From Chitinophaga pinensis (GTDB lineage: Bacteria > Bacteroidota > Bacteroidia > Chitinophagales > LD1): a stretch of DNA of 46,305 bases. Numbering within the stretch: position 1 is the first letter of the stretch; every line of letters starts with the position of its first letter. The DNA lies in assembly GCA_945867505.1 (NCBI GenBank), contig CAMBIM010000003.1:1-46305 (forward strand), written 5' to 3'. The position numbers and the translations under genes are program-made. The notes beneath the pieces were generated by a model. The model searched no databases. It was given only the letters and a program-made list of their open reading frames with translations, and was not told the DNA's origin. This document shows positions 1-46,305 of the stretch, piece by piece.

Positions 1-1340
1 CGCAATCACTCGGAACGGTTTTTAGCATTATGTTAATTATGCCAAGTTGGGGTGGAATGATAAACGGATTACTCACATTGCGTGGTGCTTGGGATAAAGT
101 TCGTGATGATGTTGTTCTCAAATTTTATGTAGTAGCCGTTACTGCATACGGTATGGCAACTTTCGAAGGACCAATGCTTTCCATCAAATCGGTAAATGCA
201 GTTTCGCACTATACCGATTGGACTATCGCTCACGTGCATATTGGTGCATTGGGATGGAACGGCTTCCTCACATTCGGAATTCTATTTTGGTTAATACCGC
301 AAATGTATCGCACCACACTTTGGTCAAAGAAGTTAGCGAACATTCACTTCTGGCTAGGAACCCTTGGTATTTTATTCTACGCAGTGCCTATGTATTGGGC
401 AGGCTTTGTTCAAAGTTTTATGTGGAAAGAGTTTACTCCTGAAGGCATTTTGAAGTATCCAAACTTCCTAGAAACGGTTACTGCAATTATGCCGCTTTAC
501 ATGACCCGCGCATTTGGTGGTGGACTTTATTTAGTTGGAACACTCGTAGGTATTTTCAATTTGATAAAAACAATGGGTCAGGGAAATTTCTTGGCTAACG
601 AAGATGCTGAAGCACCGGCTCTTGAAAAGAACTACCAAGCACACGGCACCGAACACTGGCATCGCTGGATTGAACGCAGACCTGTGCAATTACTCGTAGT
701 TGCTTTTGTAATGGTGATTATTGGAGGCGTAATTGAGTTGATTCCAACTTTTTTAATTAAGAGTAATATCCCAACTATCGCCAGTGTAAAACCTTACACT
801 CCGCTAGAATTGCAGGGACGTGATTTGTATATCCGCGAAGGATGTTATGTGTGTCACTCACAAATGATTCGACCTTTCCGCAGCGAAGTAGCGCGTTATG
901 GCGAATACTCAAAGGCCGGTGAGTTTGTTTACGACCATCCTTTCCAATGGGGATCTAAACGCACCGGTCCTGATTTGGCTCGTGAAGGAGGAAAGTATCC
1001 GGATAGCTGGCACTTCAATCACATGGACGACCCGCGCACGATGAGCCCTGGTTCAATCATGCCACCATATCCGCACATGCTTGACCATGATTTGAATATT
1101 TCATTAACCGCGGAAAAAATTCGTGCGATGCAAACACTTGGTGTTCCTTATCCAAAAGGCTACGACAAAATAGCCAATGATGATTTAGAGAAACAGGCAT
1201 TGAAGGTTCAGGCAAGTCTAAAAAAAGACGGAATCAATTGCAGCGAGAAAAAAGAAATAATAGCCATGATAGCTTACCTGCAACGCATAGGCACTGATAT
1301 TAAAGCAGAACCCAAAACAGCAGAGGCAGTTATTAAATAA
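1..1340 (+). CDS. ccoNO: cbb3-type cytochrome c oxidase subunits I/II fusion (CcoN-CcoO), 5' truncated by window edge
   Basis: Frame is open upstream of the listed ATG (QSLGTVFSIML...). CcoN helices with H-rich motifs (HVHIGALGWNGF) run into a CcoO domain with a haem c motif, CYVCH, followed by SQMIRPF. Confidence 0.95.
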   Translation, partial: QSLGTVFSIMLIMPSWGGMINGLLTLRGAWDKVRDDVVLKFYVVAVTAYGMATFEGPMLSIKSVNAVSHYTDWTIAHVHIGALGWNGFLTFGILFWLIPQMYRTTLWSKKLANIHFWLGTLGILFYAVPMYWAGFVQSFMWKEFTPEGILKYPNFLETVTAIMPLYMTRAFGGGLYLVGTLVGIFNLIKTMGQGNFLANEDAEAPALEKNYQAHGTEHWHRWIERRPVQLLVVAFVMVIIGGVIELIPTFLIKSNIPTIASVKPYTPLELQGRDLYIREGCYVCHSQMIRPFRSEVARYGEYSKAGEFVYDHPFQWGSKRTGPDLAREGGKYPDSWHFNHMDDPRTMSPGSIMPPYPHMLDHDLNISLTAEKIRAMQTLGVPYPKGYDKIANDDLEKQALKVQASLKKDGINCSEKKEIIAMIAYLQRIGTDIKAEPKTAEAVIK

Positions 1341-1358
1341 CAACTAAAACAAAGAGCC

Positions 1359-1523
1359 GTGTTTTCATTTTTCAGAAATTATGCAGCTACCATTGATAGT
1401 GTGGATGTATTTCCCAAAGTAGCCCTCTTCATTTTCGTTTTTGTTTTTGCTGCCATGATTTTAATTGCACTAAAAGCCGACAAAAAATATATCGAGGAAA
1501 TTGAACAGTTACCTCTTCAATAA
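1359..1523 (+). CDS. ccoQ: small CcoQ/FixQ-like membrane protein (54 aa, GTG start)
   Basis: Short ORF VFSFFRNYAATIDSVDVFPKVALFIFVFVFAAMILIALKADKKYIEEIEQLPLQ between ccoNO and ccoP: one TM helix, correct position in the operon. Confidence 0.75.
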   Translation: MFSFFRNYAATIDSVDVFPKVALFIFVFVFAAMILIALKADKKYIEEIEQLPLQ

Positions 1524-1549
1524 ATTATAAAACCCAAAAACGAATTGTC

Positions 1550-2677
1550 ATGATAAAATCGTTCAAAAATAATCTACTTCTCTGTGCTGCAATTTTTGCC
1601 AGTACAGTTATATGGGCTCAGGATGCTACACCGGTTGCGGTTTCTGTAACAGGCACTCCAAGTTCCGATAATACGCTGCTTTATCTTCTCATCACCGCTT
1701 GTGCGGTAATGTTGCTGGCTGCATTTTTATTAGGAAATGTTTGGGTTAAACTCGCCAAACTTGCTTTTGACAAGCGTGCAGAGAAAGCAGTCACTGTATT
1801 AATTCTGCTTTTAGCCAGCAATTTTCTTTTCGCACAAGATGCTACACCGGTTGCCGATACTTCATTCAAACTTCCTATGCGGTTAGATTTGATTGTCGGA
1901 ATTTCTGTTTTTGCTATTGAAATGATGGTAGTTCTTTGGATGCTGTTGGGCATACGCAACTTGCTTAAAGAGCTTTCACCTGAAGAAAAGGTAGTGACAA
2001 AACCATTTGCTGTTCAACTGCCGCACATCTTCGATAACATCAATGCCAGTGTTCCTATTGAAAAGGAGCGGGATATTCTACTCGATCATAATTACGATGG
2101 CATTCGCGAGTTAGACAATTCACTTCCTCCTTGGTGGAAATACAGTTTTTATCTTTCTATTATATGGGCATTCTTTTATCTCGCATATTACTATGTAGGT
2201 GGAGGGCCGTCAACACATGATGAATATATTGCCGAAATTCAACAGGCAAAAATTGAGGTAGATGCTTACAATAAAAAGAACGCATTGAACGTAGATGAAA
2301 GCAATGTGAAATATGCCGATGCTATAGGGGTTGCCGAGGGCATGGAAATTTTTAAAACCAATTGCATAGCATGCCACGGGAATGTTGGGGAAGGGAATCA
2401 GGTTGGACCTAACCTTACCGATAATTACTGGATACATGGAGGAACAGCAAACGAACTTTTTAAAACCGTGAAATATGGTTGGCCAGCAAAAGGTATGAAG
2501 AGTTGGGAAACTGATTTGAGTGCAGTGCAGATTAAAAATGTAATCAGCTACATCCATTCTATTCGCGGAACTAACCCGGCAAATGCGAAGGCACCACAGG
2601 GAGATTTATTTACCGAATCAGGTATTGCCAAAACTGATTCAACCTTAGTGGTAGCTACAGACACAACGAAAAAATAA
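1550..2677 (+). CDS. ccoP: cbb3 oxidase cytochrome c subunit CcoP
   Basis: ELDNSLPPWWKYSFYLSIIWAFFYLAYY (CcoP N-terminal domain) and one CIACH haem motif; operon position. Confidence 0.93.
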   Translation: MIKSFKNNLLLCAAIFASTVIWAQDATPVAVSVTGTPSSDNTLLYLLITACAVMLLAAFLLGNVWVKLAKLAFDKRAEKAVTVLILLLASNFLFAQDATPVADTSFKLPMRLDLIVGISVFAIEMMVVLWMLLGIRNLLKELSPEEKVVTKPFAVQLPHIFDNINASVPIEKERDILLDHNYDGIRELDNSLPPWWKYSFYLSIIWAFFYLAYYYVGGGPSTHDEYIAEIQQAKIEVDAYNKKNALNVDESNVKYADAIGVAEGMEIFKTNCIACHGNVGEGNQVGPNLTDNYWIHGGTANELFKTVKYGWPAKGMKSWETDLSAVQIKNVISYIHSIRGTNPANAKAPQGDLFTESGIAKTDSTLVVATDTTKK

Positions 2678-4072
2678 GTGAGCGCGCCTAACGAACTTTT
2701 CAGGGATTCTTTTGGCACGATTACTAAAGATGGTAAACGCAACTGGGTTTTTGCAAAAAAGCCGCACGGAAAGTTTTACAATGGCAGAACCATTGTCAGT
2801 ATAGTTTATCTCCTCGTATTCTTTGCCCTGCCTTGGATAAAAATCCATGACGAGCCGCTTTTTCTTTTCAACATGTTTGAGCGCAAGTTCATTTTGTTTG
2901 GAATGATTTTTTGGCCGCAGGATTTTTTCGTGTTCGCATTAGGCATGCTTACGTTTATTGTTTTCGTAGTTCTTTTTACGGTAGTGTTTGGTAGAATTTT
3001 TTGCGGATGGGTTTGTCCGCAGACTATTTTTATGGAAATGGTTTTCCGCAAAATTGAATACTGGATTGATGGTGATGCCGAAAAACAAAAGCGATTAAGT
3101 GCCATGACGTGGAATGGAGAGAAAATTCTTAAACGTGCAGGAAAATTTGTGGCGTTCTTCACTATGTCATTTGTCATCGCCAACTACTTTTTGTCTTATC
3201 TCATTGGAATGGATGACGTGATGCTTTACATGAAGGAGGGAATTGCCGCACACTTGGCCACCTTTATTCCGCTAATCATCTTCACCTGCACTTTCTTTTT
3301 TGTTTACTGGTGGTTTCGCGAGCAAGCTTGTTTAATTGTTTGCCCTTACGGAAGATTACAAGGTGTAATGCTCGATCCGAATTCAATTGTTGTGGCATAC
3401 GATTATGTACGTGGTGAACCCAGAGGGAAAATTAGCAAAGAAGAAACCGAAAAGAAAGGTGATTGCATTGATTGCTTTGACTGCGTTCGTGTTTGTCCTA
3501 CCGGTATTGATATCCGCAACGGCACACAAATGGAGTGCGTAAACTGCACGGCATGTATTGATGCCTGTGATGCTATCATGACTAAAGTGCATCGCGATAC
3601 CGGTTTAATTCGCTACGCTTCTGAAAACAATATTAAGAAAGGCGAGAAGTTGCACATGACCGTGCGCACCGGTGCCTATATAGGTGTGTTGGTTGTTTTG
3701 ATTGGTGTGCTCACCACACTTTTAGCAACCAGAAAAGATATTCAGGCTACTATTATGCGCGCCCAGGGAATATTATATCAAGACCAACCAGGAAACAAAA
3801 TCAGTAACATTTACAACATCAAACTCATTAATAAAACGCGGAAAGATATTCCTGTTCAATTACGGTTGGAAGATGAAGAAAAATTGCACGGCACCATAAA
3901 AATGGTAGGCAAAGACCTGCACGTTCCAAGCGAATGTATTGGTGACGGAGTATTCTTCGTAATTATGGATAAGAGCGAATTGCATCACCGGAAAAATAAT
4001 ATTGAAATTGGAATTTACACAGGCGATAGAAGAATTCAGGTAGTGAAGACAAATTTTGTAGCACCTAACTAA
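2678..4072 (+). CDS. ccoG: cytochrome c oxidase accessory protein CcoG (4Fe-4S, RdxA/FixG family), GTG start
   Basis: GRIFCGWVCPQTIFMEMVFRKIEYWIDG, CPYGRLQGVMLD, and CIDCFDCVRVCPTGIDIRNGTQMECVNCTACIDAC ferredoxin motifs. Confidence 0.95.
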   Translation: MSAPNELFRDSFGTITKDGKRNWVFAKKPHGKFYNGRTIVSIVYLLVFFALPWIKIHDEPLFLFNMFERKFILFGMIFWPQDFFVFALGMLTFIVFVVLFTVVFGRIFCGWVCPQTIFMEMVFRKIEYWIDGDAEKQKRLSAMTWNGEKILKRAGKFVAFFTMSFVIANYFLSYLIGMDDVMLYMKEGIAAHLATFIPLIIFTCTFFFVYWWFREQACLIVCPYGRLQGVMLDPNSIVVAYDYVRGEPRGKISKEETEKKGDCIDCFDCVRVCPTGIDIRNGTQMECVNCTACIDACDAIMTKVHRDTGLIRYASENNIKKGEKLHMTVRTGAYIGVLVVLIGVLTTLLATRKDIQATIMRAQGILYQDQPGNKISNIYNIKLINKTRKDIPVQLRLEDEEKLHGTIKMVGKDLHVPSECIGDGVFFVIMDKSELHHRKNNIEIGIYTGDRRIQVVKTNFVAPN

Positions 4073-4082
4073 ATAAACGATT

Positions 4083-4529
4083 ATGAAAAATTTAAACTGG
4101 GGCTGGCGGATAGTGATTCTCTACGGAGGGTTTGTGCTAATGATGCTTTTCTTGGTATGGAAAGCAAGTACTGTTAAAGATGATTTAGTATCACCGGATT
4201 ATTACGCTAAAGAGTTAAAATTTCAGGAGCAAGTAGATAAACAAAAAAGAACTCACGCATTGAAAGAGCAACTAAACTGGAATGTAGAAGGCAAAAAAAT
4301 TGCCATTCAGTTTCCAAATGATATGCTTAGCAAAAATGTGAAGGCAGAAATTCTTTTCTACAATGCTTCATCTGCAAAAAGAGATTTTACATTGAGTTGC
4401 TCTCCAGATTCAACCGGCTTATGTCAGGTTAACTCGGATAAACTTCAACACGGTGTTTACGAAATGAAAATTGACTGGAGTGCTGGATGTGTGAGTTACT
4501 ACAACGAAGGCACTATAAATATTCAGTAA
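4083..4529 (+). CDS. ccoH: FixH/CcoH family protein
   Basis: N-terminal TM helix, DDLVSPDYYAKELKFQEQVDKQKR motif typical of FixH; follows ccoG. Confidence 0.85.
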   Translation: MKNLNWGWRIVILYGGFVLMMLFLVWKASTVKDDLVSPDYYAKELKFQEQVDKQKRTHALKEQLNWNVEGKKIAIQFPNDMLSKNVKAEILFYNASSAKRDFTLSCSPDSTGLCQVNSDKLQHGVYEMKIDWSAGCVSYYNEGTINIQ

Positions 4530-5242
4530 TGGAATTCTTAATCGCGGCAATATCACTCGGCTTCCTCGGAAGTTTCCACTGCATAGGCATGTGCGGTCCT
4601 ATTGCTATGGCATTGCCGCTGGGAAGAGAAACTAAATTCAAAAGAGTTACCGGTGGTATAGTTTACAACCTTGGCAGAGTGTTTACGTATGGAGCTTTCG
4701 GCTTGCTCTTTGGTTTACTCGGTAAAGCTTTTGTGGTTGGCGGTTACCAGCAAATTCTATCCATCACTCTTGGTGTAATAATTCTGTTTGGCTTGCTTTT
4801 GCCTTCACGGGCAACATCTTTTTTAGGATTGACGAAAATCATATTGCCAATAGTTACGAAAGTAAAATCTTCGTTGGGTAATTTGTTTAAGCAAAAAAGT
4901 TACGTATCGCTCATTTCTATTGGTGTATTGAACGGATTGCTTCCCTGCGGGTTGGTTTACTTAGGTGTAGCCGGTGCTATTGCCACCGGTGATGCATGGA
5001 AAGGAAGTTTGTTCATGATGGCATTCGGTTTAGGAACTCTACCAGCTATGCTTTTTGTTTCTATGGCATCAAGTGCCATTAGTATTCAATGGAGAAGTAA
5101 AGTAAGAAGAGCAGTGCCGGTGTTTGTAGGAGTAATGGCTTGTGTGTTGATTTTGCGCGGAATGAATTTGGGTATTCCATACGTAAGTCCAGAGTTAAGT
5201 AAAATAGATTGCACGAAACATAATTGCTGTAATAAAAAATAA
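4529..5242 (+). CDS. SafE/TauE-family permease of the cco cluster
   Basis: GFLGSFHCIGMCGPIAMALP ... NGLLPCGLVYLGVAGAIATGD. The ATG at 4529 overlaps the ccoH stop, so the listed start at 4487 is probably too early. Confidence 0.88.
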   Translation: MEFLIAAISLGFLGSFHCIGMCGPIAMALPLGRETKFKRVTGGIVYNLGRVFTYGAFGLLFGLLGKAFVVGGYQQILSITLGVIILFGLLLPSRATSFLGLTKIILPIVTKVKSSLGNLFKQKSYVSLISIGVLNGLLPCGLVYLGVAGAIATGDAWKGSLFMMAFGLGTLPAMLFVSMASSAISIQWRSKVRRAVPVFVGVMACVLILRGMNLGIPYVSPELSKIDCTKHNCCNKK

Positions 5243-5246
5243 AGTC

Positions 5247-5672
5247 ATGGAAATTCTAATCACCGACTCAAGAACGATAAGCGAAGTGCAACGCGACTTC
5301 AGCAGGGTGTTTCCTTTTTTGAAACTCGAGTTTTTTGATGCACCATATAAGGAAGAGAAAGCTCTACCTAAATCTAAAATATTTACACATGATAGTAAGC
5401 TTTCGCTGTGCCGTAAAAAGCATATAGATGGTAAACTGGAAGTTGAAAAAGATGAAAAGGTTAAAGATTTAGAAATGCAGCTTTGGAATACTTTTGGGCT
5501 TTCGGCACAGGTGTTTCGTAAGAGCGGAAATCTTTGGATAGAAACTTCTCTTACCGATAGCTGGACGCTTGAACAACAAAACCGCGAAGGATTAGAAATG
5601 AGTAGCGTGCATAAAAATCCTTATACAGAAGCTGAAGAACAGGATTTGACCGACCGCGATAAGTGGGAGTAG
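5247..5672 (+). CDS. conserved hypothetical protein (141 aa)
   Basis: Complete ORF tightly following the cco cluster on the same strand; no recognisable domain. Confidence 0.7.
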   Translation: MEILITDSRTISEVQRDFSRVFPFLKLEFFDAPYKEEKALPKSKIFTHDSKLSLCRKKHIDGKLEVEKDEKVKDLEMQLWNTFGLSAQVFRKSGNLWIETSLTDSWTLEQQNREGLEMSSVHKNPYTEAEEQDLTDRDKWE

Positions 5673-5673
5673 T

Positions 5674-6079
5674 ATGTCAATAGCTTTGAGAATACTTTCA
5701 AACATCCTTCTCCTCTTTAATGGCATTGGTGCATTTTACGGAAGTGTAAAATTTATAACTGACCCAAGCGGAGCAAGTTTGGGAATGACGGTTTCCTTGC
5801 TGGAGCATTCCCCTTTCCCTAATTATTTTAATTCTCGGAATCATTCTCTTGATTGCAAACGGCATCTTGAGTTTTGTTGTTATCGCTCTAATTCTTTTGA
5901 ACGAAAATATTTATCCATTAGCGATAATTGCAGAAGGTTGTATCCTGTTTTTATGGATAGCTATTCAGGTTATTATGCTGCGAAGTGTAGCAGGTTTACA
6001 TATTACACTTTGGACTGTTGTAGTTTTACTAATATTATCTGGAATTGCACTGAACCGAAAGATGCTCCTCAAAAGATAA
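5674..6079 (+). pseudogene. small multi-TM hypothetical protein interrupted by a frameshift near 5815-5822
   Basis: Frame 1 gives MSIALRILSNILLLFNGIGAFYGSVKFITDPSGASLGMTVSLLEHSPFP, then loses hydrophobic coding character. From about 5818 frame 2 continues as LIILILGIILLIANGILSFVVIALILLNENIYPLAIIAEG... Confidence 0.65.
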
Positions 6080-6080
6080 C

Positions 6081-6818
6081 ATGACCATCATCTTCGCCTT
6101 ACTAGCTCTTCTTGCCGAGATAATAGGAACGGTAGGCGGGTTTGGGTCATCTTTATTTTTTGTTCCCTTAGCAGGATTGTTTTTTGATTTTAAAACCGTT
6201 CTCGGTATTACAGCCGTATTCCATGTTTTTAGCAACCTAAGCAAACTGATATTGTTCCGCAAAACTATTGACTGGAAACTGTCTTTGCTTTTTGGAATTC
6301 CGAGTGTTGCCTTTGTAATTTTGGGAGCGTGGTTGACCAACAAAATTAATTTCCGGTACGATCAATTATTTCTCGCACTCTTTCTCATTTCATTCAGTGC
6401 ATTGCTGCTCTTGAAGCCCGATTTTAAATTGCAGGCGAATAATCTTACCAGCATAACCGGGGGAAGCTTTGCTGGATTTCTTGCAGGTTTTATTGGCACC
6501 GGTGGAGCAATAAGAGGATTGAGTTTAGCAGCTTATAATTTGGAGAAGAGTTTTTTTGTTGGAACATCGGCAGCCATTGATATGGGCGTTGATTTAAGCA
6601 GAAGCGTAATCTATATCAGCAATGATTACCTGAACCCGAAAGATTATTACCTGCTTCCCATATTGTTTGTTGTGTCTGTTATTGGTTCTTATATCGGCAA
6701 GTTGTTGTTATCTAAAATTAATCAGGAACATTTTCGGAAAATCGTTTTGGGTTTAGTACTAGGTGTTGGCATATTTATGTTCGTGCGTAGCAGTATAGAT
6801 TTAACTAAGAATCTTTGA
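6081..6818 (+). CDS. TauE/SafE-family sulfite exporter-like membrane protein
   Basis: Two halves with the G-F-GSSLFFVPL and GFLAGFIGTGGAIRGLSLAAYNL motifs typical of TauE/SafE. Confidence 0.85.
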   Translation: MTIIFALLALLAEIIGTVGGFGSSLFFVPLAGLFFDFKTVLGITAVFHVFSNLSKLILFRKTIDWKLSLLFGIPSVAFVILGAWLTNKINFRYDQLFLALFLISFSALLLLKPDFKLQANNLTSITGGSFAGFLAGFIGTGGAIRGLSLAAYNLEKSFFVGTSAAIDMGVDLSRSVIYISNDYLNPKDYYLLPILFVVSVIGSYIGKLLLSKINQEHFRKIVLGLVLGVGIFMFVRSSIDLTKNL

Positions 6819-6993
6819 TTTAAATTTTTGTTTGCGCACAGGAGCTAAATTTGGAGGGTATCATCTTCGTGCTCCGATATATGACAATTCCAGAATGTAT
6901 AAATCAAGCTATTCATTGATTATTGTCATTCTTTCATTTGACTTAACTCAGCATGACTTACCGTTTTCTCAAGGATATTTGACAAAAGAATAA

Positions 6994-7824
6994 GTGGAAA
7001 ATAATCCAGCCGAAACAACTCCTGCTAAAAAACAATCAGAGCCAATTTGGGTTTCTGTTTTACCTGAAGAATTTCGCGATTTTTTAAATGAGGTTGGTGA
7101 AATAGTGCGATTTGTGATGCGGTTTTTTCGCGAGGTTTTTATGCCTCCTTATGAGTTGAAGGAAATCTTTCACCAGTCGTATGAAATTGGTTATCGCTCA
7201 TTGCCGTTGGTGGCTTTAACCGCATTTATTATTGGTTTGGTTCTCACTTTGCAATCGCGCCCCACATTGGCACGTTTTGGTGCTGAATCGTGGTTGCCTG
7301 CTATGGTAGGTATCAGTATTATACGCGAGATAGGTCCTGTAATTGTGGCGTTAGTATGTGCCGGTAAAATTGGTTCTAGTATTGGTGCCGAGTTGGGTTC
7401 AATGAAGGTGACCGAGCAGATAGATGCAATGGAAGTAAGCGGCACCAACCCGTTTAAATATATTGTGGTTTCGCGCATTATCAGCACTACTTTCATGATT
7501 CCTATTTTAGTAATTATGGGTGATGCTGTTGCGTTAATCGGTTCTTTTATTGCCGTTAAACTCACTAGTGCCATTAGCATTACGCTATTCTTTAATCAGG
7601 TATTTGAAAGCACCGATTTCAGCGATTTTATACCTGCGTTTGTCAAAACATTTTTTTTTGGTTTTGCTATTGGTCTGGTAGGTTGTTACAAAGGCTACAA
7701 TTCGAAAAAAGGAACCGAAGGGGTTGGCGAGTCGGCAAATTCATCTGTGGTGATTGCCTCGTTGCTTGTGTTTATTATTGATTTAATAGCTGTTCAAATC
7801 ACCCAATTTTTCGGGTATTTATAA
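6994..7824 (+). CDS. mlaE: ABC transporter permease MlaE family (GTG start)
   Basis: REVFMPPYELKEIFHQSYEIGYRSLPLVALTAFIIGLVLTLQSRPTLARFGAESWLPAMVGISIIREIGPVIVALVCAGKIGSSIGAELGSMKVTEQIDAMEV. Confidence 0.94.
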   Translation: MENNPAETTPAKKQSEPIWVSVLPEEFRDFLNEVGEIVRFVMRFFREVFMPPYELKEIFHQSYEIGYRSLPLVALTAFIIGLVLTLQSRPTLARFGAESWLPAMVGISIIREIGPVIVALVCAGKIGSSIGAELGSMKVTEQIDAMEVSGTNPFKYIVVSRIISTTFMIPILVIMGDAVALIGSFIAVKLTSAISITLFFNQVFESTDFSDFIPAFVKTFFFGFAIGLVGCYKGYNSKKGTEGVGESANSSVVIASLLVFIIDLIAVQITQFFGYL

Positions 7825-8603
7825 TGGAAACAATTTCAAGAACCAACACAGAAGCGTTGCCGAAATACGGTGAATCTATTATAGAGATATCAAGCCTTTG
7901 TAAATCATTTGGCGATAATTATGTGCTGAACCAATTTAACCTAACGGTAAGGCGCGGAGAAAATGTGGTGGTGCTGGGCAAATCCGGTTGCGGTAAATCG
8001 GTGTTGATTAAATGTGTGGTGGGTTTGTTGAAATATGAAGAAGGTTCATTACAGGTTTTTGGAAAAGAAATTAATTCGCTAAAACAGAAAGAATTGGATG
8101 AAATGCGAGCGCGAATAGGTTTTGTGTTTCAGAGCAGTGCGCTGTATGATAGTATGACGGTTCGCCAAAATCTGGAATTTGCTTTGCGCAGACATGGCAA
8201 AGGAAAAACCAAACAGGAGGTGGATCAGTTGGTAGAAGAAATGTTGGATAATGTGAGTTTGGCAAATGCCATTAACCTAATGCCTTCTGAACTATCGGGC
8301 GGTATGCGTAAACGAATAGGATTGGCGCGTTCCCTTATTTTAAAACCCGAACTAATGCTTTATGATGAACCAACCACCGGTCTCGATCCTATTACTGCAG
8401 AAGAAATAAGCAATATGATGTTGGCTATGCAACATAAATACAATACTTCAAGCATCATTATTTCTCACGATATGCATTGTGCTCGGCTTACAGCTAACCG
8501 CTTGGCAGTAATGATTGACGGAATAAATTATGCCGAAGGAACTTTTGAAGAATTAAGTAAAATGAATGACCCAAAGGTGAATGCATTTTTCAAAAAACAA
8601 TAA
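7824..8603 (+). CDS. mlaF: ABC transporter ATP-binding protein MlaF family
   Basis: Walker A GKSGCGKSVL, signature LSGGMRKRIGLARSL, Walker B LMLYDEPTTGLDP; overlaps the mlaE stop. Confidence 0.94.
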   Translation: METISRTNTEALPKYGESIIEISSLCKSFGDNYVLNQFNLTVRRGENVVVLGKSGCGKSVLIKCVVGLLKYEEGSLQVFGKEINSLKQKELDEMRARIGFVFQSSALYDSMTVRQNLEFALRRHGKGKTKQEVDQLVEEMLDNVSLANAINLMPSELSGGMRKRIGLARSLILKPELMLYDEPTTGLDPITAEEISNMMLAMQHKYNTSSIIISHDMHCARLTANRLAVMIDGINYAEGTFEELSKMNDPKVNAFFKKQ

Positions 8604-8606
8604 ACT

Positions 8607-9569
8607 ATGAACATAGAAACAATAAAGAATATCCGCCTTGGTTTTTTTGTACTTACAGGAACCGCCTTGCTTATTTTGGCCTTGTATTTTATTGGCAGCA
8701 ACAGTAATTTATTCAGTAAAACATTTAAGCTGTATGCAAAATTTGAAACCGTTAATGGACTGAAAAAAGGAAATAATGTACGCTATGGAGGCATTGATGT
8801 AGGCATCATAAAAAATATTGAAATTGTAAACGATACCACTATCCGAGTAGAAATGTCGGTGGAGGCTGACTTAAAAAAAGTGATTAGAAATAACTCAGCT
8901 GCCACCATAGGCACTGACGGATTGATGGGAAATAAACTTATTAATATATCTGCTGGTACGGCTGAGGCGGGTTTAATAAAAGACGGTGAAGAACTGGAAA
9001 GCTTGGCTTCACTAAATACCGATGAGATGCTGCGAACCTTAGATAAAACTAATAGAAACATCCTAGTTATTTCTGCCAACTTGAGAGACATCACCCAGAA
9101 AATTACAGATAGCCGCGGAACGCTTTATACTGTGTTGATGGATACAACTATTGCTGAAGGGTTGCGACATACATTGGGTAACATAGATGTAGTGAGCAAT
9201 AATATTTTGCAAATTTCGGACGACATTAATGATGTGGTATCGGAGGCGAAGAATGGTAAAGGGTTGTTGGGCACTTTGGTAAAAGATACCGTAATGGCTG
9301 AAGACCTTAGCAAAGCTGTTAAGGAGGTACGAACTGCGGGTGAACAAATCAATACTTCGGCCGGTGAGCTTAAAGTGATATTGGAAAAAGTAAATAATGG
9401 CGGAGGCACTCTATCCACTTTAATAAATGATACCACTTCGGCCAATAGTTTAAAACGAAGCCTTATAAATATTGATGCAAGCGCCAAGAAACTGCCCGAC
9501 TTAATGGAAGCGTTAAAGCATAATTTTCTTTTTAAAGGCTACTTTAAAAAGCAAGAAAAAAAGAAGTAG
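8607..9569 (+). CDS. mlaD: MlaD/MCE-domain substrate-binding protein
   Basis: N-terminal TM then MCE domain (VNGLKKGNNVRYGGIDVGIIKNIEIVNDTTIRVEMSVEADLKKVIRNNSAATIGTDGLMGNKLINI). Confidence 0.93.
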   Translation: MNIETIKNIRLGFFVLTGTALLILALYFIGSNSNLFSKTFKLYAKFETVNGLKKGNNVRYGGIDVGIIKNIEIVNDTTIRVEMSVEADLKKVIRNNSAATIGTDGLMGNKLINISAGTAEAGLIKDGEELESLASLNTDEMLRTLDKTNRNILVISANLRDITQKITDSRGTLYTVLMDTTIAEGLRHTLGNIDVVSNNILQISDDINDVVSEAKNGKGLLGTLVKDTVMAEDLSKAVKEVRTAGEQINTSAGELKVILEKVNNGGGTLSTLINDTTSANSLKRSLINIDASAKKLPDLMEALKHNFLFKGYFKKQEKKK

Positions 9570-9704
9570 AATAGCCACAACGTTGAGGCATAAAAAAGGG
9601 CAGAGTATCACTAAAGAGTTTTTTTTGTTGCACACGCTTTTCTCGAAAGAAACATATGCCCATTGGGTTAAACAAGATAACCAACGTAGTCTTCTTAAGA
9701 TATA

Positions 9705-12092
9705 CTAACTCATTTTTTTGCCCGAATTCCATTTCCAATTGCGGATTTCAGGTAGGTCTTCGCCATGCATTTCAATATAGGCTTTATGGTCTAGCAACTT
9801 GTTGCGGATGTATTGTTTGATGTTTGCCCCCTTGGAACCTAAGTGTGGCAAATGGTCTATAACATCGGCAGCTAGGTGAAAGCGGTCAAGGTTGTTCATT
9901 ACTACCATGTCGAAAGGGGTGGTAGTAGTACCCAGCCCTTTGTAACCGCGCACATGTAGGTTGTGGTGGTTGGTTCTGCGATATGTGAGACGATGGATAA
10001 GCAATGGGTAGCCATGAAAGGCAAAGATGATAGGTTTGTCTTTTGTGAAAAGCGCATCGAAATCATTGTCATTGAGTCCATGCGGGTGTTCACTGGGTGG
10101 TTGAAGCGTCATCAGGTCAACCACATTGACTAAACGAATTTTAATTTCGGGCAAATGTTCGCGTAAAATCTGTACGGCAGCAATGGTTTCTAGCGTTGGG
10201 ACATCTCCCGCACAAGCCATTACCACATCAGTTTCGTCCCCTTCGTCATTACTCGCCCATTCCCAAATACCTAATCCAACAGCGCAATGTTTTATTGCTG
10301 AATCTATATTCAGCCACTGCATTTCGGGTTGTTTGCCAGCAACTATTACATTAATATAATTACGGCTACGCAAACAGTGGTCGGTTACAGAGAGGAGTGT
10401 ATTCGCATCGGGCGGAAGATAGATACGGATAATGTCGGATGTTTTGTTTGCTACCACATCTAAAAAGCCCGGGTCCTGATGGCTATTGCCATTGTGGTCT
10501 TGTCTCCATACGTGAGAGGTAAGCAAATAATTCAAGGAAGCAATCGGTTGCCTCCACGGTATTTTATTGGCTACCTGTAGCCATTTAGCGTGTTGGTTGA
10601 ACATTGAAGCGACTATATGAATGAATGCTTCATAACACGAAAACAGACCATGTCTGCCGGTCAGCAAATAGCCTTCCAGCCAACCTTCGCACAAATGTTC
10701 GCTTAGCACTTCCATTACTCTTCCATCAGCAGAAACATGTTCATCGGTTTTCAGAATTTGGGCAGTGGAAGTGCGAGTAGTAATATCAAACAAGGCAGAG
10801 AGGCGGTTGGAGGCGGTTTCATCGGGACCGAATATTCTAAAGTTTCTTTTTTCCCAATTCAGTTTCAATATATCGCGCAGAAAAATTCCCATGGTGAAGG
10901 TTGCCTGTGTTTTTATCGTGCCCGGTTCAGCCACCTCAATCGCATTTTTTCTAAAGTCTGGCATTTCTAAATCGTGTAAAAGAAGCCCGCCATTGGCGTG
11001 TGGATTATCACCCATTCGCCTTTTACCTTTCGGTGCAAGTTCGGCTATTTCAGGAATCAGTTTTCCTGCTTCATCAAAAAGCTCTTCGGGTTTATAGCTT
11101 TTCATCCATTGCTCCAAAATGGTGATGTGCTCCGGCTTTGTGACCAGTTCAGCCAGCGGCACCTGATGCGCGCGCCAGGTTCCTTCCACCTGAATACCAT
11201 CCACCATTTCGGGACATGTCCATCCTTTGGGTGTGCGGAAAACAATCATAGGCCATTGGGGTCGCTTAGTAAATCCGTTGGTGCGAGCTTCGTTTTGTAT
11301 TTGTTTAATTTCTGAAACAATAATGTCCAGCGTTTTGGCAAGCAACTGATGGACTTCTTCGGGCACATCACCTTCCACAAAGTGAGGTTTATAACCATAG
11401 CCCAGGAAGAGTTGTTCCAATTCATCTTTTGGAATTCTTGCCAGCACGGTCGGGTTCGCAATTTTGTATCCGTTCAAATGAAGGATAGGAATAACCGCAC
11501 CATCCTGCACAGGGTTTAAAAATTTATTCGAGTGCCAACTTGCGGCAAGCGCACCCGTTTCGGCTTCACCATCGCCAATTACACAAGCCACCAACAAATC
11601 GGGATTGTCAAATACTGCTCCGAAAGCATGCACCAATGAATAACCTAGTTCACCTCCCTCATGAATAGAACCGGGTGTTTCGGGAGCTACATGGCTTGGG
11701 ATTCCACGGGGGAAAGAAAACTGCTTGAAAAGTTTTTTCATGCCCTCTTCGTCTTCGCTAATATTCGGATAGAATTCACTGTAGGTTCCTTCAAGGTAAG
11801 TATTTGCTACCAAGCCAGGACCGCCATGGCCAGGACCGGTAACATAAATCATATTCAAATTGTGTTGCTTGATAATGCGATTGAGATGAACATAGAGAAA
11901 GTTGAGACCCGGTGTAGTGCCCCAATGACCTAACAAACGCGGCTTAATGTGTTCAAGTGTCAGTGGCTTTTTCAGCAGAGGATTATCATACAAGTAAATC
12001 TGCCCGACCGACAAATAATTAGCCGCACGCCAATAGGCATTCATCTTTTGAAGTAATTCTGGAGATAAAGAATTAATGTTTTCTGCTTCCAT
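9705..12092 (-). CDS. xfp: phosphoketolase family protein (xylulose-5-P/fructose-6-P phosphoketolase)
   Basis: ThDP-enzyme motifs: [86 protein letters not shown]. Confidence 0.96.
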
Positions 12093-12097
12093 AGTAA

Positions 12098-13297
12098 TTA
12101 GCTTTTAACGGAGTGATTTAATAACTCACAAACTGCTATTGCAATCATCAACTCCTCGTTTGTTTTAATAATACGCACACACACTTTGCTTGTATCGGTA
12201 GATATAATTGCTTCATTTTTTTCGTTTCTTGGTTCATCCAATTCAATTCCTAAAAATTGAAGTCCATCGCATATTCGTTTGCGTACTTCAGGGGAATGCT
12301 CGCCAATTCCTGCTGAAAATATAAGGGTGTCTAAGCCACCGAGCACTGCGGCATAAGCGCCAATCCATTTTTTTGTTTGGTAGCAAAATAATTCCACAGC
12401 TTCAGCTGCACGGTGGTCAGTGCCTTCCTGTTCCAACAACTCCCGCATGTCTGCATTTGTTTCTGATATACCCAGCAGACCAGATTCGTGATTGATGAGA
12501 TGATTAAACTGTTTAGCATTCATCTTTTCGCTCTCTATTAAATACAATCCAACACCGGGGTCAAGGTCACCGGTACGCGTTCCCATCACTAAACCTGATG
12601 TAGGCGTAAAGCCCATGCTGGTATCCATGCTCTTCCCTTCTTTTACCGCGGCAAGACTTGCTCCATTGCCAAGGTGCGCTAGTATTATTTTGCCTTGTGC
12701 AGTTTCATTACCTGCTACACGTTTAAGTTCTTGCATCAGATAAGCATAAGACAAACCATGAAAGCCGTAGCGCTGAATGCCCTTATCACTGAATCTTCGC
12801 GGAATGGCTAATTGTTTTGCAACGGATGGCATGGAAGCATGAAAAGAAGTATCGAAACAAGCTATTTGCGTTAAATCAGGATATTGTTTTTGGAAAATTT
12901 CTATGAGCATTATTGCTAGAGGTAAATGTACCGGGTCATATACACTAATTTGTTTTAATTCAGCCAGTAGTGTAGCAGTAATCGGTTCTGGGTTGGTATG
13001 TTTCATTCCATGAACTATTCGATGCCCTATCGCTTCAATGGAAACAAACTCTTGTTGCTTTTCAAGCCATTTTATAAGAAGGTTTGCCGCTTCACTATAA
13101 TCAGCAGTGGGTAGGGGGATGCTGTTTTGCTGAGCGGTCATTGAGTTTGTAAAACGAAGTTGTGCGTTTTTAGAACCCATGCCTTCTATCTCTCCATGAA
13201 ACAATTGTAGAGGAGGTTCTTCTTTGTTGAATAAAGCAAACTTAATGCTGGAGGAACCGCCATTGATGGTGAGCACAGAATTTCTATTTGCTTTCAT
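12098..13297 (-). CDS. ackA: acetate kinase
   Basis: [95 protein letters not shown]. 5-bp gap to xfp. Confidence 0.96.
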
Positions 13298-13356
13298 AAT
13301 TGTTTCTTTGAGCTTCTGAATTAGTACTGGTGTAAAGCAAAATCGAGTAACCCCAA

Positions 13357-13896
13357 TTAAAGATTTTTTAAAATGAAATCTACCCGCTCGTGGGGCAGAA
13401 GTAACGGAACATGTATTATAGGAAAGGGCAATGATTTATAAACGTTAGTAATGATGGCATGTATTTTTTTTTGCGCTGTCTCATCTTCTCTTCGTGCATA
13501 ATCCTGCACTAACGGGAGGCAGTCAAGAATAAATACTTTTTTGTAGGCTATCGAGTGCATGGCTTCTGCAAGCTTAGGGTCTACGATAATGTTCAGATAG
13601 CGGTAGTATGCGAGTGCATCGGGAATGGCTCGGTCCAGAAAAACAATATCATCTGGCGAAAGTTGCTTCTCCAGTTCAATCTGCATTTCAAGAATTTTCA
13701 ATTGAAAATCTTCCTGATTTTTTCTTACTTCTTATACTGTTTTGCCATTCAAGCGTTGCATATCAAAGTAATGGCGTGCGTTCTCAATTGTAGTTTTGTA
13801 TCCTCTTGCTCGCAGTAAATTAACCATCGTAGTTTTTCCAGAACCCGGACCACCTGTTATAACATACCAATTAGTTGATTTTTTTGTATCCTGCAT
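13357..13896 (-). pseudogene. AAA-family ATPase/kinase-like protein with an in-frame TAA (13732-13734)
   Basis: Reverse-strand reading: MQDTKKSTNWYVITGGPGSGKTTMVNLLRARGYKTTIENARHYFDMQRLNGKTV-stop-EVRKNQEDFQLKILEMQIELEKQLSPDDIVFLDRAIPDALAYYRYL. Same frame on both sides of the stop. Confidence 0.75.
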
Positions 13897-14058
13897 TTTA
13901 CCGTTATTCGCAAAGATGGCAAGAAATAATAGCTATGTAAATGATATTCGAAAATCTTGGTTGTGACAAAACTCACCTCCTGTTTTGACTTGCATCACCT
14001 TATGCAGATGCCATTCCCTCCATCTTTGTAACATTAATAACGATTAAAAACAAACAAA

Positions 14059-14436
14059 ATGAAAGCAAGTATCAATTCTTTACACCATCAGGAAAACGAC
14101 TGGTTACGTGAACTCGAATTTTACAAACAGGAACTTATTGTCCTTACTGACCGGCTTGAAGAAGTAGCAGCAAAAAATACTTCAAACGAAACCATGGCAC
14201 AGGTAGAGCATTTTCAAAACCGATTTATACTTTTGAAGGAGCAGCACGATATTCTTCGCCACGACAATGCAGCCCGTTCTGCAAGATTAAATGAAATGGC
14301 AAAAGCAATTCCAACACATATTGAAGAAAAGTTTGTGGCAGACAATGATGATATGCATAAACGTATGGTCGACTTCTTTTCTTCATTCCGCGATACGCGT
14401 TTTGAATTCTATAAATTCCTTTCAAAAGTTCTATAA
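14059..14436 (+). CDS. hypothetical coiled-coil protein (125 aa)
   Basis: Complete ORF with A-rich leader; heptad-like charged sequence; not antisense to another gene. Confidence 0.72.
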   Translation: MKASINSLHHQENDWLRELEFYKQELIVLTDRLEEVAAKNTSNETMAQVEHFQNRFILLKEQHDILRHDNAARSARLNEMAKAIPTHIEEKFVADNDDMHKRMVDFFSSFRDTRFEFYKFLSKVL

Positions 14437-14479
14437 GCCCTTTTTAGCGGTCGGTTGAACCTTTTGAAAATATAAATCC

Positions 14480-16153
14480 ATGCTTTTTAATTTAAACTTT
14501 AAAGTTTTAAGGCGATACCGGCAAATTATTGGGATATTGATTAAATACGGTTTTCAGGATATCCTTTCTGATGCTGGTATGTCGTTGAGAGCGAGAGTGG
14601 TGGAGACTTTTCTTCCGAAAGATTTGGTGGAAAAAATTCACAGCCATTCTAAATCGGAAAGAATGCGCATGGCGGTGGAGGAATTGGGCACTACCTATAT
14701 TAAACTGGCGCAAATACTCAGCAACCGACCCGATGTTATTCCTTTAGAGTTGGTTGCTGAGTTTGAAAAACTGCAAACACATGTTCCTCCGTTTCCGGGT
14801 GAGGAGGCGCGAAAAATTATTGAGCAGGAATTAGGAAAAAGCATTGACGATGTTTTCATGAAGTTTGAGGACACTCCATTTGCCAGTGCATCTATTGCGC
14901 AAGTGCACAAAGCCAAATTGAAAGATGGTACGCAAGTAGTTTTGAAAGTGCGCAGGCCGGGCATAACCGAAAAGATAGAGCTAGACATTGTCATCATGAA
15001 TTATTTCGCGGGCAAAATGGAGGAGCGTGGCTATTTAGTCAATCTTGACCCTGTGGGTATGGTTCGCGCGTTTGATGTTTCGATACATAAGGAACTCGAC
15101 CTTACTCATGAGGGATATAACCTTCAACGCTTTGCGGGTAATTTTGAAAACAGCGAATTGGTTTTTGTTCCTAAATACTATCCGCAACTCACTACTAAGA
15201 AACTTCTCACTATGGAGTTTGTGCAGGGCGTACACCCATACGACACCGAAGGTTTGCAACGCATTGGCGCAAACAGTCATGAGCTTGCCAAGAACGGTAT
15301 GTTCGCTTTGTTTCAGCAGATATTTGAATTTGGCTTTTTCCATGCTGACCCGCATCCGGGAAATCTTTTTGCCATGCCTGATAACAAAGTTTGCTTCATT
15401 GATTTCGGTATGATGGGCACTGTGCTGAAAGCTGATGTAGAGTTTTTTGCGGATATAGTTTATGGAGTGACTACAAAAGATTCTAAAACACTTATCTGGG
15501 GTTTGAAAAATATTGCGGTGAGTCAGCAGTTTGAAGGCAACAAGACTTTTGAGTACGAAGTAGAAGACCTCATTAACGATTATCATGCTTTGCCGGCTGA
15601 TAAAATGAATATGTCTGACCTCTTTAATCGTTTACTTGAATTGGTTAATCGGTACACTATCAAAATGCCTCCAGATTATTTTCTGCTATCTAAAGCTATG
15701 ATAACGATTGAAGGAGTAGGGCACCGGTTAGACCCCAACCTGAATATCATTGAGGAGTTAACCCCACACATCAATAAAACTTTAGCCGATGAGTTTGGCT
15801 TAATGGCCATTCTGAAACGCTTTTTGGGTTCTGCGCGTGATTCCCTTTCGCTGATCGAAAATTTTCCGCGCGACATACGCGATATTATCGGCAAGATAAA
15901 AAGAGGAGAACTCAAAGTATCTATCGAGCATGAAGGTTTGGAAGACATTACACACAAAATTGATTTGGCAAGCAATCGAATTGCAGGTGGATTTCTTATC
16001 GGCTCTATCTTAATGGCTTCGGCTATTCTGATTGCTGTAAAATTTCCACCACTGTATCAGCACGTTTCTATTTTCGGAGGAATTGGTTTTGTATTGGCTA
16101 ACATTCTTGGAATAAGAATGCTGTTTACAATTTTTAGAAGCAAGAAATATTAA
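14480..16153 (+). CDS. ABC1/AarF/UbiB-family atypical kinase
   Basis: LGTTYIKLAQILSNRPDVIPLELVAEFEKLQTHVPPFP, ASASIAQVHKAKLKDGTQVVLKVRRPGI, FFHADPHPGNLFAMPDNKVCFIDFGMMG, C-terminal TM helices. Confidence 0.95.
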   Translation: MLFNLNFKVLRRYRQIIGILIKYGFQDILSDAGMSLRARVVETFLPKDLVEKIHSHSKSERMRMAVEELGTTYIKLAQILSNRPDVIPLELVAEFEKLQTHVPPFPGEEARKIIEQELGKSIDDVFMKFEDTPFASASIAQVHKAKLKDGTQVVLKVRRPGITEKIELDIVIMNYFAGKMEERGYLVNLDPVGMVRAFDVSIHKELDLTHEGYNLQRFAGNFENSELVFVPKYYPQLTTKKLLTMEFVQGVHPYDTEGLQRIGANSHELAKNGMFALFQQIFEFGFFHADPHPGNLFAMPDNKVCFIDFGMMGTVLKADVEFFADIVYGVTTKDSKTLIWGLKNIAVSQQFEGNKTFEYEVEDLINDYHALPADKMNMSDLFNRLLELVNRYTIKMPPDYFLLSKAMITIEGVGHRLDPNLNIIEELTPHINKTLADEFGLMAILKRFLGSARDSLSLIENFPRDIRDIIGKIKRGELKVSIEHEGLEDITHKIDLASNRIAGGFLIGSILMASAILIAVKFPPLYQHVSIFGGIGFVLANILGIRMLFTIFRSKKY

Positions 16154-16180
16154 ATTCGATAATAACCTGACAGTTAGAGT

Positions 16181-17008
16181 TTACTCCAACGTTTTAAATG
16201 CCTTTGGCAGATAGCTGATTATATCAGCAGCCGTCATAGCTGTTTCGCCTAAATCTATTTTGGCTAAATCTCCGGCAAGTCCGTGTATGTATACACCCAG
16301 CACCGCAGCATCGGCTGAAGAATAGCCTTGTGCAAGAAGCGAAGTAGTAATACCTGTTAGCACATCACCGCTCCCACCTTTTGCCATACCGGGGTTACCG
16401 GTGTTGTTGATGTAAGTTTTGCCATCTGGAGAAACTACGGTTGTATTTGCACCTTTCAGCACCGTTACAAGTTTACGTTTTACCGAAAGCTCTGTGAGCT
16501 TTTCCATCTTTTCATTTTCGTTATTCCAATCACCAACCAGTCTTTTAAACTCGCCTACATGCGGAGTAAGCACCGAATTTTCCGGAATAATTTCAATCAG
16601 CTTTTCATCAACTGAAATAATATTCAGAGCATCGGCATCTAATACTATAGGCTGACGAAACTGTTGCAATAAGTTTTTTAGAAATTCAACCGTGTTATCC
16701 GAAGTTCCTATTCCGGGGCCAACAGCGATGGTAGTAAAGGCAGTTAAATCAGGCACCTTGTGCAATTCATTTTCTCCGCTAACAATTACCATTGCTTCGG
16801 GATTACGGATTTGCATGATATCATAACCACATTTTGGAATGAGCGCAGTTACTAAACCTGCACCACTATGTAAGGCTGATTTTACAGAGAGAACAGCCGC
16901 GCCCATTTTGCCGTAACTACCTGCAGCAATTAATAAATGGCCATAACTTCCTTTATGCGAAAACTTATCGCGTTTTTTAAATTGGGGAAGGGTAAGGTTT
17001 GCGGCCAT
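16181..17008 (-). CDS. nnrD: ADP-dependent NAD(P)H-hydrate dehydratase
   Basis: KGSYGHLLIAAGSYGKMGAAVLSVKSALHSGAGLVT, VLTPHVGEFKRL, NNTGNPGMAKGGSGDVLTG. Confidence 0.93.
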   Translation of the reverse strand: MAANLTLPQFKKRDKFSHKGSYGHLLIAAGSYGKMGAAVLSVKSALHSGAGLVTALIPKCGYDIMQIRNPEAMVIVSGENELHKVPDLTAFTTIAVGPGIGTSDNTVEFLKNLLQQFRQPIVLDADALNIISVDEKLIEIIPENSVLTPHVGEFKRLVGDWNNENEKMEKLTELSVKRKLVTVLKGANTTVVSPDGKTYINNTGNPGMAKGGSGDVLTGITTSLLAQGYSSADAAVLGVYIHGLAGDLAKIDLGETAMTAADIISYLPKAFKTLE

Positions 17009-17014
17009 TAAAAG

Positions 17015-18076
17015 TTAATTGAGCAAATTCTTCAGCTTGCTTTCATCCAGCACAGAAATCTTTCCCTCTTTAATTTCAATCAGCTTTTCGTTCTTAAAAT
17101 CGCTAAGGGTGCGGATTAAACTTTCGGTGGCTGTGCCTACTACCTGTGCTAAATCTTCGCGCGGTATTTCCAGCTTAGGTTTATCGCCCGGAGCTTTTTT
17201 AAATTTATCATACACCTGCAACAAACCAACGGCTACGCGTTTGCGCAGCGAGTTGTAAGCAAGATTCAGCAAGGCTTCTTCGCGCTCGGCTAAGTTGTGT
17301 GAAAGCAATTTGATGAAACTCTTTGCCACCTGTGCATCAATATTCAGCAGTGCATAAAAATCAGATTTTGGAATTAGCATTACTTCACTGTCTTCCATTG
17401 CTTCGGCATTATCGGCATAGGCAGTTTCTTCCAGCAACGCGGTGTAGCCCATAAAGTCGCCATCGGTATGTATGGCGGTAATCAACTCCTTACCATCATC
17501 GTTCATGCGGAACGACTTTACTTTTCCTTTTACCACAAAATATAAATACGATGGACGGTGACCATGCGTATAAATCATCTGTTTCTTTTTGTAGCTCTGC
17601 ACTTCGCGGTCGCCTTTGGTTAAATCTACTTTGCCATTTGCGCGGGCTTGGTTTAAAAAGTCATTTACCCCCTCTGCACTTGCCGCAAACTCTGTTTTTA
17701 GTAAATCATTTTTCTTTAAGCGGACTTCTACTGCATTCAATAATTCAATATCATCAAACGGTTTGGTAATGTAGTCATCGGCACCCATTTCCATTCCCTT
17801 TCTAAAATCTGTTCTATCTGCTTTTGCCGTAAGGAAGATAAACGGAATGGCACTGGTCTTTGGGTTTTTACTAAGCATGTGCAACACTCCGTAGCCATCT
17901 AACTCAGGCATCATAATATCGCAGATGATTAAATCCGGATTTTCCTTCTGCACCAGGTCAACTCCCTTTTTACCGTTAGGGGCAGCAAAAACCGTGTAGT
18001 TAGCCAGTTCAAGAATTTCTTCAATGTTTTCGCGTACTGCTTTGTTGTCTTCTATCAATACAATTTTCTTGCTCAT
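17015..18076 (-). CDS. response regulator receiver fused to cyclic-nucleotide-binding-like and Crp-type HTH domains
   Basis: REC domain (KKIVLIEDNKAVRENI, DLIICDIMMPELDGYG, PFIFLTAKAD, DYITKPF). Then an effector-binding beta-roll (YTHGHRPSYLYFVVKGKVKSFRMNDDGKELITAIHTDGDFMGY) and Crp-type HTH (IPREDLAQVVGTATESLIRTLSDFKNEKLI). Confidence 0.94.
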   Translation of the reverse strand: MSKKIVLIEDNKAVRENIEEILELANYTVFAAPNGKKGVDLVQKENPDLIICDIMMPELDGYGVLHMLSKNPKTSAIPFIFLTAKADRTDFRKGMEMGADDYITKPFDDIELLNAVEVRLKKNDLLKTEFAASAEGVNDFLNQARANGKVDLTKGDREVQSYKKKQMIYTHGHRPSYLYFVVKGKVKSFRMNDDGKELITAIHTDGDFMGYTALLEETAYADNAEAMEDSEVMLIPKSDFYALLNIDAQVAKSFIKLLSHNLAEREEALLNLAYNSLRKRVAVGLLQVYDKFKKAPGDKPKLEIPREDLAQVVGTATESLIRTLSDFKNEKLIEIKEGKISVLDESKLKNLLN

Positions 18077-18081
18077 CTGGG

Positions 18082-19359
18082 TTACTGATTAGGTATGGTT
18101 ATAGTAAATATAGTTCCGTTATTTTCTTCGCTTTGCAATTCAATTTTGCCGTTAAGCAGTTCAATGTATTTAGAAACAATGTGTAAGCCAAGCCCTGTAC
18201 CCTGAATGTTTGCTGCATTGCGGGCGCGGAAAAAACGTTCGAACAAATGTTCCTGATCTTCTTTCGAAATTCCTATGCCGCTGTCTTTTACAGAAAGCAC
18301 CACTTGCCCGGTGGTGTTTGTACACGAAATTTCAATCACCCCATCGTCAGGCGAAAACTTAATGGCATTTGAAATCAGATTCAGCATGATGTTTTTCATC
18401 AATCGCTTATCGGTATAAAAATCGTCTATACCGGTATGCGCAAACTCCAACTGCTGACCGGGCTTTAGAATTTCCTTTACATCGCTCATAAAGTCCTCCA
18501 TAAACTCCCTGCATTGTACCACATCTTTTTTGGCTTCTACCAAACCCTCTTCCAGTTTGCCCAGCGATAATAAATCTTCTAACATCGAGTTAAGGTGCTG
18601 CACCCCTTCTTTAATACGCGCTACGTGCTTATCGCGCTTTTCCTGCTCTTCGGTTTTGGTGTATTTGCCTAATAGCGCTGCCGATGAAAGCACAGCCGCC
18701 AAAGGTGTGCGGAACTCATGCGATACGGTAGATACAAAGCGCGATTTTAAATCGCTCAATTCTTTTTCTCTTTCCAGCGCGCGTTCTAAATCATCTTTTG
18801 AGTTTTCCAGTTGCGCCAGTGTTTCGCGGAGCATGATGGTACGATCCTGCACCTTCTGTTCCAGTTCGCTGTTCAGCTTTTTTATTTCAGAAGTTACCCG
18901 CTCTAAGTCCGCTTGTTGCTGACGCTGAATTTCTTCATGTTGCTTACGTACGGTTATATCAATAACAAAAGCAATTACAAAGGTTTCGTCATTCAAAATG
19001 TAATGACTCAAACTTACTTCTACCGGAAAAACGCTGCCGTTTTTTCGCTTGGCATGCAAATCGCGTCCGGCACCCATATTGCGGTTAATGGGGTTGGCAT
19101 GAAACGAATGGCGGTGATGCACATGCTCTTCTCTTATATCCTGCGGTAGTAGTATTTCTATGGGTTGGCCAACCATTTCATCTTTAGTAAAGCCAAACAT
19201 CTTCTCGGCACAGGGGTTTACCAAAACTATTTGCCCCCCCCGGTTAGCTAACACAATGCCCTCGGTGGCGTTCTCAAACAGAGAAGCCATCATTACATTA
19301 TTATTTATTTCGGGTAGCACTTTTTGGGTGAACATACATGCTGCTGGCTTATCAAACAA
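18082..19359 (-). CDS. PAS-domain sensor histidine kinase
   Basis: PAS (FENATEGIVLANRGGQIVLVNPCAEKMFGF), H-box FVSTVSHEFRTPLAAVLSSAALL, N-box NIMLNLISNAIKFSPD, G-boxes VKDSGIGISKEDQEHLFERFFRARNAANIQGTGLGLHIV. 5 bp upstream of the response regulator gene. Confidence 0.95.
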   Translation of the reverse strand: MFDKPAACMFTQKVLPEINNNVMMASLFENATEGIVLANRGGQIVLVNPCAEKMFGFTKDEMVGQPIEILLPQDIREEHVHHRHSFHANPINRNMGAGRDLHAKRKNGSVFPVEVSLSHYILNDETFVIAFVIDITVRKQHEEIQRQQQADLERVTSEIKKLNSELEQKVQDRTIMLRETLAQLENSKDDLERALEREKELSDLKSRFVSTVSHEFRTPLAAVLSSAALLGKYTKTEEQEKRDKHVARIKEGVQHLNSMLEDLLSLGKLEEGLVEAKKDVVQCREFMEDFMSDVKEILKPGQQLEFAHTGIDDFYTDKRLMKNIMLNLISNAIKFSPDDGVIEISCTNTTGQVVLSVKDSGIGISKEDQEHLFERFFRARNAANIQGTGLGLHIVSKYIELLNGKIELQSEENNGTIFTITIPNQ

Positions 19360-19412
19360 CTTTATAGTTGCTTAAATGATTTTTGCAAATACAAACGTAT
19401 GGTGAAAGTGTT

Positions 19413-19436
19413 ATGGCAACAGATGATTGTTGTCAT
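19413..19436. promoter_or_regulatory. imperfect palindrome upstream of the histidine kinase/response regulator pair, candidate operator
   Basis: ATGGCAACAGATGATTGTTGTCAT, dyad of form TGRCAACA-N6-TGTTGYCA, about 55-80 bp upstream of the kinase start. Confidence 0.4.
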
Positions 19437-19462
19437 GTAAAATTAAGCCGGTAAGCCGGGTA

Positions 19463-20560
19463 TCAGCTTTGTTTGTGCGTAATTTTGCTGAGCCAGCTTT
19501 TTATCTTTTTTACAAACCCCGATTCTGTTTTTGCCGTTTCAATTTCACCTATTAAAAAACCGTAGGGCTTCAGCACATCAATGTGATCGCATACAATTTT
19601 TAGTATGCCGGTAAGCGGTATGGCCAAAACAATTCCGGGAATGCCCCACATAAGTTCGCCCACCACCAAGGCAATAATGGTGAACAGAGGATTAATTTTT
19701 ACCTGCGGACCAAGTATCATAGGCTCCAGCACCCAACCCTGAATTAATTGCACCGCACCGTAGGTAATTACTATGCCCCCAAGGATAGGCAGCGGTGCAC
19801 CGTTAATGGCAGTTACCAATACCGTAATTGTGGTGCCGGTGAGGTTGCCTATAAACGGAATAATTTCCAGCAGGCCGCAGAAGATGGCAAAGAAAATAGC
19901 ACTCTTAACACCCAGAATAATAAAGCCTATGCCGTACATAATCCATAAACAAAAAATCATTTTGGCCAGTCCAACCAGGTATTGCTGCGATACATGAGCG
20001 GCACTTAAAATAACCAGTTTCATTTCGGCCTGCTGCTCGGGCAACGAAAGTTTTAATATGAAATTTTTGATATGCCCGCGGTAATACAACAGCAGAAAAA
20101 CATACACCAGCATCAGAACAAAGCCTGTAAAAATATTTACCACCGAGCCCGCCATTACCTCAATTAAACCCGTTACCGATTTTTGCTGGTCCTTAATTAA
20201 CCGCGATTGCTCTGCCAATGATATGCCGAAATGATTGAAAATGTATTGCTGAACATGTCCGGCTGTTTCAAGGGTTTTTTGTTTTAGTAAAACAAAGTCG
20301 GTGGTTAAGGCTACCAGCTGCCAGCTAATTAGCGCGCCTACACCGGCTATAAACAGTATTAACAGCAACAGGCAGATAAAAGCTGCTGCCCACCGGGGCA
20401 GTTTCTTGGTTTCCATCCAATTGCTGAAGGGCAAAAACAGGGTGGCCAGTATGGTGGCTATAACCAGCGGTATCAAAAACTCCTGCGCATAATACAAACC
20501 CGCTATTACCAGAAAAAGAAAGAATAGCCTTTTTGTAACGGACACGCTATTAGTCATCAT
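19463..20560 (-). CDS. AI-2E family transporter (PerM-like)
   Basis: LIPLVIATILATLFLPFSNWMETKKLPRWAAAFICLLLL ... IIPFIGNLTGT ... EPMILGPQVKINPLFTIIALVVGELMWGIPGIVLAIPLTGILKI. ATG at 20560 or 20557 preferred over the listed TTG at 20587. Confidence 0.93.
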   Translation of the reverse strand: MMTNSVSVTKRLFFLFLVIAGLYYAQEFLIPLVIATILATLFLPFSNWMETKKLPRWAAAFICLLLLILFIAGVGALISWQLVALTTDFVLLKQKTLETAGHVQQYIFNHFGISLAEQSRLIKDQQKSVTGLIEVMAGSVVNIFTGFVLMLVYVFLLLYYRGHIKNFILKLSLPEQQAEMKLVILSAAHVSQQYLVGLAKMIFCLWIMYGIGFIILGVKSAIFFAIFCGLLEIIPFIGNLTGTTITVLVTAINGAPLPILGGIVITYGAVQLIQGWVLEPMILGPQVKINPLFTIIALVVGELMWGIPGIVLAIPLTGILKIVCDHIDVLKPYGFLIGEIETAKTESGFVKKIKSWLSKITHKQS

Positions 20561-20629
20561 ATCAATGTATGTGCAGGTAAGGTTCAAACCTACCCTTTCT
20601 TTTTACTATTCTATTGCAAACTGCAGGCA

Positions 20630-20850
20630 AGTGGGGGTTGCCGCCTCAAAGCAGGCGGTCGCGCTATACACTACAATTTCCGCACTGCAAAGCCGATGCG
20701 GGAGATTTCCGTTCCTATCGCTAACCCAATACAAACAGCCGAATGCAAGATGCCTCGTTCCCCGCAGGCTCTTCGGGCATATAAACCCATGTTTGATCCG
20801 CGTGGGGTCTACGCTTCGGGCCCCTACGGTAGTTGAATGCCAACCGCTAA
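20630..20850. repeat. GC-rich structured intergenic element, probably a multi-copy Bacteroidetes-type non-coding element
   Basis: GC-rich relative to its flanks. Contains hairpins CCGCCT...AGGCGG (20641-20658) and CCGCA...TGCGG (20680-20701). Minus-strand pattern GTTAGCGATAGGAACGGAAATC...GGAAATTGTAGTGTATAGCGCGACC resembles intergenic elements seen repeatedly in this phylum. The ORFs across it look spurious. Confidence 0.45.
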
Positions 20851-20864
20851 CTAGCACCCACAAA

Positions 20865-20901
20865 AAAAGCGCGCAACAGTTTTCACCGATGCGCGCTTTT
20901 A
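20865..20901. terminator. hairpin terminator-like inverted repeat
   Basis: AAAAGCGCGC...GCGCGCTTTT stem with A-tract and T-tract flanks. Confidence 0.65.
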
Positions 20902-20956
20902 TCTTACCTTCTAACAGCATGGTAGCCAGGTGCAAACCCTGAAGAGAAGGAGAGTA

Positions 20957-22417
20957 TTACTCTTTTACAATTCTTTTTACAGTTCCATTAACCGTTACAA
21001 AATACATACCTGCTGCTAAGTCAGCTACATTAAGCTGATACGAATTGGTATTATTCATTTTTTCATTTTTAATAATACGTCCATTCATATCTGCCAACTT
21101 AATTTCAAGGCTTCCGGTTGGTTCGGCTAATGAGATATTGATTTTGCCTGAAGTTGGATTAGGGAACAAATTAAATTGGGTAGTAGTTATTTCTTTTACA
21201 CCAGTGCTTGCGTTAGCGTAAAACTTAGCTGTTAAAGAGCCATAGATTGACGCACTACCTGAGCCACCTGTTTCTACATAATTCTGAGCTACTGCATAAT
21301 ACGTGTGTGTACCCGCAGTTACATCATAAGAACGAGTGTGCGAGAAGGAGTTGCCATCTATACTTGCACTTGGTGCTTCCACGTTTACGTTGTCTGCGTT
21401 GGTTCCCCAGTCTCTGACATCACTAGCTGCAAGAACAATGCGGTCGCCCAGGTCAGAATTGCAATTTCCATCAAACGTAACCAATACTTTTCCGTCTGTT
21501 GGAGCAGTTAAGGTTACCGAATCCAGAGCCACAGCATTAGTTAAAGCTACACCGGTTTTTGAAAGGCTTGTATAGCTTGCAGTAGGGCCGGTTGCAGGAA
21601 AAAATTCGGCTGACAGGTTACCATAGATATAGGCATTACCGCTACCGGCAGTATTTACGTAGTTCTCGCCTACTGCATAGTAAGTATATGCACCGGCTGT
21701 TACATCATACACTCTGGTATGTGAAAAGGGCAAATACCGAGAGTTAGCATTCGAAGATTCTACCGATACGTTGCCAGCGTTTGCTCCCCATGAAGCAGCA
21801 TTGCTTGCCGCTACAACAATTTTATCGCCTACATCGGAATGAACGTAGCCGTCAAAGTGAACGACTATTTTACCAGCAGCCGTTGGGTTGATGGTAAGCG
21901 AACCGAGATTAACCGCGGCACCTCTCAAATTTCCGTTGTAGTAAATATCCTGATTAACTACAGCAGCCGTACCAGTGGCAGGGAAAAACTCTACTGAAAG
22001 ACTAGCATAAATATTGGCTATGCCGGAACCAGCTTCTTCTACATAATTTTGACCTACAGCATAAAACGTATCGGCACCTGCTACTACGTCATAAGAACGG
22101 GTATGCGAAAATGACCGTCTGTTGGCTGCTGCATCCGGCACTAACATTCCGATGTTATCATTGTTGGTGCCCCAATAAGGTTCGTTACTGGCTGCCAGTA
22201 CAATTCGATCTCCATCATCGGCCGTAAACATACCATCAAAGTGTACCACCACCTTTCCAGCAGAAGGGAAATCAACAATCTGTTGTGATAAGGCAACCGG
22301 GGCTCCGCGCAAGTTACCCGAATACTGAATGCTTTGATGCCAAACCAACGACTGGGCTTGACTGATAACCGCAAAGAATGAAAAAATTAAAACGAGGGGT
22401 AAAATTTTTGTTTTCAT
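20957..22417 (-). CDS. secreted protein with three tandem beta-rich repeats and T9SS type A C-terminal sorting domain
   Basis: Signal peptide MKTKILPLVLIFSFFAVISQAQS. Three repeats of the form G-KVVVHFDG...D-GDRIVLAAS...WGTN-DN...SFSHTRSYDVTAG-TYYAVGQNYVE-GSG-A-IY-L. C-terminal FNLFPNPTSGKINISL...AAGMYFVTVNGTVKRIVKE. Confidence 0.92.
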   Translation of the reverse strand: MKTKILPLVLIFSFFAVISQAQSLVWHQSIQYSGNLRGAPVALSQQIVDFPSAGKVVVHFDGMFTADDGDRIVLAASNEPYWGTNNDNIGMLVPDAAANRRSFSHTRSYDVVAGADTFYAVGQNYVEEAGSGIANIYASLSVEFFPATGTAAVVNQDIYYNGNLRGAAVNLGSLTINPTAAGKIVVHFDGYVHSDVGDKIVVAASNAASWGANAGNVSVESSNANSRYLPFSHTRVYDVTAGAYTYYAVGENYVNTAGSGNAYIYGNLSAEFFPATGPTASYTSLSKTGVALTNAVALDSVTLTAPTDGKVLVTFDGNCNSDLGDRIVLAASDVRDWGTNADNVNVEAPSASIDGNSFSHTRSYDVTAGTHTYYAVAQNYVETGGSGSASIYGSLTAKFYANASTGVKEITTTQFNLFPNPTSGKINISLAEPTGSLEIKLADMNGRIIKNEKMNNTNSYQLNVADLAAGMYFVTVNGTVKRIVKE

Positions 22418-22576
22418 GTGAATAGTTTTAATGATTTAATTAATAATGCACAAACGTTGATTTTTGCTGGTGAAACACTGCTGATAAATAACAGAATAGG
22501 AGATGATAATGCTCACCCCCACAGAAGTAAAACAGTGGCTTAAGCAAAAAGAATGAAAGCAACCCTTCCTTCTCCG

Positions 22577-22606
22577 CAGGGTATTCCGGCATTACGGAAT
22601 ACCCTG
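22577..22606. repeat. perfect inverted repeat (12-bp arms, 6-nt loop)
   Basis: CAGGGTATTCCG gcatta CGGAATACCCTG, with partial extension of the stem (CTCCG / CGGAaAG). Confidence 0.75.
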
Positions 22607-22648
22607 ACGGAAAGAGAAATTCTTTTATCAAAGCACTATAACAGCTAT

Positions 22649-22858
22649 AACAATGCTGTTTTAATTAATAACAATATTGAAAGGAATTAAAGCAGTATAG
22701 TTATTGCCTAAAACACTATTATTTTATATAAAAACAATAGTGTTTTAATTCATTTTATAGTTGTAATAAATAATAACAACGCTGTTATTATTTATTACAA
22801 TGTTGTTTTGTTTTGTAGCAATGCTGTTATTTTATAAAACAACATTGTTATATATTTG
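22649..22858. repeat. 21-bp-period array of about 10 degenerate units carrying AACA-N4-TGTT dyads
   Basis: Units start at 22649, 22670, 22691, 22712, 22733, 22754, 22775, 22796, 22817 and 22838, exactly 21 bp apart. Exact AACA-N4-TGTT at 22649, 22733, 22775 and 22838; near matches at 22796 (TACA-ATGT-TGTT) and 22817 (AGCA-ATGC-TGTT). Confidence 0.85.
22761..22800. repeat. perfect 18-bp inverted repeat with 4-nt loop inside the 21-bp array
   Basis: TTGTAATAAATAATAACA acgc TGTTATTATTTATTACAA. Confidence 0.9.
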
Positions 22859-22968
22859 GGCATCTTGTTTATATGCAAAAACGTGCTTTCTTTTGCAATA
22901 GTTGCTCTATTTCTTGACCCAACTAAGCGTTTATGATAATAAGCCGGTGCAATCGAAACTATCACCGA

Positions 22969-23604
22969 ATGAAAATTCAAGCTCGCGGGATATTTGCCAG
23001 CGGAGTGTTGGAATCTTATTTCAAAAACAAACCCCCGTTTACAGCACCGGTTATGCAGGAAGCCGACTTTAAAAACCTACTTAAAAATTACCACAGCACC
23101 TATTCCGATTACGCTAACGGAGGAAAGTTGAATAAAGGCGAATGGATACAGGCGCAGAAAGCGTTAATACAAGGGCTGGATGATATAGCTGATGATGTAG
23201 ACGAAATAGCCAAGGGGGATGAAAATGTTGTAGAAAAAGGAGGCTTTCAATCCATTAAAACATTCCGTTCAGATAAAGCTGAACCTGCTACACCTATAGT
23301 TGAATGGATTGGCCGCGGAGCCGATGGACAGCTACTTACGCGGTGCAACATGCTGGGGCAGGATGTGTATTATGGCTGCATATTAACGGAGGGCGAACCG
23401 CTGCCCCAGGGTATGCAAATGCAAAACGGCTGCATCAAAATTTTGCAAGGGCTTACTTTTGCTATTTACTTAGAAGAGAATAAGTCGCGCAAAAAATCTT
23501 TCATCCATTTGACGTCTGGCACGCGCTACTATGCGTATTTTTTTGCCCGCAACAGTGCCGGTGTAAGTTCATTAAGCGAGCCCAGAAGTATTATCTGCGG
23601 ATAG
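22969..23604 (+). CDS. hypothetical protein with C-terminal fibronectin type III-like segment
   Basis: MKIQARGIFASGVLESYFKNKPPFTAPV... and Fn3-like end FIHLTSGTRYYAYFFARNSAGVSSLSEPRSIICG. Start at 22969 favoured over 22933. Confidence 0.75.
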   Translation: MKIQARGIFASGVLESYFKNKPPFTAPVMQEADFKNLLKNYHSTYSDYANGGKLNKGEWIQAQKALIQGLDDIADDVDEIAKGDENVVEKGGFQSIKTFRSDKAEPATPIVEWIGRGADGQLLTRCNMLGQDVYYGCILTEGEPLPQGMQMQNGCIKILQGLTFAIYLEENKSRKKSFIHLTSGTRYYAYFFARNSAGVSSLSEPRSIICG

Positions 23605-23637
23605 GGTAGGGATTAGGCGATGTAACAAAGTGACAAT

Positions 23638-23684
23638 TACAATGCAAACAGCCGAAGAAATTCTCTTCGGCTGTTTGCATTGTA
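23638..23684. terminator. long perfect hairpin (21-bp arms, 5-nt loop)
   Basis: TACAATGCAAACAGCCGAAGA aattc TCTTCGGCTGTTTGCATTGTA just after the 22969-23604 ORF. Confidence 0.7.
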
Positions 23685-23764
23685 GATCCCCTCCCGGGGA
23701 AATTGAAGATTCGATAATTGCTTTATAAATAATCAGTGCATTATCATTTTGTGGTATTAATAGT

Positions 23765-25039
23765 TCACCAACACTTACCATACAATTTATGGGCTTCCTG
23801 TTCTAATACTTCCCTATGCATGGGGTGCGCAATACTGATGAGCGCCTTAGCGCGTTGCGCAATATTTTTTCCGTAAAGGTCAACTGTTCCGTATTCCGTA
23901 ACCACATACTGCACATGTGCACGGGTAGTTACCACACCGGCACCGGTTTTAAGGGTGGGTGTAATTTTAGAAATACCTTTTGCGGTTACTGCCCCCAAAG
24001 CAATAATGGGTTTGCCGCCTTCGCTTAAAGCAGCACCACGCATAAAATCCATTTGCCCGCCTACGCCACTAAAAATTTCGGTGCCAATGCTATCGGCACA
24101 AACCTGACCGGTCAAATCAATTTCAATAGCACTGTTAATGGCGGTTACCTTTTTGTTTTTGCGGATAACCGAAGTATCGTTTACGTATGCCACATCCAGC
24201 ATGGCTATTTCGGGGTTATCATGTATAAAATCGTACAGCGCACGGGTGCCCATAGCAAAGGAAGAAACAATTTTACCCGGGTGCTTGGTTTTTAGCTTGC
24301 CGTTAATTACTCCGCTATTTACCAAAGGCAAAATGCCATCACTGAACATTTCGGTATGCACGCCCAGGTTTTTATGGTGGGTTAAAAACTGCAATACCGC
24401 GTTGGGTATTCCGCCAATGCCCATTTGCAGGCAGGCTCCGTCATCTACCAATTCAGCTACGTTTTTGCCAATGGCAATTTCCACTTCACTTGCAGCAGTT
24501 GCAGGGTATTCATGCAGGGCATCTTCGGCATATACCGCAGCGGTAATTTTTGATTGATGAATAAAGCTATCGCCCAAACTGCGCGGCATGTTCGGATTAA
24601 CTAGTGCAATAATTTTACCGGCTACTTCGCAAGCCGCAAGCGCTATATCCACAGAAATGCCTAGCGAACAGAAACCGTGCGCATCTGGCGGACTTACCTG
24701 AATTATGGCCGTATCAATAGGGTATTTTCCCGAGCGGATGAATAAAGGAATTTCGCTCAAAAACATAGGAATGTATTGCACGTTTGTTTCACTGACATGC
24801 TCGCGTATGTTCCTACCCACAAAAAATGCGTTTACCCTAAATGCCTTAGCATAAGCAGGGTTGGCATATGGTGCAGTGCCTTCGGTGTGCAGATGGGTAA
24901 TTTCAACATCGATCAGCTCCTGATGGCGCGCGGTAATTGCATTTACTAAACGTTGCGGAGCGGCTGCACCGGTATGTATATATACGCGTTCGTTACTCTT
25001 GATAATAGCTACGGCTTGTTCGGCTGTTATATAATTCAT
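23765..25039 (-). CDS. acetyl-CoA hydrolase/transferase family (4-hydroxybutyrate CoA-transferase-like)
   Basis: QVSPPDAHGFCSLGISVDIALAAC, LQMGIGGIPNAVLQFL, HTEMFSDGILPLV, GVGGQMDFMRGAALSEGGKPIIALGA, VVTEYGTVDLYGKNIAQRAKALISIAHP. Confidence 0.94.
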   Translation of the reverse strand: MNYITAEQAVAIIKSNERVYIHTGAAAPQRLVNAITARHQELIDVEITHLHTEGTAPYANPAYAKAFRVNAFFVGRNIREHVSETNVQYIPMFLSEIPLFIRSGKYPIDTAIIQVSPPDAHGFCSLGISVDIALAACEVAGKIIALVNPNMPRSLGDSFIHQSKITAAVYAEDALHEYPATAASEVEIAIGKNVAELVDDGACLQMGIGGIPNAVLQFLTHHKNLGVHTEMFSDGILPLVNSGVINGKLKTKHPGKIVSSFAMGTRALYDFIHDNPEIAMLDVAYVNDTSVIRKNKKVTAINSAIEIDLTGQVCADSIGTEIFSGVGGQMDFMRGAALSEGGKPIIALGAVTAKGISKITPTLKTGAGVVTTRAHVQYVVTEYGTVDLYGKNIAQRAKALISIAHPMHREVLEQEAHKLYGKCW

Positions 25040-26037
25040 CTTGTTTTTTGTTTTTTATACCACGCCACGGTGCGTTTAATGCCTTCTTCAAAACCTACCT
25101 GTTGTTTATACCCTATTTCGCGTTGCGCTTTGGCAGAAGAGAAATGTAAATGATGCGTAGATGTATTGACAATATAAGTGCTGATAAGCGGCATCTGTTT
25201 GCGCAAAAAAAGAAAGTGAATTAAATCCATTACAAACCCTACCGGCATAAACAGAAAAGATGGAACAGCAGTAAGCTTGGGTTGAATGTTCAACTCTTTG
25301 CCAAACAACTCCAGTAGATTTTTTAAATGAAGATACGGAGGCTCGTAATCAGCAATAATGTAGGTATTGCCTGCCGCGTTTGGGCTTACACCGGCACATA
25401 GTAAACCATAAGCCAGGTTTTCGGCATACACATAACCAAGTTTTGATTCCCCATCGTTTACATATCCCATTAGCTTTCCATTCTCCAACCGTTGCAACAT
25501 TTCTCTGCTCGTTATTCTATCATTAGGTCCGTAAATATTAAAGCCCGGGCGAATGATGACGGTTTCAATTTTATCCTTAAACAATTCAAATAGCTCTTCG
25601 CATTTCACCTTTGATAAGATATAAGGTCGTGTAAACAATCCCGGTTTCATCAGCGGTGTTGCTTCATCGGCATTTTCAAAATTATTAAACCCATGCACCA
25701 CCAGCGAACTCATATACACCAATCTGCGCACCTTACTCTTTATGGCTTCTAGTATAAGATTCCAAGTGCCACAATAATTCACTTTTGTAATATCGTTGTT
25801 CCATGCCAGCGAAGGAAGAGCCGCTAAATGAAAAACAACTTCTACATCGTTCAGCAAACCATGTAGCGTATCCGGTTTGGTAATATCAGCATATACAATT
25901 TCGCAATTCAATCCTTCAAGATTCGATAACTCAGTACCGGGCAACACCATGGCTTTAGCGCTATGGCCTTCGCGCAAAAGCAGTTGAGTAAGGTTACTTC
26001 CTATAAAACCATTAGCACCGGTAACTAAAACGTTCAC
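25036..26037 (-). CDS. NAD-dependent epimerase/dehydratase family protein (GTG start preferred)
   Basis: VNVLVTGANGFIGSNLTQLLL Rossmann motif, VFHLAALPS, YILSKVKCEELF. The listed start at 26136 would overlap the upstream CDS; GTG at 26037 places the Rossmann motif at the N-terminus. Confidence 0.88.
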   Translation of the reverse strand: MNVLVTGANGFIGSNLTQLLLREGHSAKAMVLPGTELSNLEGLNCEIVYADITKPDTLHGLLNDVEVVFHLAALPSLAWNNDITKVNYCGTWNLILEAIKSKVRRLVYMSSLVVHGFNNFENADEATPLMKPGLFTRPYILSKVKCEELFELFKDKIETVIIRPGFNIYGPNDRITSREMLQRLENGKLMGYVNDGESKLGYVYAENLAYGLLCAGVSPNAAGNTYIIADYEPPYLHLKNLLELFGKELNIQPKLTAVPSFLFMPVGFVMDLIHFLFLRKQMPLISTYIVNTSTHHLHFSSAKAQREIGYKQQVGFEEGIKRTVAWYKKQKTR

Positions 26038-26042
26038 AATAG

Positions 26043-26801
26043 TTAAAAGAATTTTTGTGGTAGAAGATGAAGCCAATGCAGGGTAAACAGGTCGATGAAA
26101 ATATTCATGATAAAATGAATAGCCATGCCATACCAAATAGAATTATAGCGAAATGCCACATAGCCAAACACAGGCCCGAAAGCAGCCGCAGCAGAAATTT
26201 CGGGTGTCGGTTTGCCTATATGAAACAATGTGGTCAACACCGTTTGAATCAGAATAATGATGATAATCTCTTTTGTTCCCGCCTTCTCACTTTTCAAACC
26301 AAATTGTAAATATCCGCGAAAGAAAATTTCATACGCTATAAAGTAGAACAGATAAACCGATTGATAGGTAACAAAAACACTCCAACTTGTTCCAATCAAT
26401 TTACTTAACGGATATTCCGATTGAATCAACGGGTCGTGTGAGGAGAAATAGGTGGAAGCAATAACAACAGGATAAGCCACCGCACAAATCAATAACGCCT
26501 GCTTGTTGTAATTCAAACGCAAACCAAGCGAGGAAAAATCTTCTTTCAGATAATATTTAGTAATTAGATAGGGAAGCAGCCAAAACAATAGCACGGTTAT
26601 TGTAAACTGATAAACATATTGCCAAAGGTCGAGCCATTTGTCTCCGTTGCCAAACAGTTGATGAAACACCACTAGGTCTTTGGTATAAGCTCCTTTGTTG
26701 TTATACCACAAAGCCACAAACCAGTAAACAAAGGTAATAAGCACCGAAGAAAGTAGAACAGTAGTTCTTCTTTTTTGCAGAGAAGCGTAGGTTTGTTGCA
26801 C
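26043..26801 (-). CDS. CPBP-family (CAAX protease-like) intramembrane protein, variant active site
   Basis: Multi-TM; AYEIFFRGYLQFGL, TTLFHIGKPTPE and AIHFIMNIFIDL motifs. Confidence 0.82.
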   Translation of the reverse strand: MQQTYASLQKRRTTVLLSSVLITFVYWFVALWYNNKGAYTKDLVVFHQLFGNGDKWLDLWQYVYQFTITVLLFWLLPYLITKYYLKEDFSSLGLRLNYNKQALLICAVAYPVVIASTYFSSHDPLIQSEYPLSKLIGTSWSVFVTYQSVYLFYFIAYEIFFRGYLQFGLKSEKAGTKEIIIIILIQTVLTTLFHIGKPTPEISAAAAFGPVFGYVAFRYNSIWYGMAIHFIMNIFIDLFTLHWLHLLPQKFF

Positions 26802-26831
26802 GGGCTAAAAGTAAAGGAAATAATTTCCGAA

Positions 26832-28232
26832 TCAGAGGCTAACCTCCTGATGTAATTCAGGAATCTCTACATCAGCAAATCCTTTTCTCATTAATTTGCT
26901 TCTGAAAGTTTGCTGCACATCATACTCTCCGTGCACAAGAAATAATTTCTTTATGGCTTGTGGATTTTGGCAGGCAATAAACTGACATAAATCTTCGTAA
27001 TCACCGTGTGCGCTCATGCTGCGCATTACCTCAATTTCTGCCCGCACTTCGTAAGGCTCACCAAAGAGGGTAACATCTTTATAATTGCGCATTAACTTTC
27101 CTCCAAGCGAGCGTGGTTCGCAATAACCTACAATCAAAATAGTATTTCGTTTGTCGCTTATTACATTTTTGATGTGGTGCTTTACTCTTCCTGCATCAGC
27201 CATGCCCGATGCTGAAATGATTACGCATGGTTCTTTGCGTTCGTTCAAGGCTTTCGATTCTTCTACGTTTTGTATGTAATGCAAACGTTTGAAATCAAAT
27301 GGTTCTTTATCGCGTTCCAGAAACTCCTGAAATTTTTTGTTGAGTTCTGACTGATGTTTTTTCATCACCGCTGTAGCCTCTACCGAGAGCGGAGAGTCTA
27401 CAAAAAAGTCTATTTCCGGTAAAGCCTTTGAAATTTCTAATCGGTTCAGCGCATAAACCAGTTCCTGTGTTCTTCCCACACTGAATGCAGGAATAACCAG
27501 TTTCCCTCTTTTCTTCAAGCAGGTATTTACAATGGCTTCCAGCAATTTATTGTCTTTCACAGCCATATCTTCATGCAAGCTGTCTCCGTAGGTTGATTCC
27601 AAAATCAGGTAATCGGCTTGCGGAAAAACTTCGGGTGAGCGAAGCAACTCATCGTTGTATCTGCCTACATCGCCACTAAAAGTTAAAGTGGTTTCCTTTT
27701 TGTCATCACTAATTTTCAAATTAACTACTGCACTGCCAATGATGTGACCTGCATCAGTAAAACAAAACGAAACGCCTTCTTTCAAAACTTTCTTTTGGTT
27801 GTAATTCACTAACTCAAAATGTTTGAGTGCATTGTGTACATCATTTTCTGTATAAAGTGCTTCAAAAGCAGATTCCCCACGCTTGGCTCTTTTTTTATTA
27901 TGATAAAAAATGTCCTGTTTTTGTATGTGAGCAGAATCGAGCAGAAGAATTTTGCTTAGGTCATAAGTTGCAGGTGTGCAGAATACTTTCCCTCTATAAC
28001 CTTCGGCAATCAGTTTCGGAATCAAACCGCAATGGTCAATGTGCGCATGAGATAAAATCAGAAAATCAACTTCATTTGGTTCAAACCCCCAATCGCGATT
28101 CAGGCCGTCCGCTTCTTTCGGGTTGCCCTGAAACATACCGCAGTCCAATAAAATTTTTGTACCGTCATTTAATTCAAGAAGATGTTTGCTACCGGTAACC
28201 ATTCGCGCAGCACCGTGGAAAGAAATTTTCAT
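26832..28232 (-). CDS. MBL-fold beta-CASP family metallo-hydrolase (RNase-like)
   Basis: LSHAHIDHCGLIPKL, GSAVVNLKI...TLTFSGDVGRYNDELL, LILESTYGD, IPAFSVGRTQELVYAL, VIISASGMADAGRVKHHI, SAHGDYEDL, LVHGE. Confidence 0.95.
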   Translation of the reverse strand: MKISFHGAARMVTGSKHLLELNDGTKILLDCGMFQGNPKEADGLNRDWGFEPNEVDFLILSHAHIDHCGLIPKLIAEGYRGKVFCTPATYDLSKILLLDSAHIQKQDIFYHNKKRAKRGESAFEALYTENDVHNALKHFELVNYNQKKVLKEGVSFCFTDAGHIIGSAVVNLKISDDKKETTLTFSGDVGRYNDELLRSPEVFPQADYLILESTYGDSLHEDMAVKDNKLLEAIVNTCLKKRGKLVIPAFSVGRTQELVYALNRLEISKALPEIDFFVDSPLSVEATAVMKKHQSELNKKFQEFLERDKEPFDFKRLHYIQNVEESKALNERKEPCVIISASGMADAGRVKHHIKNVISDKRNTILIVGYCEPRSLGGKLMRNYKDVTLFGEPYEVRAEIEVMRSMSAHGDYEDLCQFIACQNPQAIKKLFLVHGEYDVQQTFRSKLMRKGFADVEIPELHQEVSL

Positions 28233-28241
28233 ACTGATTAT

Positions 28242-30701
28242 TTATCTGGCTAAACTACTTTGAACTTTTGTTTCATCGGAGAAATATTTTTTTCCTGCCA
28301 CGGTTGAAGCCAAAGTGGTGAACAGAATTATAGTAACAGAACTAACCGGCATTAGCACCGCAGCAACCAAAGGACTCATAGTTCCCTGCACCGCGAAGAA
28401 CATACCCAGAACATTATAGCAAAGCGAAATCACAAAACTTGCTTTAATGATGTTTACTCCGGCTTTGGAATAATTCAACAACGTTTCAATTTTATCAAAC
28501 TGCGATGAATCAATAATACCATCGCAAGCCGGAGAAAAATTATTTACATCATCGCTAATGGCAAGGCCAACCTCTGCCTGTTTCAATGCACCGGCATCGT
28601 TTAATCCATCGCCAACCATCATTACACTTTTGCCCGATGATTGTATCTTCTTTATCACATTTAGTTTATCAGCGGGTTGCTGATGAAATACAAGATTCTT
28701 TTCTTTGACATATTGCGAAAGGAAATTCTTTTCAGCATCATTATCGCCACTTACCACATACGTTTCAAACCGCGAGCGAAGCTTATTCATCAACTTACCA
28801 AAGCCTTTTCGGTATTCGTTCTTTACTAAAAAGAAACCGCGCACTTTGCCGTTAATGCCTACATAAACTTTTGAAGCGTGACGAAAATCCGAAATATGAG
28901 AGCCATCGGTGTTCACTTCACCGCATAAAAATTTCTTAGAGCCAATACGAACACAGTTTTCATCTACCCAACCTTCAATTCCTTTTCCTTCCTCCTCTTT
29001 GAAATCTTCGGTGGTAATAACTTTAACTCCCTTCAAATGCTCATATACTTTCTTACTCAACGGATGGGAGGAATGATAAACAAGAGATTTAACCAGTTGG
29101 ATTTCATAATCTGAAAGGCTAATCTTGTCTGTTGTCTGATATTCGATTTTCGCATTCTTAGTATTCGTCAGCGTTCCGGTTTTGTCAAATACAATCGAAT
29201 TTATTTGAGCCAGCTTTTCAATGGTGATGGCATTTTTTAAATAAATTTTATTTCTGCCGAGTATTCGTAAGATATTTCCAAGTGTAAATGGAGAAGATAA
29301 GGCAAGAGCGCAGGGGCAGGTGATAATAAGCAATGATGTAAATGCGTTGAGTGCTTTGTGTAAATCTTTGTTCCACCAATATGCTGAGGCGATAAAGGCA
29401 ATAGCTATTACGATAGGAGTGAACCAGTTGCTCACTTGGGTTGCCAAGGATGTGATGTTATCTTTTCCCTCTTTAGTAAAAGCAGAATCGTTCCAAAGTT
29501 GTGTGAGGTAACTGTGCGAAACATCTTTCATTACATCTAATTCAATGGCTCCGCCTAACTGCTTGCCACCGGCATAAATTAAGTCGCCACTGTTTTTAGT
29601 AATAGGCGTTGCTTCACCTGTTACAAAGCTATAGTCAATATTTCCTTTGCCCTTTATCAGTACTGAATCAGCAGGAATCAATTCCATGTTGCGCACTAAC
29701 ATTCTATCACCTAAACGAACATTGGTAAGCGGAATGGTAGTTTCGTTTCCGTTGTTGATAGTAGTAACCGCCACCGGGAAATACGATTTGTAATCGCGCT
29801 CAAACGAAAGTGTATCGTAAGTTCTGTTTTGAAACAATCTTCCAATCAACATCAGCATCACCAAACTAGCCATGGTATCGAAATAACCGCCACCAGAGTG
29901 AGAAAATATTTCGTAACTGCTTCTGATAAACATAGCCAGAATGCCAAGCACAATAGGGAAATCCATATTGAGTGCCTTTTGTTTCATTGCGCTCCAAGCC
30001 GAAACAAAAAACTCTTGGGCACAATAAAACAGAATGGGAAGAGCAAGACCAAAATTCAAATACCCAAAGAATTTGCGAAGTGGAGTTTCGGTTAATGCAT
30101 CTATTCCTAAGTATTCAGGAAAAGACAGCAGCATGATATTGCCAAAGCAGAAAAATGCAACACCTATTTTTAAATAGTATTTGCGTAAGTGATGTTGTTT
30201 TTCTTTACGCGTTAAATCGTTGAGATTGATGTGCGGATCATATCCAAGCGAAGCCAGCGTTTCTACAACCTGCCGTAGATTCAGTTTAGAATTATCGAAA
30301 GTGATGTGCACTTCGCGTTTCAAAAAGTTGACGTTGCTACGCTTTATACCATCTTTTATTTTAAAAAGATTCTCCAACAGGAATATGCACGAGCTACAAT
30401 GAATTTGCGGCATGTAAAACGTAACTGTAGAAATATTTCCATCTTTAAACTGAATCAATTGTTCGGCAACCTGTTCATCTTCCAAGTAAGCAAACTTCTT
30501 GGCATTCACTTGTTTGCTGAATGAACTGCCAGGCGAGGCATTCATATCATAATAGCTACACAAATTGTTCTCATCCAAAATTTCGAAAACAGTTTTGCAG
30601 CCGTTGCAGCAGAACTTATGTTGATGAGCAACAATGCTACCATCGCAGCTTTCGCCACAATGGTAGCAAGTTAAAGATTCTTTATCCTTTACTGCGTTCA
30701 T
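28242..30701 (-). CDS. ccoI: heavy-metal translocating P-type ATPase, CcoI/FixI-like
   Basis: N-terminal CYHCGESC/CCNGCKTVFEIL metal-binding domain, HCSSCIFLLENL HMA motif, TCPCALALSSP, DKTGTLTNT, MVGDGLNDAGALKQAEVGLAI. Confidence 0.92.
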   Translation of the reverse strand: MNAVKDKESLTCYHCGESCDGSIVAHQHKFCCNGCKTVFEILDENNLCSYYDMNASPGSSFSKQVNAKKFAYLEDEQVAEQLIQFKDGNISTVTFYMPQIHCSSCIFLLENLFKIKDGIKRSNVNFLKREVHITFDNSKLNLRQVVETLASLGYDPHINLNDLTRKEKQHHLRKYYLKIGVAFFCFGNIMLLSFPEYLGIDALTETPLRKFFGYLNFGLALPILFYCAQEFFVSAWSAMKQKALNMDFPIVLGILAMFIRSSYEIFSHSGGGYFDTMASLVMLMLIGRLFQNRTYDTLSFERDYKSYFPVAVTTINNGNETTIPLTNVRLGDRMLVRNMELIPADSVLIKGKGNIDYSFVTGEATPITKNSGDLIYAGGKQLGGAIELDVMKDVSHSYLTQLWNDSAFTKEGKDNITSLATQVSNWFTPIVIAIAFIASAYWWNKDLHKALNAFTSLLIITCPCALALSSPFTLGNILRILGRNKIYLKNAITIEKLAQINSIVFDKTGTLTNTKNAKIEYQTTDKISLSDYEIQLVKSLVYHSSHPLSKKVYEHLKGVKVITTEDFKEEEGKGIEGWVDENCVRIGSKKFLCGEVNTDGSHISDFRHASKVYVGINGKVRGFFLVKNEYRKGFGKLMNKLRSRFETYVVSGDNDAEKNFLSQYVKEKNLVFHQQPADKLNVIKKIQSSGKSVMMVGDGLNDAGALKQAEVGLAISDDVNNFSPACDGIIDSSQFDKIETLLNYSKAGVNIIKASFVISLCYNVLGMFFAVQGTMSPLVAAVLMPVSSVTIILFTTLASTVAGKKYFSDETKVQSSLAR

Positions 30702-30740
30702 TGCAGATTATTTTTAAAACACAGTTCCAGGAATGGTAAA

Positions 30741-30947
30741 TTACAAATGAATTTCCTTATCGGAGTTTGTGCTGATGCCAAACATGGCGTAAAGCGGACA
30801 CCACATAACTACCGAAGTAGCCAAAAAAATGGTGGTAGGAATTACCCATAGCCAAGCATAACCGCCTGCTAAAATGGCATAACAAATAGATACAATAAAG
30901 AGAAGAATTCTGAACCAGCCATCAAAGGCACCAACATTTACTTTCAT
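30741..30947 (-). CDS. DUF2892/YgaP-type small transmembrane protein
   Basis: MKVNVGAFDGWFRILLFIVSICYAILAGGYAWLWVIPTTIFLATSVVMWCPLYAMFGIST; internal ATG at 30947 preferred. Confidence 0.82.
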   Translation of the reverse strand: MKVNVGAFDGWFRILLFIVSICYAILAGGYAWLWVIPTTIFLATSVVMWCPLYAMFGISTNSDKEIHL

Positions 30948-31196
30948 AATTATCGTTTTAGGATTTAAAAATTGATGGCGCAAAGGTTATTTGCGTGTAG
31001 CGCATAGTCAATGATTTTTCTCAAATATGGATATGATTCAAGTCACTACATCATGTAAAGTTTATTAGGAAGCAGATGCTTTACCTGCCTTTTTGCATGG
31101 TGTTTTTTTGTTTTCTAAGACTATCCTGTTTCATTTGTAGCTAAAGTTTTTTTCGCGCGGCTTTTGTGTTTTTAGTCGGGCTCACAAAATATTTTA

Positions 31197-31787
31197 ATGC
31201 TTTTCCTCATCGCTTTCTCACTTGGTTTTATCGGCTATCTGCCTTTAGGTAATATCAACCTGACGGTAGTGCAAATGAGCGTGAGCGAAGAAAAACGCAA
31301 ATGGCAGGCGTTCATTCTTTTTGCAGCCATCATGGAGTTTATCTACTGCTTTGGTTGTTTGTATGGTATGCAAATGCTGTTAAAACAACCACAATTGATT
31401 AACGCATTGAGCTGGAGTGCAGTAGCAATTTTCTTCGCGCTTGGTCTTTTTAGCATTTTACACAAACCCGATTCCGCACATTCTTCTGGTGTAAAGCGCG
31501 GAATGCTCATTGCCATTTTCAATCCATTGCAAGTGCCTTTTTGGTTGGTATGGGGAGTATATGTAATGCAAAACGGCTGGGTAAAAAGCGAAGTGCCTTC
31601 TATTGCTCTGTTCAGTTTTGTTTGCTCGGTAGGAACAATTGCCGTACTATACATGTATGCCGTGGCCGGTAAAAAAGTAGTAGAGAAATTAAATGTGAAT
31701 AAAATTTTGCTTAGCAGGTTCATAGGCTCACTGCTAATAATACTTGCCATTTATCAGGCAGTAAAGTTGCTAACGCATCACTCGTAG
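31197..31787 (+). CDS. LysE-family transporter
   Basis: SLGFIGYLPLGNINLTVVQMSV..., FNPLQVPFWLVWGVYVM; multi-TM. Confidence 0.8.
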   Translation: MLFLIAFSLGFIGYLPLGNINLTVVQMSVSEEKRKWQAFILFAAIMEFIYCFGCLYGMQMLLKQPQLINALSWSAVAIFFALGLFSILHKPDSAHSSGVKRGMLIAIFNPLQVPFWLVWGVYVMQNGWVKSEVPSIALFSFVCSVGTIAVLYMYAVAGKKVVEKLNVNKILLSRFIGSLLIILAIYQAVKLLTHHS

Positions 31788-33013
31788 CGCAAAGCCTCCA
31801 CCGGGTCAAGGTCCGCAGCTTTAATAGCAGGATAAATGCCGGCAGCAAGTCCAACAATAAAAGTGAATATCCAACCGCCAAACACCCACACATAAGGAAA
31901 TATAAAACCCGAATCAAGAAACAGACCTACCATGTTTCCCATGGCAATACCGAGAATGATTCCTAAAACTCCTCCTATTTGGCAAATAACAATAGCCTCG
32001 GTAAGAAATTGAATACGGATAGTTTGTTTGTTAGCACCCAGTGCTTTGCTAATACCGATTTCGCGCGTTCGTTCGTTTACACTTACCAGCATAATATTCA
32101 TTAATCCTATACCTGCACCAATCAGGGTAAGAATACCAATAACTATTGTCGCAATTTTTATGTATTGCATTTGGTCAAGAATCTGGTCGGCAAGTCGTTC
32201 GCTTTTGGCTATATCAAAATCGTTTTCATCGCTTACTCTCAAGTTTCTTACCCCGCGCAACACACCGGTAGCTTCATCAATAGCCATATCCAACTCTGTG
32301 GCATTAGTAACCATTATATTCAATAGGTACGAATTAGAATTATCCGGAAAACTCCACCGGGCATTCTGCACTGGTATCATTGCTTGGTTATCGGTAGCAA
32401 TTTGGCTTGCACCTTTAGAGGCAAGAATACCCGCCACTTTAAATTTTTTGCTACCAATGCTTACCAGTCTTCCAATCACCGTATCATAAGGGTTAAAAAT
32501 TTTTGCCACCACATCTCTGCCCAATAAAATCACATCGCTTCCGCTTTCAATTTCTGTTTTCGAAAAATTTCTTCCTTCCGAAATATTCTGTCCGCTTACT
32601 TTCAAATAGTTTTCGTCAATGCCAATCACCTTTACGTTCGGGTTGGTTTTCTTCGATTCGTTTTTGACTATCGCAATATTGTTCGCAATGTTCGATACCG
32701 ATACTTCTGCCGGGTAATGAAAATTCTTTTTAAAACTATTGGCTTGCTGAATAGTAATAGGCGGGTTCTCCGATTTGCGATGTCTGCGCGGGCCACCAAT
32801 TTTTTTTACACTGCCCTCATTAGTTACCGAAAAAGTATTGGAACCCATTTCGGTAAAACTCGAAAGCATTTTTGTTTTAATGCCTTCGGTGGCAGTTAAG
32901 ATGCCGATTAGCGCAGTTATGCCGAACATTATAATAGAAAGCGTAAGCACCGTGCGCAAAATATTAGCGCGTATGGCGCGCAGAGCAAGTTTTATTTGTT
33001 CGGTCAGGTTCAC
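31778..33013 (-). CDS. ABC transporter permease (MacB/FtsX family)
   Basis: N-terminal TM plus MacB periplasmic core; C-terminal GLMNIMLVSVNERTREIGISKALGANKQTIRIQFLTEAI and YPAIKAADLDPVEALRYE. Confidence 0.94.
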   Translation of the reverse strand: MNLTEQIKLALRAIRANILRTVLTLSIIMFGITALIGILTATEGIKTKMLSSFTEMGSNTFSVTNEGSVKKIGGPRRHRKSENPPITIQQANSFKKNFHYPAEVSVSNIANNIAIVKNESKKTNPNVKVIGIDENYLKVSGQNISEGRNFSKTEIESGSDVILLGRDVVAKIFNPYDTVIGRLVSIGSKKFKVAGILASKGASQIATDNQAMIPVQNARWSFPDNSNSYLLNIMVTNATELDMAIDEATGVLRGVRNLRVSDENDFDIAKSERLADQILDQMQYIKIATIVIGILTLIGAGIGLMNIMLVSVNERTREIGISKALGANKQTIRIQFLTEAIVICQIGGVLGIILGIAMGNMVGLFLDSGFIFPYVWVFGGWIFTFIVGLAAGIYPAIKAADLDPVEALRYE

Positions 33014-33064
33014 GGTGCTAACTTATGTAAAAGATAAAACTTCGGAAATCTATATTTGCCCCTA

Positions 33065-35242
33065 ATGGACAATTACGAATTTGAATTAGCCGAACAATTT
33101 GCCCTGCAAACCAACAAGCACTTTTTCTTAACCGGTAAAGCCGGTTCAGGTAAAACAACCTTGCTGCGGCAAATTGCCAAGCAAACCACCAAAAATTTTG
33201 TGGTAGTAGCACCCACCGGGGTTGCCGCAATCAATGCCGGTGGTGTAACCATTCATTCGCAATTCAACCTGCCGCTTTCCTCCTTCATCCCAACCAGCGA
33301 TTCGGTCAATCTAAACCTGGTCACCAACCGCAGAGCCTTAATGGAACACATGCAGTTTCGTAAAGAAAAACGCAAAGTCCTTCAGGAAATGGAATTGCTG
33401 ATTGTAGATGAAATAAGTATGGTGCGTGCCGATATTTTAGATGCCATAGACTTCGTCATGCGCAAAGTGCGCAGGCGCGAAAAGCCTTTTGGCGGTGTGC
33501 AGGTCATGCTCATTGGCGATATGCACCAACTGCCGCCCGTAGTTAAAGAACCCGAATGGGCAATTCTAAAAAACTATTACGCCAGCCCCTACTTCTTCGA
33601 TTCTTTAGTTTGGAAACAATTAGATGCTGCCGAAATTGAACTGAAGAAGATTTACCGCCAAAGCGATGCGCGTTTTGTCCGTTTGCTCAACAATATTCGT
33701 CATCAGCAATTAGATGAAGATGATTATGAAGAACTGAAGAAACGATACAACCCCGGCTTTCGCCCTACCGAAGAAGGATACATCTTGCTCGCAACGCACA
33801 ACAACAAAGCCAATGCAGTAAACGAGACAGAGTTGAAGAAGCTCGAAGGTCGCCCTTATGCTTTTGAAGCCGACATTACTGGCGATTTCCCCGAGCATAT
33901 TTATCCTTGCGAAAAATACTTACAACTCCGCGAAGGCGCGCAGGTAATGTTTACCCGCAACGATGCCGCAGATGGAAAATACTTTAACGGCAAACTGGCT
34001 ACCGTTAAAAAACTCAACTACGAAAATATTACCGTTACCTTTCAAAGCAACAACGAAGATTTTGTATTGAAAAAAGAAGTTTGGGAAAACGTTTCTTACA
34101 CCGTTGACCAATCGAAAGACAAAATCAACAAAGATGTTATTGGCACATTCAGTCAATATCCGTTACGCTTGGCTTGGGCAATCACCATCCACAAAAGCCA
34201 GGGCTTAACTTTCGATAAAGTAATTATTGATGCCGGAAACTCTTTTGCTGCCGGTCAGGTTTATGTTGCCTTATCGCGTTGCAGAACTTTAGATGGTATT
34301 GTATTGCACTCCCTCATTACCCAAAACTCATTGCACGGAGATGAAAAGATTGTGCAGTTCAGCGAAGCACATCATGGCGAGCGCGAGCTGGAAGAACAAT
34401 TGAACGGTGCTAAACGCGAATACGCAAACGACCAACTGAAAAAGCTTTTCGATTTCAATAAACTGCGCGAGCGCGTTGGCGATTGGAAAGATTTATTGTT
34501 CGAAAAGGATTTCCCCGAAAAAGAAAAATCACTCACGCTTTTCGACAATGTAGCTTCAAGAATTGAAACCATAGTTTCTACTGCCGAAAAATTTGAATCG
34601 CAATTAGAAAGATTGTTAGCAGATTACAACAATCATCAACAAAACAAATCCGCCCTGCACGAGCGCAGCGCAAAGGCCATTGAATACTTTACCGAGAATA
34701 TTTTCAATACCCTCATTACGCCCATGCACGCGCACATTACCGAAATGGCCTACAAAAGCAAGGTGAAGAAATACATGCAGCAAGCGCAGTTGGTGCAGGA
34801 TAATTTCTGGAGTAAAGTAAACCAGCTTTACAGTGCGCGGTTTATGGACGAAAAACTTTATACTGGTGAAGTAAAATATAGTAAAGACAAACTGGTTACA
34901 GTTGCTACATCCAACACTTCCGGCAAAAAAGAAAAGGGGGGGACGTTTCAAGATACACTTGACCTGTATCGCAAAGGAGTTTCGATTGCAGAAATTGCTT
35001 CGGTGCGAGGCTTAACTACCGGCACTATTAAAAGCCACTTTGCCAAATGGATTTTAAGTGGCGATATGAACATACACGATGTGTTGCCTAAAGAAACCAT
35101 TAACCCCATAGAACAGTTTCTGACAAAAAGTAAAACCTACGAAGCTAATGCCGTACGTGCCGAATTTGGCGACAAATTCGATTATGGCGATATACGAATG
35201 GTGGTGAATCATTTGCTGAACCAAAAGCAAAAAGAAGACTAA
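33065..35242 (+). CDS. Pif1/RecD-like AAA helicase with C-terminal helix-turn-helix region
   Basis: FFLTGKAGSGKTTLLRQIAKQT, VVAPTGVAAINAGGVTIHSQF, LLIVDEISMVRADILDAID, WAITIHKSQGLTFDKVIID, YVALSRCRTLDGIVL. C-terminal LYRKGVSIAEIASVRGLTTGTIKSHFAKWI. ATG at 33065 preferred over the listed TTG at 33056. Confidence 0.94.
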   Translation: MDNYEFELAEQFALQTNKHFFLTGKAGSGKTTLLRQIAKQTTKNFVVVAPTGVAAINAGGVTIHSQFNLPLSSFIPTSDSVNLNLVTNRRALMEHMQFRKEKRKVLQEMELLIVDEISMVRADILDAIDFVMRKVRRREKPFGGVQVMLIGDMHQLPPVVKEPEWAILKNYYASPYFFDSLVWKQLDAAEIELKKIYRQSDARFVRLLNNIRHQQLDEDDYEELKKRYNPGFRPTEEGYILLATHNNKANAVNETELKKLEGRPYAFEADITGDFPEHIYPCEKYLQLREGAQVMFTRNDAADGKYFNGKLATVKKLNYENITVTFQSNNEDFVLKKEVWENVSYTVDQSKDKINKDVIGTFSQYPLRLAWAITIHKSQGLTFDKVIIDAGNSFAAGQVYVALSRCRTLDGIVLHSLITQNSLHGDEKIVQFSEAHHGERELEEQLNGAKREYANDQLKKLFDFNKLRERVGDWKDLLFEKDFPEKEKSLTLFDNVASRIETIVSTAEKFESQLERLLADYNNHQQNKSALHERSAKAIEYFTENIFNTLITPMHAHITEMAYKSKVKKYMQQAQLVQDNFWSKVNQLYSARFMDEKLYTGEVKYSKDKLVTVATSNTSGKKEKGGTFQDTLDLYRKGVSIAEIASVRGLTTGTIKSHFAKWILSGDMNIHDVLPKETINPIEQFLTKSKTYEANAVRAEFGDKFDYGDIRMVVNHLLNQKQKED

Positions 35243-35260
35243 GCGAATATTCGCTTAGTC
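35237..35260. terminator. perfect palindrome overlapping the helicase stop codon
   Basis: GACTAAGCGAATATTCGCTTAGTC followed by CTTTTCCTTT; the TAA stop (35240-35242) lies in the left arm. Confidence 0.75.
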
Positions 35261-35358
35261 CTTTTCCTTTGTGGCAAAACCTGCTACATTCGCGCCCGCA
35301 AACAACAGTGATACTGTTGAGTCTAAAATCTGAATTCTAAAATCTAAAATTCTAAAGA

Positions 35359-37626
35359 ATGGCCTACGACATTGAGATGATTAAAAAGGTTTACGCAGAG
35401 CTTCCTTCAAAAATTGCTGCTGCACGTAAAGTGTTAAGCCGTCCTTTAACGCTTACTGAAAAGATTCTTTACTCGCATTTACACGCGTCTCAAAAGTTAG
35501 AAGACTTTAAACGCGGAGGTTCTTATGTTGATTTTGCACCGGATAGAGTAGCCATGCAGGATGCTACTGCTCAAATGGCTTTGTTACAGTTTATGCAAGC
35601 CGGTCGCCCGAAGGTAGCGGTTCCTTCTACCGTTCACTGCGACCACTTAATTACTGCAAAGGATGGTTCTAAGACTGATTTGGCGGCTGCTACTTCAGGC
35701 AATAAAGAGGTATATGATTTCTTGGCTTCTGTTTCTAATAAATATGGCTTAGGTTTCTGGAAACCAGGTGCTGGTATTATTCATCAGATTGTTTTAGAGA
35801 ACTATGCTTTCCCCGGTGGAATGATGATTGGAACAGACTCGCACACAGTAAACGCAGGCGGTCTTGGTATGGTGGCGATTGGAGTGGGCGGTGCTGACGC
35901 TTGCGATGTAATGGCAGGGTTAGCTTGGGAATTAAAACAACCTAAGTTGATAGGAGTGAAGCTAACTGGTAAGTTGAATGGCTGGGCATCTCCTAAAGAT
36001 GTAATTTTGAAAGTAGCGGGTATCTTAACCGTAAAAGGTGGAACTGGTGCAATCGTTGAATATTTTGGCGAAGGCGCGGTGAACATGAGCTGCACCGGTA
36101 AGGGAACTATCTGCAACATGGGTGCGGAGATTGGTGCTACTACTTCAACTTTCGGGTATGATGAAAGCATGAGCCGCTACTTAAGTGCAACTGGTCGTGC
36201 TGATGTGGCTGCTGCGGCTGATTTAGTAAAAGAACATTTGACAGGCGATGTAGAAGTTTACGCTTCTCCTGAAAAATATTTCGACCAGGTTATTGAAATT
36301 GATTTAACCACGTTAGAGCCATACATCAACGGTCCTTTTACACCGGATTTGGCTACGCCAATTTCTGAAATGAAAGCAGCGGCTGCGGCTAACAACTGGC
36401 CAACAAAAGTTAGCGTTGGTTTAATTGGTTCTTGCACCAACTCTTCTTACGAAGATATTTCTCGTGCCGTTTCTTTAGCTAAACAAGTGGCTGAAAAGAA
36501 TTTGAAAGCGAAAGCGGAATTCAGCATTACTCCGGGTTCAGAGCAAATACGCTTTACTATCGAACGCGATGGCTTTATTGAAACCTTCAACAAAATTGGT
36601 GCAACAGTTTACGCTAATGCCTGCGGACCTTGTATTGGTATGTGGGCGCGTCATGGTGCAGATAAACAAGAGCGCAACACTATCGTTCACTCCTTCAACC
36701 GTAACTTTGCAAAACGTCAAGATGGCAACCCAAACACTTTAGCGTTTGTGGCTTCACCAGAACTTACTACTGCATTAGCTATTGCCGGTGATTTAACTTT
36801 CAATCCGCTTACCGATACTTTAACCAACGAAGCAGGTCAGCAAGTAAAGCTTGACGCACCAACAGGTGATGAACTACCAACAAGAGGTTTTGCGGTGGAA
36901 GATGCAGGTTTTGTGGCTCCATTTGAAGATGGTAGTGGCGTAGAAGTAAAAGTTTCTCCTTCATCTGACCGCCTTCAATTACTTGCACCATTTGCAGCTT
37001 GGGAAGGAACAGATTTGAAAGGTTTGAAATTGTTGATTAAAGCAAAAGGCAAATGCACGACCGACCATATTTCTATGGCTGGCCCTTGGTTGAAATATCG
37101 CGGACATTTGGATAACATCAGCAACAACATGCTGATTGGTGCTACTAACTTCTATAACGAAAAAACAAACTCGGTAAAGAACCAGTTAACTGGCGAGTAT
37201 GGCGAAGTGCCTGCGGTACAACGTGCTTACAAAGCTGCGGGTATTGGTTCCATTGTAGTAGGTGACGAAAACTACGGTGAAGGTTCTAGCCGCGAACATG
37301 CTGCTATGGAGCCACGTTTCTTGGGGGTGCGTGCAGTGTTGGTTAAATCTTTCGCGCGTATTCACGAAACCAATTTGAAGAAACAAGGTATGTTAGGATT
37401 GACGTTTGTAAACAAAGAAGACTACAACAAAATTCAGGAAGATGATGTGGTAGCTATTCTTGGTCTTACCTCTTTTGCTCCGGGCAAAAACCTTACCTTG
37501 GAGTTAACGCACGCTAGCGGTACAGTTGAATCTTTCGAAGTAGCGCATACTTACAACGAGCAACAAGTAGAGTGGTTCAAAGCAGGTGCTGCGTTGAATA
37601 TTATCAGAGCTGCGATAGGAAAATAG
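35359..37626 (+). CDS. acnA: aconitate hydratase
   Basis: [87 protein letters not shown]. Confidence 0.95.
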
Positions 37627-37648
37627 ACAACAGTCAACAGACCACAGT

Positions 37649-37692
37649 AAAAAGCAAATAGCCAAAGAATATTCTTCGGCTATTTGCTTTTT
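37649..37692. terminator. 44-nt near-perfect palindrome between convergent genes, bidirectional terminator candidate
   Basis: AAAAAGCAAATAGCCAAAGAAT / ATTCTTCGGCTATTTGCTTTTT, one mismatch, A/T tracts at both ends. Confidence 0.8.
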
Positions 37693-37727
37693 GAAACCTT
37701 CCATCGCTTAAAGCGATGGAAGGTTTC
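37693..37727. terminator. second hairpin abutting the first (17-bp arms)
   Basis: GAAACCTTCCATCGCTT a AAGCGATGGAAGGTTTC. Confidence 0.6.
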
Positions 37728-37729
37728 AA

Positions 37730-38125
37730 TTACTCCTGCCCAAATGAAACAGTTTCGTGCGTAGCGGCTCCGGTTTTAGGAATAAGAATAGTTGAACAAG
37801 CACCGTCTGTTTTGCGGATTATCCACGGATGAGTAATGAACGTTGGACAATCCCAAGAAGCGCCATCGGGTAAATCGTGGTAGGTAACTTCGTGTCCGTC
37901 ATAATCTATCCAGTTAATATGTAACTCGCGCTTGCTGTTGTTGGTAAAGGTAATGTTAATAGAGTCCAGCGAGTTTTGCGAGGCTACTCCGCCAAGCTGG
38001 TCGCAGGTTTTTTCGTAAAAAGAACCGGCTGTGTAAAAGGCTTTTACTTTAAGCAGGTCAACTACTTTTTTACAAGAGGTAGTAAGAATGGTTGCTGTGA
38101 TGACAAGAAATAAGAAACGTTTCAT
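37730..38125 (-). CDS. lipoprotein with von Hippel-Lindau beta domain-like fold
   Basis: Lipobox-type signal MKRFLFLVITATILTTSC. SINITFTNNSKRELHINWIDYDGHEVTYHDLPDGASWDCPTFITHPWIIRKTDGACSTILIPKTG follows the VHL-beta pattern (N-S...v-W-dydG....Y..L.pG.....T...HPW...). Confidence 0.75.
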   Translation of the reverse strand: MKRFLFLVITATILTTSCKKVVDLLKVKAFYTAGSFYEKTCDQLGGVASQNSLDSINITFTNNSKRELHINWIDYDGHEVTYHDLPDGASWDCPTFITHPWIIRKTDGACSTILIPKTGAATHETVSFGQE

Positions 38126-38308
38126 AATTGGGGTTGTTTTTAGTTATGCCGTAAAATAAATTCAAAATAATTTGGCAACCGAATTTGGGTAAGAAAACAT
38201 CGTTTTTGGCTTTTGGGACAGGAACTATTGTCCCTCTTTTTTTACTACGCATAAAACCTATATTTACCGCCCGACACTAACTAACATTTAATTCAAAATT
38301 CCCTGATT

Positions 38309-41300
38309 ATGAAAAAAGCACTTACCCTGTTTTGCTTTGCCTGTTTATGTTTTTCATCGGCTGTGTTTGCGCAAAAGCAACTACAACCACAAGCTGCCGG
38401 TAAGGCGGTTTCTTATCAAGAGATAAAAGAAAAAACTACAGGCGTTAAAGTTCCTGCCAGTAAAATTTACAAACCGGACTTCGAATCGTCTGCCGAGTTT
38501 AAGAAACTGTATGCTACCGATGGGCCATACTCTTTTGTACACCCCGATGCCGAAATTTTTGACAAGCGCGACTTAACCACCAAGCATTACAAATGCAGCG
38601 ATGGAACGGTTACCGCCATCAGTTCGGCAGGGCCTGTTCATTATCAAAAGAATGGTTTATGGAATACCATCCTGAATGATGTTTCGCCTAACACAACCCA
38701 TGCAGGGTTTGGTTATGCCAATACTTACAACCGTTTTCAAACCTACTACGGCAACTCGTTGCAAAGCGGTATTCGTGTAATTACCGAAAACAATCAGCAG
38801 CTTGATTTAATGCAGAATGCGGCTGTGGTTTATTTAGATGCTGCAAAGCACCAAATAGGAAGTGCCGGTGCTATTGGCGGCAGTGTTAAACATGTAAACA
38901 ACGAAAACATTATCTACCAAAACCTGTATGCTGGGGTTACCGCCCACATTGAACACAATTCTGCCGGTTACGAGTTAAACTACGAATTGGATAATTTGAA
39001 CTGGATGAACCTGCCCGCAAACACAGCTTACGTTTCATTTAGCGAAGGAGTAAAAGTTCCTGCCGGTTATCATGCTTACCTGGAAAAAGAAAACACCATG
39101 CTGGTAATTAAAAACGATGCAGGAAACATCTTGCTTAAATACAAAGCCCCTCATTTTTACGAACGCAATAAAACTACAGAGGGCGGAAAGTTGAATGGTA
39201 GATATTCTGTTGAAGAAAAAAACGGATTGATATATGTTAACGTATTGGTAGATGCTGCCTGGTTAACCGATGCCGGAAGAAAGTTCCCTTTAGTAATTGA
39301 TCCAGTAGTGACGGTTACCCCTAATAATGCTGCCTATTGGACGTTTACTATAGACGAAGATGCCGGTTGTCAATACGACCCCAATAACGATGCGGATGAT
39401 AACTTACGCATAGGTTATGATGATGGCTTTTTTGATGATGATTATTTTCAGTGCTATGCTAAGTATAACATTGCTTCCATACCCGATAATTCTTGTTTTA
39501 TAAATTATTCTTACTGCCGTTGGTATGAGTATAATTTCACTAACGACCAATTGAATGATAATGCATTGCAATTCTTCTATCAGGCTTATGATCCTATTGC
39601 TACGGACCCTGTCCCATTAACCTGTGACCAGAACTATACCGATATAAACGCAACAGGTACTGTTTACCGAAACTACAACGCCTTTGGCAATTTTGGGACG
39701 CCAACCACTGGTTGGTACGATTTTCAACAATTAGATGTAAAAGCAAGAGTGCAAGCTGCATTAACTTACGATTTTGTAGCTTTCTCTCTGGACAATGCCA
39801 ACCAAGGCGGTCATAGCGACCCTTCCGGACCAAGCAATGATGAATGGATAGATTTTCGTGGGCACAGCAATGCTAATCGCCCGCAGTTGATTATTAATTA
39901 TGAAGTGCCTTATATAGCAGCTACAAGCGTTACTGCCTCGCCAAGTTCTACTATTTGTGCAGGTTCTTCTGTAACCCTTACCCGTTTTGATGGCACTGCC
40001 GGTACTCCAGGAAATTGGGCTTGGTATGCAGGCAGTACATTTCTTCAATATAACAATGGTAGCATAAGCGTAGCACCGGCCAGCACTACTACTTACTGTG
40101 TGCGTGGAGAAAATGGTTGCGGAAGCACTACATGCACACCTATTACTATTACGGTACAATCACTTTCAGTAGCCGCTACTTCTATTACCGGAATTACTAC
40201 TATTTGCGATGGCGGAAGCACTACGCTTAGCGTTTCGGGTGGTTTGCTTGGCACGGGTGCAAGCTGGCGTTGGTATACCGCAGGCTGCGGCTCAACATTT
40301 GCAGGCACAGGCGCATCGCTATTGGTTAGTCCAACTACTACTACCACCTACTATGTAAGAGCAGAAGGCACGTGTAACACTACTGCCTGCGTGCAAGTAA
40401 CAGTTACGGTCAATACAGTTTCTACTGCTCCGGGTTCGGTTAGCGTAACTACTTCAACTATTTGCAACGGACAATCTACACAACTTACTGCCAACGGTGG
40501 CTCGTTAGGAACAGGTGGTGTTTACCGTTGGTATAGCGGAAGTTGCGGTGGCACATTAGTTGGCACTGGGGTTTCTATTACCCCATCGCCAGCGGTTACT
40601 ACTACTTATTATGTAAGAGCCGAAGACCCCGCTCCATGCAACACACTTACAGCATGTGCATCAGCTACGGTTACGGTTAATCAATCATCGGTTGCGCCTA
40701 CAGGTATTTCGGGAGTTACTACTATATGCAATGGTGGAAGCACTACGCTGACGGTAGTTGGCGGTTCGCTTGGAACCGGTAACAGTTGGAACTGGTATAG
40801 CGGAGGTTGCGGTGGAACTTTTGTAGGCACCGGCACTACGGTTACTGTTTCGCCAAATTCTAGCACCACTTATTTTGTAAGAGCAGAAGGCTTGGCTCCT
40901 TGCCCTACTACTACAGCTTGCGTATCGCAATTAGTAACAGTTAATACCCTTTCTACCGACCCTGTTTCGGTTTCGGGAACTACTACCATTTGCGAAGGTA
41001 ACTCAACAACGCTTACAGTAGTTGGAGGCTCGTTGGGAACCGGTGGAGTGTGGACCTGGTATGCCGGTGGTTGCGGAAGCGGAGGTGCTGTGGCTACTGG
41101 AGCTACTGTAACGCTTACACCAACAGTTTCTACCAGTTACTATGTTCGTGCTGAAGGAACTTGTAATACAAGCAACTGTGCGTTTACGCCAGTTACGGTT
41201 AACGATTCATCGGTTGTTGCTTCTTCTATTACTGGTTCATCGGCAGTATGTATAGGTAGCTCAACTAACCTGACTGCCGTTGGGGGTAAGCTGGGTGTAG

Positions 41301-44300
41301 GTGCTAGTTGGAACTGGTATAGCTCAAGTTGTGGCGGAGTGCCGGAAGGTACAGGCTCTACTATTACAGTATCGCCTACTGTTGCTACTACTTATTACTT
41401 ACGTGCCGAAGGTTTATGTAACACTACAATATGTATTCCATTTACAGTAAACGTAAATCCGCTTCCTAACGGAAGTATTAGTGGTTCTGTTACCGTTTGT
41501 AGCGGAGTAGACACAGCTATCACTTTTAACTTTGCATTTGGCACTGCACCGTTTACGGTAGTTTATACTGACGGAACAAACGTATTTACAAAAAGCAACG
41601 TAAACAATGGCGATACGGCTAACGTATTGCCAACTACCACTACTACATATACTATTCAACAAATTACAGATAACAATGGCTGTATAAGAAACACCGGATT
41701 CCTTGGTGCGGCAACTATAACCGTTGCTCCGCTTCCGGTAGTTAATAATGTGTTGGTGCAAGATGTTTTGTGTAACGGAGGCAATACCGGTGTTATAACA
41801 ATTACGGCTACTAATGGCACACCTGCTTATACCTATTCAAACGATAATGGAGTTACTTACCAAAGTAATAACGTGTTTACTGGTTTAACCGCTGCTACTT
41901 ATTCCGTGTTTATTCAGGATGCGTTGGCTTGCGTTTCTAACCCGGTATATAACGTAGTGGTGGGTGAACCTACTGTTCTTACCCATATTGCTACACCACA
42001 AAACGCTAGTTGCGACAATGTATTTGACGGAACAATAACCGTAAATGCTACTGGTGGTGTTCCCTCATATACTTACTCATTAAATGGCGGACCAAACCAA
42101 CCGGGCAATGTGTTCAACGGTTTATCTGCCGGCACTTACACGGTTTTAGTAACCGATGATAATGGCTGTACTAATTCATCTACCGTAACTATTGATACAG
42201 CTTATGCGGTATATGCAAGTTTAGTTTCGCAAACACCGGTATCATGTTTTGGCGGGGTAGATGGAACAGTTACTGTTCAATTAACTAGTGGCGTTCCCCC
42301 TTACGCTTATTCAATTAATGGAGTACAGTTTGTAGCATCACCAACCTTTACGGGTTTATCTTCTGGTAACTATGTAGTTACTCTTCGCGATTCGAAAGGT
42401 TGTACAGATTTTGTAAACGTAACTATTACGCAACCAAACCAATTGCAAGCGCAAATAGATTCGCTGTTTAACATTGGCTGTAATGGAGCTAGCTCTGGTG
42501 CTATTTACATTACGGTAAGCGGAGGTAATCCGGCTTATAATTTCTTATGGAGCAACGGAGCTACTACCGAAGATTTAACTGGCTTGATTGCCGGAACATA
42601 TAATGTGGCTATAACCGATTCTAAGGGTTGTTCGGCATCTGTTGGTGCTACCATTTCGCAGCCGCTTCCTTTATTTATAAATGTAGCTTCTTACCGCGAT
42701 TTGCTTTGCTACAACGATTCATCGGGTACAATAGATATTACGGCTAATGGCGGTGTGCCACCTTATAGCTTTGTATGGAGCAATGGCGAAACAACCGAAG
42801 ATATTTATGGATTGTTGCCGGGCACTTATTCCGCAACAGTTACTGATGCCAACGGATGTCAGGAAACTATTAGCCAGGATATTATTGAGCCTACTCAATT
42901 GGCTTCTACTATTTCATCTACAGCGGTATTATGTGCAGGTGCTGCCAGCGGAAATGTGAATTTAACCGTGTCTGGAGGAACCAGTCCATATAACTATTTG
43001 TGGAATAATGGAGCAACTACTGAAGACCTTTCAAGTGTTGCTGGCGGAACGTATTCTGTTGTAGTGAATGATGCCAATGGTTGCAGTATTACTAATACAA
43101 CTTTAGTAGTCGAGCCTACACCAATTACAATTTCATTGGTTAAAACGGATGTATTATGTAATGGCAATTCAACCGGTGAAATTGATATTACCGTTAACGG
43201 TGGAACACCTGTTATCACTTATGCGTGGAGCAACTCTTCTACCAACGAAGATTTAGTGAATGTGCCAGCCGGCAATTATTCTGTAACTATTACAGATGGC
43301 AACAGTTGCACAGCAAGTGCTAGTAATACAATTACACAACCTTCAGGTCTTGTATTAAATGCAACGATTGAAAGCGTTGCTTGCAACGGTGGTGCGAACG
43401 GCTCGGTAGATATTACGGTTCAGGGAGGTGTTTTCCCTTACTCATTTAACTGGAGCAACAGTGCTACTACCGAAGATATTAACGGATTAAGTGGAGGTAC
43501 CTATTTAGTAACCGTTACCGATGCAAATGGCTGCACCATTGGTGCTTCATATTCAATTACCGAGCCTAGTGCGTTAAACGTTACGGTTACCGGCACTAAT
43601 GTTACTTGTGCAGGTTCGGCTAATGGTTCTGCCAGCGTAAGTGCCAATGGAGGAACCGCCCCTTATACTTTCTTATGGAACACTTTCCAAACTACCCAAA
43701 CTATAGTAGGAATTAGCGGAGGAACTTATTTTGCAATTGTTACCGATGCTAACGGATGCACTAATACTGATTCTGTAGTTATTACCGAAGCTCCGGCTAT
43801 AGTTCTTGCTATTAGCGTAACCAACGTTTTATGTAACGGTGCTGCTACCGGTGATGTAACTTTAACTGTAAATGGTGGAGTAAGCCCTTACGGCTATACC
43901 TGGAGCAATGGAGCTTCTACACAAAACCTAACGGGTGTAACTGCCGGAACTTATGATGTAACCGTAAAGGATTCCAACAATTGTACTGCCTCCATATCGG
44001 CTACAGTTACCCAGCCTTCTGCTATGGTAATGAACTCATCGGTGGTGAGTGTAGGTTGTGCCGGTGGTGCCGATGGTTCGGTAGATATTACTGTGCAAGG
44101 CGGTGTATTCCCTTATACTTACTTATGGAGCAACGGTGCAGTAACGGAAGATATTAATAATGTATCGGGCGGAACATTTGATGTTACTGTAACGGATGCT
44201 AACCTATGCACCATTACGGCTTCATTTACTATTACAGAACCTACTTCTATTACTTCTTCTGTTGTAGGAACGGATGTTACCTGCAACGGTGCTAGTAACG

Positions 44301-46305
44301 GTCAGGCAGATTTAACCGTAAGTGGTGGCACTACTCCTTACAATTTCTTATGGTCAACTTTCCAGGGTTCGGAAGATATTTCGGGATTAGACGGTGGACT
44401 TTACTATGTAATTATTACCGATGCTAACGGGTGTGAGAAAAAAGATTCAGTATTTATTGATGAACCGACCGCGCTTGTTCTTACAACTGTAGTTACCAAT
44501 ATCTCTTGCTTTAATGCAAACGATGGTGCTATAGATTTAACTGTTACCGGTGGTTCTCCTGCTTACACGTATGCATGGAGCAGCGGACCAACTACACAAG
44601 ACCTTTCATCTTTACCGGGTGGCTTATATGTAGTTACCGTAACCGATACGAACAACTGCACGGCTACTACATCGGCTACTATTGTAAACCCTACAGCTAT
44701 ATATGCCAACTTTATAGTGAAGAACCCATTATGTAATGGCGATACTACAGGAAGAATAGATTTGATAGGCTCTGGCGGAACACCGCCTTATGTTTACGCA
44801 TGGAGTAACGGTGCAACTACCGAAGACCTCATCAACTTAGGAGCAGGAACATACATTGTTACAATTACAGATTCACGTAATTGTTCATTTGTAGATTCGG
44901 CTGTGGTAACAGAACCTGGTCAAATATTTACTTCGGGTGTAGTGAAGAATGTAACCTGTAATGGTTTAGCCGATGGCTTTGTTGATATTACCGCTTATGC
45001 CGGCACATTGCCATACTCTTACTTATGGTCTACCGGTCAATCAACAGAAGATATATTTAATGTAACAGGTGGTAACTACTATGTTACGGTAACGGATGCC
45101 AACGGCTGTCAGGCAGTTTCGCTTTACATTATTGTAGAGCCGCAAGTTCTTGGTATTAGTTTAGTTAAAACGGATGTCACCTGTTATGGTGCAGCTACAG
45201 GAACTCTTGCTGTTTTACCAACAGGTGGTTCGCGTCCTTACTACTATTTATGGAACACGTTTGATACCGATTCATCTTTAGCTGGTGTTACTGCCGGACG
45301 CTATGTGGTGCAGTTAACCGACTCTAACGGATGCTTTATTTACGATAGTATAGATATTAACGAGCCTACCGAAATTCGTATTTCGGGTATTGTTACCGAT
45401 GCGGTTTGCTACGGTTCTTCTACCGGAAGTATTGATGTAACCGTTACAGGCGGAACTACCGCTTATACCTTTAGCTGGTCGGATGGAAGTGTTGCTGAAG
45501 ATTTGAGCAACGCAGAAGCAGGAACGTATACCCTTACAGTAACCGATGCTAATGGTTGTGTAAAAACAGCCACGTTTACAGTAGGCGAGGGCGTGCAGAT
45601 AATTTCGAACTTGAGTAGTTACGACCCTATATGCCACGGAGGAAATACGGGTTCTGCCACGGCAATAACTACGGGTGGCGTTCAGCCGTATGTATACGCA
45701 TGGAGCAACACTAAAACAAGTATCTCTATCGGCAATTTGGTGGTGGGAACGTATACCTTAACCGTAACGGATGCCGAAAGCTGCACAGCTACTGCATCGG
45801 TAGTGGTTAATGACCCTGCACCAATTACAGTTACTACTAATGCGCAAGGTGCTAAATGCTTTAACGTAGCTAACGGCACAGTAGCGGTAGGTGTAACCGG
45901 AGGATTTGCACCATATACTTATTTATTGAATGGCAACGGTCAGGCATCCGATAGCGGCTCTATTGTTTTCAATAACTTACCTGCCGATGATTACCTATTG
46001 ATTGTAACCGATGTAAACGGTTGCCAGGGAACGGCTAACTTTACTGTATCATCACCGGGTCAAATTAATGTTGACTTGCAGGTAACCGAGCAGGTAATTC
46101 TTACCGGTATGAATACACAGTTGATTGCAACAGCAAACTCTACAGCAGCTATACTTAACTATTTCTGGAGTCCTGATTCGTTACCTAATCCGGTGTTTGA
46201 TTACTCGCTTTGTGGCGACCCTACTAACTGCCCTAACCCATACGTGGCACCGCGCACTACTACTACATTTACCGTTACGGTAATGAATGCCGATTCATGT
46301 TATGC
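38309..46305 (+). CDS. giant secreted cell-surface protein with Ig-like and SprB-type repeats, 3' truncated by window edge
   Basis: ATG at 38309 with signal peptide MKKALTLFCFACLCFSSAVFAQ. Frame appears open to the window end (frame checked at 42722 and 46082). Absent from the ORF track, presumably because it has no stop in the window. Confidence 0.92.
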   Translation, partial: MKKALTLFCFACLCFSSAVFAQKQLQPQAAGKAVSYQEIKEKTTGVKVPASKIYKPDFESSAEFKKLYATDGPYSFVHPDAEIFDKRDLTTKHYKCSDGTVTAISSAGPVHYQKNGLWNTILNDVSPNTTHAGFGYANTYNRFQTYYGNSLQSGIRVITENNQQLDLMQNAAVVYLDAAKHQIGSAGAIGGSVKHVNNENIIYQNLYAGVTAHIEHNSAGYELNYELDNLNWMNLPANTAYVSFSEGVKVPAGYHAYLEKENTMLVIKNDAGNILLKYKAPHFYERNKTTEGGKLNGRYSVEEKNGLIYVNVLVDAAWLTDAGRKFPLVIDPVVTVTPNNAAYWTFTIDEDAGCQYDPNNDADDNLRIGYDDGFFDDDYFQCYAKYNIASIPDNSCFINYSYCRWYEYNFTNDQLNDNALQFFYQAYDPIATDPVPLTCDQNYTDINATGTVYRNYNAFGNFGTPTTGWYDFQQLDVKARVQAALTYDFVAFSLDNANQGGHSDPSGPSNDEWIDFRGHSNANRPQLIINYEVPYIAATSVTASPSSTICAGSSVTLTRFDGTAGTPGNWAWYAGSTFLQYNNGSISVAPASTTTYCVRGENGCGSTTCTPITITVQSLSVAATSITGITTICDGGSTTLSVSGGLLGTGASWRWYTAGCGSTFAGTGASLLVSPTTTTTYYVRAEGTCNTTACVQVTVTVNTVSTAPGSVSVTTSTICNGQSTQLTANGGSLGTGGVYRWYSGSCGGTLVGTGVSITPSPAVTTTYYVRAEDPAPCNTLTACASATVTVNQSSVAPTGISGVTTICNGGSTTLTVVGGSLGTGNSWNWYSGGCGGTFVGTGTTVTVSPNSSTTYFVRAEGLAPCPTTTACVSQLVTVNTLSTDPVSVSGTTTICEGNSTTLTVVGGSLGTGGVWTWYAGGCGSGGAVATGATVTLTPTVSTSYYVRAEGTCNTSNCAFTPVTVNDSSVVASSITGSSAVCIGSSTNLTAVGGKLGVGASWNWYSSSCGGVPEGTGSTITVSPTVATTYYLRAEGLCNTTICIPFTVNVNPLPNGSISGSVTVCSGVDTAITFNFAFGTAPFTVVYTDGTNVFTKSNVNNGDTANVLPTTTTTYTIQQITDNNGCIRNTGFLGAATITVAPLPVVNNVLVQDVLCNGGNTGVITITATNGTPAYTYSNDNGVTYQSNNVFTGLTAATYSVFIQDALACVSNPVYNVVVGEPTVLTHIATPQNASCDNVFDGTITVNATGGVPSYTYSLNGGPNQPGNVFNGLSAGTYTVLVTDDNGCTNSSTVTIDTAYAVYASLVSQTPVSCFGGVDGTVTVQLTSGVPPYAYSINGVQFVASPTFTGLSSGNYVVTLRDSKGCTDFVNVTITQPNQLQAQIDSLFNIGCNGASSGAIYITVSGGNPAYNFLWSNGATTEDLTGLIAGTYNVAITDSKGCSASVGATISQPLPLFINVASYRDLLCYNDSSGTIDITANGGVPPYSFVWSNGETTEDIYGLLPGTYSATVTDANGCQETISQDIIEPTQLASTISSTAVLCAGAASGNVNLTVSGGTSPYNYLWNNGATTEDLSSVAGGTYSVVVNDANGCSITNTTLVVEPTPITISLVKTDVLCNGNSTGEIDITVNGGTPVITYAWSNSSTNEDLVNVPAGNYSVTITDGNSCTASASNTITQPSGLVLNATIESVACNGGANGSVDITVQGGVFPYSFNWSNSATTEDINGLSGGTYLVTVTDANGCTIGASYSITEPSALNVTVTGTNVTCAGSANGSASVSANGGTAPYTFLWNTFQTTQTIVGISGGTYFAIVTDANGCTNTDSVVITEAPAIVLAISVTNVLCNGAATGDVTLTVNGGVSPYGYTWSNGASTQNLTGVTAGTYDVTVKDSNNCTASISATVTQPSAMVMNSSVVSVGCAGGADGSVDITVQGGVFPYTYLWSNGAVTEDINNVSGGTFDVTVTDANLCTITASFTITEPTSITSSVVGTDVTCNGASNGQADLTVSGGTTPYNFLWSTFQGSEDISGLDGGLYYVIITDANGCEKKDSVFIDEPTALVLTTVVTNISCFNANDGAIDLTVTGGSPAYTYAWSSGPTTQDLSSLPGGLYVVTVTDTNNCTATTSATIVNPTAIYANFIVKNPLCNGDTTGRIDLIGSGGTPPYVYAWSNGATTEDLINLGAGTYIVTITDSRNCSFVDSAVVTEPGQIFTSGVVKNVTCNGLADGFVDITAYAGTLPYSYLWSTGQSTEDIFNVTGGNYYVTVTDANGCQAVSLYIIVEPQVLGISLVKTDVTCYGAATGTLAVLPTGGSRPYYYLWNTFDTDSSLAGVTAGRYVVQLTDSNGCFIYDSIDINEPTEIRISGIVTDAVCYGSSTGSIDVTVTGGTTAYTFSWSDGSVAEDLSNAEAGTYTLTVTDANGCVKTATFTVGEGVQIISNLSSYDPICHGGNTGSATAITTGGVQPYVYAWSNTKTSISIGNLVVGTYTLTVTDAESCTATASVVVNDPAPITVTTNAQGAKCFNVANGTVAVGVTGGFAPYTYLLNGNGQASDSGSIVFNNLPADDYLLIVTDVNGCQGTANFTVSSPGQINVDLQVTEQVILTGMNTQLIATANSTAAILNYFWSPDSLPNPVFDYSLCGDPTNCPNPYVAPRTTTTFTVTVMNADSCY
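39916..41460 (+). repeat. about 6 Ig-like repeats (roughly 80 aa each) inside the giant CDS
   Basis: Recurrent ITG-TTIC-G-STTLTV-GGSLGTG-SW-WYSG-CGGT-VGTG--ITVSPT-TTTYYVRAEG-C. Confidence 0.85.
41735..46065 (+). repeat. about 19 tandem SprB-type repeats (about 75 aa, about 225 nt each) inside the giant CDS
   Basis: Recurrent V-C-NG---G-IDITV-GGT-PY-Y-WSNG-TTEDL-GL-GGTY-VTVTDANGCT---S--ITEP. Cysteine anchors include VLCNGGNTG, ASCDNVFDG, VSCFGGVDG, IGCNGASSG, LLCYNDSSG, VLCAGAASG, VLCNGNSTG, VACNGGANG, VTCAGSANG. Confidence 0.9.

Follow-up and report, generated by a model that had tools for sequence, protein, structure and literature searches.

Tandem arrays with a two-turn period beside helix-Fn3 genes of Bacteroidota keep their phase while their sequence is replaced

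In phased operator and iteron arrays, a gene is preceded by tandem dyads or half-sites spaced by whole helical turns, and the known examples have a consensus common to their sites and a defined binder. The arrays described here are built likewise, but each locus has its own sequence and no regulator accompanies them consistently. The locus from which we set out lies in a 46,305-nucleotide stretch of Chitinophaga pinensis DNA (the window). It shows the helically phased dyad half-sites of an operator array for a dimeric regulator, whereas a consensus common to the loci is missing; it has the 21-22-bp spacing of a LytTR-regulated promoter, but the window locus contains no LytTR or other regulator gene. 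The Rep gene of a plasmid iteron or replication origin is likewise missing beside the window array, which leaves an iteron role, raised in a preliminary description of this DNA, unsupported. CRISPR arrays alternate constant repeats with unique spacers, whereas the window array consists of contiguous degenerate units and has no unique spacers.

Form is conserved and sequence is free in the attC sites of integrons and in centromeric satellites. The present arrays share this combination, but we saw no integrase, cassette structure or centromere role, and no covariation as expected of a folded attC. Variable-number tandem repeats and minisatellites resemble them in whole-unit changes of copy number and in locus-specific sequence, but lack the narrow two-turn period, the dyads and the linkage to a gene family. 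Direct repeats of the heptamer TAACTGA, of unknown function, occur in intergenic DNA of Beggiatoaceae, Cyanobacteria and Bacteroidetes, in most cases ahead of a start codon (PMC4679880). They are thus intergenic tandem repeats of similar placement, Bacteroidetes included, but consist of one fixed 7-bp sequence, whereas the arrays here combine a 20.5-22-bp period, usual dyads and gene-family linkage with free sequence. REP and BIME elements are intergenic palindromes, sometimes clustered, and REPs have a family sequence within a genome (PMC3733652); our arrays are likewise intergenic palindromes, but without a family sequence repeated in the genome. We found this class described nowhere in the open-licence literature on tandem or phased repeats. 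Regulatory DNA of bacteria is usually recognised by its conserved sequence, and motif searches are blind to an element defined by spacing and symmetry only.

The array in the window

The features of the locus, in window coordinates, are:

20957..22417, minus strand: divergent neighbour gene with a Por secretion-system sorting tail, not conserved beside arrays
22619..22627, plus strand: degenerate boxA-like motif ATTCTTTTA, 22 bp before the first unit
22649..22858, no strand assigned: array with ten units of 21 bp, each composed of a 12-bp dyad (AACA-N4-TGTT) and a 9-bp AT-rich spacer
22859..22932, plus strand: 74 bp separating array and start codon, presumably a leader or promoter region
22933..23604, plus strand: the paired gene, encoding 223 aa with N-terminal helices and a C-terminal Fn3-fold domain, of a multicopy Bacteroidota family

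The preliminary description had claimed about ten units with dyads two helical turns apart, and the claim holds: the register is exactly 21 bp across all ten units at 22649-22858. Summed over the in-phase units, the match to AACA-N4-TGTT amounts to 69/80, whereas 1000 dinucleotide shuffles, scored each at its own best period, reached no more than 45/80, and periods from 15 to 31 other than 21 score at most 43 on the real intergenic DNA. Shuffled sequence thus does not reproduce the array. A model-free measure gives the same picture, with a lag-21 autocorrelation of 0.55 against a shuffle maximum of 0.47 and nothing notable at 7 or 14 bp. Dyad symmetry exceeds that of a control in which the 21 columns are permuted and the periodicity is thereby retained (z 4.3; 0/500 permutations as good). 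The pattern of phase and dyad lies far above chance, and the evidence for it is strong. As had also been proposed, the phase is retained through degenerate units: the in-register score stands despite an identity between units of 57%, unit 6 being the weakest. Column 4 (A) is invariant (10/10), and columns 3, 9, 10, 11 and 14 are each conserved in 9/10 units. The array has a G+C content of only 20%, contains stop codons in all three forward frames and is crossed by no ORF of at least 80 aa. No second copy was found in its own genome, the matches being its own self-complementary ones.

The start of the downstream ORF, earlier placed at 22969, is corrected to 22933 by the conserved N-terminus of its homologues. 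We recognised no clear Bacteroidota promoter in the 74-bp gap, and it is doubtful that ATTCTTTTA is the counterpart of the GTTCTTT[AG]A motif at five homologous arrays. Just 5' of the array, a perfect 12-bp inverted repeat without a T-run occupies 22577-22606 (CAGGGTATTCCG / CGGAATACCCTG). The Fn3 gene is followed at 23640-23686 by a strong GC-rich hairpin (AATGCAAACAGCCGAAGA..TCTTCGGCTGTTTGCATT), likely a terminator. The last 8 kb of the contig (38200-46305) have no long closed ORF and perhaps belong to one very large gene that runs off the contig end.

The encoded protein has no match in Pfam. Its AlphaFold model comprises a short helix, a 51-residue helix and the C-terminal Fn3-fold domain (mean pLDDT 90.5), the relative placement of the domains being uncertain because pTM is 0.52; a structure search retrieved matches to the Fn3 domain only. 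The superfamily has several N-terminal types: a (window-like; alignments A1 and A2), b (L019, L020 and L056) and c (alignment A3), and the window protein is recognised by the type-c N-terminal profile (E 2.6e-8). Copies of the family occur in 40/399 sampled genomes of the order, with up to about ten per genome. No relative of the close, type-a family was confirmed on viral contigs, and no type-c member was found on plasmids.

Recurrence, turnover and background density

Arrays recur upstream of homologues of the paired gene, as the preliminary description had suggested they might, and phase and dyad are both found in relatives. An array lies upstream at 22/25 type-a loci (profile matches in Bacteroidetes and Chitinophagaceae MAGs), with periods of 20-21, 41-42 or 63 bp, and typically stops 20-100 bp short of the start codon. 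At type-c loci an array was found in 56/70 within the sequence fetched; about 50 of these 56 have it in the 1.1 kb before the gene, and in four it occurs just past the stop codon only. Some arrays lie 0.5-1 kb from the gene or downstream of it. Of the 14 type-c negatives, three come without upstream sequence, and a 21/42/63-bp signal below threshold is present in several more. The other assessable paralogues of the window genome (C193, C78, C20, C86 and C272) also bear arrays, and the loci in G166 and G232 show that arrays reach a further family of the order and a different part of the phylum.

Near family genes the period is 20.5-22 bp, mostly 21. A 20-22-bp fundamental is present in 79% of 136 non-redundant arrays of any period, a set drawn from the fetched loci and enriched for family loci; periods of 41, 43 and 44 bp also occur. 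These computations show a class of arrays whose unit spans two DNA turns (20.5-22 bp), which usually have a dyad of their own and which are strongly linked to helix-Fn3 genes. Dyad symmetry exceeds z 2 against the column-permutation control in 44/61 type-c arrays and 17/24 others, about a quarter of arrays having no significant dyad. Within arrays the half-site columns are conserved and the dyad centre is the least symmetric part, an arrangement resembling that at dimer sites.

The letters are not shared. AACA-N4-TGTT as a conserved binding site found no support, since the motif is private to the window locus: the phased dyads of homologues are unrelated to it, and no motif is common to arrays across the window genome or genus. 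Unit sequences are unrelated among loci (AAAGCTTT at L045, AGTAGTACTACT at L050, AAACGGAATTCCGTTT at L165), and the L034 unit is AAGT-SS-ACTT in both orientations. Type-c pairs with a protein identity of 65-80% have about 0-2% of array 9-mers in common, with higher sharing in the closest pairs only. Many arrays are nearly perfect repeats, the product of recent expansion. The near-identical orthologues L038, L041 and L042 carry 16, 14 and 16 units, and their arrays differ by exactly 42 bp; substitutions are present, yet the register is unbroken. It had been considered that the array might be a decaying tandem duplication; arrays do expand and turn over, but, as these orthologues show, the register is not lost. 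Array sequence is thus quickly replaced while phase is retained, as our computations show.

In the 180-350-bp gap between array and start codon at several type-c loci (L142, L149-L157, L162 and L089) we observed recurring GC-rich stem-like stretches, similar pieces of which occur among paralogues. They have no match in Rfam and are possibly a separate leader RNA.

How common are such arrays elsewhere? Our census drew on 772 kb of G017, 400 kb of the genome that contains the window, and some smaller samples. G017, a member of the same genus, contains 39 tandem arrays in 772 kb, 28 of them phased (3.6 per 100 kb), of which a minority adjoin the Fn3 family. The rest neighbour other small-protein genes or metabolic ones, the latter apparently encoding isocitrate lyase and malate synthase to judge by sequence, or sit between convergent genes. 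After this survey we gave up the notion of arrays confined to Fn3 genes: since they occur at unrelated genes too, they are a wider phenomenon. The window's genome has 0.75 arrays per 100 kb (400 kb sampled). In G004, of the same genus, 3 arrays were found in 80 kb, and our searches revealed no Fn3-family member. G664, G166 and G232 showed no arrays in 320 kb sampled, though their Fn3 genes have one. The linkage of arrays to the Fn3 family is far above background. As further observations, loci L200-L239 (772 kb of G017) correspond to about one 21/42-bp phased array per 27 kb, many G017 arrays stand beside other small helical-protein families (e.g. L202, L207, L218, L225 and L227), and the G004 arrays L276 and L278 have a 41-bp period.

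Candidate readers and competing explanations

Small XRE, LuxR-type or LytTR genes adjoin some arrays, and HTH and LytTR proteins looked promising as a conserved neighbouring regulator. This candidate was rejected because near and far counts differ little: DNA-binding families match about 10/110 small ORFs near arrays and about 7/145 far ones, both counts being approximate owing to overlapping Pfam families. LytTR accounts for 4/110 of the near ORFs. Small stand-alone LytTR-type genes were observed beside the array, or between array and Fn3 gene, at L023/L056, L169, L185, L187, L197 and L237. LytTR sites are 9-bp direct repeats 12-13 bp apart, hence of period 21-22, and because of this spacing the LytTR-bearing loci may be a subset of true regulator-array pairs. 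The Fn3 protein itself was discarded as a sequence-specific binder: it has no marked basic charge, and arrays turn over far faster than the protein evolves, so that a sequence-specific partnership is hard to square with the data.

How might such an array act? We tentatively read it as a phased array of dimer sites that acts in cis, as DNA, on the adjacent gene. In the window, the array would form the control region of the paired gene; a dimeric DNA-binding protein would contact the half-sites, here AACA/TGTT, on one helix face and multimerise along promoter-proximal DNA, and the array would be tuned through whole units being added or removed, its phase staying unbroken. Because sites differ among arrays, the putative binder would be locus-specific or would read spacing and symmetry more than sequence; conceivably, sites are renewed so fast that geometry alone persists. 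Whole-unit change of copy number with an intact register in three orthologues supports this reading, as do the arrays at Fn3 genes of G664, G166 and G232, whose sampled 320 kb hold no others. It is weakened by the want of a consistent neighbouring regulator, by a sequence turnover far faster than that of the Fn3 protein, by distant or downstream arrays, by those at unrelated G017 genes, by the quarter lacking a dyad, and by boxA-like motifs, which suggest that some arrays are transcribed. Those motifs are a ground for an alternative that we consider less likely, namely that the array belongs to a 5' leader transcribed under boxA antitermination, its repeats being an untranslated scaffold or protein-binding sites that control translation or stability. 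In forward orientation, GTTCTTT[AG]A lies no more than about 30 bp from the 5' boundary in 5/18 type-a arrays (expected about 0.04), and it also stands in three 16S leaders of relatives, so that an antitermination signal probably precedes some arrays in a common transcript; moreover, type-a arrays end close before the start codon, and RNA folding of the window array is favourable (z -8.4). On the other hand, the motif is absent at 52 type-c arrays, some arrays lie downstream of the gene, and Rfam has no match for the arrays. Sense strands fold no better than antisense, and the arrays show no strand skew. Across the dyads, G-T and A-C mismatches are equally frequent (324/309; 152/174 in a stricter test) and covariation is no higher than on control axes, which points to double-stranded DNA and not to selection on RNA hairpins; for lack of covariation, G-U bias and sense preference, RNA hairpins were rejected.

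We give similar weight to the idea that the arrays are non-adaptive satellites of a VNTR-like kind, in which slippage or repair would favour two-turn palindromic units that accumulate intergenically beside poorly conserved genes. Such an origin would fit the genome-wide spread of arrays in G017 and G004, where they adjoin unrelated genes or lie between convergent ones, and so would the private sequence of each array, the near-perfection of many and the variable unit number in orthologues. That arrays are strongly linked to a single gene family, also in genomes whose samples are otherwise free of them, argues against it, as does a register that survives substitution as heavy as that in the window. 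Intrinsically curved DNA that shapes the promoter would be compatible with a period of an integral number of turns and with the low G+C content of the window array, but we consider it very improbable: a set of 70 arrays shows no A/T or A-tract periodicity at 10-11 bp (the signal is slightly negative), which leaves curvature unsupported, and several arrays have about 50% G+C. Hardly credible, finally, is a coding function in which 21 bp, or 7 codons, would specify a heptad-repeat peptide. Arrays such as L090 and L187 are open in a frame, and 43 open frames compare with 25 expected from permuted columns. However, no forward frame of the window array is free of stops, stop triplets agree with the dinucleotide expectation, open frames number 35 on the sense and 26 on the antisense strand of 71, and periods of 41, 43 and 44 bp fit two turns and not codons; coding heptads were rejected on these grounds.

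A bolder proposal, possible but rather unlikely, is that these arrays form a new class of bacterial cis-element in which two-turn phase and local dyad are selected and the letters are free. Such arrays would be rebuilt by unit duplication, linked to a dispersed helix-Fn3 family and read by repeat geometry, and would be the prokaryotic counterpart of chromatin sites built on satellites. Should the linkage prove functional, the arrays would allow selection on helical phase alone to be tested and would open a way to study an uncharacterised protein family with up to about ten copies per genome. Even as satellites they would call for a mechanism that explains why the unit spans two turns and why it is attached to one gene family. 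At L090, L163, L180 and L183, the array directly follows the stop codon and begins with a hairpin and T-run; the hairpin stem is similar to the repeat units, which would suit a growth of arrays out of terminators.
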